A DNA stretch of 64,000 bases, from contig NZ_JASJPW010000001.1 of NCBI RefSeq assembly GCF_030052995.1, positions 2,594,001 through 2,658,000 of the forward strand. The letters are read 5' to 3'. Both the position numbers and the translations under genes were made by a program. Of this stretch, positions 1-64,000 are shown piece by piece; the stretch's first letter is position 1, and each line of letters begins with the position of its first letter. The notes below the pieces were generated by a model. That model was not told the DNA's origin and did no database searches. It was given only the letters and a program-made list of their open reading frames with translations. The stretch is from Gemmobacter sp. 24YEA27 (GTDB lineage: Bacteria > Pseudomonadota > Alphaproteobacteria > Rhodobacterales > Rhodobacteraceae).

Positions 1-1
1 T

Positions 2-661
2 GATATCCTTCATTCCTGTACCCTCGCCGTCGAAAAGGGCGAGATCGCGGTGATCGTCGGCCCGAACGGCGCCGGCAAATCCACCGCGATGAAGGCGGTG
101 TTCGGCATGCTGTCCTTACGCTCGGGCACGGTGCGGCTGGATGGCGAGGATATCACGAAACTCTCTCCCCAGGCGCGGGTGCGCAAAGGGATGGGGTTCG
201 TGCCGCAGACCCAGAACATTTTCACCACGATGACGGTCGAGGAAAACCTCGAAATGGGCGCCTTCATCCGCGAGGATGAAGGGATCCAGGATACGATGGC
301 GCAGATCTATGACCTGTTCCCGATCCTGAAGGAAAAGCGCAACCAGGCGGCGGGCGAGCTTTCCGGTGGCCAGCGCCAGCAGGTCGCGGTCGGGCGCGCA
401 TTGATGACGCGGCCCAGGGTGCTGATGCTCGACGAGCCGACCGCCGGGGTCTCGCCCATCGTGATGGATGAGCTGTTCGACCGCATCATTGAGATCGCCC
501 GCACCGGCATCTCGATCCTGATGGTGGAACAAAACGCCCGCCAGGCGCTGGAGATCGCGGATAAGGGCTTTGTGCTGGTTCAGGGCGCGAACCGCTATAC
601 CGACTCGGGTGCGGCGCTGCTGTCGGACCCGGAGGTCCGCAGATCCTTCCTAGGGGGCTGA
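2..661 (+). CDS. livF: Branched-chain amino acid ABC transporter ATP-binding protein (LivF-like), 5' end outside window
   Basis: This is the cytoplasmic ATPase subunit of a LivFGHM-type importer. The reading frame is open from base 2, so the true start lies upstream; about 219 residues are visible. Seen: Walker A GPNGAGKS close to the start of the fragment, the ABC signature LSGGQRQQ, and Walker B followed by the D-loop (VLMLDEPTAGVSP). The C-terminus is short, with no added regulatory domain, as in LivF rather than LivG. The permeases livH and livM follow after one small ORF. The substrate cannot be read from the ATPase; branched-chain amino acids are inferred from family and operon content. 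Confidence 0.93.
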   Translation, partial: DILHSCTLAVEKGEIAVIVGPNGAGKSTAMKAVFGMLSLRSGTVRLDGEDITKLSPQARVRKGMGFVPQTQNIFTTMTVEENLEMGAFIREDEGIQDTMAQIYDLFPILKEKRNQAAGELSGGQRQQVAVGRALMTRPRVLMLDEPTAGVSPIVMDELFDRIIEIARTGISILMVEQNARQALEIADKGFVLVQGANRYTDSGAALLSDPEVRRSFLGG

Positions 662-788
662 AAAGGTGCGCAGCATCCCCCCGCTGGCCCCTGTGCTGCT
701 TTCTTCGGGCCCCGCTTTGGCGGTCCGGCGTCTCAGCTGCAATGCGGTTTTCAGATGTGATGCTTTTGCTCACTTTTGCTCATTTCAT

Positions 789-1189
789 ATGAGCGCGCCC
801 CTCGCGGCTCTGCCCCTGTCAGCCAGGAAAGCGGCGCTTGTCATGGCAGTCCTTTGCACCCTGCCCCCGTGAGTGTAAGCGCCCGCACTCTCGACTGCAG
901 CGTCCGGTATGAATGTTCCGGCGGCAGCTGCAAAGAGACGAGCCGCCATTACCGCACCCATGCCGGCCCGAAAAAGATTGAGGTCCAGAGCCAGGGCTAT
1001 GCGACCGATCTTGTGATGCTCGACAAAACCTCGGGCGGCGATCTTGTTTACGGGGGCCAGATCGGCCCGAATTTCTATGGTGTCTTCTTTCTTGCCCCGT
1101 CGAATGGCGCGCAGCTGATGCTGCAGGGCGTCAATGGCTGGTCGGAAAACAAGACCGAGATGCTGATTTGCACGGAGGCCACGGGCTGA
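789..1189 (+). pseudogene. Small secreted-type hypothetical protein in liv operon, apparently frameshifted
   Basis: A start at 789 opens a frame giving a signal-peptide-like N-terminus (ARKAALVMAVLCTLPP) that stops at 870-872. The adjacent frame, open to 1189, continues with a plausible mature domain of about 105 residues containing several Cys (LDCSVRYECSGGSCKE) and ending TEATG. The two parts join in phase if the C5 run at 864-868 had six C's, so I read this as one gene with a single-base loss, either a sequencing undercall or a real mutation. Its stop overlaps the livH start (TGATG), which suggests translational coupling. I do not recognise the family; a periplasmic location is inferred. 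The frame also opens further upstream at 776, but that N-terminus does not look like protein. Confidence 0.55.
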
Positions 1190-2193
1190 TGGATATTCTC
1201 AACGCCCTTGTGGCTTTCGCCAATTTCATACTGGTGCCGGGGCTGACCTATGGCAGCCAGCTGGCGCTTGGCGCGCTTGGGGTCTCGCTGGTCTTCGCGG
1301 TGCTGAGGTTTTCGAATTTTGCGCATGGCGACACGATGGCGCTTGGCACGGTGATGGCGATCCTTTTCACCTGGATGCTGCAAAGCTGGGGCATTTCTGC
1401 CGGCCCGCTGCCGACAGCACTGATCGCGCTGCCATTCGCGATCATCGCGACCTCGGTGCTGGTGCTGGGCTCTGATATCGTCGTCTACCGCTTTTACCGC
1501 CGTGCCAAAGCGAAACCGATCATCCTGATGATCGCCTCGATCGGCGTCATGTTCGTGATGAATGGCCTGGTGCGGATGATCCTTGGCACACGCGAGATTC
1601 AGTTTGCCGATGGCGAGCGCTTCCTGCTGCCACCCGCCGCCTTCCGCGCCGCCACGGGCCTCGCCGAGCCTCTGGCGATCCGCACCTCACAGGCGGTGTC
1701 CGTGATCGTCGCGGTGATCTGCGTTGCGGCGCTGTTCTGGTTTCTGAACCGCACCCGCACGGGCAAGTCGATGCGGGCTTTTTCCGACAATGAAGATCTG
1801 GCGCTGCTGTCGGGGATCAATCCGGACCGCGTGGTGATGGTGACCTGGATCATCGCCGCGGCGCTGGCGACCATTGCCGGCACGCTTTACGGGCTTGATA
1901 AAAACTACCGGGTCTTTGTCTATTTTGGGATGCTGCTGCCGATCTTTGCCAGCGCCATTGTCGGCGGGCTTGGCTCGCCCATCGGCGCGATCATCGGCGG
2001 CTTTGTCATCGCTTTCTCGGAAATCCTGATCACCAACGCCTGGAGCAAGATCCTCGGCTATCTGACGCCGGAGGGCTGGCTGGGCGACGGGCTCTACCAG
2101 GCGCTCTCGACCGATTACAAAGTGGCGGTGAGTTTCGTGATCCTGATCATCGTGCTTCTGGTAAAGCCCAACGGCATCATGGGGAGCAAATAA
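1189..2193 (+). CDS. livH: Branched-chain amino acid ABC transporter permease (LivH-like)
   Basis: Inner-membrane permease of the LivH family (BPD_transp_2), about 334 residues. Seen: eight or so hydrophobic segments and the family loop IVGGLGSPIGAIIGG near residue 265, which contacts the ATPase in this family. The ATG at 1189 overlaps the preceding stop by one base and has GGAGG ten bases upstream; an in-frame TTG at 1168 is a less likely start. livM begins one base after the stop. With livM it should form the heterodimeric channel driven by the LivF/LivG ATPases. Confidence 0.93.
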   Translation: MDILNALVAFANFILVPGLTYGSQLALGALGVSLVFAVLRFSNFAHGDTMALGTVMAILFTWMLQSWGISAGPLPTALIALPFAIIATSVLVLGSDIVVYRFYRRAKAKPIILMIASIGVMFVMNGLVRMILGTREIQFADGERFLLPPAAFRAATGLAEPLAIRTSQAVSVIVAVICVAALFWFLNRTRTGKSMRAFSDNEDLALLSGINPDRVVMVTWIIAAALATIAGTLYGLDKNYRVFVYFGMLLPIFASAIVGGLGSPIGAIIGGFVIAFSEILITNAWSKILGYLTPEGWLGDGLYQALSTDYKVAVSFVILIIVLLVKPNGIMGSK

Positions 2194-2194
2194 G

Positions 2195-3490
2195 ATGCGC
2201 AATACCCTTCTCTTTGCCGGCGTCGCGGCTCTCTTCCTGCTGACCGGCTTTTTTCAAAGCTGGAACCTCGCGCTCAATATTCTGAACCTTGCGCTGATCT
2301 CGGCGGTGATGGCGATTGGTGTGAATATCCAATGGGGCTGGGCCGGGCTCTTCTCGGCCGGGATCGTCGGCTTTGTCGCCCTTGGCGGCGTCGGGGTGGC
2401 GCTGGTCTCGGGCAAACCCGTCGCCGGCGCCTGGGAGGCCGGCACGCCCGAAATCCTCTCGGCGCTGGTCTTTGGCGCCATTGCAATCGTGCTGGCGGTC
2501 TGGATGCAGAAAAAGCTGCCAAAGGGCAGCACGCGAACGCTGGCGACCATCGCTTTCCTGCTCGTCTGTTTCTTCATCTACCGCGCGCTGCTTGACCCTG
2601 CCGTCATGGCGGTCGAGGCGAATGACTCGTCGAAAGCCGGGCATATCGGTGGTCTCGGGCTCAACTCGCTCTGGGCCTGGCCAGTGGGTGCGGCTCTGGC
2701 GGGGGCCGTGGCCTGGGTGATCGGCAAAGTGGCGCTTGGTCTGCGCGAGGATTATCTCGCCATTGCGACACTGGGGATCGGCGAGATCATCATTGCCGCG
2801 CTGAGGAATGAGGACTGGCTGGCGCGCGGGGTCAAGAACCTGATCGACCTGCCCCGCCCCTGGCCGGTGCCATATGAGCTGGAGCTGCAGCGCAACCCGG
2901 ATTTCACCGACTGGATCGGGCTGGTGAATGCCGATCCGGTTCCGGCCTCGGCCATTGCGGTGAAACTGCTTTACGCGGGCCTGTTTGCCATCGTTGTACT
3001 GGTGTTGTTGTGGCTGTGTGAGCGCGCGCTTAACAGCCCCTGGGGGCGCATGACCCGCGCGATCCGCGACAATGAAATCTCGGCCGCCGCAATGGGCAAG
3101 AATGTCAAATACCGCCATTTGCAGATTTTCATCCTCGGCTCTGCCGTGGTGGGGCTGGCGGGGGCGATGATGACCTCGCTTGATGGCCAGCTGACACCGT
3201 CAAGCTATGCACCGCTGCGCTTTACCTTCCTGATCTGGGTGATGGTGATCGTTGGCGGTTCGGGCAATAACAAGGGCGCCATTCTGGGCGGCATTCTGAT
3301 CGGCTGGCTCTATCTGGCGGCAGAATCCTTTGGGCCGATGATCATGGGCTGGCTGACCTCGGTTCTGCCGGCAGGACCGGTGAAAACCCAGCTGGCGGAA
3401 TCTGCGGCGCATATGCGGCTCCTGATGCTTGGGGTGATCCTCCTGCTGGTGCTGCGCTTTGCACCGCGCGGGCTGATCCCCGAGAAATGA
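2195..3490 (+). CDS. livM: Branched-chain amino acid ABC transporter permease (LivM-like)
   Basis: Second membrane permease of the importer, 431 residues. Seen: repeated hydrophobic segments, the LREDYLAIATLGIGEI motif in the middle, AIRDNEISAAAMGKNV, and the late GGSGNNKGAILGG loop typical of LivM proteins. It is longer than many LivM proteins (roughly 320-400) because of extra segments in the N-terminal half (VWMQKKLPKGSTRTLATIAF). It starts one base after livH and shares ATGA with the next gene, so the operon is tightly coupled. Confidence 0.92.
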   Translation: MRNTLLFAGVAALFLLTGFFQSWNLALNILNLALISAVMAIGVNIQWGWAGLFSAGIVGFVALGGVGVALVSGKPVAGAWEAGTPEILSALVFGAIAIVLAVWMQKKLPKGSTRTLATIAFLLVCFFIYRALLDPAVMAVEANDSSKAGHIGGLGLNSLWAWPVGAALAGAVAWVIGKVALGLREDYLAIATLGIGEIIIAALRNEDWLARGVKNLIDLPRPWPVPYELELQRNPDFTDWIGLVNADPVPASAIAVKLLYAGLFAIVVLVLLWLCERALNSPWGRMTRAIRDNEISAAAMGKNVKYRHLQIFILGSAVVGLAGAMMTSLDGQLTPSSYAPLRFTFLIWVMVIVGGSGNNKGAILGGILIGWLYLAAESFGPMIMGWLTSVLPAGPVKTQLAESAAHMRLLMLGVILLLVLRFAPRGLIPEK

Positions 3491-4401
3491 GCCGAGAACC
3501 CGGCCCCTTGCCCTTCGCGCTCATCCTGGCGATCTGGGGGGAGCGCTATGGCGCCGCGCATATCAATGGCATCGTCCAGGGGGCCTTTGACCACTCGCCC
3601 GGGATGCGCGAGGCCGTGCTGGTCAGCGACCGCCCGCGTCCGGATCTCGATCCCCGAATCCGCCAATGCCTGTTCCCTGCCCCCTTCAACCAGCCGGAAT
3701 TCTTTTTGCCCGGCTACCGTGCAAAACTCGCGGTGCTCTCGCCCGAGATCACGCCCCGCGATCTGCGCTGCATCTATATCGACCTCGATTCGGCGGTGAT
3801 CGGTGATCTGGGGCGTCTGGCGGCCCTGGTCACGGATGAAACGAGCCTCTTCATGCTGCCCCCTCCCGGGCTTGGCTTTTCGCGGCTGCGCCGGCTGCTC
3901 GACCGGTTGCGCCCGGGGGCGCATTTTCCGGTCGGGAACTCTTCGGTCCTCGCATTTCACTCAGGCGTTACTCCCAATCCGGCCAGCCTCTACGCGGCCA
4001 TTTTGCAAGATCCGCTGGATACGACCGCAGGCGGCATGTATATTGATGACGTCATCATCTCCTCGCTCGCACGCGACATCATCCGGGCCGTGCCGAAGGA
4101 TTGCGCCGTGATGCTGCGGCGCGAATTCATGTCAAAACTGCCGTTCTGGCCCCGGATCAAGGCCGCTCTGCCCTGGATCGCCGCCCGGCGCCGCCATATC
4201 GCGGTGGTGACGATGAACGGGCCCGAGGTCAAAGCCGAACAGCTTGGCCAGCTGGCAACGGGCAGCCCAATCCGCGACGGGCGCGGCCGCAAAGGGGTCT
4301 GGTCTCCTGCGGCAATCGGCGCGGTATGGCCGGAACTGGCCCGCGCCTGCCGTCGCATCGCCGAGACCTGCTGTATAAACGACACTCAAAGTCGCCGATG
4401 A
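3487..4401 (+). CDS. Glycosyltransferase-like protein of unknown substrate
   Basis: A 304-residue soluble protein overlapping the livM stop by four bases (ATGA). Seen: an early ALILAIWGERYGAAHINGI strand/loop region, then CIYIDLDSAVIGDLG around residue 95, which resembles the metal-binding DxD and following GDL stretch of GT-A fold glycosyltransferases. Later come YIDDVIISSLA and a basic C-terminal half. I infer a nucleotide-sugar dependent transferase from the DxD context only; acceptor and sugar are unknown. Cotranscription with an amino acid importer is unusual, so a link between the two is not assumed. Confidence 0.7.
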   Translation: MSREPGPLPFALILAIWGERYGAAHINGIVQGAFDHSPGMREAVLVSDRPRPDLDPRIRQCLFPAPFNQPEFFLPGYRAKLAVLSPEITPRDLRCIYIDLDSAVIGDLGRLAALVTDETSLFMLPPPGLGFSRLRRLLDRLRPGAHFPVGNSSVLAFHSGVTPNPASLYAAILQDPLDTTAGGMYIDDVIISSLARDIIRAVPKDCAVMLRREFMSKLPFWPRIKAALPWIAARRRHIAVVTMNGPEVKAEQLGQLATGSPIRDGRGRKGVWSPAAIGAVWPELARACRRIAETCCINDTQSRR

Positions 4402-4451
4402 ACAAGAATCCCGCCAGGTGCGCCCGATAATCCCGATATGATCTGAAAGGG

Positions 4452-6878
4452 ATGGCTATGCGCACATCAGTCCGGGTTGTGGTGATTGGCGGCGGGGTGG
4501 TTGGGTGTTCGGTGCTTTACCACCTGACAAAGCTCGGCTGGACGGATGTGATGCTGATCGAGCGCTCGGAGCTGACCTCGGGATCGACCTGGCACGCGGC
4601 GGGCGGGTTTCACACCATGAACGGCGACACCAATATGGCGGCGCTGCAGGGTTATACGATCCGGCTGTACAAGGAACTCGAAGAGATCACCGGCATGTCC
4701 TGCGGGCTGCACCATGTTGGCGGCGTGACTTTGGCCGACAACCCGGCGCGGTTTGAACAGCTGAAGGCCGAGCGCGCGAAACACCGCTACATGGGGCTCG
4801 ATACCGAGATCCTCTCGCCTGCCGAGATTTCAAAACTGACCGATGGCATGGTCAATCTCGACGGCATCATCGGCGGGCTCTACGACCCGCTGGACGGGCA
4901 TCTTGATCCCTCGGGCACCACCCATGCCTATGCAAAGGCCGCGCGAATGGCGGGGGCCGTGATTGTCCTGAATAACCGCGTGCTGGAGACGAACCCGACG
5001 AAAGACGGCTGGGAGGTTGTGACTGAAAAAGGCACCGTGACCTGCGAACATCTGGTGAATGCCGGCGGCCTCTGGGCGCGGGAAATCGGCGCCATGGCCG
5101 GCGTTTACCTTCCGCTTCTGCCGATGGCGCATCAGTATCTGGTGACCGAGGACATCCCCGAGATCATGGAGATCCTCGCCCAGGGCCGCGAGTTCCCGCA
5201 TGTGATGGATCCGGGCGGCGAGAGCTATCTGCGCCAGGAAGGTCGCGGTTTGTGCATCGGCTTTTATGAGAAACCCTGCGAGCCCTGGGCACTCGACGGC
5301 ACGCCCTGGACATTCGGACACGAGCTCCTGAACGAGAATTTCGACAAGATCGAGGATTCCGTCGCTTTCGCTTATCGCCGCTTCCCGGTCCTGGAACGCT
5401 CGGGCGTCAAGCGGGTGATCCACGGGCCCTTCACCTTTGCCCCCGACGGCAACCCGCTGATCGGCCCGGTGCCAGGGCTCAAAAACTACTGGTCGGCCTG
5501 TGCGGTCATGGCGGGCTTCAGCCAGGGCGGCGGCATGGGACTGGCACTGGCGCAATGGATGATCGAAGGCGAGGTCGAACGTGACCCGCGCGGCTTTGAC
5601 GTGGCGCGTTTCGGCACCTGGACCAGCCCCGGCTATACCGTGCCGAAGGTCATCGAAAACTACCAGATGCGGTTTAACGTCTCTTACCCGAACGAGGAAC
5701 GCCCGGCCGCCCGCCCCTTCCGCACCACGCCGATGTATGACGTGTTTGACGGGATGGGCGCGGTCTGGGGGAGCCAATACGGGCTTGAGGTGGTGAATTA
5801 CTTCGCCCTGCCCGGCGAGCCGCGCTATGAGACGCCCACCTTCAAACGCTCCAATGCCTGGGAGGCCACCGCGCGCGAGGTCAGGGGCCTTCGCGAAGGC
5901 GTCGGCATCAATGAGCTGCAGAATTTCGGCAAATACCTCGTCAAAGGTGCCGGTGCCCGCGCCTGGCTCGACCGGATTATGGCCGGCCGCATCCCGAAAC
6001 CGGGCCGTATCTCGCTGACCCCGATGCTGGCGGTTTCGGGCAAGATCATCGGCGATTTCACCGTCTCCTGCCTGTCTGAGACCGAGTTTCAGCTGACCGC
6101 CAGCTATGGCGCGCAAGGCTGGCATCTGCGCTGGTTCCAGGACCATGCCGCGCCGGGCGTCACCGTTGAGAACATCTCGGATACGCGATCCGGCTTCACC
6201 ATCGCCGGGCCGAATGCCCGCAAGTTGCTGGCGCGCGTCACCCGCACCGATGTCTCGGCGAAATCGTTCAAATTCATGGATGTGAAGCCGATGACCGTCG
6301 GCATGGCGAACTGCTTTGTGCAACGCGTCAGCTACACCGCCGATCTGGGATATGAGATCTTTTGCGACCAGATGTTAGTGCGCCATCTCTGGGAGGTCCT
6401 GATGAAGGCCGGCGCGGATCTGGGCATCACCCCCTTCGGGATGCGGGCGATGATGAGCCTCCGGCTCGACAAATGGTTCGGCTCCTGGGGGCGCGAATTC
6501 TCGCCCGATTACACCCCGGCCGAGACCGGTCTTGACCGGTTCATCGCCTGGACAAAACCTGTCGACTGGATCGGCAAAGAGGCCGCGCTGAAGGAACGCG
6601 AAACCGGCCCCGCGCGCCGCCTTGTCACGATGGAGGTCGATGTCAGCGATGCCGATGTCGTGGCCTGGGAGCCGGTCTGGCTGGACGGAAAAGTCGTCGG
6701 CTGGTGCACTTCGGGCGGCTACAGCCACTGGACCGGAAAGTCCCTGGCACTGGGCTTCATTCCCGCCGGCCGCGTCGAAGACGGTCTGGCGCTGGAGGTC
6801 GAAATCCTCGGCGAGCGCCGCCCGGCACGGGTGCATCTGGCGCCGGTCTGGGACGATGGCGGCCGGATGCGCGACTGA
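4452..6878 (+). CDS. FAD-dependent dimethylglycine/sarcosine dehydrogenase-like protein with GcvT domains
   Basis: An 808-residue two-part enzyme. Residues about 8-370 form a DAO-type FAD domain with the dinucleotide motif GGGVVG (13-18) and STWHAAGG, whose His (about residue 48) corresponds to the histidine that binds FAD covalently in dimethylglycine dehydrogenase. Residues about 425-800 form the GcvT/aminomethyltransferase N and C domains that bind tetrahydrofolate. Known relatives oxidatively demethylate N-methylated glycines and pass the C1 unit to folate; the exact substrate here (dimethylglycine, sarcosine or another methylamine) is not decided by sequence. It starts 50 bases after the previous gene and may be transcribed separately. 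Confidence 0.88.
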   Translation: MAMRTSVRVVVIGGGVVGCSVLYHLTKLGWTDVMLIERSELTSGSTWHAAGGFHTMNGDTNMAALQGYTIRLYKELEEITGMSCGLHHVGGVTLADNPARFEQLKAERAKHRYMGLDTEILSPAEISKLTDGMVNLDGIIGGLYDPLDGHLDPSGTTHAYAKAARMAGAVIVLNNRVLETNPTKDGWEVVTEKGTVTCEHLVNAGGLWAREIGAMAGVYLPLLPMAHQYLVTEDIPEIMEILAQGREFPHVMDPGGESYLRQEGRGLCIGFYEKPCEPWALDGTPWTFGHELLNENFDKIEDSVAFAYRRFPVLERSGVKRVIHGPFTFAPDGNPLIGPVPGLKNYWSACAVMAGFSQGGGMGLALAQWMIEGEVERDPRGFDVARFGTWTSPGYTVPKVIENYQMRFNVSYPNEERPAARPFRTTPMYDVFDGMGAVWGSQYGLEVVNYFALPGEPRYETPTFKRSNAWEATAREVRGLREGVGINELQNFGKYLVKGAGARAWLDRIMAGRIPKPGRISLTPMLAVSGKIIGDFTVSCLSETEFQLTASYGAQGWHLRWFQDHAAPGVTVENISDTRSGFTIAGPNARKLLARVTRTDVSAKSFKFMDVKPMTVGMANCFVQRVSYTADLGYEIFCDQMLVRHLWEVLMKAGADLGITPFGMRAMMSLRLDKWFGSWGREFSPDYTPAETGLDRFIAWTKPVDWIGKEAALKERETGPARRLVTMEVDVSDADVVAWEPVWLDGKVVGWCTSGGYSHWTGKSLALGFIPAGRVEDGLALEVEILGERRPARVHLAPVWDDGGRMRD

Positions 6879-6968
6879 TCTGACACCGCGACCGATCAGT
6901 GATGACAGGTTGGTCGCCCCTCCTGACAGCACTTATATCCCATAGGGATCCGGACAGGATCGGCAGGA

Positions 6969-7154
6969 ACCAGTAAGGACGAGGCATCGATCATCGGCGT
7001 TGACCTTACGAAACAGGTCTGTCAACTGCACGAAGCGACAGAGGGCGCGATCGTGTTTCGCGAGAAGCTGTCGCGCAAGCAGTTTCTGGCTTTCATGCAA
7101 TCTCACCCAGAATGCGCCGTTGCGATGAAAGCTTGCGCTACGCCTCACCTATAG
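6969..7154 (+). pseudogene. IS110-family transposase, N-terminal remnant
   Basis: A frame without a clear start codon encodes IIGVDLTKQVCQLHE followed by VFREKLSRKQFLAFM and CAVAMKACATPH. This matches the N-terminal DEDD-type catalytic region of IS110/IS1111 transposases (IGVDLAK-xxFQLH..., LSRxQLLxF...). The match breaks off at a stop at 7152-7154, directly abutting the stop of an ORF on the other strand. More than 80% of a normal transposase (about 300-400 residues) is missing, so this is a dead fragment that marks an old insertion or deletion end. Confidence 0.75.
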
Positions 7155-7751
7155 ATCAGTTTCTTTCGCCGCGGGCTGAAGGCAGTGGAACCGTCGTTCG
7201 ATCACCTTTTCCTCCAGCACCATGGAATTGCGCTCGAGCAGCCAGCTCATCATGATGTGGTTTCGCAGGATCGCAGGGTCAGGCTCAAACCATGAATTGC
7301 TGCCGCCGTCCCGCGTCCACCATGCGTGGATGCAACCATAGCGACCTTGTGGGCGATCCTGAACGGCACCCTCCGCAAAGCGCAGGGCCTCGAAGAACTT
7401 CAGAACCACTTCAGGGCCGCCTATAGGAACCGTGACCCCGCCTGAAACCGCTTCGGCAAGCGTTCCGGAACTGCAAGGTGTCACACCTCGGTTCTTCCCG
7501 AACAGCAGGGAGGCATCGATCATCTCGGCACATTCGCCCACGATTTCAACATCCAGCATGTCGATCCATGCGTTGCCGATCCGGTTTTGTGAGGTGGTCT
7601 CGCGCCCGGATCCCGAAAAATGCGGCCCCGCTCCCAGCTTTGCCCCGCACGTCATGCGCGTGCCGAATTGCCGAAAATCTTTGGAAACGGACGGCGAGAC
7701 ATCGACGAGATGCAACAGCGCCAGGTCTGGAAAAGGGCTCGCAGCGGTCAA
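7149..7751 (-). CDS. Orphan hypothetical protein beside IS110 remnant
   Basis: Open frame of up to 200 residues; the far 5' start is a TTG and internal starts are equally possible. The C-terminal two thirds (for example RYGCIHAWWTRDGG, EPDPAILRNHIMMSWLLE) has normal protein composition, with no transmembrane segment or motif I recognise. Third-position GC is visibly lower than in neighbouring housekeeping genes, which fits acquired or decaying DNA. Its stop abuts the IS110 fragment, so the 3' end may have been created by that junction. No function can be offered. Confidence 0.4.
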   Translation of the reverse strand: MTAASPFPDLALLHLVDVSPSVSKDFRQFGTRMTCGAKLGAGPHFSGSGRETTSQNRIGNAWIDMLDVEIVGECAEMIDASLLFGKNRGVTPCSSGTLAEAVSGGVTVPIGGPEVVLKFFEALRFAEGAVQDRPQGRYGCIHAWWTRDGGSNSWFEPDPAILRNHIMMSWLLERNSMVLEEKVIERRFHCLQPAAKETDL

Positions 7752-8284
7752 GAGACAAGGCCGAACGCCTCGGACACGATCCTGAGATACACATTCCCGG
7801 GGCAGGCGCGCCCCTGTCGTCCAGGGATCTCCGAAAGGGCCAGTCGTTCTGACCTGATCCAGACAAGCCCATCATCCGAAGCCCCGCAGAGATCGGGCGT
7901 GTCTAACCGCCATAGTCGGCCAGGAGTTTTATCTGACCCTCATCTCGTTAACCTGGGCCGTCAGATCCAGCCCGAGGGCCCACAAAGGGGTAAAGAGCCG
8001 ACACACACGATTTGCCACCGCAAGACGCGTGGCGAAAGAGATCATTATCGCCTCGGGCAACAATGGAACGGTAACGGGATTGGCAATCGGATGCGCATAC
8101 TCAGATCCTGAGACAGCATAGCGACACAACACACTGATCTGAAACGGGAAAGGCGCGGATCCATGTCGATCCGCGCTCTTCCATTTAAGTCGGCTCATGT
8201 GCAGGAATGCAGGTCATGGCGGGGTCAGTGCAAGCTTATGGGTACAACCCGCTCTCATATGCTTCAATGACACCCCGCGCGCCC
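7752..8284. other. Gene-poor stretch between orphan ORF and nrdJ
   Basis: No ORF here has convincing composition on either strand. Short coding-like scraps exist (for example a frame ending near 8120 with KEIIIASGNNGTVTG), but without start, length or family. The only clear structure is the hairpin at 8153-8176. Together with the IS110 remnant this looks like decayed accessory DNA. Confidence 0.5.
8153..8176 (-). terminator. Hairpin downstream of nrdJ, possible terminator
   Basis: A perfect 9-bp stem (GCGCGGATC / GATCCGCGC) with a 6-base loop lies about 110 bases after the nrdJ stop. Read on the minus strand it is followed by CTTTCCCGTTT, a weak U-rich tail, so termination of nrdJ is possible but not certain. 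Confidence 0.45.
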
Positions 8285-11200
8285 TCAGCTGCAGCCGGTT
8301 GTGCCACCGCAGGTGGTGCATTTCAGGCAGGTTCCGTTGCGGACCAGCGTGTAATTGCCGCATTCAGTGCAGGAATCTCCGGTATAGCCCTGCAGTTTCG
8401 CGCGGCTCCGCGCGTCGGATCCGGCATTCAGCGCAGCAAGGCTGCTGCCGGGCGTTCGGGTGCCCGGGATCAGCATATTCAGCGCCGTCACCGGATCGAT
8501 TCCGGCTGCTGACTTGTCATGACCCGGAAGCAGATCCTGCGGCAGGCGATTTCTCAGATAGCCGGTCGAACTGATCGATTTCAGAAGCTCCACCGAACGC
8601 GTCACCGGTGCGGCTGCGGCACGCTGATCGGGCTTGCCCTCGTCATCGCCACGGCCGAGATCGTCAAACGCGGTGCCCTTGGGCGCGACATGCGCCAGAT
8701 CGGTGCGGTCGAGATAGGAAATCGCCAGTTCGCGGAAGATGTAGTCGAGGATCGAGGTCGCGTTGCGGATTGAATCGTTCCCCTGCACCATCCCCGCCGG
8801 CTCAAACCGGGTGAAAGTGAAGGCATCGACGAATTCCTCAAGCGGAACACCATATTGCAACCCGACGCTCACTGCGATTGCGAAGTTGTTCATCATGGCA
8901 CGGAAGCCCGCACCTTCCTTATGCATGTCGATGAAAATCTCGCCAAGCGCGCCATCGGCATATTCGCCGGTCCTGAGATAGACCTTATGGCCGCCGATTA
9001 GCGCTTTTTGCGTATAGCCCTTGCGCCGCTCGGGCAGCTTTTCGCGGTGTGAACGGACGATCTCTTTGACGACCACCTTTTCGATGATCTTCTCGGCAAT
9101 CACCCGGGCCTTTTCCTGCGGCGTGCCGGTCTCCATCACCTCTTCGGCCTCATCATCGCCTTCGATCAGCGCCGCCGCCAGCGGTTGCGACAGTTTCGAT
9201 CCGTCGCGATAGATCGCATTGGCCTTGACGCCGAGGCTGTGGGACAGTGCGTAAGCCGCCAGCACCTCGTCGATCCTGGCGAGGACGGCATGTTGATCGT
9301 CTTGGAAATCGCGCCCGAGATAAAGCTCTGCGCGGCGGCCATCATGAGGATATGGCTTTCGACGCTGAGCAGACGATTGCCCTTGCGGCCGCAGGGGCTG
9401 GCGCAGTCGAAGACTGCAAGATGCGACGGGTTCAGATGCGGCGCGCCTTCCAGCGTCATGGTGCCGCAGACATGATCATTTGCCGCCTCGATCTGGGCGC
9501 GGGCAAAGCCCAGATGTTTCAGCAGATCGAAACCGGGATCCATCAGCTCGGTTTCCGGAATGCCAAGCGTGCCCTTGCAGAACTCTTCGCCAAGCGTCCA
9601 TTGGTTGAAGACAAAGCGGATATCGAAGGCCGTGGGCAAAGCCGCCTCGATCTTCGCGATTTCGGCGGCCCCAAAGCCATGACCGATCAGCGCGGTATGG
9701 TTGATTGCGGGTGCCTGGGCGAGACTGCCATGCCCGACCGCGTAAGCCACAATCTCGGCCGCCTGATGCGCGGGATAGCCCAGGGCTTCAAGCGCCGCCG
9801 GCACCGACTGGTTGATGATCTTGAAATAGCCACCGCCGGCGAGTTTCTTGAACTTCACCAGCGCGAAATCTGGCTCGATGCCGGTGGTGTCGCAATCCAT
9901 CACCAGACCGATCGTGCCGGTGGGCGCGATGACCGAGACCTGGGCATTGCGGAAGCCATGCACCTCGCCCAGCGACAGTGCCTCATCCCAGGCGCGCCGG
10001 GCAAGTGCTACCAGCGCCTCATCGGGGCAATTCGCATGATCAAGCGCGACCGGGGCCACGTTCAGCCCGGCATAGTCGCCGCTGCCATTGGAAGCCGCGC
10101 GGTGGTTGCGGATCACCCGCAGCATCGCATCGCGGTTCTTCGCATAGCCGGGGAAAGCGCCCAGCTCTGCCGCCATCTCGGCAGAGGTCGCGTAGGAAAT
10201 GCCGGTCATGATCGCGGTCAGCGCGCCACAGAGCGCGCGGCCCTGGGCGGAATCGTAGCCGAGCCCCATATTCATCAAAAGCCCGCCGATATTGGCATAG
10301 CCGAGGCCCAGGGTGCGGAATTCATACGACCTTTGCGCGATTTCCTTTGACGGGAATTGCGCCATCATCACCGAGATTTCCAGCGTCAGCGTCCAGAGCC
10401 GGCAGGCATGGACAAAGGCCTCGGCCTGGAACCTCCCGCCCTTCCAGAAGGTCAGCAGGTTCAGGGACGCCAGATTGCAGGCGGTATCATCCAGGAACAT
10501 ATATTCCGAACAGGGGTTCGAGCCCCGGATCGGCCCGTCTTCCGGGCAGGTATGCCAGGCATTGACCGTGTCATGAAACTGGATCCCGGGATCTGCGCAG
10601 GCCCAGGCGGCATGGCCGACCTGATCCCAGAGATCACGGGCCGAAACGGTTTTCGCCACCCCGCCATCGGTGCGGCGGATCAGCTCCCATGGCAGATCGT
10701 CGCGCACCGCCGCAAGGAAAGCATCCGTCACCCGCACCGAATTGTTCGAATTCTGGCCCGAGACCGTGGAATAGGCCTCGGAGTCCCAGTCGGTGTCATA
10801 GGTCGGGAATTCGATACTGTCGAAGCCCTGGGCGGCATATTGCAACACGCGATTGGTATATGTGTCCGGGATCAGAGCTTTCTTCGCGGAACGGATCGCT
10901 GCTTTCAGGGCCTTATTCCGGCCCGGATCAAAGGCATCCGCCTCATTGCCATCCCAGGCGCGGATCGCCGCGAAAATCCCGTTCAGCTCGCGCTCATGCG
11001 CTTTGGATCCGGCGACCAGCGAGGCGACCTTCTGCTCCTCGATCACCTTCCAGTTGATGAATTGCTCAATATCGGGGTGATCCATGTCGCAGATCACCAT
11101 CTTGGCCGCGCGCCGCGTGGTGCCACCGGATTTGATCGCCCCTGCCGCCCGGTCACCGATCTTCAGGAACCCCATCAGCCCCGAGGATTTGCCGCCCCCC

Positions 11201-11937
11201 GACAGCTTTTCATTCTCGCCCCTGAGCGACGAGAAATTGGTACCCGTGCCAGATCCATATTTGAACAGACGCGCCTCACGGACCCAGAGATCCATGATGC
11301 CGCCCTCTTTCACCAGATCATCCGAGACCGACTGGATGAAACAGGCATGCGGCTGGGGGTGCTCATAGGCGCTGGTGGATTGCACCAGTTTGCCGCTGAC
11401 ATGATCGACATAGAAATGGCCCTGCCCCGGCCCGTCGATCCCATAGGCCCAATGCAGCCCGGTATTGAACCATTGCGGTGAATTCGGCGCCGACATCTGC
11501 CGCGCCAGCATATAGCGCATCTCGTCAAGATAGTGCTGCGCGTCTTCCGCGCGGGTGAAATAGCCGCCTTTCCAGCCCCAATAGGCCCAGGCGCCGGCAA
11601 GGCGGTCGAAGACCTGCTTTGCCGAGGTCTCGCCGGTATAGCGCTCACCCTCGGGCAAAAGCGCCAGCGCCGCCTCATCCGCGACCGAGCGCCAGAGAAA
11701 TTCGGGCATGCCCTTTTCTTTGACCCGCTTCAGCCGCACCGGAACGCCTGCGCGGCGGAAGTATTTCTGGGCGATCACATCCGATGCGACCTGGCTCCAG
11801 CCCTCGGGCACCTCGACCGCGTCATTGCGAAAGACGATGCGGCCATCCGGGTTGCGGATCTCGGAAGTGGTGGTGGTGAAATCCACCGCGCCCCAGGCGC
11901 CGCCCGTGGCATTGGTAAATCTGCGCTCGATTTTCAT
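8285..11937 (-). pseudogene. nrdJ: Vitamin B12-dependent (class II) ribonucleotide reductase, with one frameshift
   Basis: Adenosylcobalamin-dependent reductase that makes deoxyribonucleotides. The frame from 11937 gives about 880 residues of normal sequence, including [15 protein letters not shown], the [15 protein letters not shown] active-site region and [20 protein letters not shown]. It then loses phase after KTINMPSS near 9280. The neighbouring frame continues the protein exactly ([21 protein letters not shown]) to 8285 and ends in a Cys-rich zinc-ribbon-like tail ([18 protein letters not shown]...CGG). One added base (CC instead of C at 9280) restores a full product of about 1,217 residues, the usual NrdJ size. 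The break may be a sequencing error; if real, the reductase loses its C-terminal quarter. Confidence 0.93.
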
Positions 11938-12626
11938 TGCTCTGTCCCCTGTGGGTCATTTGCGGCCCTTGTTTTTGCGGATGTAGCGCTGGTCGTGACA
12001 TCCCGGGCATGAACCACCACACGGGGCCCGGTTCCGCCGCCAAAAGCCGGCCTGGAAAGGTCTTGGTGTAACGAATACAACATATGGTGGTCTGACTTGC
12101 CTCGCGAGCAACGTGTCGTAGGAAAACCGCAGTTTCAACGGATTTATTTCCGTCCTGGTCCGCATTGTCATCTTGACGTCACGGGGTCATATGCCTGCGA
12201 CGGGCCAGGCCCCGCCCCAGGGCTCACGGGGCGCGGATGTGGGCAAATCTGTGGACGATTCCGGGATGTCTTCTGGCCGGTGCCGGCTTTTCCCTCCGAT
12301 CCGGGCGGTTTGGCCCAAAAGCTTCACATCGCGGATGAAGCCTGGCCAGATACGCGGTGCACTGGGTTAGCCTGTGGAAAACAGTCATGCGACCGATTCC
12401 CCAAAACGCCGTATGTGGTGCCGGGCAAAAATGTCGCAACCGCGCGAAATCGCAAACAGGGGTCGCCGCTGCCTCATTCTGTCGCAGGTGAGACGGCTGC
12501 GTCACTTTCCCCTGCGTAAAACTCGGGCTAAGAGCAGGAAAGTCACCACCATATGCCGGGCGTAAGCGCGTCCCTGATGGCAAAACCGGCCCAGGGGCCG
12601 GCAGGCGGTGTGAAGGAGTTTAGCGA
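11938..12626. other. Intergenic region between divergent nrdJ and EamA gene
   Basis: No credible gene on either strand in about 690 bases. A minus-strand frame (11956-12171) ends in CPGCHDQRYIRKNKGRK, but it has no good start and its upstream part looks non-coding. The stretch should hold the nrdJ promoter and leader; a candidate NrdR-like site is listed separately. I looked for a cobalamin riboswitch ahead of nrdJ and could not recognise one. Confidence 0.5.
12076..12091. promoter_or_regulatory. Candidate NrdR-box-like site upstream of nrdJ
   Basis: TACAACATATGGTGGT is an imperfect dyad centred on CATATG, about 140 bases upstream of the nrdJ start. NrdR boxes (acaCwAtATaTwGtgt type) normally occur in tandem before ribonucleotide reductase genes; a second phased copy was not seen, so this is tentative. 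Confidence 0.3.
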
Positions 12627-13559
12627 ATGAGTGCCCCGAATGCCGCCCCGGACAGCGCCGCAGAACGCGCGGCAACAAGCGCTGCCGCAAGCGTGACAGA
12701 AAACCGCAGGGCCGCTGTACTGATGGTCAGCGCCATGGCCGCTTTTGCCATCGAGGATACCTTTCTCAAACATGCCGCAGTCTCGATGCCGCCGGGCCAG
12801 GTCCTGGTGATCAACGGCCTTGCGGGGGGCGGTATTTTCGCGCTCCTGGCGCTGCGTCGTGGCGAGGCGGTGTTCAGTATGGCCGCATTGCGCGGCATGG
12901 CGCTGATCCGCAATGTCTCGGAGGGGGTGGCAGCTTTCACCTATCTGCTGGCACTGGCGCTGGTGCCTATGGCAATGGCCTCGGCGCTGTTACAGGCTTC
13001 GCCCCTGATGATCACTGCGGGGGCCGCGCTGTTTCTGGGCGAGACCGTCGGCTGGCGGCGCTGGATCTCGATCCTGACCGGCTTTGTCGGTGTGATGATC
13101 ATTCTGGAACCCTGGAAGGCCGGGATCGACATTGCCGGCCTCGCCATGGTCGGCTGCGTCATAGCCCTTTCGGTACGCGACCTCGTGACGCGCCGGTTGC
13201 CGCCGCATCTGGGAACAATGAGCCTTTCCTCCTGGGGGGTTCTGGCCTCGGTCCCTGCGGGCGTGCTTCTGATGCTGGTGCGCGGCGAGGGCTTCCAGGC
13301 GCCCGCCCCCGAACAGGGTGTGGTGCTGGCCTGCGCGGTCTTAGCCGGGCTGATCGGTTACTATATGGTGGTCGAGTCGATGCGGATCGGCGAAGTTTCG
13401 GCCGTGGCACCGTTTCGTTACACGCGCCTGGTATTCGCGTTCATACTGGCTGTCCTTTTCCTTGGCGAACATCTGAGCCTCAATGTGGTGATCGGATCGG
13501 GCCTCGTGATCCTGTCCGGCCTCTATATGTTCGGCCGCGCCAGAAAACGGGCGCATTAA
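12627..13559 (+). CDS. DMT superfamily (EamA) inner-membrane transporter
   Basis: 310-residue drug/metabolite-type transporter. After a hydrophilic Ala/Ser-rich N-terminus of about 25 residues come roughly ten hydrophobic segments arranged as two EamA repeats. The first ends near SALLQASPLMITAGAALFLGE and the second near FRYTRLVFAFILAVLFLGEH; both show the typical (L/F)LGE(x) at the end of the repeat. GAAGGAG lies about ten bases ahead of the ATG. Substrates of this family range from amino acids to metabolites and cannot be predicted here. Confidence 0.88.
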   Translation: MSAPNAAPDSAAERAATSAAASVTENRRAAVLMVSAMAAFAIEDTFLKHAAVSMPPGQVLVINGLAGGGIFALLALRRGEAVFSMAALRGMALIRNVSEGVAAFTYLLALALVPMAMASALLQASPLMITAGAALFLGETVGWRRWISILTGFVGVMIILEPWKAGIDIAGLAMVGCVIALSVRDLVTRRLPPHLGTMSLSSWGVLASVPAGVLLMLVRGEGFQAPAPEQGVVLACAVLAGLIGYYMVVESMRIGEVSAVAPFRYTRLVFAFILAVLFLGEHLSLNVVIGSGLVILSGLYMFGRARKRAH

Positions 13560-13594
13560 CCAGAACGCAACAAGCCCTGCAAAAAACACGCAGG

Positions 13595-13625
13595 CCTGGG
13601 GATTGCCGCCCTTCCCCAGGGCGGC
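13595..13625. other. Overlapping alternative hairpins upstream of eno
   Basis: Two mutually exclusive stems share bases: CCTGGGG (13595-13601) with CCCCAGG (13614-13620), and GCCGCCC (13605-13611) with GGGCGGC (13619-13625). They sit between the EamA gene and eno. There is no T tract, so they may shape the eno leader rather than terminate transcription. Confidence 0.3.
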
Positions 13626-13637
13626 GGCTCCCGCTAA

Positions 13638-14978
<1,341 letters not shown>

Positions 14979-14990
14979 CCTCAGCCAGAA

Positions 14991-15062
14991 GCCGGATTTT
15001 TTCAAAAAATCCGGCACAAATTTCGTTTCCGAAATTTGCGGGCGCCTTTAGGCGCCCGTTTT
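14991..15062. terminator. Triple hairpin terminator array between eno and a convergent gene
   Basis: Three consecutive perfect stems: GCCGGATTTTTT/AAAAAATCCGGC (14991-15015, 12 bp, one unpaired base at the tip); CAAATTTCG/CGAAATTTG (15017-15038, 9 bp, loop TTTC); CGGGCGCC/GGCGCCCG (15039-15058, 8 bp, loop TTTA) followed by TTTTCG. The last is a normal intrinsic terminator for eno; the A/T-rich first stem can work for the minus-strand gene ending at 15072. Confidence 0.85.
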
Positions 15063-15071
15063 CGTGCCGGA

Positions 15072-15614
15072 TCAGCCGGCCAGGGCTTTGGCGAGACGAA
15101 AGAGCCGCACGCGTTTCAAAAGCGGTTTCACGCCGACCGGCTGGCCGGACAGGTTTTCGGCTTTTGCACGCACCCGCTCGACAATCGCCGCCATCTTTTC
15201 CGGCGCGCGCGAGTGCAGCTCCCACAGAAAGCCATCCGGATCCCTTCGGGAAATGCCTTCCTCCGCCAGAACATGACCAGGAAAATCCGAGGCGTTGAAG
15301 GTCACAATCGCATCGGCATGGCCGGCGATGCCCGTCGCCAGCACATGCAGATCGCCGGGATCGGGCAACACCAGGCGCGCCTCGATGGCCGGTTGTGGCG
15401 CCACCCGTCCGCGCGGGAAAGCCGCGCGAAACAGCGCAGCCTCGCCTTCGGCCACCACCTGCACCCCGGGCCCGAGTTTGGCCGACGAATGCGTCCATTC
15501 GCCGAGGATCCGGTCGGACCAGACCGGCTCATAGAGACCCGCCTCACCCGCGCCCTGCAAGATCTCCCGCAAAACCGTCGGGAAGAGGACACAAGCGTCG
15601 AGAACGGCCTTCAT
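15072..15614 (-). CDS. PIN-domain-like protein
   Basis: A 180-residue protein starting MKAVLDACVLFPTVLRE; the first Asp in LDACVLFP and the later ADAIVTFNASDFP are the spaced acidic residues expected of a PIN-type metal-dependent ribonuclease fold. It starts one base after the stop of the rRNA methyltransferase gene, so the two are probably cotranscribed. No antitoxin gene of normal type lies beside it; a housekeeping RNA-processing role or an orphan toxin-like protein are both possible. The frame extends upstream to 15698, but that part overlaps the neighbour and is not protein-like. Confidence 0.75.
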   Translation of the reverse strand: MKAVLDACVLFPTVLREILQGAGEAGLYEPVWSDRILGEWTHSSAKLGPGVQVVAEGEAALFRAAFPRGRVAPQPAIEARLVLPDPGDLHVLATGIAGHADAIVTFNASDFPGHVLAEEGISRRDPDGFLWELHSRAPEKMAAIVERVRAKAENLSGQPVGVKPLLKRVRLFRLAKALAG

Positions 15615-15615
15615 C

Positions 15616-16839
15616 TCAGCCGTCCAGGCGGAAGGCGAGCGCCTTGAGATACCCCGTTTCCGCAAGCTGCGGCAGCACCGGATGGTCGGGGCCGGCAAAA
15701 CCGGTATAGATCAGCTGCCCGCGCCGCCCGCCCCGCCCGATCCCGCGGGCCGAAGCATTGCGGAAGGATGAAAGATCCGCGGCATGCGAACAGGAACAGA
15801 GGACCAGATAGCCGCCGGGCGCAACCAGCGCAGCCGCCAGCTTTGCCACCCGTTCATAGGCCCTGAGCCCGGCCTCAAGCGCCGGTTTGGCCGGAGCAAA
15901 GGCCGGCGGGTCGCAGATCACCAGATCGAACTGCGCCCCTTCCGCCCCAAGCGCCTCGAGCACCTGGAAGGCATCGCCCTGCCGCGTCGAAAACCGCTCT
16001 GCTACGCCCGAGGCTTTTGCGCCTCCCTCGGCCAGCGCCAGCGCCGGCGCAGATCCGTCGACTGCCAGTGCGCTTTCGGCGCCCCCGGCCAAAGCCGCCA
16101 GAGCGAAACCGCCGACATGGCTGAACATATCCAGCACCCGCGCCCCGCGCGCCAGCCGGGCCGTGAATGCATGGTTCTCGCGCTGGTCAAAGAAGAGCCC
16201 GGTCTTTTGCCCCCCGGTCAGGTCGGCAAGATAGGTCGCACCGTTCATCGGTACAGCAAGCGGCGCGGCAGGCGTTGTGCCCAGCACGGTCACGATCTCT
16301 TCGGAAAGGCCCTCAAGCCCCCGTGCCCGGCCCGAGCCGTTCTTGATCACGGTTGTCACGCCGGTGACTGCTGCCAGCGCCGAGACGAGGGTCGCGAGAT
16401 GCGCTTCGGCCCAGGCGGCATTGGGCTGCACCACCGCCACATCGCCGAAGCGGTCGATCACAACGCCGGGAAGCCCGTCGGCCTCGGCATGAACCAGGCG
16501 GTAGAAGGGCTCGGGGTAAAGCCGTGCCCGCGCAGCCAGTGCCCGCGTCAGACGTGCTTTGAACCAGGCCTCATCAATCGCCGCCTCCGGATCGCGGTCG
16601 AGCATCCGCGCCACGATCTTCGATGCGGGATTTATGGTCACAAGGCCAAGCGGCCGGCGCTCGGCATCTTCCAGCACCGCGAGCGCACCCGGCGCCAGCG
16701 CGGAGGTCCGGCGGTCCATCACCAGCTCATCGGCATAGACCCAGGGGTAGCCGTGGCGGATCGCGCGGGCCTCAGCCTTGGGCCGCAGCCGCACAGTTGG
16801 ATATTTATACGCGGCGGTGGGGATATCTGTCTCTGTCAT
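15616..16839 (-). CDS. Class I rRNA methyltransferase (RlmI/RlmK family)
   Basis: 407 residues. The N-terminus (about 15-95) is a PUA-like RNA-binding region with RHGYPWVYADE. The central part carries FYRLVHAEADGLPGVVIDRFGD. The C-terminal Rossmann methyltransferase has the SAM-binding motif LDMFSHVGGFALAAL near residue 235 and the catalytic-loop motif DPPAF near 315. This order is that of RlmI, the 23S rRNA m5C methyltransferase, so methylation of rRNA is inferred; the exact base is not certain for alphaproteobacterial members. Confidence 0.85.
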   Translation of the reverse strand: MTETDIPTAAYKYPTVRLRPKAEARAIRHGYPWVYADELVMDRRTSALAPGALAVLEDAERRPLGLVTINPASKIVARMLDRDPEAAIDEAWFKARLTRALAARARLYPEPFYRLVHAEADGLPGVVIDRFGDVAVVQPNAAWAEAHLATLVSALAAVTGVTTVIKNGSGRARGLEGLSEEIVTVLGTTPAAPLAVPMNGATYLADLTGGQKTGLFFDQRENHAFTARLARGARVLDMFSHVGGFALAALAGGAESALAVDGSAPALALAEGGAKASGVAERFSTRQGDAFQVLEALGAEGAQFDLVICDPPAFAPAKPALEAGLRAYERVAKLAAALVAPGGYLVLCSCSHAADLSSFRNASARGIGRGGRRGQLIYTGFAGPDHPVLPQLAETGYLKALAFRLDG

Positions 16840-17143
16840 GCCCTCCTCTTACTCAACCGCGTCACTTTGTGAAAGTGGCATGGTCGCTCTTCGGCAGTGG
16901 AATACGGTTGCGCCCGGCTCTCACGCCGGATCGCGATATCCGGCCTTTGACCCAGCCGCCATTTTGTGCTGTTCCCATGGCAAAGCTCTTGCAAAATGGG
17001 GCTCACCCCTTTAATGTTAGCGCTAACAGACTTATCTTCAACCAGGATTCCCCTGCCGACCCGATTTCCGCCCCAGCTTCTCCGATATGCGGCCCTCTGA
17101 CACCCGCGACGGAGATCCCCAAAGCCAGGACCGAGAGACCATC
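16840..17143. other. Divergent promoter region of edd and the rRNA methyltransferase gene
   Basis: About 300 bases with no gene. The main visible element is the perfect palindrome at 17015-17028. The edd start is taken at 17144, so the 5' untranslated region and promoter lie here. Confidence 0.6.
17015..17028. promoter_or_regulatory. LacI-type operator upstream of edd
   Basis: TGTTAGCGCTAACA is a perfect 14-bp palindrome with the central CG typical of LacI-family operators. It lies about 116 bases before the edd start. A sugar-responsive LacI repressor controlling the Entner-Doudoroff genes is inferred; no lacI-type gene is in the window. Confidence 0.8.
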
Positions 17144-18961
17144 ATGACATCGAGGCCAGACCTGAACCCGATCATCGCCCGCGTCACCGACCGGATCCGC
17201 AGGCGGTCAGAGCACTCGCGCTCCGCCTATCTGGCGCGGATGGAGGCGGCGGTTGCCAAAGGCCCGGTGCGCGCGCATCTGAGCTGTTCCAACCAGGCCC
17301 ATGCCTATGCGGCGATGGGCCCCGACAAGGCGGATCTCGCGCTTGGCCGGGCGCCGAATATCGGGGTGATCACGGCTTACAACGACATGCTCTCAGCGCA
17401 TCAGCCCTATGAGGATTACCCGAAGATCATCCGCGAGACCGCGCGCAGGCTCGGGGCCACTGCCCAGGTCGCAGGCGGTGTACCCGCGATGTGTGACGGC
17501 GTGACCCAGGGCCAGCCGGGGATGGAGCTGTCGCTGTTTTCGCGTGATGTGATCGCGCTGGCGGCCGGCGTCTCACTCAGCCATGACTGTTACGACTCGG
17601 CGCTGTGGCTCGGGGTTTGCGACAAGATCGTGCCGGGGCTGATCATGGCCGCCGCCACTTTTGGCCATATCCCGTCGATTTTCATCCCCGCAGGCCCGAT
17701 GACCAGCGGCATCGGCAATGACGAGAAAGCCAGGGTCCGTGCCGCCTTCGCCGAGGGCAAGGCCACGCGCGAGGAACTGATGGCGGCCGAGATGGCCTCC
17801 TATCACGGGCCGGGCACCTGCACCTTTTACGGCACCGCCAATACAAACCAGATGCTGATGGAGGTGATGGGCCTCCACCTCCCCGGCGCCACTTTCGTCA
17901 ACCCGGGCACGCCTTTGCGCGAGGCGCTGACCGAGGCGGCTGTGGCGCGCGCGGCGGCGATCACCGCTTTGGGCAATGATTTCCGCCCGGCGGGCGAGAT
18001 CCTTGATGAGCGCGCCTATGTGAACGGGATTGTCGGACTGATGGCCACGGGTGGCTCGACCAATCTTGTGCTGCATCTGCCCGCTATGGCCAGGGCCTCG
18101 GGCGTGCTGCTCGACCTTGAGGACTTTGACGATCTGTCGGGGGCCGTGCCGCTGATGGCACGGGTCTATCCGAACGGGCTGGCGGATGTGAACCATTTCC
18201 ACGCGGCGGGAGGCTTGCAGTTCCTGATCCGCGATCTGCTGGGCGCGGGGCTTTTGCATGAGGATGTGAAGACGGTCGCGGGCGACGGGCTGACACATTA
18301 CACGCGCGAGCCCGAATTGCATGAGGGCACCTTCCGCTACCGCGAAGGCCCGGCAAAAACACTGAACGACAGGATCCTGCGTCCGGCTGCCGATCCCTTT
18401 GCCGAGACCGGCGGGTTGCGGCAGCTGGAGGGCAATCTCGGTCGCGCGGTGATCAAGATCTCCGCCGTGGCGCCCGAGCGCCATGTGATCGAAGCACCTG
18501 CCCGGGTGTTCCATGACCAGGAAAGCGTCAAAGCGGCCTTCAAACGCGGAGAGTTCACCAGCGATATGATCGTGGTGTTGCGCTTCCAGGGGCCGCAGGC
18601 CAATGGAATGCCCGAGCTGCATTCGCTGACGCCGGTGCTGACCGTGTTGCAGGATCGCGGGCTGAAAGTGGCGCTGGTGACCGATGGCCGCATGTCGGGT
18701 GCCAGCGGCAAGGTGCCGGCTGCAATCCATGTCTCACCCGAAGCTGCCTGTGGCGGCCCGCTCGCGCGGTTGCAGGATGGTGATCTGTTGCGCCTTGATG
18801 CAGCGAAGGGGGAGCTGACCTGCCTCGCCCCCGATTTCGCGACCCGTGCCCCGGTCGTGGCCGATCTGAGCGCCAACGGATATGGCACCGGACGCGAGCT
18901 TTTCGAGATGTTCCGCCGCTCGGTCGGCAATGCGGAACATGGCGCGGCAGTGGTGGTCTGA
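17144..18961 (+). CDS. edd: 6-Phosphogluconate dehydratase (Entner-Doudoroff)
   Basis: Converts 6-phosphogluconate to KDPG in the cytoplasm. The product of 605 residues contains both IlvD/Edd signatures, [19 protein letters not shown] (about residue 115) and [17 protein letters not shown] (about 515), plus [16 protein letters not shown] with Cys residues of the kind that hold the [4Fe-4S] cluster. I chose the ATG at 17144 ([10 protein letters not shown]) because it gives the family length; a TTG/ATG 57 bases upstream only adds non-conserved sequence. eda follows after 129 bases, completing the pathway, and a LacI-type palindrome lies upstream. Confidence 0.97.
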
Positions 18962-19090
18962 TCCGCCGCCGCGATTCCTGACATCTGCCGGAGGCCTCTG
19001 GCGGGAGAATTCAGGTCAAGAGGAAGATGCTGTTTTCCCCTTGATAAAACTTAACGCTGCCGCTGGCAGATCCCTGTCCGAGGAAGAGAC

Positions 19091-19735
19091 ATGACCCCCG
19101 CAGAGCAATCCATTGCCGCTGAACAGATCTGCCGGCTGGCACCGGTTGTACCGGTTCTGATCGTAGAAGATGTGACCCAGGCCGCGCCGCTGGCGAAAGC
19201 CCTGGTCGCAGGTGGCCTGCCCGCGCTTGAGGTTACCCTGCGCACGAAGGCTGCGCTGGAGGTGATCCGCGCAATGGCCGAGGTCGAGGGCGGTGTGGTC
19301 GGGGCGGGGACGCTCCTGACCCGCACGGATGTGAAGGCGGCGATGGCCGCCGGCGCGAAATTCGGGGTTTCGCCCGGTGCCACCCAGGCGCTGATCGAGG
19401 CCTGCGAGGATGAGGGGCTGCCACTGCTGCCGGGGGCGGCTTCGGCCTCGGAGGCCATGGCTTTGCTTGAGCGCGGCTATACGGTGCAGAAGTTCTTTCC
19501 CGCCGAACAGGCCGGCGGTGCCGGGTTTCTTAAGGCGCTCTCATCACCACTGCCCCAGGTGCGGTTTTGCCCGACCGGTGGCATCAGCCTGAAAAACGCC
19601 GGGGATTATCTCGGCCTGCCGAATGTGCTTTGCGTGGGCGGCAGCTGGGTGGCGCCGAAAGACGCACTTGCGGCCGGCAGCTGGAGCGAGGTCACCCTTC
19701 TGGCCGCTGAGGCCAGGGGCCTTGCCCGCCGCTGA
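19091..19735 (+). CDS. eda: KDPG aldolase (2-dehydro-3-deoxyphosphogluconate aldolase)
   Basis: Cleaves KDPG to pyruvate and glyceraldehyde-3-phosphate. The 214-residue product has the conserved order of the class I aldolase: VVPVLIVEDV, the catalytic Glu in ALEVTLRTKAAL, GAGTLLT, SPGAT, the Schiff-base Lys in VQKFFPAEQAGG, and the phosphate-binding FCPTGGIS. Length and spacing are normal. It follows edd in the same direction and is presumably cotranscribed or coregulated. The next gene converges from the other strand only four bases after the stop. Confidence 0.97.
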   Translation: MTPAEQSIAAEQICRLAPVVPVLIVEDVTQAAPLAKALVAGGLPALEVTLRTKAALEVIRAMAEVEGGVVGAGTLLTRTDVKAAMAAGAKFGVSPGATQALIEACEDEGLPLLPGAASASEAMALLERGYTVQKFFPAEQAGGAGFLKALSSPLPQVRFCPTGGISLKNAGDYLGLPNVLCVGGSWVAPKDALAAGSWSEVTLLAAEARGLARR

Positions 19736-19739
19736 CCTC

Positions 19740-20021
19740 TCAGGCTGACCTTCCCAGACGACCGCCGCGGCGCTTTGGCTCTGCGGCGGGCATCAGCCCC
19801 GCGGTCAGCACCTCGTTCATCGGATGATCCGGCGCGGTGGCGCTGTATTCCGCGATCAGGGTGCGCAGCGCATCGGGGATCTTGCGATTATCCGCGACAC
19901 TCAGCGCCCAGTCCATGAAGATCGACCGGCATTCGCCAGGCGAAATCCCTTCGATCCGGTAGCTCTCCCGGACCAGTCCTTTCGGATCTGCCTCTTCCAG
20001 CCGCACAGCCAGCCTCCCCAT
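19740..20021 (-). CDS. Small conserved hypothetical protein downstream of glnE
   Basis: 93 residues starting MGRLAVRLEEADPKGLVRES, acidic and basic by turns, with no membrane segment or Cys. It contains SPGECRSIFMDWALSVADN and a Lys/Arg-rich C-terminus (PKRRGGRLG). It begins four bases after the glnE stop, so it is very probably translated from the glnE transcript. I do not recognise a named family; the size and position suggest a conserved rhodobacterial protein. Confidence 0.7.
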   Translation of the reverse strand: MGRLAVRLEEADPKGLVRESYRIEGISPGECRSIFMDWALSVADNRKIPDALRTLIAEYSATAPDHPMNEVLTAGLMPAAEPKRRGGRLGRSA

Positions 20022-20025
20022 CGCC

Positions 20026-22824
20026 TTACCCGTTCTGTTTTGCCGCAAATTGCCGCGTGCAGACGCCGCCTGCAAGCACCACCACCGACCGAAGCTGTGC
20101 CAGAAGCGTCTCCATGTCGCTTTCCCCGGTCTCGCGCAGCAAAAACGCGCGCCCCCCTTCGCCGATCATGGCCGGATCAAGTGGCCCTTCGCTCAGGAGC
20201 CGCGCCGCACAATGGAGCGACCAGAGGAAGCGCCAGGCCTTTGCAAGGCCTTCCTGATCGGACTTCTCAAACACCTGTTTCGCGCCGGCAAGCTGGCGCT
20301 CGATCGTTCGGGCCGGGTTCGCGGTGATCAGCGCCGCCATTTCGGCGACAAGCTCGATATCCATGAGCCGGCCGGGGCCGTTTTTCGTTTCCCATTCCCC
20401 GCGCGCGGGCTTGGCCTCCTGCAACCGCGCCCGCATCGCCGCGACATCGGCGACCACATTTCCGCCTGCGCCTTTCACCGCGATCACCTCGCGGCGGGCC
20501 TCTTCGACCGCGACGGCAAGCGTCGGATCGCCGGCCAGCACCCGCGCCCGCGTCAGCGCGAGATGTTCCCAGGTCCAGGCCTCAGTCATCTGATAATCGC
20601 GCCAGCCTGTCAGCGAGGTCGCAACCGGCCCCTGGCGCCCCGAAGGGCGCAGCCGCACATCGACCTCGTAAAGCCTGCCCCCCGCCGTCTGGGCCGACAG
20701 CGCGGTCACCATCGCCTGGGTCAGCCGCGCGTAATAGGTGCGCACCGGAAGCGGGCGGCGGCCCTCAGAATGTTCGGCCTCGACCCCGTCCGCGAAAGCA
20801 TCATAGATCAGGATCAGGTCAAGGTCAGAACAGGCATTGAGCCGCCCTGCCCCAAGGCTTCCCATGCCCAGCAGCACCGCGCCCCGGCCCGGCGGCGCGC
20901 CATGTTTGGCCGCGAATTCAGCCAGGACCCGGGGCCAGAGCGCGGCCACCACCGCCTCGGCCAGATCGGAATATTGCTTGCCGGCTTCGAAACTGTCGAT
21001 CAGCCCGCGCAGGTGATGAACGCCGATGCGGAAATGCCATTCCTTCATCCAGCGCCGCGCCTCATCGAGCTGACGTTCGTAATCGGCAAGGTCCCCAAGC
21101 CGCTGCGACAGCGCCGCCGTCAGGCCGCGCGCGCCGGGCCAGGGCTCGAAGAACGCCCCCCCGATCACCGCATCAAGAACCGCCGCATTGCGTGAGAGAT
21201 AACGGGCAAGCTCCGGCGCGGTGCCGGCAATGTCGATGATCAGGGCCACCAGCTGCGGATTGGCCTCGAACAATGAGAAGATCTGCACGCCCGAGGGCAG
21301 GCCCGCCAGAAACCCGTCAAGTGCCACCAGCGCCTCATCCGGATTGGCGGCTGCGGCCAGCGATTTCAGGAATTGCGGGCGGAGGCGGCGGAAAATGGTC
21401 TGGGCGCGATCCGAGCGCAGACAGGGGTAATGCTGCCAGCCCCCGACGATCGAACGGGCGTGATCGGAGAGCTGCGGCACTTCCTCTGCGGGCGCATCAG
21501 GGGCGAAGAAGCCCTCGGTCAGATCATCGGTGCGCTTCAGCCGCGTGATCAGCCCCTCGCGGAACTGGTCCTCGGCTTCGCCCATGAAGGCGGCGATCCG
21601 CGCGACGCCCCCGGCCGTCGGCGGCATGGTCTGGGTCTGAGCGTCGCCGACCATCTGGAGCCGGTGCTCCAGCTCGCGATGCGCGCGGTAAAGCGTGGTC
21701 AGCTCAGTGGCCACATCGCCGGGGATCCAGCCCTTTTCTGCCAGCGCCGCAAGGCCGCCTTCGGTGGTCGGATCACGCAGATCCGGGTCGCGGCCCCCGG
21801 CGATCAGCTGGCGGGTCTGGGTGAAAAACTCGATCTCGCGGATGCCGCCAAGGCCGAGCTTGATATTGTGGTTCTCGACCGTCAGCGGCCCGTTCAGCCC
21901 GCGATGTTCGCGGATCCTCAGCCGCATGTCATGCGCGTCCTGTATCGCGGCATAGTCGAGATGTTTGCGCCAGACAAAGGGCGTCAACGACTGCAAAAAG
22001 CGCCGCCCGGCCTCCAGATCGCCGCCACAGGGCCGCGCCTTGATATAGGCCGCACGTTCCCAGGTGCGCCCCTCCGCCTCATAGTAATTATAGGCCGCCC
22101 CCATCGAGAGGCAGACCGGCATCACCGAGGCATCGGGCCGGAGCCGCAGATCGGTGCGGAAAACATAGCCCTCGGAGGTCACGTCCGAGAGGATCGCCGT
22201 CATTTTCTTGGTCACGCGAATAAAACTGGCGCGGGCCTCGGCCTGGTCCTCGCCATAGCGCTCCTGGTCGAAAAGGCAGATGAGGTCGATATCCGAGGAG
22301 TAGTTCAGCTCTCCCGCGCCCATCTTGCCCATGGCAAGCACGGTCATGCCACCCGCGGTCTCCGCATCCTGCGGGTCAGCACCCGGCAGTTTGCCGCGGC
22401 GGATTTCCTCAGCCACAAGCCATTTGACACTGAGATCGACCGCGAGATCGGCAAGCGCGGTGAGCGCGCCGGTCACTTCATTCAGCTGCCAGACCCCGCC
22501 CAGATCGCACAGCGCCGTCAGGAGCGCCGCACGCCGCTTGGCCTGGCGCAGCGCCGCACCCAGAGTATCAAGCCCGGCCTCGCGCGGCTCGGCCAGCAAC
22601 GAGGCGAGCGCATGTTCCGGCGCGCCCGCGAGCGCCTGGCGGATCCAGACGGCCTCGCGTTCCAGCAAGCCGCCGAGATAGGGCGAACAGCCCGCTATGC
22701 CCCCGATCAACCCCGCCATCAGAGGCCCGAGATCGGCAAATTCAGCCATGGCCCCCGCCCCGGCTGCGGGATCGAAGGCGATGGGCTGGCGGGTGATGCG
22801 GGCGGCAAAGGCGTGATCTGACAT
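20026..22824 (-). CDS. glnE: Bifunctional glutamine synthetase adenylyltransferase/deadenylylase
   Basis: Controls glutamine synthetase by attaching and removing AMP in response to PII signalling. The product of about 932 residues holds two nucleotidyltransferase modules: the deadenylylase half with GKMGAGELNYSSDIDLICLFD-type sequence and the adenylylase half with GMGSLGAGRLNACSDLDLIL, each followed by a helical GlnD-like region (LRLRPSGRQGPVATSL in the second). I use the ATG at 22824 (MSDHAFAARI); the frame extends to 22902 but that N-terminus is not conserved-looking. The small gene at 19740 follows immediately. The divergent DUF2852 gene shares the upstream region. Confidence 0.93.
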   Translation of the reverse strand: MSDHAFAARITRQPIAFDPAAGAGAMAEFADLGPLMAGLIGGIAGCSPYLGGLLEREAVWIRQALAGAPEHALASLLAEPREAGLDTLGAALRQAKRRAALLTALCDLGGVWQLNEVTGALTALADLAVDLSVKWLVAEEIRRGKLPGADPQDAETAGGMTVLAMGKMGAGELNYSSDIDLICLFDQERYGEDQAEARASFIRVTKKMTAILSDVTSEGYVFRTDLRLRPDASVMPVCLSMGAAYNYYEAEGRTWERAAYIKARPCGGDLEAGRRFLQSLTPFVWRKHLDYAAIQDAHDMRLRIREHRGLNGPLTVENHNIKLGLGGIREIEFFTQTRQLIAGGRDPDLRDPTTEGGLAALAEKGWIPGDVATELTTLYRAHRELEHRLQMVGDAQTQTMPPTAGGVARIAAFMGEAEDQFREGLITRLKRTDDLTEGFFAPDAPAEEVPQLSDHARSIVGGWQHYPCLRSDRAQTIFRRLRPQFLKSLAAAANPDEALVALDGFLAGLPSGVQIFSLFEANPQLVALIIDIAGTAPELARYLSRNAAVLDAVIGGAFFEPWPGARGLTAALSQRLGDLADYERQLDEARRWMKEWHFRIGVHHLRGLIDSFEAGKQYSDLAEAVVAALWPRVLAEFAAKHGAPPGRGAVLLGMGSLGAGRLNACSDLDLILIYDAFADGVEAEHSEGRRPLPVRTYYARLTQAMVTALSAQTAGGRLYEVDVRLRPSGRQGPVATSLTGWRDYQMTEAWTWEHLALTRARVLAGDPTLAVAVEEARREVIAVKGAGGNVVADVAAMRARLQEAKPARGEWETKNGPGRLMDIELVAEMAALITANPARTIERQLAGAKQVFEKSDQEGLAKAWRFLWSLHCAARLLSEGPLDPAMIGEGGRAFLLRETGESDMETLLAQLRSVVVLAGGVCTRQFAAKQNG

Positions 22825-22997
22825 GAGCGCAAAATGCGGCGCGGTGACGGGGGGGTCAATTCCCCTGATCGCGGGCGGAGCGGCTTTGGCAAAGAATTCC
22901 ACCTTTCCGGCCAGCAGGAACCGCTCGGGCTGCCTGAGGTGTCACGGCTGGCCCAGGCGAAAAGCCGCTGAACCGCCAGGCATCGCGGCTCCGGCCA

Positions 22998-23071
22998 TGT
23001 AAATATCATTCACATCCCCCTTGAAAGAACCGGGAGCCAGCCGCAAATTATCCATGTGAACGACATTTACA
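22998..23071. promoter_or_regulatory. Paired operator (two 17-bp dyads forming a larger inverted repeat)
   Basis: Two sites, TGTAAATATCATTCACA (22998-23014) and TGTGAACGACATTTACA (23055-23071), are each an imperfect dyad of the form TGTRAAY-N3-RTTYACA, and together form a larger imperfect inverted repeat. Their centres are 57 bp apart and the second ends 24 bases before the DUF2852 start. This architecture suggests binding of a dimeric repressor (TetR-like sites look similar) controlling the DUF2852 gene. Confidence 0.65.
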
Positions 23072-23094
23072 TCTGAACAGGGAGTGACCTTGAG

Positions 23095-23616
23095 ATGAAC
23101 AGCACAGCTGGTTCCCGCACGGGCATGATGGCCTTTCGCGGGTTTACCGACCGGCTTCGCCAGGCTGAGGCCTGGCTTGATGCCCGTGGCAAATGGGCCT
23201 GGATTGCCGCCATGGTGGCGGGGTTCGTGATTTTCGTTCCACTTGGCCTCGCAATTCTGGCCTGGATGATCTGGGGAAAACAGATGTTCGGATTCGCCTG
23301 CAGCAACCGCAGACATGACCGCAGCGCCCGTAATGGCTTTGGCCGCCAGGGCTTTGACCGCCACGCGCCGTTCCGCGCCACCGGCAACGCGGCCTTCGAC
23401 TCTTACCGCGATGAGACCCTGCGCCGTCTGGAAGACGAACAGAGCGCATTTGAATCCTTCCTCCAACGCCTGCGCGATGCCCGCGACAAGCAGGAATTCG
23501 ACCATTTCATGGAAGAACGCGCCCGGGGCGTCTCTGATGCCGCCGCCGCCCGGCCTGAAACCGGCGCTGAAACCCGGCCGGAAACCGGCGAAGCGCCCCG
23601 CCGTGGCGAATACTGA
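23095..23616 (+). CDS. DUF2852 family membrane protein
   Basis: 173 residues. One clear membrane segment (about 33-58, WAWIAAMVAGFVIFVPLG then LAILAWMIWGKQMFGF) is followed by an Arg/Gly-rich linker and a charged helical region (YRDETLRRLEDEQSAFESF) that looks like a coiled coil, then an acidic repetitive tail with PETGAETRPETG. This matches the DUF2852 family, which has no assigned function. It stands alone, with two strong operator-like sites directly upstream and a hairpin terminator downstream, so it is likely a conditionally expressed gene. Confidence 0.82.
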   Translation: MNSTAGSRTGMMAFRGFTDRLRQAEAWLDARGKWAWIAAMVAGFVIFVPLGLAILAWMIWGKQMFGFACSNRRHDRSARNGFGRQGFDRHAPFRATGNAAFDSYRDETLRRLEDEQSAFESFLQRLRDARDKQEFDHFMEERARGVSDAAAARPETGAETRPETGEAPRRGEY

Positions 23617-23965
23617 GGCACTGCGCCCCTGATGTCGCCTGTATCAAAGCCGCAGCCGGCGAGGCATACCAGCTGAGAGGTGCCCGGCGAAGGATTTCCA
23701 CCACCTGACAGACAGGAAAACATCAGCGCTCCGGCCAGTGGCCGGAGCGCAGCTTTGCCGAATTTGCGCTGTTGTCGGATGGGATTGCCCTTGCTAGGGT
23801 CTCGCCTGACCACCGCTGGCTCTCTCCGGGTTCATGCCCGATCCGCCAGGCCTGCCTGAAAATATTGCCCGCGTCCCAAAGACCATCCTGCGAAAGGGCG
23901 CCCTTCCCGCGCCCGGACTTAAGACACGCCAACCGACAGAGACCCGTAACACCCCCGACAGCCCG
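23617..23965. other. Intergenic region between DUF2852 gene and bpt
   Basis: About 350 bases without a gene. It contains the hairpin at 23726-23750. The bpt frame is open upstream to 23834, but that stretch shows no family similarity and is treated as leader. Nothing else is recognised. Confidence 0.5.
23726..23750. terminator. Strong hairpin after the DUF2852 gene
   Basis: GCGCTCCGGCC/GGCCGGAGCGC gives a perfect 11-bp stem with loop AGT, 110 bases after the stop. The following AGCTTTG has only a short T run, so it is a probable rather than certain terminator. Confidence 0.55.
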
Positions 23966-24826
23966 ATGCGCCATACCCTTCCCATCGCCCCACAATTCTA
24001 TGTGACAGCACCCCAGCCCTGCCCCTATCTCGACGGGCGGATGGAGCGAAAGCTGTTCACCGCATTGCAGGGCGAGCATGCGCAAAAGCTGAATGATGCG
24101 CTGTCGAAACAGGGCTTCCGGCGCAGCCAGAATGTGCTTTACCGCCCGTCCTGCGCGGAATGTTCGGCCTGTCTCTCGGCGCGGATCCGGGTTGCGGATT
24201 TCAAGCCCTCGCGCACCCAGAAGCGGGTTTTGAAAAAGAACGAGGATCTGACCCGCAACGCAACCAGCCCCTGGGCGACGGAAGACCAGTTCCAGCTGTT
24301 CCGCCGCTATCTCGACACCCGTCATGCCGATGGGGGTATGGCGGATATGGATATTTTCGAATTCGCTGCCATGATCGAGGAAACTCCGATCCGGTCGCGG
24401 GTGATCGAATATACCCGTCCCGTGGACAGCGCTGATCCTGGCGGGTCGGACCGCTATGGATCAGACCACGACAGCCGGCTCGCGGCGGTCTGTCTGACCG
24501 ATGTGTTCGATGACGGGCTTTCGATGGTCTATTCCTTTTATGACCCTGCGATGAACGCGCGCTCGCTGGGCAGCTATATCATCCTTGATCATGTCGAGAT
24601 CGCGCGCGAGGCCGGGCTGCCCTATGTCTATCTTGGCTATTGGGTGCCAGGCAGCCGCAAGATGGGGTATAAGGCCAGCTTTGACGCGCTGGAGATTTTC
24701 AAGGGCGGGCAATGGACCGATCTGGGCTCGCCCGCCGATCACCGGGCCGAGCTTCATCCGCTCTCGGTCGATCCGATCGCCGAACAGGTCGCAAAGATCA
24801 GTCTGCCGGAGGCGCGTGGCTCCTGA
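23966..24826 (+). CDS. bpt: Aspartate/glutamate leucyltransferase (N-end rule)
   Basis: Transfers Leu from leucyl-tRNA to proteins with N-terminal Asp or Glu, marking them for ClpAP degradation. The 286-residue product begins [25 protein letters not shown] and shows the ATE-family Cys motifs (PCPYL near the start, then [13 protein letters not shown] about residue 65) and the C-terminal [17 protein letters not shown]. The start at 23966 gives the normal family length. It is followed by a gene-free stretch before the ilv attenuator and appears monocistronic. Confidence 0.93.
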
Positions 24827-25116
24827 AAAGATTTAGCACCTCCGGCTGGTCCTGCTTGCCGCCGTCGGGACAATTAGTGCCAGGATGAAACCTGCACCCG
24901 CCCGTCCGCCTCTGTGCCCTGTTGCGATTATCCGTTGTGAGTACGGGTTCACCCTGAAGGAAAATCAGGCGGCGCGGCGCGCTCCCTCCTCAGCCACAAG
25001 CCAGCGCTGCAACAGATTCGGGGCACGAAAACACGAAAATTGCCCTCCGCGACCAGTGGTCGAAATATTGTTGCGATTTTCACCCCTTCCTGGACAGATT
25101 CGGTGCAGATTTACGG
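24827..25116. other. Intergenic region upstream of the ilv promoter
   Basis: No gene recognised on either strand between bpt and the ilv leader. Short open frames here are not protein-like. The ilv promoter and attenuator start at 25117. Confidence 0.5.
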
Positions 25117-25146
25117 TTGACGCCCCTCAGCAGCTTGCCTTAGGGT
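25117..25146 (+). promoter_or_regulatory. Predicted sigma-70 promoter of the ilv leader
   Basis: TTGACG (25117-25122) and TAGGGT (25141-25146) are separated by 18 bases and would start transcription about 40-45 bases before the leader peptide. The -35 is good and the -10 weak, as is common in high-GC alphaproteobacteria. Confidence 0.5.
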
Positions 25147-25195
25147 CCCGTCAGTCGCGCGGGCTTTCACAGTCCGCTGCGCTGAGGAGATGCGT

Positions 25196-25243
25196 ATGGG
25201 CAGGATTATTGTCGTCGTAAGGGACAGGCGCATGGGCCGGTAA
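25196..25243 (+). CDS. ilvL: ilv leader peptide (attenuation)
   Basis: A 15-codon ORF, MGRIIVVVRDRRMGR, with five consecutive branched-chain codons (ATT ATT GTC GTC GTA). GAGGAG lies seven bases before the ATG at 25196; an in-frame ATG at 25190 is too close to it. A strong terminator follows at 25269. This is the classical arrangement for ribosome-mediated attenuation: stalling at Ile/Val codons when their tRNAs are uncharged would favour an alternative fold and readthrough into ilvI. The ORF is below the size most gene finders report. Confidence 0.9.
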   Translation: MGRIIVVVRDRRMGR

Positions 25244-25302
25244 CGGTTGCCATAATGGTCTCCCATGCGCCCCCGGATTAACCCTCGGGGGCTTTTTGTT
25301 TT
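25228..25302 (+). terminator. ilv attenuator: alternative stem and intrinsic terminator
   Basis: The terminator is GCCCCCG (25269-25275) paired with CGGGGGC (25286-25292), with a 10-base loop, followed by TTTTTGTTTT. An upstream pairing, GCGCATGGG (25228-25236, in the end of the leader ORF) with CCCATGCGC (25262-25270), overlaps the base of the terminator and could compete with it. Ribosome position on the leader would decide between them. Confidence 0.88.
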
Positions 25303-25344
25303 GGAACGGCTGGCAGGAGCTGGCGAGAGGATGACGGTGCAGCG

Positions 25345-27093
25345 ATGACGGCAAAGGTGATGACCGGCGCGAAGATGGTGGTGCAGGCTCTGAAGGATCA
25401 GGGCGTCGAGGTGGTGTTTGGCTATCCCGGCGGCGCAGTCCTGCCGATCTATGACGAGATTTTCCAGCAAAACGACATCCGCCATATTCTTGTCCGTCAC
25501 GAACAGGGCGCAGTCCATATGGCCGAAGGCTATGCGCGTTCGACCGGCAAGGTGGGGGTGGCGCTGGTGACCTCGGGGCCGGGTGCGACCAATGCCGTGA
25601 CCGGGCTGACCGATGCGCTGATGGATTCGATCCCGATCCTCGTCCTCTCGGGCCAGGTGCCGACCTTCATGATCGGGACCGACGGGTTCCAGGAGGCTGA
25701 CACCGTTGGCATCACCCGCCCCTGCACCAAGATGAACTGGCTGGTGAAAGAGACCGAGAAGCTCTCGGATACGATCCACCAGGCTTTCCATGTCGCGAAA
25801 TCTGGCCGTCCGGGCCCGGTGCTCGTCGACATCCCCAAGGATGTGCAATTTGCAACCGGCCCCTATTCCGCGCCGGAGAAAGTAAAGGTCTCGCATTACC
25901 AGCCGCGGGTGAAGGGCGATATCGACGCCATCACCCGGATGGTGGAACTGATGGAGACCGCCGAGCGGCCTTTGTTCTATACCGGCGGCGGCGTGATCAA
26001 TTCCGGCAAGGGCGCGAGCCAGCTCTTGTGTGAGTTTGTCGAGGCGACCGGTTTCCCGATCACGTCGACGCTGATGGGGCTTGGCGCCTATCCGGCCAGC
26101 GGCAAGGCCTGGCTGGGGATGCTGGGGATGCACGGGCTTTACGAGGCCAATCTGGCGATGCATGGCTGCGATCTGATGATCAATGTCGGCGCGCGTTTTG
26201 ACGACCGCATCACCGGCCGCGTCGCCGATTTCTCGCCGAAATCGAAGAAAGTGCATATCGATATTGATCCGTCATCCATCAATAAGGTCATCCGCGTCGA
26301 TGTGCCGATCCTGGGCGATGTCGGCCATATCCTGGAAGACGCGCTGAAGATCTGGAAGGCGCGCGGGCGCCGCGTCAATAAAGATGGCCTCGCGAAATGG
26401 TGGGGTCAGCTCAATGAATGGCGGTCGGTCAACTGCCTTTCCTACACGCCGTCTTCGAGCACGATCAAACCGCAATATGCGCTGGAGCGGCTCGAAGCGC
26501 TGACCAAGGGCATGGATCGCTACATCACCACCGAAGTCGGCCAGCATCAGATGTGGGCGGCGCAGTTCCTCGGCTTTGACGAGCCGAACCGCTGGATGAC
26601 CTCGGGCGGCCTCGGGACCATGGGCTATGGCATTCCGGCCTCGATCGGGGTGCAGGTCGCGCATCCCGAAGCGCTGGTGATCAACGTGGCGGGTGAGGCC
26701 TCCTGGCTGATGAATATGCAGGAGATGGGGACGGCGATGCAGTTCCGCGCTCCGGTCAAGCAGTTCATCCTGAACAATGAGCGGCTTGGTATGGTGCGCC
26801 AGTGGCAGGAGCTGTTGCATGGCGAGCGCTATTCGCATTCCTGGTCGGAAAGCCTGCCCGATTTCGTGAAACTGGCAGAGGCTTTCGGCTGCAAAGGGTT
26901 GCGGGTCGACGATCCGAAGGATCTCGATGACGCGATCCTGGAGATGATCCGTTATGACGGGCCGGTGATCTTTGATTGCCGCGTCGAGAAGCATGAGAAT
27001 TGCTTCCCGATGATTCCCTCGGGCAGGCCGCATAATGAGATGCTGCTTTCGGCTGATGCGGATGCGTTCAAATCGGGCGCCGTGCTGGTGTGA
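25345..27093 (+). CDS. ilvI: Acetolactate synthase large (catalytic) subunit
   Basis: ThDP-dependent enzyme making acetolactate/acetohydroxybutyrate, the first common step to Val, Leu and Ile. The 582-residue product has the N-terminal ThDP domain with the activating Glu in RHEQGAVHMAEGYARSTG, the SGPGATNAVTGLTDALMDS stretch, a central FAD-binding domain (GLGAYPASGKAWLGMLGMHG) and a C-terminal ThDP/Mg site (VAGEASWLMNMQEMGTA). It is preceded by the leader-peptide attenuator and followed by ilvH, so its expression should respond to branched-chain aminoacyl-tRNA. Confidence 0.97.
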   Translation: MTAKVMTGAKMVVQALKDQGVEVVFGYPGGAVLPIYDEIFQQNDIRHILVRHEQGAVHMAEGYARSTGKVGVALVTSGPGATNAVTGLTDALMDSIPILVLSGQVPTFMIGTDGFQEADTVGITRPCTKMNWLVKETEKLSDTIHQAFHVAKSGRPGPVLVDIPKDVQFATGPYSAPEKVKVSHYQPRVKGDIDAITRMVELMETAERPLFYTGGGVINSGKGASQLLCEFVEATGFPITSTLMGLGAYPASGKAWLGMLGMHGLYEANLAMHGCDLMINVGARFDDRITGRVADFSPKSKKVHIDIDPSSINKVIRVDVPILGDVGHILEDALKIWKARGRRVNKDGLAKWWGQLNEWRSVNCLSYTPSSSTIKPQYALERLEALTKGMDRYITTEVGQHQMWAAQFLGFDEPNRWMTSGGLGTMGYGIPASIGVQVAHPEALVINVAGEASWLMNMQEMGTAMQFRAPVKQFILNNERLGMVRQWQELLHGERYSHSWSESLPDFVKLAEAFGCKGLRVDDPKDLDDAILEMIRYDGPVIFDCRVEKHENCFPMIPSGRPHNEMLLSADADAFKSGAVLV

Positions 27094-27102
27094 CATCGCG
27101 CG

Positions 27103-27144
27103 TGGGGGCCCTGCCCCCACACCCCCGGGATATTTAGAGACAGA
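27103..27144. repeat. REP-like G/C-rich repeat, copy 1 (ilvI-ilvH gap)
   Basis: The segment contains the palindrome TGGGGGCCCTGCCCCCA followed by ACCCCCGGGATATTT. A related element lies at 39975-40010. Repeats of this form are common between genes in rhodobacterial genomes. Here it separates two genes that must be made together. Confidence 0.6.
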
Positions 27145-27161
27145 AAATGAGAGGGCAGCCG

Positions 27162-27722
27162 ATGTCTGCGCTTAAGATCAAAAAAGGCTCAACCAGCCAC
27201 TCCGCCTATGACCTGCGCGACCCCCATTCCGAGGTCGAGGCGAGCCATACGCTGGCGGTGATCGTCGAAAATGAACCTGGCGTGCTGGCGCGGGTGATCG
27301 GGCTGTTTTCGGGCCGTGGTTACAATATCGACAGTCTGACCGTGGCCGAGGTCGATCATACCGGGCATCGCTCGCGGATCACTGTTGTGACGCGCGGTAC
27401 ACCGGCGGTGATCGACCAGATAGAGGCACAGCTGTCGCGTATGGTGCCGGTGCATGCCGTCCATGACCTGACCGCCGAAGGGCCGAGCGTGCAGCGCGAG
27501 CTCGCGCTGTTCAAGGTGGTCGGCAAGGGCGATCAGCGGATCGAGGCGCTGCGGCTGTGCGAGATTTTCCGCGCCAAGGTGGTCGATACCAGCCTCGAAA
27601 GCTTTATCTTCGAGCTGACGGGCACTCCGGACAAGATCGACGCTTTTGCAGATCTGATGCGCCCGCTTGGCCTGAAAGAAATCGCCCGAACCGGTGTCGC
27701 AGCCCTCTCGCGCGGCTTCTGA
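27162..27722 (+). CDS. ilvH: Acetolactate synthase small (regulatory) subunit
   Basis: Binds valine and activates the IlvI catalytic subunit. Starting at 27162 (MSALKIKKGS) it has 186 residues: an N-terminal ACT domain from about residue 27 (HTLAVIVENEPGVLARVIGLF, GYNIDSLTVAEVD) and the ALS small-subunit C-terminal domain (QRELALFKV, RAKVVDTSLESFIFELTG). An in-frame ATG 15 bases upstream is an alternative start. The gene lies 68 bases after ilvI with a REP-like repeat between them. Confidence 0.96.
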   Translation: MSALKIKKGSTSHSAYDLRDPHSEVEASHTLAVIVENEPGVLARVIGLFSGRGYNIDSLTVAEVDHTGHRSRITVVTRGTPAVIDQIEAQLSRMVPVHAVHDLTAEGPSVQRELALFKVVGKGDQRIEALRLCEIFRAKVVDTSLESFIFELTGTPDKIDAFADLMRPLGLKEIARTGVAALSRGF

Positions 27723-27925
27723 TCAGGCCCTTGACCTTGCGGCCGGGCCGGCGCGGTGCCGCCTGCCGCCCATGCCGACCGCAGGCCTGCGCCAGCAGGC
27801 CTGCCCCCGCCCGCGGCTTTTGGACCGGAGCCGCGCAGCGGCTTGGGGCCAAAAGCGCGGGTTCCCTGCCGATCCCCGCCTGATCCCGGTTGACCTGAGA
27901 CGCAGGCGCTGGCAAGGCGGGCGCC

Positions 27926-29773
27926 ATGTTGCGCATCTCTGACATCACCTATTCCGTCGAAGGCCGCCCCCTGTTTGAAGGGGCCTCGGCCACCATTCCC
28001 ACCGGCCATAAGGTCGGCCTTGTCGGGCGCAACGGCGCCGGCAAGACCACGCTCTTCCGGTTGATCCGGGGCCAGCTGGCGCTGGAGGGCGGCGAAATTT
28101 CGCTGCCCAGCCGCGCGAAGATCGGTGGCGTCGCGCAGGAAGTGCCCTCGTCCGAGACCTCGCTTCTCGATACGGTTCTCGCCGCCGATACCGAGCGCGC
28201 CAGCCTGATCCTGGAATCCGAAACCGCAACCGACCCGGCCCGGATTGCCGAGATCCAGTCGCGCCTGAGTGACATCGACGCCTGGTCGGCCGAGGGCCGC
28301 GCCTCTTCGATCCTCAAAGGTCTTGGCTTTGATGCAGACCAGCAGCTCATGCCCTGTTCCGCTTTTTCCGGCGGCTGGCGGATGCGGGTCGCGCTGGCCG
28401 GGGTCCTTTTCGCGCAGCCGGACCTTCTGCTCCTTGACGAGCCGACCAACTATCTCGACCTCGAAGGCGCGCTCTGGCTGGAGGCCTACCTCCAGAAATA
28501 CCCCCATACCGTCATCATCATCAGCCATGATCGTGGCCTGCTGAACCGCGCGGTGCAGGGCATCCTGCATCTCGACAACAGGAAACTCACCTATTGGCAG
28601 GGCGGCTATGACCAGTTCGCCCGCCAGATGGCCGAGCGCCGTGCCCTCCAGGCCGCCGAAGCCAAAAAGCAAGAGGCCCGCCGCGCCCATCTGCAAAGCT
28701 TCGTTGACCGTTTCAAGGCCAAGGCCTCGAAAGCGACGCAAGCCCAGAGCCGCGTGAAAATGCTTGAGAAAATGACCTCGATCACCGCGCCCGAAGATGC
28801 GGCGCGGGTGGTTTTCACCTTCCCCGCACCGGAAGAGCTCTCGCCGCCGATCCTGACGCTGGATGGCGCGAGCGTGGGGTATGACGGGCCGCCGGTTCTG
28901 AAAAAACTCTCGCTCCGGATCGACCAGGACGACCGGATCGCGCTTCTGGGCCGCAATGGCGAGGGCAAATCGACGCTGTCAAAGCTGCTTGCCGGCAAGC
29001 TGAAAGAATCGGGCGGCAGCGTCACCCGGTCCTCAAAGCTGCGCATCGGCTATTTCGCGCAGCACCAGGTCGATGAGCTTTATATCGACGAGACGCCGCT
29101 GCAGCATATCCAGCGCCTGCGCCCGTCCGAGCATCAGGCGAAACTGCGCGCGCGGCTTGCGGGCTTTGGCCTTGGCGCCGATCAGGCGGAAACCGCCGTG
29201 GGGCGGCTTTCGGGCGGGCAAAAAGCACGGCTCTCGCTGCTGCTTGCGACCATCGACGCACCGCATATGCTGATCCTCGACGAGCCCACAAACCACCTCG
29301 ATATCGAAAGCCGCGAGGCGCTCGTGGAGGCGCTGACCGAATATTCCGGCGCGGTGATCCTGGTCAGCCACGATATGCATCTGCTGTCGCTCGTGGCTGA
29401 TCGGCTCTGGCTGGTGAAAGGGGGCGCGGTCGAGCCCTATAATGGCGATCTCGAAGATTATCGCCGTCTGCTTCTGACCCCGGATGAGGCGAGCAAACCC
29501 GCGAAAGCCGCGCCTGTGGTGAAAAAGGCCAGCCGCGAGGAAGTGACCGCGCTGAAGGCCGAGCTTCGGAAATGCGAGGAACGCGTCGCCAAGATCGAGG
29601 ATATGCGTTCGAAACTGGCGGTGAAACTCGCGGATCCGGCGCTTTACGAAGATGACCGCAAGGGCGATCTGGGGGTCTGGAACCGGAAATATGCCGAGGT
29701 GATGGAGGCGCTGGACCGCGCCGAATCCCTCTGGATCAACGCCCAGGAGGCGCTGGAGAAAGCCAATCCATAA
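27926..29773 (+). CDS. ABC-F family ATP-binding protein
   Basis: A 615-residue cytoplasmic protein with two ABC ATPase domains and no membrane segment. The first has GRNGAGKTTLF (about 34) and FSGGWRMRVALAG with LLLDEPTNYLDLE; a linker rich in Lys/Arg/Ala (about 235-285) follows; the second has GRNGEGKSTLSKLL, LSGGQKARLSLLLATI and LILDEPTNHLDIE. A C-terminal charged helical tail from about residue 525 looks like a coiled coil. ABC-F proteins act on the ribosome; by its size and tail it resembles the Uup/YheS groups rather than a resistance factor. Confidence 0.92.
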   Translation: MLRISDITYSVEGRPLFEGASATIPTGHKVGLVGRNGAGKTTLFRLIRGQLALEGGEISLPSRAKIGGVAQEVPSSETSLLDTVLAADTERASLILESETATDPARIAEIQSRLSDIDAWSAEGRASSILKGLGFDADQQLMPCSAFSGGWRMRVALAGVLFAQPDLLLLDEPTNYLDLEGALWLEAYLQKYPHTVIIISHDRGLLNRAVQGILHLDNRKLTYWQGGYDQFARQMAERRALQAAEAKKQEARRAHLQSFVDRFKAKASKATQAQSRVKMLEKMTSITAPEDAARVVFTFPAPEELSPPILTLDGASVGYDGPPVLKKLSLRIDQDDRIALLGRNGEGKSTLSKLLAGKLKESGGSVTRSSKLRIGYFAQHQVDELYIDETPLQHIQRLRPSEHQAKLRARLAGFGLGADQAETAVGRLSGGQKARLSLLLATIDAPHMLILDEPTNHLDIESREALVEALTEYSGAVILVSHDMHLLSLVADRLWLVKGGAVEPYNGDLEDYRRLLLTPDEASKPAKAAPVVKKASREEVTALKAELRKCEERVAKIEDMRSKLAVKLADPALYEDDRKGDLGVWNRKYAEVMEALDRAESLWINAQEALEKANP

Positions 29774-29778
29774 TGGCC

Positions 29779-29809
29779 GCAGAGATGAACCCGAACTGTT
29801 CATCTCTGC
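29779..29809. promoter_or_regulatory. 12-bp inverted repeat between ABC-F and nitroreductase genes
   Basis: GCAGAGATGAAC and GTTCATCTCTGC form a perfect stem with a 7-base loop (CCGAACT), six bases after the ABC-F stop and about 90 before the nitroreductase start. There is no T tract, so it may be an operator or a processing/rho-linked hairpin rather than an intrinsic terminator. Confidence 0.5.
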
Positions 29810-29900
29810 ACAGTCAACCCGTCTTGAAATTCTCCCGGTGCGAGAGTTGATAGGTGTCAACGCAAACGCCGCATTGCGGCATCCAGATAGGCACCTGAAA

Positions 29901-30500
29901 ATGTCGAAGACCATCGAAGCCCTGACCAAGCGCCGCACCCAATATGCGCTTGGCCGCAATGTGACCCTGTCGAAAGATCAGATCGAAGCGCTGATCAAAG
30001 AGGCGATCCGCCAGGCCCCCTCGTCCTTCAACTCGCAAAGCTCGCGCGCTGTGATCCTGTTCGGTGCCGACAGCGAGAAAGTCTGGTCGCTGATCGATGC
30101 CGAACTGCGCAAGATCGTTCCGGCCGACGCTTTCGCCTCGACCGAAGCCAAGCTGAAATCCTTCGCTGCCGGCCTTGGCACCGTGCTGTTCTATGAAGAC
30201 CAGGACACGATCAAAGGCCTGCAGGAAAACTTCCCGCTTTATGCCGATGCTTTCCCGGGCTTCTCGCTGCATTCCGCGGGCATGGCGCAGCTTGCCGTCT
30301 GGACCGCGCTTGCCGAAGAAGGCATCGGCGCCAGCCTGCAGCACTATTCGCCGATCGCCGATGCCGCGCTGACCGCCGGGTTCAACCTGCCCGCCAGCTG
30401 GAAACTCCAGGCGCAAATGCCCTTCGGCTCGAATGAAGCGCCTTTCCTCGACAAGGCCTTCATCGAAGACGCGCATCGCTTCGTTACTCTCGGCAAGTAA
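29901..30500 (+). CDS. Nitroreductase family protein
   Basis: 199 residues, an FMN-binding oxidoreductase of the nitroreductase superfamily. Seen: KTIEALTKRRTQYALGRNV at the N-terminus, where Arg residues bind the FMN phosphate, IKEAIRQAPSSFNSQSSRAVIL, and the second FMN region HSAGMAQLAVWTALAEEGIGASLQHY. The frame is open to 29838, but MSKTIEAL at 29901 is the conserved start. The natural substrate is unknown; members reduce quinones, nitro compounds or act in stress responses. A perfect terminator follows. Confidence 0.88.
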   Translation: MSKTIEALTKRRTQYALGRNVTLSKDQIEALIKEAIRQAPSSFNSQSSRAVILFGADSEKVWSLIDAELRKIVPADAFASTEAKLKSFAAGLGTVLFYEDQDTIKGLQENFPLYADAFPGFSLHSAGMAQLAVWTALAEEGIGASLQHYSPIADAALTAGFNLPASWKLQAQMPFGSNEAPFLDKAFIEDAHRFVTLGK

Positions 30501-30520
30501 GCCGGGCCGGAACTTACCAC

Positions 30521-30551
30521 AAAAGGGGAAGGCCACGCGCCTTCCCCTTTT
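30521..30551 (+). terminator. Intrinsic terminator after the nitroreductase gene
   Basis: AAAAGGGGAAGG and CCTTCCCCTTTT form a perfect 12-bp stem with a 7-base loop (CCACGCG), ending in TTTT, 20 bases after the stop. The A/T flanks make it usable in both directions. Confidence 0.9.
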
Positions 30552-30618
30552 GCATTTCTGTCACGGGGGGCGGTGAAACCCGGTTGACGGGAGCGGGTTT
30601 CCCCCCTGACAGTCAGCC

Positions 30619-31239
30619 ATGGACAGCGCTTTTCTGATCACCGCCTTTGCCACGCTTTTCGTGGTGATCGACCCGCCGGGTCTCGTGCCGCTGTTCATCG
30701 CCCTGACGCAAGGCATGGACCCAGGCCATCGTCGCGCCATGGCGCGCCGCGCCTGCCTGATCGCTGCCGCCCTTTTGCTGATCTTCGGTCTCTTCGGCGA
30801 GGTAATCCTGAACTTCATCGGCATTTCGATGCCGGCTTTCCGCATTGCCGGCGGCATCCTTTTGTTTCTCACCGCCCTCGACATGCTGTTCGAGCGCCGC
30901 ACACAGCGGCGCGAGGGCCAGCAGCCCGATCCCGATCACGACCCCTCGGTTTTCCCGCTTGCGACACCGCTGATCGCCGGCCCGGGCGCCATCGCCACCA
31001 TGATCCTCCTGATGGGCCAGGCGGGTGACGCCTGGAGCGCCAAACTCGCCGTCCTCCTCCTCCTCGCGGCGATCATGCTGGTGACCTTCCTCTTCTTTCG
31101 CGCCTCGCCGCTGCTGGAGCGCCTGCTGGGCCGCACCGGCACCGTGGTGATCACCCGGCTTCTGGGCATGCTGCTCGCCGCGCTTTCTGTCCAGTTCGTG
31201 ATCGACGGGGTGCGCCAGACCGGGCTGATCACCGGCTGA
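30619..31239 (+). CDS. MarC family integral membrane protein
   Basis: 206 residues with about six hydrophobic segments. Seen: the N-terminal FATLFVVIDPPGLVPLFIALT, where the Asp-Pro in the membrane is typical of MarC/UPF0056, then FRIAGGILLFLTALDMLFERR and PLATPLIAGPGAIATMILLMG. MarC proteins have no proven transport function despite the historical name 'multiple antibiotic resistance'. The gene is followed after 53 bases by the protease-like gene in the same direction. Confidence 0.9.
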   Translation: MDSAFLITAFATLFVVIDPPGLVPLFIALTQGMDPGHRRAMARRACLIAAALLLIFGLFGEVILNFIGISMPAFRIAGGILLFLTALDMLFERRTQRREGQQPDPDHDPSVFPLATPLIAGPGAIATMILLMGQAGDAWSAKLAVLLLLAAIMLVTFLFFRASPLLERLLGRTGTVVITRLLGMLLAALSVQFVIDGVRQTGLITG

Positions 31240-31292
31240 CGCCCTTCCAGCCCGCCCGCCTTTGCGCCATAGTCAGCGCAAAGGAGACCCAA

Positions 31293-31868
31293 ATGGATTC
31301 AGAGCTCTGGCCGCGCGTCATCTATCTCAGCCTGCTGGTGGCGGCGCTTGGGGGCTGGATCCTCGTCGAATATCGCGGCCGCTTCGGCGCGGCCTTGCGC
31401 ACCTTCGCCGCCTGGGGCCTGATCTTCGTGGGCCTTGCCGCAGGCTACGGGCTCTGGAAGGATATCCAGGGCGAGAACCGCCCGCGCCAGATGGCAAGCG
31501 AAGCCGGCGAGATGGTGCTGCGCCGCGCCGCTGACGGCCATTTCTACGCTGCCCTTGACCTCAACGGCACCGAGGTCTTCTTCATGGTGGATACCGGCGC
31601 CACCAATATGGTGATTTCACGCCGTGATGCGGAGCGGCTGGGCTTCAACCCTGAAGAGCTGCGCTACTTCGGCGAGGCCTCCACCGCCAATGGCATCGTG
31701 CGCACGGCCCGTGTCACGCTTGATGAAATTGATTTCGGCCCCTTCACTGACCGCACCATGGACGCCTGGGTGAATGAGGGGGAAATGGACGGCTCGCTCC
31801 TCGGCATGGATTACCTGCGCCGCTTCTCGATCCGCATCGAAGGCGACCGCATGATCCTGACGCGCTGA
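31293..31868 (+). CDS. Membrane-anchored retropepsin-like aspartic protease
   Basis: 191 residues. Two N-terminal hydrophobic segments (about 5-20 and 33-52) anchor it in the membrane. The rest is a clan AA single-domain aspartic protease: the catalytic motif is MVDTGATNMVIS near residue 92, followed by SLLGMDYLRRFSIRIEGDRMIL, the second hallmark of the TIGR02281 family. Such proteins act as homodimers. The natural substrate is unknown. The next gene is convergent. Confidence 0.87.
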   Translation: MDSELWPRVIYLSLLVAALGGWILVEYRGRFGAALRTFAAWGLIFVGLAAGYGLWKDIQGENRPRQMASEAGEMVLRRAADGHFYAALDLNGTEVFFMVDTGATNMVISRRDAERLGFNPEELRYFGEASTANGIVRTARVTLDEIDFGPFTDRTMDAWVNEGEMDGSLLGMDYLRRFSIRIEGDRMILTR

Positions 31869-31915
31869 AGCCCTGCGAGCTACCTCCTTGCGACCTCCGC
31901 CATAGGCGTTCACCG

Positions 31916-32386
31916 TCAGCCAGACGCCCCGCCGGTCGAGGTTTTCATTTCCCACCGCCCCGCGGCATCCGACCAGTATTCCGCCACCAGCCCGGCCGCG
32001 ACCACCGCTTTCCATTCGGCACGCGCCGCCTGCATCTGCCGCTCATCGGCGCCCTCGAACAAAAGCCAGACCCGCTCCATCAGAGCCGCCTCGCCCGGAT
32101 CGACCGGCGATCCCGCCAAAAGCATCACCGCCTTCGCGCCATTGACCGCAGCCCCCGTGCCCAGCAGAACCGGCTGGAGGGCATCATGATCGCCCCCCGC
32201 AAGCCCATGCGGCAGGAACCCGTCCCTCGGCTCCAGCCAGAGCTGCATATCCAGCCGCTCCAGCAGCGCAGGATCCGGGCCGCGCAGCATCACATTCCAG
32301 CCCTGACCCAGAGCCTGGGTCAGGATCGGGCGCGCAGCCTCGGCAAGACTGCGCGCCGTCAGATGGTAGAATTTAACCGCGCCCAT
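31916..32386 (-). CDS. holC: DNA polymerase III chi subunit
   Basis: 156 residues. The chi subunit links the clamp loader to SSB. Seen: MGAVKFYHLTARSLAEAARPIL at the start, QGWNVMLRGPDPALLERLDMQLW, FLPHGLAGG, and the late VWLLFEGADERQMQAARAEW, which match the family order. It lies seven bases after the pepA stop on the same strand, the usual pepA-holC pairing. Confidence 0.92.
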   Translation of the reverse strand: MGAVKFYHLTARSLAEAARPILTQALGQGWNVMLRGPDPALLERLDMQLWLEPRDGFLPHGLAGGDHDALQPVLLGTGAAVNGAKAVMLLAGSPVDPGEAALMERVWLLFEGADERQMQAARAEWKAVVAAGLVAEYWSDAAGRWEMKTSTGGASG

Positions 32387-32393
32387 GGGCGGC

Positions 32394-33863
32394 TCAGCCC
32401 TCGAACCGGTCCTGGATCAGCCGGTTCAGCGCCCTGACACCCCAGCCGGTTGCGCCTTTCGGGCTGAACTCTGTCCCCGATTTCGCCCAGGCGGTGCCCG
32501 CGATGTCCAGATGGATCCAGGGCGTATCGGGTTTCACAAAGCGCTGCAGGAATTGCGCGGCGGTGATCGAGCCGGCCTCGCGCCCGCAGGAATTGCGCAT
32601 ATCCGCGACACGGCTTTTCAGCATCCGGTCATAGACCGGGCCCAGAGGCAGCCGCCAGGCGGCCTCATTTTCCCCCGCCGCTGCCTTCAGGAAGGCGTTG
32701 CACAGCGTGTCATCATTGGAAAACACCCCGGTATTCTCGTCGCCAAGCGCCACGATCACCGCGCCCGTCAGGGTCGCCAGATCGATCATCCCGCGCGGCG
32801 CAAACCGCTCTTGCGTGTACCAGAGGACATCCGCCAGAACGAGACGGCCTTCGGCATCGGTGTTGATCACCTCGATCGTGTCGCCCTTCATCGAGCGCAC
32901 CACATCGCCGGGCCTTTGTGCCTTGCCGTCAGGCATGTTCTCGACAAGGCCCACCAGCCCGACCACATTGGTTTTTGCTTTGCGCAGCGCAAGCGTCCGC
33001 ATCACCCCGGCGACGGTGGCGGCACCACCCATATCCATCACCATGTCTTCCATACCGGCCGCCGGTTTCAGGCTGATGCCACCAGTGTCGAAACAGACGC
33101 CCTTGCCCACAAGCGCCAGTGGCGGCTCGTCTTTTGCGCCGCCCTTCCATTGCATGACCACGACCTTGGACGGGCTTTCCGATCCCTGACCAACCCCCAG
33201 CAGCGCCCGCATGCCGAGCTTTTCCAGCTCTTCTTCCTCGAGGATTTCGACCTCAAGGCCCAGTTCCCCCATCGCAGCCAGCCGCGCGGCGAATTCATAG
33301 GTGTTCAGCACATTCGCAGGCTCATTGATCAGATCGCGGGTGAAGAACACGCCTTCTGCCAGCGCGGCATAGGGGGCGGCTTCGGCCGCGACCTCTTCGG
33401 GTTTCGCCACACAGAACGAGACCGGCCCATAATCCTTCTTGTCGCCCGAGCGGTAGATCTCGAACTCATAGGCCCGCAGCGCGAGGCCAAAGGCGATTTC
33501 CGCCGCGCGCGGATGGGTCTCGGCCAAAACCGTCAGCGCTTTGTCGCGATGCGCCGCACCAATGCTTGCACCGGCTTTGCGCGCGGCGTCCGCATCGGTG
33601 CGCTTTGGCAGGCGCAGGATTTGCACCGCATCGGCTGCGAGCCCGGCGGGAAAGGCCAGCTCCAGCGCTTCGCCCGGTTTGAGCTTGCCGAATGCCTCAG
33701 ACCCGACTGCGCGGGTCAGTGCGCCTTTGGCGGCGCGGTCCAGCTTGCGCGCCATGGGCGACAAGGCGCCTGCGGCATCGGCGAAAAGGGCGATCCGTCC
33801 GGTAAGATCCGTCAGATCCCCCTTATCGGAATCTTCAAAACGGATCTGAACAGGATGCGACAT
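32394..33863 (-). CDS. pepA: Leucyl aminopeptidase (M17)
   Basis: Cytoplasmic two-metal aminopeptidase, 489 residues from MSHPVQIRFE. The C-terminal catalytic domain carries LVGKGVCFDTGGISLKPAA, MVMDMGGAATVAGVM, VINTDAEGRLVLADVLWY (the M17 signature) and LATLTGAVIVALGD; metal-binding Lys, Asp and Glu positions are present. An upstream ATG at 33887 only adds eight residues. It is cotranscribed with holC. The divergent lptF shares a roughly 210-base upstream region. Confidence 0.96.
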   Translation of the reverse strand: MSHPVQIRFEDSDKGDLTDLTGRIALFADAAGALSPMARKLDRAAKGALTRAVGSEAFGKLKPGEALELAFPAGLAADAVQILRLPKRTDADAARKAGASIGAAHRDKALTVLAETHPRAAEIAFGLALRAYEFEIYRSGDKKDYGPVSFCVAKPEEVAAEAAPYAALAEGVFFTRDLINEPANVLNTYEFAARLAAMGELGLEVEILEEEELEKLGMRALLGVGQGSESPSKVVVMQWKGGAKDEPPLALVGKGVCFDTGGISLKPAAGMEDMVMDMGGAATVAGVMRTLALRKAKTNVVGLVGLVENMPDGKAQRPGDVVRSMKGDTIEVINTDAEGRLVLADVLWYTQERFAPRGMIDLATLTGAVIVALGDENTGVFSNDDTLCNAFLKAAAGENEAAWRLPLGPVYDRMLKSRVADMRNSCGREAGSITAAQFLQRFVKPDTPWIHLDIAGTAWAKSGTEFSPKGATGWGVRALNRLIQDRFEG

Positions 33864-34077
33864 GGTGTTGATTTCCCTGCAAAACAAGATGATTTCAACG
33901 CGAAAACAAAGGGCCGGCGACCGGCATTTCCGCGCTTTCGCCCAAAGCTAGCCCCCAAGACCGCGCTTGACCAGATATGAGTTTTCCCTGGCCGCGATAT
34001 CGGCTAGGGTCGGCGCCGAAACAGCCACTCCCCCTGCCGGCCCGCGTGCCCGCAGATTGCGACTTCCGGTATCCCAT

Positions 34078-35214
34078 TTGTCGAAATTCGACCGCTATCT
34101 GCTTTCCCAGCTTCTGGCCCTGTTCGGCTTCTTCAGCCTTGTGCTGGTGGCGGTCTATTGGGTCAATCGCGCCGTGGGGCTTTTTGACCAGCTGATCGGC
34201 GACGGTCAGACCGCGCTGGTCTTTGTCGAATTCTCGCTGCTGACGCTGCCGAATGTGATCCGCCTGGTGTTGCCGGTCTCGGCCTTTGCTGCCTGTCTTT
34301 ACGCGGTGAACCGGCTGATGCAGGATTCTGAGCTGGTGGTGATGCAGGCGACCGGCTTCTCTGCCTTTCGCCTCGCGCGGCCGGTACTTTTCTTCGGGAT
34401 CTGTGTTTTCGCGATGCAGATGGCCCTGACGAATTTCCTTGTCCCCAGAAGCCAGACCCGGCTGACCGCCCGCTCGGCCGAGATCTCGGAAAACGTCACC
34501 GCGCGGTTTCTCAATGAGGGGCGTTTCATGCATCCCGCCGCCGGGGTTACACTTTACATCCGCGAAATCAGCCAGCTGGGCGAGCTGAATGACATTTTCC
34601 TTGCCGATGACCGCAACCCGAGGGAGCGCGTCACCTATACTGCCCGCCAGGCGCTGATCGTGCGCGGCGAAGAAGGGCCGCGTCTCGTGATGCTGGACGG
34701 GATGGCGCAGAACCTCGCCCAGGACGGAAGCGCGCGGCTCTCGGTCACGCGATTCTCCGATTTCACCCTTGATATGGCGGGAATCGTTGGCGCAAAAGCC
34801 ACCCGCCTGCGCAGCCTGCGCGAGGTATCGACGCCCGATCTGCTGATCGCCGGGCCAGACCTTCAGGCCGAGACCGGCGAGAGCCGGGCAAAGCTGCTGG
34901 AGGAAGGTCATGGCCGGATCGCGACCTCGCTGCTTGGGATCGCGGCGCCGCTGCTCGGCTTTGCCGCGCTGATGCTCGGGGGCTATTCGCGCTTTGGACT
35001 GTGGCGCCAGATCGGGCTGGCGGTGCTGCTGATCATCCTCTTGCAACTGGTCAATACCGCCGGCTCGGGCGCGGCATTGCGGTCTGAAAACCGCTGGCCG
35101 CTGGTCTATGCGGCGCCGGTCCTCGGCATCATTCTGGCCTCGGTGATGCTGTGGTATGCCGGGCGCCCGCGCTGCATCAGGGCGCCACAGGCCGAAGCCG
35201 GAGGCGTTGCATGA
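34078..35214 (+). CDS. lptF: LPS export ABC transporter permease LptF
   Basis: One of two inner-membrane permeases of the LptB2FG machine that extracts LPS. Starting from TTG at 34078 (SKFDRYLLSQLLALFGFFSL) it has 378 residues: three membrane segments at the N-terminus, a periplasmic beta-jellyroll region (about 130-265) and three more at the C-terminus (SLLGIAAPLLGFAALMLGGYSRFG). The frame is open to a TTG at 33967, but that extension is not hydrophobic or conserved. The stop overlaps the lptG start (ATGA), so the pair is translationally coupled. Confidence 0.93.
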   Translation: MSKFDRYLLSQLLALFGFFSLVLVAVYWVNRAVGLFDQLIGDGQTALVFVEFSLLTLPNVIRLVLPVSAFAACLYAVNRLMQDSELVVMQATGFSAFRLARPVLFFGICVFAMQMALTNFLVPRSQTRLTARSAEISENVTARFLNEGRFMHPAAGVTLYIREISQLGELNDIFLADDRNPRERVTYTARQALIVRGEEGPRLVMLDGMAQNLAQDGSARLSVTRFSDFTLDMAGIVGAKATRLRSLREVSTPDLLIAGPDLQAETGESRAKLLEEGHGRIATSLLGIAAPLLGFAALMLGGYSRFGLWRQIGLAVLLIILLQLVNTAGSGAALRSENRWPLVYAAPVLGIILASVMLWYAGRPRCIRAPQAEAGGVA

Positions 35215-36308
35215 CGCTTTCCCTCTATATCGCGCGCCGTTTTGCAATGACCGTGGGCCAGGTGTTTCTGGTGTTTTTCGGCATCCTGATGCTGATCGAC
35301 ATGATCGAACAGCTGCGCAAGTTCTCGGGAAAGGGTGCAGGTCTTGGGGATGCGTTCCACCTCTCGATCCTGAATGTGCCCGAAACCCTGTACCGCATTC
35401 TGCCATTGATTTTCGTGATGGGGTCCATCGCGATGTTCCTGTCGCTGGCGCGCTCTTCCGAGCTGGTGGTGGTGCGCGCGGCCGGTCGTTCGGGCCTGCG
35501 GTTTCTTGCGACGCCGGTGGTGGTGGCGACGCTGATCGGGCTGATGGCGGTCGCGGTGCTGAACCCGATGGTGGCGGCCACCTCGCGCGCCTATGATGAT
35601 CTTTCGGCCCGCTATGCGGCGGATGGCAGTTCGGTCCTGTCGGTGTCAGATGCCGGGCTCTGGCTGCGCCAGGGTGGCAGCTATGGCCAGACGGTAATCC
35701 AGGCCGGACGCGCCAATTTCGACGGAACCGAACTGACCCGCGTGACCTTCCTGACCTTTGGCGAAGAGGGATTGCCGGTCACCCGGATCGAGACCACCAG
35801 TGCGAAACTGGTCAAGGGCGCCTGGATCCTCTCCGGCGCCAGGGTCTGGAACCTGAACGCCGACAATCCCGAACTGTCGGTCAAATCCTGGCCCGATGGC
35901 ACCCGCCTGCCCACGGACCTGACGCCCGAACGGATCCGCGACAGTTTCGGCACGCCTTCGGCCGTGCCGGTCTGGCAATTGCCGAATTACATCAAAGACC
36001 TGGAGCAAGCCGGTTTTTCCGCCCGCGCCTATCGTCTGTGGTTCCAGATGGAGCTGGCCCAGCCGCTTTTGCTGACCGCAATGGTTCTGGTTGCCGCAGG
36101 CTTTACCATGCGCCACACCCGCGCCGGCAAAACCGGCATCCGTGTGCTTTACGCCATCCTCGCCGGATTCGCGCTCTTCTTCCTCAGGAATTTCGCGCAG
36201 GCCCTTGGCGACAGTGGCCAGATTCCGGTATCACTGGCCGCGTGGAGCCCGCCGCTTGCTGCGGTGATGCTTGCGCTTGGTCTTTTGTTGCATCTGGAGG
36301 ACGGCTGA
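35211..36308 (+). CDS. lptG: LPS export ABC transporter permease LptG
   Basis: 365 residues from MTLSLYIARRFAMTVGQVFL. Same topology as LptF: N-terminal membrane segments with FFGILMLIDMIEQLRKFSGKG, a periplasmic domain (about 130-275) and C-terminal membrane segments from QMELAQPLLLTAMVLVAAGFTMRH. It partners LptF and the ATPase LptB, which is not in the window. lptD starts one base after its stop. Confidence 0.95.
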   Translation: MTLSLYIARRFAMTVGQVFLVFFGILMLIDMIEQLRKFSGKGAGLGDAFHLSILNVPETLYRILPLIFVMGSIAMFLSLARSSELVVVRAAGRSGLRFLATPVVVATLIGLMAVAVLNPMVAATSRAYDDLSARYAADGSSVLSVSDAGLWLRQGGSYGQTVIQAGRANFDGTELTRVTFLTFGEEGLPVTRIETTSAKLVKGAWILSGARVWNLNADNPELSVKSWPDGTRLPTDLTPERIRDSFGTPSAVPVWQLPNYIKDLEQAGFSARAYRLWFQMELAQPLLLTAMVLVAAGFTMRHTRAGKTGIRVLYAILAGFALFFLRNFAQALGDSGQIPVSLAAWSPPLAAVMLALGLLLHLEDG

Positions 36309-36309
36309 T

Positions 36310-38475
36310 ATGCGGATACGCCGCCTCGTCGCATCGCTCGCCGTCTCGCTTTTATGCTCCACGGCGCCACTTCTGGCACAGGCAACGGATGACCGCGCCA
36401 CGCTGATCTCTGACCGGCTGGAAATCGAGGGGAACAACCGTCTCGTCGCGTCGGGCAAGGTCGAGGTGCTGCAGGGCGGCTACCGGCTTTCGGCCACGCG
36501 GGTCATCTATGACAAATCGACCGACAGGCTTTTCATCGAAGGTCCGCTGAGCCTGACCGATGCCGAAGGCAAAATGCTGATCCTCGCCTCGCAGGCCGAA
36601 CTGTCCGCCGATATGACTGAGGGGCTTTTGCAAAGCGCCCGTGTCGTGCTGGACCATCAGCTGCAACTCGCAGCGGGCAATATCGCGCGGATCGGCGGGC
36701 GCTATTCGGCAATGTCGAATGTGGTAGCCTCAAGCTGCAAGGTCTGCGCCAGCCATCCGACGCCTTTGTGGGAGATCCGGGCGAAACGCGTGATTCATGA
36801 CGCAGAAGAGCGGATGATCTTCTTTGAAAACGCCCAGTTCCGCGTCGCCGGGATGCCTGTGGCCTATATTCCGCGTCTGCGCCTGCCCGATTCCACCCGC
36901 GAAAGGGCGACAGGTTTTCTCGCGCCCCGGCTGCGCACGACATCAAGCCTCGGCTCGGGGCTGAAACTGCCCTATTTCATTGCGCTTGGGGAAAGCCGCG
37001 ATCTGACGCTCACGCCCTATGTCACCACCCGCGACAGTCAGACGCTGGAACTGCGCTACCGTCAGGCCTTCCGGACCGGCGCGATCCAGCTTGAAGGCGC
37101 GGTGACGAAGGACAAGCTGACCGAAGAGACGACGCGCGGCTGGTTCCGGGCCCGGGGCGGCTTTCAGCTGCCCGATGATTTCCGGCTGACCTTTGATATC
37201 CAGACCACATCCGACAATGCCTATCTGCTGGATTACGGCTATTCCGATACCGACCGGCTCGACAGCCGGGCCGAGATCAGCCGGGTGCGCCGCAACGGGT
37301 TTTTCTCGGCCAGGATGGTCAGCTTCCAGTCGCTTCGGGATGACGAGGACAATGACACCCTGCCCGCGCTTGCGACCGATCTGACCTTCCACCGGCGGTT
37401 CTCGCTGGGGCCGATCGGGGGCCTCGGTGGTTTCCGGCTGCAATGGCATTCACATTACCGCACCTCGTCCAATCCCTATGACAGCCTTGACCCGGCTAAA
37501 GCGGACGGGATCGCAGATGGCCGTGACGTAAGCCGGCTTTCCGCGCGGTTTGACTGGCGCCGCAGCTTTGTCAGCGATCCGGGTATCGTTGCCACGCTGC
37601 TGGGTGAGGCCCAGGTTGATGCCTACCGGCTGCGCCAGGATGCGGTCTTTGCCGGCCGCTATACCCGGGGCCATGCCGCAGCCGGGCTCGAGCTGCGCTG
37701 GCCTTTTGTAAAAGCAACCGCCTCAGGTGCGACGCATGTGATCGAGCCGGTGGTCCAGCTGATCGGGGCGACCCGGGACCGCTCCGGCCTGCCCAATGAG
37801 GATTCGGTGCTGGTCGAGTTTGACGAGGGCAATATCTTTGCGCTTGACCGCTTTCCCGGGGCGGATGCGATTGAACAATCCAGCCGCGCCAATGTCGGGC
37901 TGACCTGGACGCGCTATGATCCGGCCGGCTGGAATGCGGGTTTCACGCTGGGCAAGGTGTTCCGGCGCAATGACAGCGACAGTTTCAGTCCCGGATCGGG
38001 CCTTGGCGGGCTGAATTCCGACTGGCTTCTAGCGGCAACCGTGGGGCTTCCCAATGGCCTCTCTGCCACCGGGCGCACGGTTTTTGACAATGATCTTGAA
38101 CTCAGCAAAGCCGAGCTGCGGCTGAGCGCCGCGAATGAGACAGTGACCCTGTCCTCTTCCGCACTCTGGGCGGTCGCGGATATCGAGGAAAACCGCCCCG
38201 ACCCGACCCGCGAGCTGACCTTTGATGCGGTCTGGCGGGTAAACCCTGCCCTCGCGGCCAAGGCCGAAGGGCGCTATGATTTCAACCAGACCCGCGGCAC
38301 CATTGCGGGCCTCGGGCTGGAGTTCCGTAATGAATGCGTTGTGGTGGATGTTTCCCTCTCGCGCCGTTTCACCTCGTCAGATAGTGTGACCCCCACCACG
38401 TCCTTCGGCCTTTCTGTCGATCTGATCGGCTTTGGCAGCGGCCAGAAGGCTGGCCCTTCAAGGCGCTGCTACTGA
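36310..38475 (+). CDS. lptD: LPS-assembly outer-membrane protein LptD
   Basis: 721 residues. A signal peptide (MRIRRLVASLAVSLLCSTAPLLAQA) leads into the periplasmic OstA/LptA-like beta domain (about 25-130: LISDRLEIEGNNRLVASGKVEV) and then a large beta-barrel ending in an aromatic tail, as expected of an outer-membrane protein. ASSCKVCASHPTPLWEI carries two Cys that could form a disulfide. It inserts LPS in the outer leaflet. The gene is coupled to lptG and precedes the chaperone gene surA, which is needed for its assembly. Confidence 0.94.
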   Translation: MRIRRLVASLAVSLLCSTAPLLAQATDDRATLISDRLEIEGNNRLVASGKVEVLQGGYRLSATRVIYDKSTDRLFIEGPLSLTDAEGKMLILASQAELSADMTEGLLQSARVVLDHQLQLAAGNIARIGGRYSAMSNVVASSCKVCASHPTPLWEIRAKRVIHDAEERMIFFENAQFRVAGMPVAYIPRLRLPDSTRERATGFLAPRLRTTSSLGSGLKLPYFIALGESRDLTLTPYVTTRDSQTLELRYRQAFRTGAIQLEGAVTKDKLTEETTRGWFRARGGFQLPDDFRLTFDIQTTSDNAYLLDYGYSDTDRLDSRAEISRVRRNGFFSARMVSFQSLRDDEDNDTLPALATDLTFHRRFSLGPIGGLGGFRLQWHSHYRTSSNPYDSLDPAKADGIADGRDVSRLSARFDWRRSFVSDPGIVATLLGEAQVDAYRLRQDAVFAGRYTRGHAAAGLELRWPFVKATASGATHVIEPVVQLIGATRDRSGLPNEDSVLVEFDEGNIFALDRFPGADAIEQSSRANVGLTWTRYDPAGWNAGFTLGKVFRRNDSDSFSPGSGLGGLNSDWLLAATVGLPNGLSATGRTVFDNDLELSKAELRLSAANETVTLSSSALWAVADIEENRPDPTRELTFDAVWRVNPALAAKAEGRYDFNQTRGTIAGLGLEFRNECVVVDVSLSRRFTSSDSVTPTTSFGLSVDLIGFGSGQKAGPSRRCY

Positions 38476-38657
38476 TCGCCGCGCAAGGCACCGCCCGACC
38501 GGGGCGGGTCAGGCTGGCAGGGCTTGCGCCCCGGCTTCGGGAGTGGCAGGCAGGGATAAGAGGAAAGCTGCGGCGGCGGGCCCCGATTGGCCCTGTCCGT
38601 CACAGGTTTGCCAGAGATTACGAGCTGACAAGAGACTACGGGCAGGCGGTCGGACAG

Positions 38658-39917
38658 ATGGTAAAAGCTGAGAACACCCCGCGCAACAGGCTGCGCAATG
38701 CGACATCAGGACTGGCTCTGGTCATGGGCGCGGCTTTTCCTGCGGCCCTGGCGGCCCCGGTGATTTTCGCACCGCCCGCGCTGGCGCAGAACCTGTTTGC
38801 GCCACGGGTCTATGTGAACGAGCAGGTGATCACCGAATATGAGGTGACGCAGCGCGCGCGTTTCCTCCAGATCCTGAATGCGCCCGGCGATCCCGAAACC
38901 GAAGCGGTAAAATCGCTGATCGACGACCGGCTGCGGATGAGCGAGGCAAAACGGCTTGGCGTAAAGCTGAAGCCGGAAGAGCTGACTGCGGGGATGGAAG
39001 AATTCGCCACCCGCGCCAATCTGACCGCCGAACAGCTGATCGCGGAACTGGCCAAGGCCGGTGTCTCGGCTGAAACCTATCGCGATTTCGTCCAGGCCGG
39101 TGCCTTGTGGCGCCAGGTGGTCCGGGATCGTTTTGCCGGCCGTGTGCCGGCCTCCGACGCCGATGTCGACAAGTTCCTTGAAGCCGCAACCCGTCCACGG
39201 GCGATGAAGGTTCAGGTGTCAGAGCTGGTGATCCCGGCCGAACCCGGCCGTGAGGCCGAGGCGATGGCACTGGCAGAGCGGCTCTCGCGCGAGGTGAAGT
39301 CCGAAGCCGCCTTCGCGGCGGCGGCACGCAACTATTCGGCGGCGCCCACCGCGCCAACCGGCGGTCGCGTGCCGGACTGGCTGCAGCTTTCCAACCTGCC
39401 GCCCGCGATTTCCGCGCAGCTGCTGGCGCTGTCGCCGGGCAAGACCTCGGCGCCCATCTCGGTCCCGGGGGCAGTGGTTCTGTTCCAGCTGCGCGCGATT
39501 GCCACGGATGAAAAGGCTGCGCCGATCAGCGTCACAGTGGAATGGGCCGATTTCATGATCCCGGATTCGATGGAAGAGGTGGTGCGGGTCAGCGCGGGCT
39601 CGGATGTCTGCAACGATCTTTACGCCCTGGCGAAGGGTTTGCCGGCCGAGAATCTGACGATCCGGACGCAGGCATTGTCGGAAATCTCGCCCGAGATCGC
39701 GCTTGATCTTGCAAAGTTGGATCAGGGGGAATTCGTAACAAAGCCGCGCGGCGATGGCTGGCGGCGGCTGATCATGCTGTGCAAACGGCAGCCGGTCATG
39801 GATCCGCCCCCGAACCGCGAGCGGGTGAAAGAGGTTCTGATGAACCAGAAGCTCGATGGCCTGGCCGAGAACTATCTCGAGGAACTGCGCCATGCGGCGC
39901 TGATCCGCCGGCCCTGA
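38658..39917 (+). CDS. surA: SurA-like periplasmic chaperone / peptidyl-prolyl isomerase
   Basis: 419 residues with a long N-terminal segment holding a signal peptide (ALVMGAAFPAALAAPVIFAPPALAQ). It then has a SurA N-terminal chaperone domain (VYVNEQVITEYEVTQRARFLQI, DDRLRMSEAKRLGVKL) and a parvulin-type PPIase domain from about residue 175 (VSELVIPAEPGREAEAMALAE, RNYSAAPTAPTGGRVPDWLQLS). Its position after lptD, a major SurA client, supports the call. In related genomes pdxA usually separates surA from rsmA; here only a short gap with a repeat is found. Confidence 0.88.
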   Translation: MVKAENTPRNRLRNATSGLALVMGAAFPAALAAPVIFAPPALAQNLFAPRVYVNEQVITEYEVTQRARFLQILNAPGDPETEAVKSLIDDRLRMSEAKRLGVKLKPEELTAGMEEFATRANLTAEQLIAELAKAGVSAETYRDFVQAGALWRQVVRDRFAGRVPASDADVDKFLEAATRPRAMKVQVSELVIPAEPGREAEAMALAERLSREVKSEAAFAAAARNYSAAPTAPTGGRVPDWLQLSNLPPAISAQLLALSPGKTSAPISVPGAVVLFQLRAIATDEKAAPISVTVEWADFMIPDSMEEVVRVSAGSDVCNDLYALAKGLPAENLTIRTQALSEISPEIALDLAKLDQGEFVTKPRGDGWRRLIMLCKRQPVMDPPPNRERVKEVLMNQKLDGLAENYLEELRHAALIRRP

Positions 39918-39974
39918 TATCGGGCTGACGGGTCGCGGCCGGAGAGTTGGGGGCAGACCGTCAGGAGAGACATT

Positions 39975-40010
39975 CGGGGGCCAGCCCCCGAACCCCCGGA
40001 GTATTTGGAT
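39975..40010. repeat. REP-like G/C-rich repeat, copy 2 (surA-rsmA gap)
   Basis: CGGGGGCCAGCCCCCG is followed by AACCCCCGGAGTATTT, matching the organisation and most bases of the copy at 27103-27144. It lies where pdxA is found in many related genomes. Confidence 0.6.
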
Positions 40011-40034
40011 CAAGAGGAAGACAGGAGCGGAGCT

Positions 40035-40880
40035 TTGGCGACGATAGACGGGCTGCCGCCACTGCGTGAGGTGATCCGCGCCCATGACCTGGTCGCGAAA
40101 AAGCAGCTGGGGCAGAATTTCCTGCTCGATCTCAATCTCACCTCAAAGATCGCCCGTGCGGCGGGGGATCTGAAGGGCTCGGATGTGCTTGAGATCGGGC
40201 CAGGGCCCGGGGGCCTCACGCGCGGGCTGCTGGCCGAAGGCGCCCGCCATGTGGTTGCGGTTGAAAAGGACGCGCGGGCGCTCCCGGCGCTGGCCGAGAT
40301 TGCGGCGGCCTATCCGGGGCGGCTGACGGTGCTGCATGGCGATGCGCTGGAGCTGGATGTGGCGGCGCATCTGACTGCTCCGGTAAAGATCGCGGCCAAC
40401 CTGCCCTATAATATCGGCACCGAGCTTTTGGTCCGCTGGCTGTCGCCGCCGGTCTGGCCGCCCTTCTGGCAGAGCCTGACGCTGATGTTTCAGAAAGAAG
40501 TGGCCGAGCGGATCGTGGCAAAGCCCGGCAGCGACCATTACGGGCGGCTCGCGCTGTTGGCGGGCTGGCGGACCGACGCGAGGATCGTCATGACCCTGCC
40601 GCCGGAAGCCTTCACCCCGGCGCCCAAAGTGCATTCGGCGGTGGTGCATCTGACCCGGCTCGAGGAGCCGCGCTTTCCGGCGGATGGCAAAGTGCTGAAC
40701 CGGATCACCGCCATGGCCTTCAATCAGCGCCGCAAGATGCTGCGTTCCTCGCTGAAGGGGCTCGCGCCTGATGTCGAGGCACGGCTGGAATCGGTTGGGA
40801 TCGCGCCGACCGCGCGCGCCGAGGAAATCGGGCTGGAGGCCTTTTGCGCGCTGGCCCGCAATATTTCGAGCGCGGTTTAA
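40035..40880 (+). CDS. rsmA: 16S rRNA dimethyladenosine transferase
   Basis: Dimethylates two adjacent adenines near the 3' end of 16S rRNA (KsgA). The 281-residue product from TTG at 40035 ([13 protein letters not shown]) has [14 protein letters not shown], the SAM motif [15 protein letters not shown], the catalytic [11 protein letters not shown] motif IV, and the C-terminal [24 protein letters not shown] lies just before the TTG; an in-frame start further upstream would overlap the repeat. It is the last gene of the lptFGD-surA-rsmA run. Confidence 0.93.
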
Positions 40881-41592
40881 GGGATGTCGGGCCAGGGGCT
40901 GCCTGGCCCGCATCGACACCCCGTTCGCGGACACAATTTGAGCTGCTCCCTATATCCCTGTTCAGCTGAATTTCGCTGGCGGCTGTCCGGTTTCATCAGT
41001 TTCGATCCTGAGTAAAGATCCCATGGCTGCTCGCGTCCCTGGCCTGTGAGTCTGGAACCAGGCGCCCCCCGTGTCAGGCGATCTTTCCAGACGAGGGGGG
41101 CAGTTGCGGGGTCCTATCGCTGTCTCTGGCACACCGAAGCGAAGGCGGCAGCGTTCAGCGCCTTGTGGCAGAAGCTCCGCTCCGGCATGTCAGCACCCCG
41201 CCAGGCCAGAACCTTGCGAGAGGAACCGGCACATGCCAGCGACTGACAGCTCCCGGCGCCCCTGCAGACAGCTGGCTCCGGTGCGCGAGGCCTGCCTGGG
41301 CTTTCCGCGCGCGGCCCACCCATGATGAAAGAACGCGCGCGGGACCGACAGAAGGCGACATTTAGCGCCAGTCGGCGGCGCCGGGGCCCGGCTCAATCTG
41401 CCGACGCCTCTGGGGCCACGCCAGGGCCGGAGCTTTCCGGACAAGAACCGGCAGCGACGGTCTCAGAAACTGGTTTGCGCCCCGATCTCCCCTTCCCGGG
41501 GGCATCAGCACAAGCCAGATTGCCACATCCGTCACTGTGAGACCGCCGGAGAAGAAATCAAAAAGGCCGCCCCAAGGCGGCCTTTCTGTCGT
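40881..41592. other. Intergenic region between rsmA and DUF4167 gene
   Basis: About 710 bases with several short open frames on both strands, all of Arg/Pro/Ala-rich composition typical of non-coding high-GC DNA. No family, start site or RNA gene recognised. The only clear element is the terminator at its right end (41562-41585). Confidence 0.55.
41562..41585 (-). terminator. Intrinsic terminator of the DUF4167 gene
   Basis: AAAGGCCGCC and GGCGGCCTTT form a perfect 10-bp stem with loop CCAA. Read on the minus strand the stem is followed by TTGATTT after the paired T's, seven bases from the stop of the DUF4167 gene. Confidence 0.85.
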
Positions 41593-42701
41593 TCACTCAG
41601 CGGCTTCGGGTGTCTCCGGGCCACTGGCGGTCTTGCGCGGGCGGCTGACACGACGCGGTTTTTCGACCTCGGCGACCTCTGCGGGCCCGGCAGCTTCGTC
41701 AGCCTCACGACGGGTATTGGCGCGCGGCGCGCGGCTGCCGGCGGGACGCTCGGCTTTCGCAGGTTTCTCGGCAGTTTTCTCACCGCGCGGCGTGCGCGGA
41801 CCACGCGCGGCGCGGCCCCCGGACGCAGATTCGGTCACGGCAGATGCGGCGGCGGGCTCTTCGCCGGCCTCGGCCGATTGGCGGGCAGTGGCGAAAAGCG
41901 GCGTATCTGCAACGGCCTCTGGAGCCGGAGCGGGCGCGCTGTCTCCGCCGGACAGCACCGGTTCCGAAACTGCAGGCGCCGGGGCGCCACGTTCGGGAAG
42001 ATCAACGAGGCCGCCATTATCCGAACCAAAATCGATCACATCTGAAATCAGATCCGGCTGGCGGGTGTCCTCACGCTGATGGCGCGGCTCCCGTCCCTCG
42101 CTGCGGCCTTCGCCGCGCGGCTCATTGCGCGAGTCGTTCCGGTTCTCGTTGCGCACTTCAGCGCGGGTCTCATTCCGGCCCTCGTTGCGACCTTCACCCC
42201 GGTTGTCCCCCGGTTGTCATTGCGGCCGTCACTACGGACCTCATTGCGGCTGTCATTTCGGCCATCGTTGCGTTCAAAGCGGTCGCCGCGATCATTGCGG
42301 TTGTCACGCTCACCACGCTCACGATTGTCGCGGTTGCCGCCATTCTGGTTGCCATACTGGCCGCCATTCTGGTTGCCGGAGCTCTGGTTGCCGGAGCTCT
42401 GGCCAGTGCCGGTTTGCTGATACTGCTGCTGGCGGGCTTCCTGCTCGACGGCAAGCTCGCGCTGCGCCTCGGCCAGCATCCTTGTGTAATGCTCGGCATG
42501 CTGGAGGAAATTCTCTGCCGCCACGCGGTCATTCGACAGCTGCGCATCCCGCGCCAGCGTCTGGTATTTTTCGATAATCTGCTGCGGCGTTCCCCGCACC
42601 TTGCCTTCAGGACCCGACGAATCGAACACACGGTTGACGATATTGCCGAGCGAGCGCGGGCGGTTCTGATTTGAACGCGAGCGTTTCTTGGAAGAGCGCA
42701 T
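41593..42701 (-). pseudogene. DUF4167 protein, apparently frameshifted
   Basis: The frame from 42701 gives MRSSKKRSRSNQNRPRSLGN and the DUF4167 domain (about 1-90: NRVFDSSGPEGKVRGTPQQI, HAEHYTRMLAEAQRE), then an Asn/Arg/Asp/Gly-rich low-complexity tract. It loses phase in the C5 run at 42207-42211. The next frame continues the same composition (EGRNEGRNETRAEVRNENRN) and a plausible C-terminus (QPDLISDVIDFG...) to 41593. One additional C restores a product of about 369 residues. Function unknown; the Arg/Asn-rich tail suggests nucleic acid contact. The break is probably a homopolymer undercall. Confidence 0.8.
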
Positions 42702-42985
42702 CTTTGCCTAATGTCCAGGGATCACCGTGGCCCCCATAATGCCGCTTTGTGCGACGGGAAATGCAGGGGCGGGATCGGTTTTGCGGGAAGGGCGCGGTCA
42801 GCGCCAGATCCACCGCATGAATTTGCTAAACCATGTGAGCCGCAGTCTGGCAAGCTGATTCTGCCGGGAAATGCACTCATCCACAGGGTTTTTTCGGTGA
42901 AATACGATATAGTTGCCCATTTGCCGGATTCAAGCCGCTCAATATCTGCAAATGCCCGGCTGATTAAGGCGGTCAAAGGCGCAGA

Positions 42986-43837
42986 TCAGGCCGCAGCTCT
43001 GGCGCTGACCACCCTGTCTTTGCCGTCAAAATCCTGAATTATGTCTATATTTCTAAAGCCGGCGTCGGCAAATATCCCGGCCACCGCCCTGCCCTGATCC
43101 CAGCCGATCTCGACAATCAGCCGGCCGTCAGGCCGCAGGGCCGCGGGGGCCTGGGTCGCAATGGCGCGGTAAGCGCTCAGCCCGTCGCCGAAATCGGTCA
43201 GGGCAAGATGGGGCTCATGATCGCGAACTTCGGGCTCAAGGCCGGCCATCGCGTCGAGCGTGATATAGGGCGGGTTCGAGACGATCAGATCGGCCTTTTC
43301 CGTGATCCCGTCGAGCCAGCCCGTCCGGACGAATTTCGCCCGCCCGCTCAGACCAAGCGCTTCGGCATTGCGCTGCGCCACGGCGAGCGCGGCTGCCGAG
43401 ATGTCGGTTGCAAGCCCCGTCGCCGCGGGCAGTTCTGCAAGCAGGGTCAGAAGGATCGCCCCTGTCCCGGTGCCAAGATCGATGACCTGCGAGAATGGCA
43501 GCCTCAGCGCCTCGGTGATCAGGATCTCGGTCTCGGGGCGCGGATCGAGCGTGTCGGCCGTAACGATGAAACTGCGACCGTAAAACAGCCGCTGGCCGAT
43601 GATCTGCGATACGGGCCTGCGGGCGGCGCGGGCCAGGATCGCGGCATCGAACCTGGAAGCGGAGCCATGATCCAGCGGATCCGCCAGATGCAGCAAAAGC
43701 CGGTCAGGCCCGATCCCGATGGCATGCGCCAGCAAAAGCCGCGCATCACGGGCGGGATCCTCGACCCCTGCCGCGCGCAGTTTCACCACGGCCTCCGCAA
43801 GCACCTGTTTCGCCAGACGGCCCGGACCGGTGCTCAT
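42986..43837 (-). CDS. prmC: Release factor glutamine methyltransferase
   Basis: Methylates the Gln of the GGQ motif in RF1/RF2. The 283-residue product has an N-terminal helical domain (about 1-85), the SAM motif [15 protein letters not shown] near residue 118 and the catalytic [10 protein letters not shown] near 186, which binds the target Gln. Its ATG overlaps the prfA stop by four bases, so enzyme and substrate are coupled in one operon. Confidence 0.96.
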
Positions 43838-44889
43838 GTCTCTTCCTCGGCCAGCCTGCTGGCCTGGTCATGGGCGCTCAGCGCCTGGATTACCTCGTCC
43901 AGATCGCCCTGCATGATCTGGTTCAGCGCATAGAGGGTGAGGTTGATCCGGTGATCGGTCATCCGGCCTTGCGGGAAATTATAGGTGCGGATGCGTTCCG
44001 ACCGGTCCCCCGAGCCGACCTGCGACTTGCGGTCTGCGGCGCGTTCGCGGGCCAGGCGGTCGCGCTCGATCTCGAACAGGCGGGCGCGCAGCACCGCCAT
44101 GGCATTGGCGCGGTTCTGATGCTGCGATTTCTCGGATGAGGTCACAATGATGCCCGTGGGCAAATGGGTGATCCTGACTGCCGAGTCGGTGGTGTTCACA
44201 TGCTGGCCACCGGCGCCCGAGGCCCGCATCGTGTCGATCCGGATGTCTGAGGCCGGGATGTCGATATCGACCTCTTCCGCCTCTGGCAGCACGGCAACGG
44301 TCGCGGCCGAGGTGTGGATGCGGCCCCCTGCCTCGGTCTCGGGCACGCGCTGCACGCGGTGGACACCGGATTCGTATTTCAGTTTTGCATAGACCCCGGT
44401 CCCCTGGATATGGGCGGTGAATTCCCTTACGCCGCCCAGATCCGAGGTCTGGCTTTCCAGCACCTCAAACCGCCAGCCCTGGGTTTCCGAATAGCGCTGA
44501 TACATGCGGGCAAGGTCGCCTGCGAAAAGGCTCGCCTCCTCGCCGCCGGTCCCGGGGCGGATCTCGAGGATCGCCGGGCGCTGATCGGCGGCATCTTTCG
44601 GCAAAAGCGCCAGCCGCAGCTGGTGTTCCATTTCGGGCAATGCCTCGCGCAGACGCGGCAGTTCTTCTTCCGCCAGCGCGCGCATCTCGGGATCGGCGAG
44701 CATGGCCTCGGCCTCGGCCAGATCGGCCCGGGCGCGCATCCAGGCCGCGATCCCCGTGACGACCGGCTTCAGCTCGGAATATTCACGGCTCAGCGCGGCA
44801 ATCTCGCTTGCCGCGGCGCCGGCATTCAGCCGGGCCTCGACATATTCAAACCGTTGGGTGATGCGGGCGAGTTTGTCCTGGGGCAGCAT
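43834..44889 (-). CDS. prfA: Peptide chain release factor 1
   Basis: Terminates translation at UAA and UAG. The 351-residue product has the PCRF domain ([21 protein letters not shown]), the codon-recognition tripeptide region [16 protein letters not shown] (P-E-T, an RF1-type P-x-T), and the catalytic [16 protein letters not shown]. Length is normal. It is followed directly by prmC. A low-confidence ORF overlaps its first 64 bases from upstream. Confidence 0.97.
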
Positions 44890-45191
44890 GGATAACCCCT
44901 GCCGTGCGCGACGGCGCGGGTCAAGGGGGCGCAGCTGTCACAAAGCCCAGGGTCAGGAAGACGACCCTCCTTGCGGCCCGTGGCGCGTATGACCTGCAAC
45001 AGCCTTTGGCGGACCGGCCCGAACCTGGCATCCGACCAGATCATGCGCCAGCCCTTGCTGTCCAACAGGGTCCCCGCCTTGACCTCGACCCCGGGCAGCC
45101 TGACGGCGGCAAGGCGTACAAGACGCCGCCGGATCAGCGGCGACAGATCGCCCGGCACCCGTTGCCAGCCGTTGATATCGATCAGTGTCAT
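44826..45191 (-). CDS. Hypothetical protein overlapping prfA start
   Basis: 121-residue ORF from ATG at 45191: [20 protein letters not shown], then [17 protein letters not shown] and [17 protein letters not shown] look like real protein. The last part reads into the beginning of prfA in another frame and looks artificial. In the +1 frame the sequence just before prfA would give a more natural ending ([13 protein letters not shown] then stop), so the C-terminus may be affected by a frameshift. No family recognised. Confidence 0.4.
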
Positions 45192-45303
45192 TGCGATTGG
45201 CTCCGTGCCCGGAATTGCGGGATCCGATCTGGCCCTGGTTACGCAAGAAACGTCAGTCGCCCCGGTGATGGCGTGCGCGATTAAAAGCCTGTAACTGCCT
45301 GCT

Positions 45304-45741
45304 TCAGAATATTTTCTGACCGGCCTTCGCAAGGTGGAAGCCATGGCCTTCGCCATTCCGGCAGGTCAGGCCGGTCTTTTCCGACTGGCACATGATCTCA
45401 CCGATCACCAGCTCTGCGCCATAGCCCAGAACCGCCGAACGAGGATCGCGGACCGTATCGCCGTGACAGGTCAGCTCTGCCGGCCCGGTCTCGCTGATCA
45501 GGAAAGACATCCCCCAGTCAAGATCGCAATCCTCGGGCGGCACGGTATAGGTCTGTTTGCCCTCTGCCATGTCACAGCGCAGCCAGAGATCGCCCTCAGA
45601 TGCGTCATAATAGCAGTGGATATTGTCCGAAGGGCTGCGAAAACTGCCGCTCTGATCCTGAGCCGCTGCCGGCCTGGCATCGAAGACGGTGACTGGCCCG
45701 AAGGCCAGCACCGAAAGGAGAAGAAACCGCCACATCTGCAT
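45304..45741 (-). CDS. Secreted DUF6636-type protein
   Basis: 145 residues with a signal peptide (MWRFLLLSVLAFGPVTVF..AAAQ) and a mature domain containing FRSPSDNIHCYYDASEGDLWLRC, CDLDWGMSFLIS, LTCHGDTV and C-terminal paired Cys (MCQSEKTGLTCRNGEGHGF). The opening F-x-SPS-x-NI-x-C pattern is that of DUF6636/secreted Cys-rich proteins. Six Cys in the mature part suggest disulfides in the periplasm. Function unknown. Confidence 0.75.
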   Translation of the reverse strand: MQMWRFLLLSVLAFGPVTVFDARPAAAQDQSGSFRSPSDNIHCYYDASEGDLWLRCDMAEGKQTYTVPPEDCDLDWGMSFLISETGPAELTCHGDTVRDPRSAVLGYGAELVIGEIMCQSEKTGLTCRNGEGHGFHLAKAGQKIF

Positions 45742-45795
45742 TACTCCTGGTCTGGCCGGGGACCGGTTATGGCCGGACCCCGGCAGAAACCGGCC

Positions 45796-46962
45796 TCACC
45801 CTGCGATCGGTTGAGACTTCTCGACAAGGCGCGCGAGGAAGCTTGCGCCGATCGGCGCGGCCTCGTCATTGAAATCATAGGCCGGGTGATGCAGCCCCGC
45901 CCCCGGACCGATGCCGAGGAAGAGATACGCGCCCGGACGTGCCTCCAGCATATAGGAGAAGTCCTCGGACCCCATCTCACGATTTGACTGGTCATTCACC
46001 GCCGCATCGCCCGAAACCTCGCGCGCGACCGAGGCCGCGAATTCGGTCTCTTTCTCGTCATTGATGGTGGCCGGATAGCCCCATTCGTAATTCACCTCTG
46101 CCTCGACGCCAAAAGCGGTCGCGGTGCCCGAGACGATTTCGAGGAAGCGCTTTTTCAAAAGATCGCGCACATCGGGGCGGAAGGCGCGGATCGTGGCGGC
46201 GAAAGTGCCACTTTCAGGGATGATGTTCGAGGCGGAACCGGCATTGATCATCGTGACCGAGATCACCGCCTCGTCCAGCGCATAGACATTTCGCGGAATG
46301 ATGGTCTGCACCGCCTGGACCATGGCCACAATCGCCACCACCGGATCAACGCATTCATGCGGCGTCGCGGCATGGCCGCCACGGCCCGTCACCGTGACCC
46401 AGGCCGTATCGACCGAGGCCATGATCGGCCCCGGTGTGGTCTGAAAATTTCCAAGCGCCAGATTCGGCGCATTATGGATCCCGAAGACGCGGGCGATGTT
46501 GAAGCGATCCATCACGCCCTCTTTCACCATCACCTCGCCGCCGCCGCCATCTTCCTCGGCCGGCTGGAACATCAATGCGACGCTGCCGACGAAGTTGCGG
46601 GTCTCGGCGAGGTATTTCGCCGCGCCCAGCAGCATCGCCACATGGCCGTCATGACCGCAGGCATGCATGCGGCCCGGCACGGTCGAGGCATGGTCCGCCC
46701 CGGTCAGCTCGGTGATCGGCAGCGCATCCATATCAGCCCTGAGCCCGATCACCGGACCCGGGCCCCGCCCGTCGATAATCGCCACGACGCCGGATTTCGC
46801 GATCCCCTCATGGATCTCATCTACGCCAAATTCCCGCAGCCGCTCGACGATGAAGGCCGCAGTCTCGTGACAATTGAATTCCAGCTCGGGCCGGGCATGG
46901 ATATGCTGACGCCAGCCCTTCATTTCCCCGGCATAAGAAGCGATACGGTTCAGTACGGGCAT
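45796..46962 (-). CDS. M20 family amidohydrolase (hippurate hydrolase/aminoacylase-like)
   Basis: 388 residues from MPVLNRIASYAGEMKGWRQH. Metal-dependent hydrolase of N-acyl amino acids. Seen: HIHARPELEFNCHETAAFI, the metal-binding LRADMDALPITE and HACGHDGHVAMLLGAA, FQPAEEDGGGGEVMVKEG with the catalytic Glu pair, and the dimerisation domain (about 185-300, GRGGHAATPHECVDPV). The frame is open to 47139 but the upstream part is the shared promoter region with divergent mazG. The specific substrate is not predicted. Confidence 0.92.
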   Translation of the reverse strand: MPVLNRIASYAGEMKGWRQHIHARPELEFNCHETAAFIVERLREFGVDEIHEGIAKSGVVAIIDGRGPGPVIGLRADMDALPITELTGADHASTVPGRMHACGHDGHVAMLLGAAKYLAETRNFVGSVALMFQPAEEDGGGGEVMVKEGVMDRFNIARVFGIHNAPNLALGNFQTTPGPIMASVDTAWVTVTGRGGHAATPHECVDPVVAIVAMVQAVQTIIPRNVYALDEAVISVTMINAGSASNIIPESGTFAATIRAFRPDVRDLLKKRFLEIVSGTATAFGVEAEVNYEWGYPATINDEKETEFAASVAREVSGDAAVNDQSNREMGSEDFSYMLEARPGAYLFLGIGPGAGLHHPAYDFNDEAAPIGASFLARLVEKSQPIAG

Positions 46963-47044
46963 TGCGGCGGCTTTCCTGGTTGTCTCACGGCCCAAAGGGA
47001 CCGATTCATCACCCGTATAATGTGACCCAAACCGGAGCTTCGCA

Positions 47045-47905
47045 ATGTCCGTATCCCGTCTTGACCGCGCCGAAAGTGACCAATTGGTTAACGATGACGC
47101 GAACCGGGCCGGCGATATCGCGCGGCTGGCTGAAATCATGGTGCGGCTGCGCGATCCGGAAACCGGCTGCCCCTGGGATGTGGAACAGACTTCGGCCTCG
47201 ATTTCGCGCTATTGTCTGGAAGAGGCGCATGAGGTCGTCGATGCCATCGAGCGTGAGGCCTGGCACGAGCTGAAGGGCGAGCTCGGGGATCTTTTGCTCC
47301 AGGTCGTGTTTCATGCGCGGATGCAGGAAGAGGCCGGGCGCTTTGATCTCGCGGATGTGATCCGCACGATTTCCGACAAGATGATCGCCCGCCATCCGCA
47401 TGTTTTCGGTGACGAGAGCCGCGACAAAAGCCCTGACAGGCAGCGCATCGACTGGGAGGAGCTGAAGGCGCGCGAACGCGGGCCCGCGCGCGTCCTTGAC
47501 GGGGTCGCGATGGCGTTGCCCGGGCTGACGCGGGCGGTGAAATTGCAAAACCGCGCGGCGCGGGTCGGGTTTGACTGGCCGGGTGCGGCTGATGTGCTGG
47601 CCAAGATCACCGAGGAAGCCGCCGAGGTGGTCGAGGCGCGTGACCGGCTGGGCGAGGCGGAACTGGCCGAGGAAATGGGCGATCTCCTCTTCGTCATGGC
47701 CAATCTCGCACGGCACCTCAAGGTCGATCCCGAGGCGGCGCTGCGGGCGGCGAATCAGAAATTTACCCGCCGTTTCAACAGGATCGAGGACTGGCTGGCC
47801 GAGGATGGCCGCAGCCCGGCGGCGTCAGACCTTGCCGAGATGGATGCGCTGTGGGACCGGGCCAAGGCCGAAGAGAAGGCTGCGAAGCAGAGCGACAAGG
47901 GGTAA
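47045..47905 (+). CDS. mazG: Nucleoside triphosphate pyrophosphohydrolase MazG
   Basis: House-cleaning enzyme that converts NTPs to NMP and pyrophosphate. The 286-residue product has two MazG domains: the first with CPWDVEQTSASISRYCLEEAHEVVDAIE and GDLLLQVVFHARM, the second with VLAKITEEAAEVVEARD and EEMGDLLFVMANLARHL, each with the ExxE-12-ExxD metal pattern. The N-terminus has a non-conserved extension of about 20 residues. Transcribed away from the M20 gene. Confidence 0.94.
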   Translation: MSVSRLDRAESDQLVNDDANRAGDIARLAEIMVRLRDPETGCPWDVEQTSASISRYCLEEAHEVVDAIEREAWHELKGELGDLLLQVVFHARMQEEAGRFDLADVIRTISDKMIARHPHVFGDESRDKSPDRQRIDWEELKARERGPARVLDGVAMALPGLTRAVKLQNRAARVGFDWPGAADVLAKITEEAAEVVEARDRLGEAELAEEMGDLLFVMANLARHLKVDPEAALRAANQKFTRRFNRIEDWLAEDGRSPAASDLAEMDALWDRAKAEEKAAKQSDKG

Positions 47906-48707
47906 GGTAAGCCGCGCCTCAACTCAGATCCTGATCCGGCATTGCGCAGGTTTTACGTCGATTAGCCCCGAGATATCAGGAGAACAGACCGCGAAACGGA
48001 CGGCACGGGCGCGGGTGTTAATCTCTCTGCAGGCCAGTTTCCGCATACCCGGCAGATGCCCTTCTCTGCACCCTCTCACCTTTGCCGGTGATCCCATGAG
48101 CAGACCTTATCAGATGTCTCCAACCGGGATTTCGGCCTTGTCCGTGCAAGCTGGCAAAGGGGCAACTTGATGTTGAACTGCGCGCTGCATAGGCCTTTTA
48201 ACCAGCGGAGAAAGCCAGGACAGCTCCCGGCATAGTCTGAGAGGTGATATCGACCAGATCGGTAACCACGTCCATGTTGCCCGGTCATTCCGTATCTTCA
48301 CTGCGACGAACATAACCACAGGCGAAAGTGGCATGGCCCATATGCTGCACCTCTGTGGCGGCACAATCCCCGGCAGGTATGATTCTGGACTGTCACAGCT
48401 CGGCTCCTGTTACTGCGTCTTCACCAATCCCATCGCCTCGGGCGATTCATTCAAATTTGCGGATGGCGACCCTATCGGCGAGGTCAAGAAACAGCGATCT
48501 TCATGATCGCACCCCGGTCAGATTCTTGCGCCCCCTCAATGCGAGATCCGGGTCAAACCCCTCATGCCCGGCAATGAGGGGACAACGCATGTGCCCCTGA
48601 TCTGCCGCCGTGATCTGCCCGCCTGCCCCGTTTTCGCGCCCTCTCGCAACGCAGGCCAGGATTGGCTAAGCTTGCGTCAGACCCCGGGTACAGCGCAGGT
48701 ACAGCTC
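47906..48707. other. Intergenic region between mazG and nucleoside hydrolase gene
   Basis: About 800 bases with no convincing ORF on either strand; composition is less GC-rich than the neighbours in the middle. I see no terminal repeats, transposase similarity or RNA gene. It could be remnant DNA from a lost gene. Confidence 0.5.
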
Positions 48708-49651
48708 ATGGCAGAACAGCAAAAATCATCATCGACACCGATCCGGGCCAGGATGATGCAGTCGCGATCCTGCTTGCGCTGGCCAGCCCCGAAGCGCTGC
48801 AGGTGCTCGGCGTGACGGTGGTCGCCGGGAATGTGCCGCTGTCACTGACCGTGCGCAACGCGCTGAACATTGTCGGCCTCACCGGGCGGCGCGATGTTCC
48901 GGTCTTTGCCGGCTGCGACCGGCCCCTGAGCCGCGAGGGCGTCACCGCAGAAGAGGTCCATGGCGCGACCGGTCTGGACGGGATCGACCTGGGCGAGCCG
49001 GACCTGACGGTCAATTCGCAACATGGCGTTGATTTCATTATTGAAACGCTGCGTCGTGAAGAGTCAGGGACGGTAACACTCTGCACCCTCGGCCCGCTGA
49101 CGAATATCGCCACCGCCTTCAGCCGCGCCCCGGATATCATCGCGCGGGTTCGCCGGATCGTTCTGATGGGCGGCGCCCTGTTCGAAGGCGGAAATATCAC
49201 CCCGGCGGCCGAGTTCAATATCTATGTCGACCCCGAGGCCGCCGATATCGTCTTCCGCTCCGGCGTCGATCTGGTCGTGTTGCCGCTTGATGTCACCCAT
49301 AAGGCGCTGACCTCGCGCGCCTGGGTGAATGGGCTGCGCGCGCTCGGCACCCGCGCCGGGGACGCGGTCGCCGCCTGGACTGATTTCTTTGAACGCTACG
49401 ACACCGCGAAATATGGCACCGAGGGCGCCCCGCTGCATGACCCTTGCGTGATCGCCTTCATGCTGCGCCCGGAGCTTTTCGCTGGTCGCTTCATCAATGT
49501 CGCGATCGAGACGAAATCCGAACTCACACTTGGCATGACGGTCGCCGACTGGTGGGGCGTCACAAAACGGGCGCCCAACGCGCTTTTCATCGGATCGGTT
49601 GACCGGGACGGCTTCTACGCCCTTCTGACCGAACGCATTGCGCGGCTGTAA
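48708..49651 (+). pseudogene. Inosine-uridine preferring nucleoside hydrolase, start separated by a frameshift
   Basis: Hydrolyses ribonucleosides to base and ribose. The main frame contains the Ca2+-binding IIIDTDPGQDDAVAIL, then TVVAGNVPLSLTVRNALNI, LCTLGPLTNIATAF and a late His/Asp region (GAPLHDPCVIAF) as in the IUNH family. The natural start MAEQQK (ATG at 48708) is out of phase by one base; six A's instead of five at 48721-48725 would join it to IIIDTDPG and give about 314 residues. The main frame is open upstream to a TTG at 48662 without ribosome-binding site. Most likely an undercalled homopolymer. Confidence 0.85.
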
Positions 49652-49667
49652 GGCATTTCAGGGGCGG

Positions 49668-50714
49668 TCAGGTTTCGGGCAGCATCACCGAAAACACCGA
49701 GCCCCTGCCCTTTTCGCTCTCGATCCTGAGCCAGCCGCGATGGCGGTTGATGATATGTTTGACAATGGCGAGGCCCAGCCCGGTGCCACCTTCGGCCCGC
49801 GAGCGATGGGCATCGACCCGGTAAAACCGCTCGGTCAGGCGCGGCAGGTGGATCGGGTCGATCCCGTCGCCCTGATCCGCCACATCCACCCGGATCACCG
49901 GCCCGCGCGACGTGGTTTCGCGCGAGATCGTCACCGTCACCGGCTTGTCGCGCGCCCCGTATTTCACCGCGTTTTCCATGAGGTTCAGGAAGACCTGGGT
50001 CAGTTGGTCGGCATCTCCCGGCACCATGACCCGCCCCTCGATCCCCTGAAACCGGATCATGCTGCCATGCGCCTCGGCCACCTGGCGCACCGAGGCTGCG
50101 GCCGAACGCAAAATTCCTGGCAGATCAATGGTTTCGCGCGGCCGGACCCGTTCTTCAGCCTCGACCCGGCTCAGATGCAGAAGATCGCGGACCAGCCGGT
50201 TCATCCGTCCGGCCTCGCGCGACATGATGCCGAGAAAGCGGTCGCGCGCCAGCGGATCATCCTTGGCCGCCGATTGCAGCGTTTCGATAAAGCCCATCAT
50301 CGCCGTCAGCGGCGTGCGCAGCTCATGACTGACATTGGCGACAAATTCACGGCGGATCGCCTCGTTCTGCGCTTCCGAGGTCACATCCTGCATCACGCAG
50401 ATCACCTGCGGCGGATCGGCGGCGGGCAAGCCCGAGACTTTGACGCGATATTGCGCATCATCGGGCAGGCGCAACAGGATGCGCCGTTGCGCCCCATCGC
50501 GCCTTGTGCCCGAAACCGCATCCAGCAGCTCCGGCCCGCGCAGGGAAAGCGCCAGATTGCGGCCTCGCGCCTTTTCGCCCAAAATCGCCAGCGCTGGCAC
50601 ATTAGCCGCCCGCACCGTGTCGCGCTCGTCCAGCGTGAAGGCCGGCAATGGCAGCCCATCCAGCAATTGCTCGACCAGCCCTGGCTGTGCCTCGCCGTCC
50701 TCGTCCGACATCAC
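49668..50714 (-). CDS. phoR: PhoR-like sensor histidine kinase
   Basis: 348 residues, no membrane segment seen, so apparently cytoplasmic unlike enteric PhoR. An N-terminal PAS domain (about 8-110: [22 protein letters not shown]) is followed by a HisKA domain with the phosphorylated His in [16 protein letters not shown], and an ATPase domain with the N box [19 protein letters not shown] and [12 protein letters not shown]. It overlaps the gamma-carbonic anhydrase gene by four bases and ends the yicC-gmk operon. Phosphate sensing is inferred from similarity; the partner regulator is not in the window. Confidence 0.85.
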
Positions 50715-51238
50715 GCGCGCTCCACCGGTTTCAGCCCGGCACGGAAGCGGCGCGCATTGGCCTGATAGCCCTCGGCCGAGCGGATCAGCCGGGCTTGCGC
50801 TGCCTCATCCAGCACACGCACCACCTTGCCGGGGCTGCCCATGACAAGGCTGTAATCGGGGATGACCTTGCCTTCCGTGATCAGGGCGCAGGCGCCGATC
50901 AGACAGCCTTTGCCGATCTTTGCCCCGTTCAGCACCGTGGCCCCCATCCCGATCAGCGAGCCCTCACCGATCTCGCAGCCATGCAGCATCGCTTTATGGC
51001 CGATGGTGCAGTTGGCGCCGATCACCAGCGGGTAGCCCGGATCGGTATGGAGCACCGCATTCTCCTGGATATTCGTCCCCGCGCCGACATCGATCAGTTC
51101 GTTATCGCCGCGCAAAACTGCGCCGAACCAGATATTCGAGCCCGGCCCCAGCCGCAGTTTTCCGATCAGATCGGCCGATGGCGCGACCCAGGCTTCCGCG
51201 TCAATTTCAGGCGCGATTCCATCCAGTTCCCAGATCAT
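50711..51238 (-). CDS. Gamma-carbonic anhydrase family hexapeptide protein
   Basis: 175 residues of left-handed beta-helix sequence with repeated hexapeptides ([37 protein letters not shown]). The zinc-ligand His positions are present ([17 protein letters not shown]), so metal binding is likely; carbonic anhydrase activity is often weak or absent in this YrdA-like group. Overlaps gmk upstream and phoR downstream by four bases each (ATGA), indicating one coupled transcript. Confidence 0.9.
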
Positions 51239-51870
51239 CTTGCGGCAAACTCCTCATTGAGGCCGCGCACAAAGCCGGCCAGATCGGGCTGTCTTTCCCG
51301 TTTCAGCCGCTCCGCGGTGATGATCGCGCGCAGCCGTTCGAAGCAATCGTCCTGGTAGTCATTGACCAGGACGTAATCATATTCGGCCCAATGGCTGATC
51401 TCATCGCGGCTTTTCGCCATACGGTCCGCGATCACCTCTTCGCTGTCCTGACCCCGCCCGCGCAGCCGGCTGTCAAGCTCGGCAATCGAGGGCGGCAGGA
51501 TGAAAACGGACACCGCGTCGCGCCCGAGGGCGGAATTGCGGATCTGCTGGCCGCCCTGCCAGTCGACATCGAACAGGGTATCGCGGCCCTCGGCCATCGC
51601 GGCCTCGACCGGCGCGCGCGGGCTGCCATAGAAATTGCCGAAGACCTCGGCATGTTCCAGCATCCCCCCCTGGTCCACGATGGCGCGAAAGCCGTCATGG
51701 TCGTGGAACCAGTAATGGACACCATGTTCCTCGCCGGGCCGGGCCTTGCGCGTGGTGGCCGAGACCGAGAATTTCAGCGTCGTATCCCAGTCCATCAGCC
51801 GCCGCGCCATGGTGGATTTTCCTGCGCCCGAAGGCGAGGAAAGGATCAGAAGAAGCCCGCGCCGCGCCAA
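51235..51870 (-). CDS. gmk: Guanylate kinase
   Basis: Phosphorylates GMP to GDP. 211 residues with P-loop [15 protein letters not shown] (Walker A about 11-19), the GMP-binding [17 protein letters not shown] and [13 protein letters not shown] segment ([15 protein letters not shown]), then [12 protein letters not shown], as in the family. It starts 14 bases after yicC, the standard yicC-gmk pair. Confidence 0.97.
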
Positions 51871-51884
51871 ATTACCACTCCCCG

Positions 51885-52778
51885 TTATTCGACATTCTGC
51901 ACCTGTTCGCGCATCTGGTCGATCACCGTCTTCAGGTCAAGCCCGATCCGGGTCAGGTCGATATCCTGGGACTTTGACAGGAGCGTATTCGCCTCACGCA
52001 GGAATTCCTGCATCAGGAAGTCGAATTTGCGCCCGACCGGGGCCTGATCGGCCAGCAAGGCCCGTGCTGCCGCGACATGGGCGGTAAGGCGGTCGATCTC
52101 TTCGGTGATATCTGCCTTCACCGCCATCAGCGCGAGTTCCTGCGCAAGGCGGGTTTCATCAAAGCCGTCGACATTCCTGCCGACCCTCGCCAGCGCCTCG
52201 CCAAGCGCCTCGCGGGCTTTCGGGCGGCGTGCCTCTGCGGCGGATTTTGCCGCCGTGACAAGGTCGGATATCATGCCCAGCTGCGCTGCGATCACGCCGT
52301 TCAGGGCCTGGCCCTCCGAGGCGCGCGAGGCATTGAAAGCCTCGATCAGCACCGGCAGATCGGCGAGAATCGCTGCCGCAAGCGGCGCGGTATCCTCTTC
52401 GGTGCCGGAGGTGTCGATCACGCCACGCATCGCCATCAGATCACCGGCCGTCAGCGGTGTCAGCAGCAGATCGGCCGCAGTTGCCCGCGTCGTCACCTCC
52501 CCCGCGAGCCGCAACAGCACATCCAGCACCTCCGTGTTCAGGCGCGGGCCGGCCTGGGTGCCTTCGTCCCGGCTCAGCCGCAGGGACAGGCTGACATTGC
52601 CGCGCCCGAGCGCCTTTTGCAGCGCGGCGCGCAGCCCCGCCTCGAGCCCGTCAATCCAGTCCGGAACCCGGAGCCGCAGATCAAGCCCTTTGCCATTGAC
52701 CGAGCGCAGATCCCAGGTCCATGAAAATCCCGCAGCCTGCCCACGTCCGGCCGCAAATCCCGTCATTGAAATTGTCAA
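51885..52778 (-). CDS. yicC: YicC/YloC family endoribonuclease
   Basis: 297 residues beginning [15 protein letters not shown], with [21 protein letters not shown] near residue 20 and a C-terminal domain ending [24 protein letters not shown], all typical of YicC. Family members are recently recognised RNA-cleaving proteins that oligomerise around RNA. First gene of the yicC-gmk-gamma-CA-phoR operon. The region between it and the divergent PAS gene holds both promoters. Confidence 0.94.
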
Positions 52779-52960
52779 AATAAACTCCCGTCAGCCCGGT
52801 TGGCCCGGACCGTTCTGGTTCCCATTACAGCTCTTTACCATTTTAAGAGATTTCCATGCAAACCCGGTAGATTTTGTTCTAAAATATACCCGACGATACA
52901 ACGTCTTTGCGACGACCGGCTCCACCAGCCTCTGCTGTCGGGGTACAGGGTCGCGGGGGC

Positions 52961-52996
52961 GTTTCAGGTTACGTTACAGGTTGCTTTACAGGCACA
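52961..52996 (+). repeat. Three 12-bp tandem repeats upstream of the PAS gene
   Basis: Three successive units, GTTTCAGGTTAC, GTTACAGGTTGC and TTTACAGGCACA, share the core TTNCAGG with exact 12-bp spacing, about 43-78 bases before the PAS gene start. Regular spacing suggests iterons or a multi-site operator. The frame also runs through the repeats as a four-residue periodic peptide, but that is upstream of the likely start. Confidence 0.5.
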
Positions 52997-53038
52997 CATG
53001 CGACCGGGTCCGCCCGGCCTTTGGTGCAGGAGGCGGGT

Positions 53039-53818
53039 TTGACACAGGATTTCTTCACCCTCGGACCGGCACGGCGCGACCCGGCTGAAGAGGCACGCTT
53101 TATCAGCCTGCAAAGGGTGCGCGGCTATTGGGAAGGGCTGATCGGGCCGGGCGGCGCGCTTCCGGGGCCGGCGGCGCTGGATCCTCGCGGGCTTTTGCCG
53201 GCACTGGAGGATGTGTTCCTGGCCGAGCGGATCGGCGAGGGGCTTTTGCGACTGAGAATCGCCGGGCGCCGGGTCTCGGCTCCGGCAGGGGTCGATATGC
53301 AGGGGCTGCCGCTTTCGGCGATGTTCCTGCCCGAGGCACGGCCAGCGCTGGCCCATACGGTGGAACGGGTCTGCAATCACAACTCGCTCGTGACGATGGA
53401 ATTGCAGGCGGAAGGCGGCTTTGGTCGCCCGGCGCTGACGGCGCGGCTTTTGCTCCTGCCGCTGGCAGCACCGTTGCGGGGCCAGCCGACGGTGCTCGGA
53501 TGCCTCTCGACCCTGGGCGAGATCGACCGTGCGCCGCGTCGCTTCATGGTGACAGCTGTGGTAGAAGAGCGGCTGGGCCAGCGGATCAAATCAGCCTCTG
53601 CCGCGCCGACGCATTCAGTCACCCTGCCGGATTTTGGCCAGAGCGCTTTGGCGCAGGCCCGGAACAGCCAGCCCGAAGAGCGGGTCCCGGATTATATCTT
53701 CGCGGAGAAACCTGCCGATTTTACTGCGGCCCCCCTCGGGGAAAGTGCGGGCGGCGAGGCTCAGGCGACAGAACCTTCGGCACGGCCAAAGCTGCGCCTG
53801 GTGCATTCGTCAGACTGA
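53039..53818 (+). CDS. PAS-domain protein (PAS_5 type)
   Basis: 259 residues from TTG at 53039, chosen because AGGAGG lies five bases ahead. N-terminal half (about 15-165) resembles the PAS_5 family of alphaproteobacteria: LQRVRGYWEGLIGPGGALPG, LLPALEDVFLAERIGEGLLR, RIAGRRVSAPAGVDMQGLPLS. The C-terminal part is low-complexity and probably disordered. No output domain is seen, so it may be a regulator acting through a partner. The frame extends upstream to 52907 through repeated sequence. The stop lies inside a 21-bp tandem duplication. Confidence 0.72.
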   Translation: MTQDFFTLGPARRDPAEEARFISLQRVRGYWEGLIGPGGALPGPAALDPRGLLPALEDVFLAERIGEGLLRLRIAGRRVSAPAGVDMQGLPLSAMFLPEARPALAHTVERVCNHNSLVTMELQAEGGFGRPALTARLLLLPLAAPLRGQPTVLGCLSTLGEIDRAPRRFMVTAVVEERLGQRIKSASAAPTHSVTLPDFGQSALAQARNSQPEERVPDYIFAEKPADFTAAPLGESAGGEAQATEPSARPKLRLVHSSD

Positions 53819-53850
53819 AACACGCGGGCGTCAGACTGAAACACGCGGGC
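53809..53850. repeat. 21-bp perfect tandem duplication across the PAS gene stop
   Basis: Two identical head-to-tail units, GTCAGACTGAAACACGCGGG plus C, at 53809-53829 and 53830-53850. The first contains the TGA stop of the PAS gene, so the second copy is untranslated. Looks like a recent slippage event. Confidence 0.85.
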
Positions 53851-53885
53851 AAAGACGGATCAGCGCCGGGCGCCCTGCCCGGCCG

Positions 53886-54407
53886 TCAGCCCGCCGCAGG
53901 GGTTTCGCGCTGATCCAGTTGCAGGCTCATGAAGTGCAGATCGAGCCAGCGGCCGAATTTCTGCCCGACCTGGGCCATTACCGCGCCTTCGCTGAAGCCG
54001 AGCTTGCGGTGCAGCGCCAGCGAGGCGGTGTTTTCCGCCTCGATCCCGGCGATCATCACATGCAGGCCTTGCGCGCGGGCGCGGGTGATCAGCGCCTCCA
54101 TCAGCGCATGAGCAAGGCCAAGCCCGCGATACGCGACGCCCACATAGACCGAGTGTTCAACCGTCAGCCGGTAGCCATCAAAGGCCCGCCAGGCGCCGTA
54201 TGAGGCATAGCCGGTGACCCCGCCATCTTCGGCCTGCGCCACCAGCACCGGGTAGCCCGCTGCGCGCCGGGCCGCCATCCAGTCGATGCGATTGGCGGCA
54301 TCCACCGTCGCTTCGTTCCAGATCGCTGTCGTATGGAGCACGGCGTGATTATAGATCTCCGCGATGCCCGCGGCGTCATGATCAAGGGCATCGCGGATCT
54401 GCATCAT
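53886..54407 (-). CDS. GNAT N-acetyltransferase (phosphinothricin acetyltransferase-like)
   Basis: 173 residues of the GNAT fold beginning MMQIRDALDHDAAGIAEIYN. Seen: HTTAIWNEATVDAANRIDWM, VTGYASYGAWRAFDGYRLTVEHSVYV, and the acetyl-CoA loop YRGLGLAHALMEALI (R/Q-x-x-G-x-G/A pattern), then LHVMIAGIEAENTASLALHRKLGF. This is the Pat/Bar-type subgroup that often N-acetylates methionine sulfone or similar amino acids. Overlaps the next upstream gene by four bases. Confidence 0.88.
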   Translation of the reverse strand: MMQIRDALDHDAAGIAEIYNHAVLHTTAIWNEATVDAANRIDWMAARRAAGYPVLVAQAEDGGVTGYASYGAWRAFDGYRLTVEHSVYVGVAYRGLGLAHALMEALITRARAQGLHVMIAGIEAENTASLALHRKLGFSEGAVMAQVGQKFGRWLDLHFMSLQLDQRETPAAG

Positions 54408-55023
54408 TTCACCATTTTGCGGATATAGGTCCAGGTCGGCACGATGGCGTTGCGCGCCACCGAAAACGCCTCGGCATCGCCCAGATATTCAAACCCGGCA
54501 TTGGTCAGCACGCGGGCCGATCCGGGATTGTCCTGGAACACTTCGGCGAAATAGGTGCTGTCTTCCAGAGGGTTGGCCGCAACCAGCGCCCGCACCGCCT
54601 CGGAGGCGATGCCAGTATTCCAGAACACCGGCGCGACCCAATAGGCGACCTCGGACTGGCCGGAGCGGCCTGCCTTCACCTCCATCGGTTTGAGGCTGAT
54701 CACCCGAGAAGTTCGGACAGCCCATGTGCGGCCCCGTCCATCACCCAGACCGAACCCGGCCGATCATGGTTCATCGACCGGTTGACATAGGCCTCGGCGG
54801 CACCGGGCGGGAATGGGTGCGGGATGTTCTGCGTCGCATCGGCCACGCGCTTATCGCCGGCGTAATGCGCGATCAGACCGGCATCAGATGCCCGGACCGG
54901 GCGCAGGATAAAGCGCCCCGCTGCGATCTGCCGGTCACTGACGCCCTCCACTGAAGCCGCTGCCGCAGCGATTCCCTTACCGGCGCCGTAAGGCCCCGGG
55001 CTGCGGATCGTCTCGAATTCCAT
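54404..55023 (-). pseudogene. GNAT N-acetyltransferase (RimJ/RimL-like), split by a frameshift
   Basis: The first frame from 55023 gives about 107 residues with the RimJ-like start SDRQIAAGRFILRPVRASDAGLIAHYAGD and ends LSELLG then stop. The second frame continues directly with VISLKPMEV, the acetyl-CoA region SEVAYWVAPVFWNTGIASEAV and SARVLTNAGFEYLG to 54404. One more C in the C3 at 54703-54705 would fuse them in phase into about 206 residues. Rhodobacterial genomes commonly carry GNAT genes directly after rpmA, so an intact gene is expected and a sequencing undercall is likely. Confidence 0.82.
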
Positions 55024-55103
55024 GGCTTCCCTCCTGCTTGAAGCTCATGTGGGTATCGGATCCTTGTTCTCCCATAGCCGCCCGGGCTTTTCCACGGCGG
55101 AAA

Positions 55104-55137
55104 TAAGAAAAGGGACCGGCTTTTACAGCCGATCCCT
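55104..55137 (-). terminator. Terminator of the rplU-rpmA operon
   Basis: AGGGACCGGCT (55111-55121) and AGCCGATCCCT (55127-55137) form an 11-bp stem with one mismatch and a 5-base loop. Read on the minus strand, CTTTTCTTATTT follows it. It lies 30 bases after the rpmA stop. Confidence 0.82.
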
Positions 55138-55166
55138 CCGATACATCTGATATGTAAAGGTTCGGC

Positions 55167-55436
55167 TTACTCGGCCGCCTCCGCAACGGGAAGCACCGAA
55201 ATAAAAGTGCGGCCCTTGAGGCCCTTGCGGAATTTGACCGCGCCTTCGGCAACCGCATAGATCGTGTGGTCACGGCCCATGCCAACGCCTTCACCCGGGA
55301 AGAAGGTGGTGCCGCGCTGACGCACGATGATGTTGCCCGGAATGACGGCCTGGCCGCCATAGAGTTTCACACCAAGGCGACGACCAGCCGAGTCGCGACC
55401 GTTGCGGGACGAACCGCCTGCTTTTTTCTGTGCCAT
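55167..55436 (-). CDS. rpmA: 50S ribosomal protein L27
   Basis: 89 residues beginning [20 protein letters not shown], with [24 protein letters not shown] and [16 protein letters not shown], as in all bacterial L27. The N-terminal tail reaches the peptidyl-transferase centre. No N-terminal leader to be cleaved is present. Starts five bases after the rplU stop. Confidence 0.98.
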
Positions 55437-55441
55437 GGGGA

Positions 55442-55894
55442 TTACTCCTCTGCAGCAGCGGCCTTGCGGGCGCGCTTCGGTTTCTCGGCAGCTTCCGGAG
55501 CAGCCTTGGCAGCACCCGGGGCTTCATGAGCGGTGCGGCGCGCATCAGCGGTACCGGTCGCAGCTTTGACGCCCGACTTGTCAGCGCCAGCGGCGAGAAC
55601 TTCGGTCACGCGAACCAGCGTCAGGTGCTGACGGTGGCCTTTGGTGCGCTGCGACGAATGCTTCCGGCGGCGCTTGACGAAGTGGATGGTCTTCGGGCCT
55701 TTGATCTGGTCGATCACTTCGGCCTGCACAGCGGCACCTGCCACGAAGGGCACGCCGACGGTGCTGTCCACCATCAGGATTTCGTTGAACTGGATTTTTT
55801 CACCAGCGACGGCATCAAGCTTTTCCACGCGCAGAACGTCACCCGCCTGCACTTTGTATTGCTTGCCGCCTGTTTTCAGGACCGCAAAGGTCAT
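55442..55894 (-). CDS. rplU: 50S ribosomal protein L21 with Ala/Lys-rich extension
   Basis: The first 100 residues are a normal L21 ([21 protein letters not shown] ... [21 protein letters not shown]). Beyond that is a tail of about 50 residues rich in Ala, Lys and Glu ([20 protein letters not shown]), making 150 in total against about 103 in E. coli. Such tails occur in other rhodobacterial L21 proteins. First gene of rplU-rpmA, with a clear promoter upstream. Confidence 0.97.
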
Positions 55895-56051
55895 AATCTG
55901 TCTTCCTTCGTTGCCCGCGTCCTGTGGCCCCTCTTGCCCGTAGCGGGCCTTTGGTGTTCATGGGTTTCCCCGCCTTCGGACAGCGCATCCGTCACCGGAT
56001 GATGTTCAAAAAGAATCCACCCCTGGATTCGCACCCTGGGGAAGATGTGCG

Positions 56052-56080
56052 CTTATGATCTGCATCGGCCATCGCGTCAA
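56052..56080 (-). promoter_or_regulatory. Predicted sigma-70 promoter of rplU-rpmA
   Basis: On the minus strand TTGACG (56080-56075) and CATAAG (56057-56052) are separated by exactly 17 bases. Transcription would start about 150 bases before rplU, leaving a long leader that could carry autoregulatory structure. Confidence 0.6.
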
Positions 56081-56150
56081 GTCATTCAGCGGGCCCGGCG
56101 CGGGCCCGCCAGGTTTGCCTCCGCCCCCAGCCCGTGTCAGATCCGTTGCC

Positions 56151-57167
56151 TCAGATCCGAGCGCCACGCAGCACCTGCCCCGCCTCGTGGCCCAGCTCCT
56201 GCATCACCATCCGGAAGGTTTCACCATAAGCGGTGAACAGCGCCTGGTTCAGCGCCTTGCCGCTCTCGCTTTTGCTGAAGACGAGGAACTGCTCCAGCTC
56301 GGCGTCACTGAGCGGTGCATAGGCCTCGGTCATGAAGGCCAGAAGCCAGGAGGTGGTGCTGGCCCGGATCTCAGCCTCCTGCGCCCAGACCTGGGCCATC
56401 CGGTCCGCCTCCGGCAAGCGTTGCTCCGGCGGCAGCGTGGCCGTGAGTGCCTCGTTGAAAGCCGCCGATCCGGTGAGACCCGAAGCGACATTCCCTTCGA
56501 TCAGATCCGAGGCTTCGATCAGATTGCGGATCAGCTTAAGCCTTGGCGCACGCGCATCGCGCAGCTTGCCGGCGGCGACCTCGGCGGCCTCCTTGCTGTC
56601 CGGATCCAGCAGTACCTCGCGTGCGGCGATCTCGCGCGCCACAATGGCCTTGCCGGTCGGGGAGGAAAAGAACGCAACCGCATCCGCCAGAACCTCAGGC
56701 TTGCCTGCCAGCGCCTCGCTCAGCGCCTGCGAGAACCGCGTCCGCAGAACGTCCGGCTGATAGATCCGCGCCACACTGGCCTGCCAGCGAAGACCACCTT
56801 TGCCCCCGAGCAGGCCCTGATCGAGTCCTTCGCCATATCCGTGACCCTCGCGCGCGATCACCCCGAACAGCGCGCCGAGACCGAGGCTTTCCTCAAGCGC
56901 CGCCATACTCGCGCCCTGAGTGGCCGCGTCGTCTCCGCTGGCCTGGTCTGCAGGCACCTGTCCGGTGGGGGCCTTTTCGGTGGGGGCCTCTTCGGTGCCC
57001 GCCGCGTCACGCCCCTCGGCAAGCGCCGCAAAATCGGCTCCCGGCATGGGCAAGATCGCAATCAGCGCGGCGAAAGCGGCCACTTGCGGCCAGCTTCGGG
57101 ACGGATAAGCCAGACCCTGGTCCGGATGCCTGACCGCCAGACCTCGCCTTCCCTCATTGCGCTGCAT
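56151..57167 (-). CDS. DUF2059-containing membrane-anchored/secreted protein
   Basis: 338 residues from ATG at 57167. An N-terminal hydrophobic segment (WPQVAAFAALIAILPMPG, about 27-44) is followed by an acidic/Pro-Thr-rich linker with a short tandem repeat (TEKAPTGQVPADQ) and then two DUF2059-like helical regions (about 130-235 and 235-335: AVAFFSSPTGKAIVAREI and QFLVFSKSESGKALNQALF). DUF2059 proteins are envelope-associated with unknown function. The frame is open to 57227. Confidence 0.78.
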   Translation of the reverse strand: MQRNEGRRGLAVRHPDQGLAYPSRSWPQVAAFAALIAILPMPGADFAALAEGRDAAGTEEAPTEKAPTGQVPADQASGDDAATQGASMAALEESLGLGALFGVIAREGHGYGEGLDQGLLGGKGGLRWQASVARIYQPDVLRTRFSQALSEALAGKPEVLADAVAFFSSPTGKAIVAREIAAREVLLDPDSKEAAEVAAGKLRDARAPRLKLIRNLIEASDLIEGNVASGLTGSAAFNEALTATLPPEQRLPEADRMAQVWAQEAEIRASTTSWLLAFMTEAYAPLSDAELEQFLVFSKSESGKALNQALFTAYGETFRMVMQELGHEAGQVLRGARI

Positions 57168-57448
57168 CCCGCTTCTCCCGTTTGCCGGTTTCAGAGGCAG
57201 CCTAAGCGTCACCGGGCCAGAGGCCAAGTGGGGGATCTCTCAAACCTGCGTGCGCCGCCTGAGCCAGGTCAGCGGGCCTCGCATAACACAAAGCCCCGCT
57301 GACCTGGCTCGGGCCGCGCGCCATCCCCCAAGCCGCTCCCAGTTTTCCGCCCTAAACACTCATCCTGAGAAAATCCTGTCGAAACGGGCTTGCGCTTCCC
57401 GAAACACGAAGCTAAACCCCGCCTCCATAGACGACCCCCAGAAAGCGC

Positions 57449-58840
<1,392 letters not shown>

Positions 58841-59024
58841 CCATGACCAGCTCCGCGAGATTGCCTCTCCAGCCGGATAGGGCTTGCCGCGAAATGGCCG
58901 CTGCCGCCCTTACGTTATGGGATTGAAGCCGAATGGCGGAAACGCGCCGCAGGGGTGGTTCCGGCGCAGCCGAAAGCCCGGCCCGAAGGGCAACGCCCTA
59001 TCCTGTGACGTTCAACAGCGTCTG

Positions 59025-59516
59025 TTATGGATTCGGGGGTGAGGCTTTTTCCAGCCGATCAACCGCCTTGGGGTCGGAAGCCTCCTTGTGAAGCGTGTCC
59101 CAATCGTCAGGCGGATTGCCGTCATCCAGCATCCCCTTGAAGACCCTGTAAGCGTCCGTTTTGGAGCCGTAGGTCCGCAAGCTGTTTTCGTCGTTCACCC
59201 AGGCGAAGATGATGACCTTGCTGGTGCTGCTGTAGCGGAAAAAGAGCCGGAAACGACCATTGCCGAACTTGGCGCGAAACCAGTGCTTGCGGTCATCGCC
59301 AAGAGTCGCGCCTTGCCGATAGATGGATGCTGTCGGGTCCGATGGCACATTGACGGTGACGAGCTGGACCAGGGACGCAAGCAATTTGGAGTCGGCGGAT
59401 TTCTGATAATCGTCCGGTTTCTTCGCTTTGAGCGTATCGACTGCCTCGATCAGCTTTTCCCACTGGTCGAGAAAGAGAGGGTGTGCGAGGACGGTCCAGC
59501 CATTGATCGTCGGCAT
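59025..59516 (-). CDS. yhaV: Type II toxin YhaV (ribonuclease)
   Basis: 163 residues from MPTINGWTVLAHPLFLDQWEKL. The later KHWFRAKFGNGRFRLFFRYSS and WVNDENSLRTYGSKTDAYRVF, then GNPPDDW, are the conserved RelE-like YhaV core. YhaV cleaves RNA in association with translation in E. coli. It starts one base after the antitoxin stop, the standard antitoxin-first order. Located in the tRNA-Ser island, consistent with stabilising the element. Confidence 0.9.
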   Translation of the reverse strand: MPTINGWTVLAHPLFLDQWEKLIEAVDTLKAKKPDDYQKSADSKLLASLVQLVTVNVPSDPTASIYRQGATLGDDRKHWFRAKFGNGRFRLFFRYSSTSKVIIFAWVNDENSLRTYGSKTDAYRVFKGMLDDGNPPDDWDTLHKEASDPKAVDRLEKASPPNP

Positions 59517-59517
59517 A

Positions 59518-59853
59518 TCAGATCGAAACGTTCCCCTCGATCTCGGCATCGAGATCGACCGTCATGCCGGCTGTCAGGGCAACAGCCCGGTCGAGCAAGG
59601 ATTGCGGGAACGGCAGAACAGATTTCTCGGGGTGCTTCGCCATGTCCTGCGCGAGAAATTCGAGAAAACGGTCGATCACGGGATCGGCGGTTTCTTCAAT
59701 CTCGGCCTTCTGGACATAGACGCGGTGCTGCTCATCAATAAGAAAAGCAATGCGTCCGCCATAGTCAACGCCCAAAGCTTGCCGAACGCTCTTGGGAACG
59801 GTCGTCTGGCCCTTGGCGGTGATGGTGCTTTCTTCTTTCAGCAGCGCGCCCAT
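59518..59853 (-). CDS. prlF: Type II antitoxin PrlF
   Basis: 111 residues with an N-terminal SpoVT/AbrB swapped-hairpin DNA-binding domain (ESTITAKGQTTVPKSVRQALGV, about 8-50) and an acidic C-terminal half likely to bind the toxin (ETADPVIDRFLEFLAQDMAKH). PrlF neutralises YhaV and represses the operon. An AT-rich sequence around 59880-59915 (AAGGAAACTTCCTTACCTT) forms a dyad and may be its operator. Confidence 0.9.
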   Translation of the reverse strand: MGALLKEESTITAKGQTTVPKSVRQALGVDYGGRIAFLIDEQHRVYVQKAEIEETADPVIDRFLEFLAQDMAKHPEKSVLPFPQSLLDRAVALTAGMTVDLDAEIEGNVSI

Positions 59854-59884
59854 GGTTCGGCTCCAAATTTGATTCTCGGCATAT

Positions 59885-59903
59885 GTAAGGAAACTTCCTT
59901 ACC
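59885..59903. promoter_or_regulatory. Possible operator of prlF-yhaV
   Basis: GTAAGGAAACTTCCTTAC is a near-perfect dyad (GTAAGGAA and TTCCTTAC) about 35 bases upstream of the prlF start. SpoVT/AbrB antitoxins autoregulate at such palindromes; binding here is inferred. Confidence 0.6.
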
Positions 59904-59929
59904 TTGTCAAGAATGACCTTAGTTGCCGG

Positions 59930-60346
59930 CTATCGGGCGGGTTGGCCGACACCTGCCGCCAACCGTGCCAAAGCGGAGAAGCCGACGAATCCGCCACCAG
60001 CAATGCAGAAGACTTGCCGCCAGATGTCGGACGGCACGGCCTCCTTGGTGATGCCATAGACCAGCGCATAGCCCGCGACGGCGGCGGGCGCGGCGAAGAT
60101 CAGCGCGACGATCAGGCGAATGACAGGCGAGCGGATCGTCTCGAACAGCCCGGCCAGAATGCCGAACGCAACGCCTGCGGAGAGCAGGCCGACCAGTCCC
60201 GCTCCGATCAGGCCCGAGCCGGTCTCGTAGGCGAATTGGGCTGCGGCCAGCCCGACGAAAAAGGGCAGCGCGTAGACAGCGAGATTGTAGGCGAGGACGC
60301 AGAGAAGCGCGACCAGTGCAACGCTCATGAACATGACGGCGACCAT
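59930..60346 (-). CDS. Small integral membrane protein of the island
   Basis: 138 residues with four hydrophobic segments: about 2-20, 26-42, 45-68 and 78-98, plus a weaker one near 112-132. No charged catalytic motif. Similar small membrane proteins are common beside partition and transfer genes in alphaproteobacterial integrative elements; I do not recognise a named family. It lies between the toxin-antitoxin pair and the ParB-like gene on the same strand. Confidence 0.68.
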   Translation of the reverse strand: MVAVMFMSVALVALLCVLAYNLAVYALPFFVGLAAAQFAYETGSGLIGAGLVGLLSAGVAFGILAGLFETIRSPVIRLIVALIFAAPAAVAGYALVYGITKEAVPSDIWRQVFCIAGGGFVGFSALARLAAGVGQPAR

Positions 60347-60448
60347 GATGTTTCACCTTTGCTGACGGCACCGCCTTTCGTGCAGTCACCGACATTGGGG
60401 GCTGCGCATTCCGATGTGTGCCGGTGTGTTCCTGTTCTGTCGAGGTCA

Positions 60449-60484
60449 TCCGGCCGCGCGGGGAAGCCGCGCGGCCGGATTTTT
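60449..60484 (+). terminator. Strong plus-strand hairpin terminator
   Basis: TCCGGCCGCGCGG and CCGCGCGGCCGGA form a perfect 13-bp stem with loop GGAAG, followed on the plus strand by TTTTTA. Both neighbouring genes are on the minus strand, where there is no T tract after the stem. Confidence 0.75.
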
Positions 60485-60528
60485 ACGGGTGGCAGGCCGG
60501 GACCGCTGATGCGATCCCGGCCCATCAT

Positions 60529-62031
60529 TCATTCCGCCGCGACAGCGAAAGGCTCGTCCTCCATGGCGGGAGCTTCCTGCTGCTCGTCCACCGCCAGCCA
60601 TGCGGGACGCTCAGTGCGCAGCACGGGCGGAAGCCAGCCGGTTCCGGCCAGAAGTTGTTCGGCGGCTTCGGCCATTTCCTGCTTCTTCTTGTCCGCGATC
60701 TGCTCGGCGGCTTCGTCGCCAAGCGCCTCCCGCACGGCGGCAAGGATTTGCGCCTTGGTCACGCGCCCGAAATAGGCCCGGACGGTCGGCGTCCAATGCG
60801 CCGTCATGTCGAGCGCAACCGCCGTCGCCAGCCTGTCCGCCGTTGCATGGGCGTGGCGCTTGTTCTGCTCCCATGGCAGCTTGAGGGCGTTGACGGTCTG
60901 CGCGGCGCAATGGGCGAACAGCGCCATGACGCTGGCATGGTCTAGACCGGCGATGAAGCCCCAAAGATCGGCCACGTCGCGGGGCATGTCCGCCGCCCAT
61001 CCGGCATGACGATCCGCCAGCGCCTTCGCCGCCGCCGTGTCCTCGATGCCATCCGCATGTCCGCCAAGGCTGGCGCTGAGCGGGCGGATTTCGAGGGCGT
61101 GGGCATCCCCTCCACCGCGATAGAAGGTCTGCGCGGCAAGCGCATGGGTGACGGCGATCAACGCCATGTCCGGCTGCTCGCCAAGAGCGAGACGCAGGGC
61201 AAGGGTGCGATGCGCGGTCAGGTCGCGGATGAGCGAATCCGATAGGGGTTTGCCGTCTTCCTCCGCTTCCTCATCCTCGGCGTCGAGCGCGGAAACGTGG
61301 TTCCCGTCCTCGTCATACGCACCGTCTTCCCCAATGATTTCGCCATCGCCATTGACGCGCACCCCGTCGATGACGGTTTCACCATCCGCGCTTTCATCTT
61401 CCTCCGGTGCCGGGGCCTCGTCCTCGGGGTGGATGAAACCGCGCTCGATCCGGGCTTCCCCATCATGGTTCAGAACCACGAAAACGCCGCCTCGCGTGAT
61501 CTCGTCGGGATCGTAGGCATAGCGTAGCCCGTCGATACGCTCGATCTCGGCTTCAAGCTCCGCAAGGCGCTGATCCACTTCGGGCGGGAGGTCCACGTCT
61601 GCGTCCTCCCATTCCGCCGACAGGCGCTCATGTTCCTCCTGCGCGGCGCCGTAGGCGGCTTCCTGTTCCTCGGAAAGCTCCACCATCTGCGGATAGGTGC
61701 GCCGCATGCCGTGAGCGTGGGGCCAGTCGATATAGGCCTGAACCCATTTCCACCCCTCTGCCTCCTGAACCTCGGCGGCGGTCCTTTCCAGCCTATCCAG
61801 CGCAAGCCGGTCCAGCAGCGCGGCGTCCTCGTAGAAGCCGCCGCGATCCTCGGTGAAAAGGTCACGGATGATATTGCCGCCCGCCTCGGTATAGGCTTCC
61901 GCGCCGACGAACACCGCCCGCCGATCCGAAACCGCCACATTGCTCGCGGTCAGGTCGCGGCGAATGATCCACGGCTCCTTGTTGTGGGACAGGTTTTCAT
62001 ATCCGGTGCTTCCGGTGCAGGAGAATGGCAT
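60529..62031 (-). pseudogene. ParB/RepB-family partition-like protein, 5' part missing
   Basis: About 490 residues matching the middle and C-terminal part of the large ParB-like proteins of alphaproteobacterial integrative elements: RRAVFVGAEAYTEAGGNIIRD, LLDRLALDRLERTA, EEQEAAYGAAQEEHERLSAE, a long acidic region (about 205-285) and a C-terminal conserved domain (FGRVTKAQILAAVREALGDE). The N-terminal ParB nuclease/HTH domain (about 200-250 residues) is absent. Family-like sequence stops near 61990 and the following DNA belongs to a different gene on the other strand. Confidence 0.78.
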
Positions 62032-62035
62032 TCAA

Positions 62036-63331
62036 ATGCATCCTGCCCAACTGATTGGCGAAACTAGGGCCGGTGAAGACGACTATTCGGACGTCTACCG
62101 GGCGATGATATCCATATATGAAGGAAGGGATTTGTTCTCCGACGAGGTCGCTTTCCACGCTGCCCTCCAGCGTCACGTTCGTCGCGGCATCGCGACACTG
62201 GCAGCAGAATGGACGCCAGGCGCGGACTTCAATCGCTACCTGTTGCAGGATCTATTCACCGAAGGGCCAGAAAGTAGTGAACTAGCCGGTGAGTTAGGCG
62301 ATCAGGTCACGCGCATCATGGCCGAAATGGGGGTCGATGGCCGGTTGATCCATACCGCGCAAGGTCCTCGACTTACCCGTTTCACCTTCCAGCTAACGGG
62401 ACTGGATGATCTTGGCAGGTTAAAGAGAGGCGAGGAAAAGCTCGCTTTCGGACTGGGTTTGGCCGATCGCGCAGCTACAGTTTCTAGCGCGGCCGTAGAG
62501 CGTCAGGTGTGGATCGATATTCCTCGTCCTACGGGTCAGTGGCGGGCAGTGGACTGGAGCGAGCTCAAACCGGCACTTCGTTCCCAGCAAGCCAATACCA
62601 TGAGTCTGCCCGTCTGCCTCGGTACCGATGTTTTAGGCGTGCCCATGCTGATCGACCTTGCCGCTGCGCCACATCTGTTCCTGGGTGGAACCACGGGCAG
62701 TGGCAAGAGTATGACTCTGCACGGAATTCTTTTATCGTTGCTTTCGGGGCGAGACGTACCGGACCTTTTGCTAGTCGATCCCAAGGCAGTGGAGTTTACG
62801 CCTTATAAGACGCTCAAGAATCTGGTTACGGGCGAGATTATCACTTCGGTCAGCGACGCCCTTCGCGTTCTAAACGACCTCATCAAGGAGATGAACCAGC
62901 GCCAAGAGATTTTCACGAAGCTTGAAGTGCGGGATTTTGCCGAGGCCCAAGCGGCAGGTTCCGACTTGAAGCGCATCGTGGCTGTGATCGATGAGCTGGG
63001 CGATCTCTTCATGCAGTCTGATGAGATCGAGGTCCCGTTAATCCGGTTAGCCGCGAAGGCACGATCTGCTGGTATCCATCTGGTCTTGGCAACGCAACGC
63101 CCTGAGGCGGCGACCTTTCCTGGCATGTTGCGCTCGAACGTGCCTAGCCGAGTCGCGCTCACCGTTCAGAAGGGATCCGAATCTCGGATCATCCTCGACG
63201 ATGGAGGAGCCGAGAAGCTGCTCGGCAAGGGCGATATGCTCGTAAAATTTAGTGGGCAGCCTGTCGTGCGTGCTCATGGTCCTCGAATACAGTCCTCGGA
63301 CATTATCGGAGCGGTGGGTAAAAATGCCTGA
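62036..63331 (+). CDS. Soluble FtsK/SpoIIIE-like DNA translocase
   Basis: 431 residues. An N-terminal region of about 80 residues (DDYSDVYRAMISIYEGRD) has no recognised fold. It is followed by an FtsK alpha-like part (GPRLTRFTFQLTGLDDLGRL) and the motor with Walker A GGTTGSGKSMTLHGI near residue 222, Walker B VAVIDELGDLFM, the FtsK hallmark LATQRPEAATFPGMLRSNVPSR and LDDGGAEKLLGKGDMLV. No membrane segments and no C-terminal gamma (KOPS) domain, so it is not the division translocase. GGAGAA lies ahead of the ATG at 62036. The next ATPase gene overlaps it by eight bases. Confidence 0.88.
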   Translation: MHPAQLIGETRAGEDDYSDVYRAMISIYEGRDLFSDEVAFHAALQRHVRRGIATLAAEWTPGADFNRYLLQDLFTEGPESSELAGELGDQVTRIMAEMGVDGRLIHTAQGPRLTRFTFQLTGLDDLGRLKRGEEKLAFGLGLADRAATVSSAAVERQVWIDIPRPTGQWRAVDWSELKPALRSQQANTMSLPVCLGTDVLGVPMLIDLAAAPHLFLGGTTGSGKSMTLHGILLSLLSGRDVPDLLLVDPKAVEFTPYKTLKNLVTGEIITSVSDALRVLNDLIKEMNQRQEIFTKLEVRDFAEAQAAGSDLKRIVAVIDELGDLFMQSDEIEVPLIRLAAKARSAGIHLVLATQRPEAATFPGMLRSNVPSRVALTVQKGSESRIILDDGGAEKLLGKGDMLVKFSGQPVVRAHGPRIQSSDIIGAVGKNA

Positions 63332-64000
63332 CGTAATCATCGGCGAATGGAAACTGCTCAGAGTCACCCTAGAGGGCCTTGGGCCATTCCGCAACGGTCG
63401 GCAGACCTTCGACATCACCGGTGCTGATACCGATGACCTTGAGGCGGGAACCACGGACGCTGCCAGCATGTATATGATCTTGGCGGCGAACGGATTCGGC
63501 AAGACCACGGTGCTCGAGGCGATCTTCGGTTTGTACGGGTTGATGAATACTGTACCGCAGGGAAAATTCGCGGACGGCACGTTCAACGGACGTGCTCAGA
63601 TCGACATTAGGGTGTCTTTGGTCATCGACGGTGTCTCTCAAACCATGGTGCTTTCGCTTTGGACCGGCACGGAGCAGCCTGTAGACCCGCTTTCGTCGTT
63701 GGATTTGGAGAACTTGGCGGTAACCGATATTTGGGCAAAACTGGGGCTCGACAGCAGTGGTGCAATCGCTGCAGGCTCAAACGAGTACGGTATCCGCCTG
63801 TTTCACACCATAAAGCAGGGTTTAGATGCCCCACCGACCGCACTTTTCGGTTTGTCGCAGAACCTGCCTTCGCTGCTGTACTTCCCCGCCGATCGCCGCG
63901 TGGTTGCGCCCAGCAGCCATGAGGCGGTGACCAGACCGACCGACTGGGGGTATCAGCCCGCGCTGCATCTCGGCTCTGACGGACCCGACTGGGGCTCGTC
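63324..64000 (+). CDS. RecF/SMC-like AAA ATPase, 3' end outside window
   Basis: 225 residues visible. The start at 63324 overlaps the end of the FtsK-like gene. Seen: VTLEGLGPFRNGRQTFDI (the opening strand of RecF/OLD/AAA_23-type ATPases), Walker A AANGFGKTTVLEAIFGLYG near residue 54, and NLPSLLYFPADRRVVAP near 190, resembling the region before the signature motif in defence-type ABC ATPases. Walker B and signature lie beyond the window. GC content is lower than the host core. Function not assigned; with its partner it may form a DNA-sensing or defence module. Confidence 0.8.
   Translation, partial: MPDVIIGEWKLLRVTLEGLGPFRNGRQTFDITGADTDDLEAGTTDAASMYMILAANGFGKTTVLEAIFGLYGLMNTVPQGKFADGTFNGRAQIDIRVSLVIDGVSQTMVLSLWTGTEQPVDPLSSLDLENLAVTDIWAKLGLDSSGAIAAGSNEYGIRLFHTIKQGLDAPPTALFGLSQNLPSLLYFPADRRVVAPSSHEAVTRPTDWGYQPALHLGSDGPDWGS

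Follow-up and report, generated by a model that had tools for sequence, protein, structure and literature searches.

The pair of ATPase genes at the right end of the window (the whole 64,000-nucleotide stretch of Gemmobacter DNA analysed here) is probably the orphaned, front-truncated tail of a particular type of Dnd phosphorothioation (PT) cluster. The identity of the parts and the truncation itself can be stated with high confidence. The pair had been described in a first-pass annotation as possibly the first half of an unrecognised defence or mobilisation operon. Relatives with DndC and DndD upstream illustrate that it is the back end instead, broken at the front; the operon is of a defence type, as had been suggested, and the mobilisation part of the claim falls with the same neighbourhoods.

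The gene pair and a third gene

The first gene (62036..63331, + strand) encodes an FtsK-type DNA motor of 431 residues from the ATG at 62036, a truncated remnant of a DndE-FtsK fusion that measures about 495 residues in close relatives. It matches the Pfam family FtsK_SpoIIIE (E = 1.3e-35), with no FtsK_gamma match in Pfam at E<=0.1 and no membrane segment by eye, which bears out the earlier description of a soluble motor free of both. The eight-base overlap reported for the second gene also agrees with the ORF coordinates. This gene starts at the ATG at 63324 on the + strand, fills the window to 64000 and runs on to window-equivalent 64481. (Positions beyond 64000 are window-equivalents, read from L002, a 40-kb sequence starting at window position 57001.) Its product of 385 residues is an AriA/PtuA-like (OLD-type) ABC ATPase. 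In Pfam it matches AAA_21 (52.2 bits, E = 1.3e-13), AAA_15 at 26 bits and AAA_23 at E = 1.5e-4, the last below cut-off; in PADLOC the best match is PtuA (61.7 bits) with AriA close behind.

Beyond the window lies a further operon gene with a nuclease fold, of the kind that the first-pass annotation had proposed looking for. This third gene (window-equivalent 64481-65368, L002 7481-8368, + strand) overlaps the ATPase gene by one base and encodes an AriB-like TOPRIM-fold protein of 295 residues. By sequence it matches no Pfam family at E<=1, hence not DUF4435 either, and no AriB model in PADLOC, and a PDB sequence search with protein A2 gave no match. Foldseek ranks AriB first (E = 1.1e-3, TM 0.44). 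The protein has the AriB fold with the TOPRIM metal-binding residues, including a glutamate at position 26 (E26), and in this feature it agrees with PARIS. Further on, the next ORF of at least 100 residues (L002 8997-9986) is doubtful; a TrbL piece comes after it, followed by a tRNA-Ser.

The junction at the front of the motor gene

The best FtsK relative, P0147, is a protein of 495 residues that is 95% identical to the window motor and carries the DndE domain PF08870 at residues 5-122 (30.6 bits, cut-off 25). The window protein has no PF08870 match at E<=0.1. When the ORF that starts at 61940 is compared with P0147, 36 of 40 residues match from its Y21 onwards (a tyrosine at nt 62000, P0147 residue 53), against 3 of 13 before nt 62000, a part through which BLASTP stretches the alignment to P0147 residue 40. 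Clear homology begins only at nt ~62000, so the window copy lacks about 52 residues from the start of the fusion protein, and with them almost half of the DndE domain. What remains of the domain lies at 62000..62209 (+).

The other side of the junction (61999..62001, accurate to a few bases) belongs to a plasmid ParB-family gene (60529..62031, - strand) that lacks its first ~203 residues and whose first 10 codons are FtsK-side DNA. Residue 11 of this ParB (nt 62001) pairs with residue 204 in the alignment to a 697-residue M. ciceri ParB, and the other nine ParB matches listed begin at residue 15. DndE-FtsK homology ends on one side of nt ~62000 and plasmid ParB homology on the other, and therefore two 5'-truncated genes meet here head to head. 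We also considered the ParB-like gene as a candidate DndB and rejected it: wherever its listed matches carry an annotation, they are partition proteins of plasmid ParB/RepB/Spo0J type.

Two truncated genes meeting so sharply could also be the product of an assembly that had joined a plasmid ParB contig to the tail of a Dnd cluster. However, the junction is internal to a contig of 3.5 Mb, at a site that holds cargo in a same-genus genome too. A chimera made from the same genome would, moreover, leave its DndC, DndD and DndE genes behind, and none is found elsewhere in the assembly. We regard such a chimera as very unlikely.

Intact relatives of the cluster

The gene order in intact relatives is (DndA), DndC, a DndD/PbeC-like ABC ATPase, DndE-FtsK, an AriA-like ATPase and an AriB-like TOPRIM protein. 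A longer version is found on M. amorphae pM0123d, where cysteine desulfurase, DndC, a DndD-like protein, DndE, a small protein, a second ABC ATPase, DndE-FtsK, the ATPase and the third protein follow one another, with a DGQHR protein on the opposite strand; the Asticcacaulis AC466 cluster resembles it. Magnetococcales (L007) and other genomes of the phylum have a shorter form, which runs DndC, ABC ATPase, DndE-FtsK, ATPase, TOPRIM.

A search of the phylum with P0147 gave matches in 11 of 398 genomes, one of them the window's own. All ten non-self loci were opened for the neighbourhood counts (L128 and L007 are one contig). A DndD-like gene lies upstream in 10/10, two of these being cut by a contig end, and the ATPase and TOPRIM pair lies downstream of the fusion in 9/10, counting L125, where the ATPase is two ORFs. 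The tenth, L132, has neither gene within the 1.7 kb remaining to its contig end. DndC is next upstream in seven of the eight loci whose contig reaches that far (L124 is without it, and in L125 it is a piece of 210 residues).

The profile scores of L007 point the same way. DndC scores 353.8 bits (NCBIfam cut-off 290.4), DndD 268.4 (245.85) and the DndE within the FtsK fusion 31.9 (25), so that DndC, DndD and DndE are carried together and intact relatives of this kind are members of Dnd. PADLOC ranks PbeC first for the L007 ABC ATPase (385.1 bits); its top-ranked models for the ATPase and the third protein are AriA and AriB, respectively. Scores elsewhere vary: both DndD-like proteins of L005 fall under the NCBIfam cut-off, and among nine FtsK relatives scanned for DndE five lie above the cut-off of 25 bits, three below it (L131 24.8, L133 23.5 and L135 21.4 bits) and one, L137, has no match. 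DUF4435 is detected at E<=1 in 7 of 18 members of the third-protein family (best 4e-06), and the third protein of L105 has no PADLOC AriB match at E<=1e-5.

Six plasmid records hold the FtsK at E<=1e-60. The ATPase is present in two of them, L105, which is whole, and L104, where DndC, FtsK and the ATPase are broken. Three other opened plasmid loci have DndC, a small protein, DndD and FtsK, then TusA or an IS, with no ATPase/TOPRIM pair.

Some further observations concern the composition of these clusters. A small sulfur carrier gene annotated as TusA-family follows the FtsK genes of L135 (8947-10703) and L136 (8887-10649), and the gene at L133 12447-12731, after the TOPRIM gene, is one that we take from its motif to be TusA-family as well; such systems may include a sulfur relay protein. 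The alphaproteobacterial loci L005 and L105 have two successive ABC ATPase/DndE pairs, and it is in the second that DndE and FtsK are fused. Since the short form contains no other DndE than the fused one, the latter may take part in modification itself. In Brevundimonas UBA6550 a remnant (L008 9001-10473) consists of an ATPase gene that is truncated and frame-broken and, behind it, a TOPRIM gene that is open, with no FtsK match at E<=1e-3 in 18.6 kb.

These neighbourhoods also bear on the proposal that the pair belongs to conjugation or plasmid partition, with FtsK as coupling protein or segregation motor. ParB and TrbL pieces do lie near the window pair. Both are broken, though, and ParB touches FtsK only at the junction; relatives of the pair adjoin DndC/DndD and not the ICE transfer loci that the first-pass annotation had held out as the alternative setting, and the motor's relatives carry DndE. 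We reject a transfer or partition pair on these grounds, and consider it the least probable of the readings weighed here.

Missing modification partners

The host genome (G000) is 98.56% complete. DndC (TIGR03183) has no match in it; the other five of the six genomes or records searched matched, four above cut-off. Nor is there a match to DndE (PF08870), or to the DndD/PbeC-like ABC ATPase with the L005 protein as query at E<=1e-5, in searches that were both positive in G420 and G422. The window genome is thus not a member of Dnd phosphorothioation, in that DndC, DndE and the DndD/CxC ABC ATPase are undetectable at this sensitivity. With these modification genes undetectable and nearly half of DndE lost, the copy could at most work as a PARIS-like pair plus a bare motor; otherwise it would be decaying.

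All three window-operon genes are open, with no stop codon or frameshift, and for this reason they do not look like old decay. Their catalytic motifs are intact, a GGAG stands 12 nt before the ATG at 62036 (by eye), and the closest listed relatives, which share an assembly by an indirect proxy, are 95% identical for FtsK and 98% for the third protein. PARIS itself needs just AriA and AriB (PMC9122126). All of this would suit a living remnant, re-purposed as a stand-alone PARIS-like abortive-infection module that is triggered by phage proteins instead of DNA marks. Against this, the operon has lost the promoter and leader that were its own, and the Brevundimonas remnant, where an open TOPRIM gene sits beside a truncated, frame-broken ATPase, is a case of decay. 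On balance we judge such re-purposing unlikely.

Island and integration hotspot

The pair lies in an integration hotspot, as we read the region from 57544 to window-equivalent 67993. Its borders are tRNA-Ser(CGA) on the left (57449..57538, +) and tRNA-Ser(TGA) on the right (window-equivalent 68001-68088, -). In a comparison with a genome of the same genus (G008), conservation of the flanks ends at 57543 and resumes at window-equivalent 67994 (93% and 92%), and both tRNA-Ser borders are common to the two genomes. Between the borders there are 10,450 bases here and 10,771 in G008 (L153 2151-12921), with no mutual BLASTN match at 1e-10. Inspection of the G008 cargo by eye shows a transposase, a relaxase-like protein and an ATPase that resembles a coupling protein. 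This comparison with one same-genus genome maps the island within which the pair had been placed. The GC content claimed for the pair is indeed lower, at 57.1% in 62001-64000 against 58.8-66.9% in other 2-kb windows; elsewhere in the island the GC content is not reduced.

The island is rich in fragments. On its left, a serine recombinase remnant (57506..58840, -) retains Recombinase and zinc-ribbon domains with no resolvase catalytic domain at E<=0.1. It is followed by a YhaV toxin/PrlF antitoxin pair (59025-59853, -; Pfam E = 1.1e-58 and 1.1e-24) and, between that pair and the ParB remnant, by a protein of 138 residues (59930-60346, -) that has no Pfam match at E<=0.1 and looks membrane-bound by eye. 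On the right, the TrbL piece (Pfam E = 8.6e-40) continues into recombinase DNA. The 3' ends of the recombinase form an inverted repeat of 609 nt at 86% identity (L002 509-1117 and 10422-11030), one copy at each tRNA-Ser, which points to two integration events or to an inversion between two islands.

Truncated neighbours such as ParB, the TrbL piece and the recombinase remnant with its inverted copy are what one would expect if the three genes were a dead passenger, brought in by a plasmid-derived island, unexpressed and drifting to loss. The different cargo of this hotspot in one genome of the same genus fits as well. The lack of any stop codon or frameshift in the three genes speaks against it, and we put this outcome at just short of an even chance.

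Distribution

The DndE-FtsK protein has 800 relatives at E<=1e-60 among 8000 candidates scored. Using an indirect proxy for a shared assembly, 44 of the best 120 ATPases (of 136) match one of the best 120 FtsKs (of 800), against a mean of 0.4 and a maximum of 4 in a control with shifted values. By the same proxy 17 of 26 third proteins share an assembly with either listed set, a count that stands without a control.

Several searches speak against a wide spread. The third protein was found in one of 60 relatives and the ATPase at E<=1e-30 in one of 385 genomes of the class, in each case only the window's own. DndE-FtsK at E<=1e-60 gave 0/397 and 0/296 in genomes of two other orders, draws made without a positive control. 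A contig scan with the ATPase as query covered the best 80 of 298 relatives using two peptide patterns; these are common to many ATPases, and consequently only L005-L008 among the 80 loci are clear family members by identity and coverage. None of 18 loci from a viral scan exceeds 37% identity over a short segment. In phage records the ATPase has no match at E<=1e-5, and none of 69 FtsK matches covers 80% of the query.

Relation to known systems

DndE-FtsK fusions next to a DndD-related ABC ATPase have been described in a subset of Dnd systems, as 'clade-3' HerA/FtsK (Rakesh, Aravind and Krishnan 2024, PMC10853773). The family studied here has the same fusion and, in intact relatives, the same ABC ATPase neighbour, while the window copy is without nearly half of the DndE domain. 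A term search of the main text of PMC10853773 finds 'toprim' twice (D5-helicase/primase fusions and a reference) and 'PARIS' never.

The likeness to PARIS lies in an ABC ATPase followed by an AriB-fold protein, with a glutamate at position 26 in both; E26A in AriB is the inactive Toprim mutant (PMC12409363). The intact relatives differ in that they are not free-standing and an FtsK gene precedes the pair. The published detection rule asks for AAA_21 at >=27 or AAA_15 at >=32 bits and an adjacent PF14491 at >=27 bits (PMC9122126). The window ATPase passes its part on AAA_21 (52.2 bits), whereas the third gene fails the DUF4435 profile. Auxiliary or backup modules of TOPRIM-linked OLD-ABC type recruited by BREX (PMC12839542) are similar, as a PARIS-like pair on a modification-based system; here, however, the pair sits directly after DndE-FtsK in Dnd clusters.

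DndFGH/SspFGH also pair an FtsK-class motor with a P-loop partner, and the window motor aligns to residues 1536-1758 of the 1766-residue SspH. The motors here (431-520 residues) have no long DndH/SspH body, the effector is AriB-like and not an REase, and no DndF or DndG was noticed around the relatives. We reject membership, as just the motor is common (431 residues against the ~1700 of DndH/SspH). PbeABCD resembles the L007 cluster in its ABC ATPase, which scores best against PbeC and also passes the DndD cut-off in this one intact relative scanned; it differs in that DndE is fused to FtsK here and the effector is an AriA/AriB-like pair. Septu (PtuA/PtuB) was rejected too: the ATPase matches PtuA, and the next gene has an AriB fold without an HNH match.

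The combination of DndE-FtsK with an AriA/AriB pair was not found in the open-access passages of PMC10853773, PMC9122126, PMC12839542, PMC12707154, PMC8649781 and PMC9009780, and it may be drawn in supplements or in an earlier ABC-ATPase classification. That no named system fits the pair, as first claimed, is correct for this combination, as far as those papers go. It does not hold for the parts, which have names (Dnd/Pbe upstream in relatives, PARIS AriA/AriB), so the match to a named system that was to refute the first-pass claim exists in part. What was already known is DndE-FtsK beside DndD; the attached AriA/AriB pair is new as far as the open-access papers searched show. Joining the published arrangement to a pair present in 9/10 loci of the phylum suggests that intact members of the family are PT systems into which a PARIS-type effector is built.

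A working model

The likeliest model, by analogy with cited systems, would be a marked-DNA surveillance complex of the ABC ATPase and DndE-FtsK that controls an AriA/AriB-type effector. Three precedents guide it. SspFGH damages unmarked DNA and is toxic in the absence of PT; both SspH and DndH resemble FtsK (PMC8092258). DndI cleaves DNA that lacks marks, and marks release it (PMC11662687). On recognising an anti-restriction protein, AriA frees the tRNase AriB (PMC12839542, PMC12707154, PMC9122126).

In the intact system DndC would mark the host DNA with sulfur. Scanning of the DNA would fall to the DndD/DndE pair while the fused FtsK motor travels along it, and sulfur marks would make the motor release self DNA. 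If the motor ran along DNA without marks, or if an anti-restriction protein of a phage interfered, this might switch the AriA-like ATPase, which would free the AriB-like nuclease; RNA would be cut (tRNA in PARIS) and the cell would stop. We offer this full sequence tentatively, since all its activities are borrowed from the cited systems and from gene order. The broader idea, of a compact PT immune system in which DndE-FtsK is both scanner and motor and a hard-wired PARIS-type AriA/AriB killing arm stops translation on unmarked DNA, is a possibility that we hold a little more tentatively still.

It has been argued that DndABCDE is often uncoupled from DndFGH and has its real effectors in other nucleases (PMC10853773). 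The DndE-FtsK/AriA/AriB tail would be one such effector, joining Dnd and PARIS, which have been studied separately. The intact cluster is a five-gene operon, small enough to test. If the compact PT system is real, the window would be a natural knock-out of the sensing half with the killing half left unharmed. The window copy adds a putative effector pair that has survived the loss of modification genes by which it might be restrained, in contrast to SspFGH, which harms PT-lacking cells when unrestrained (PMC8092258).
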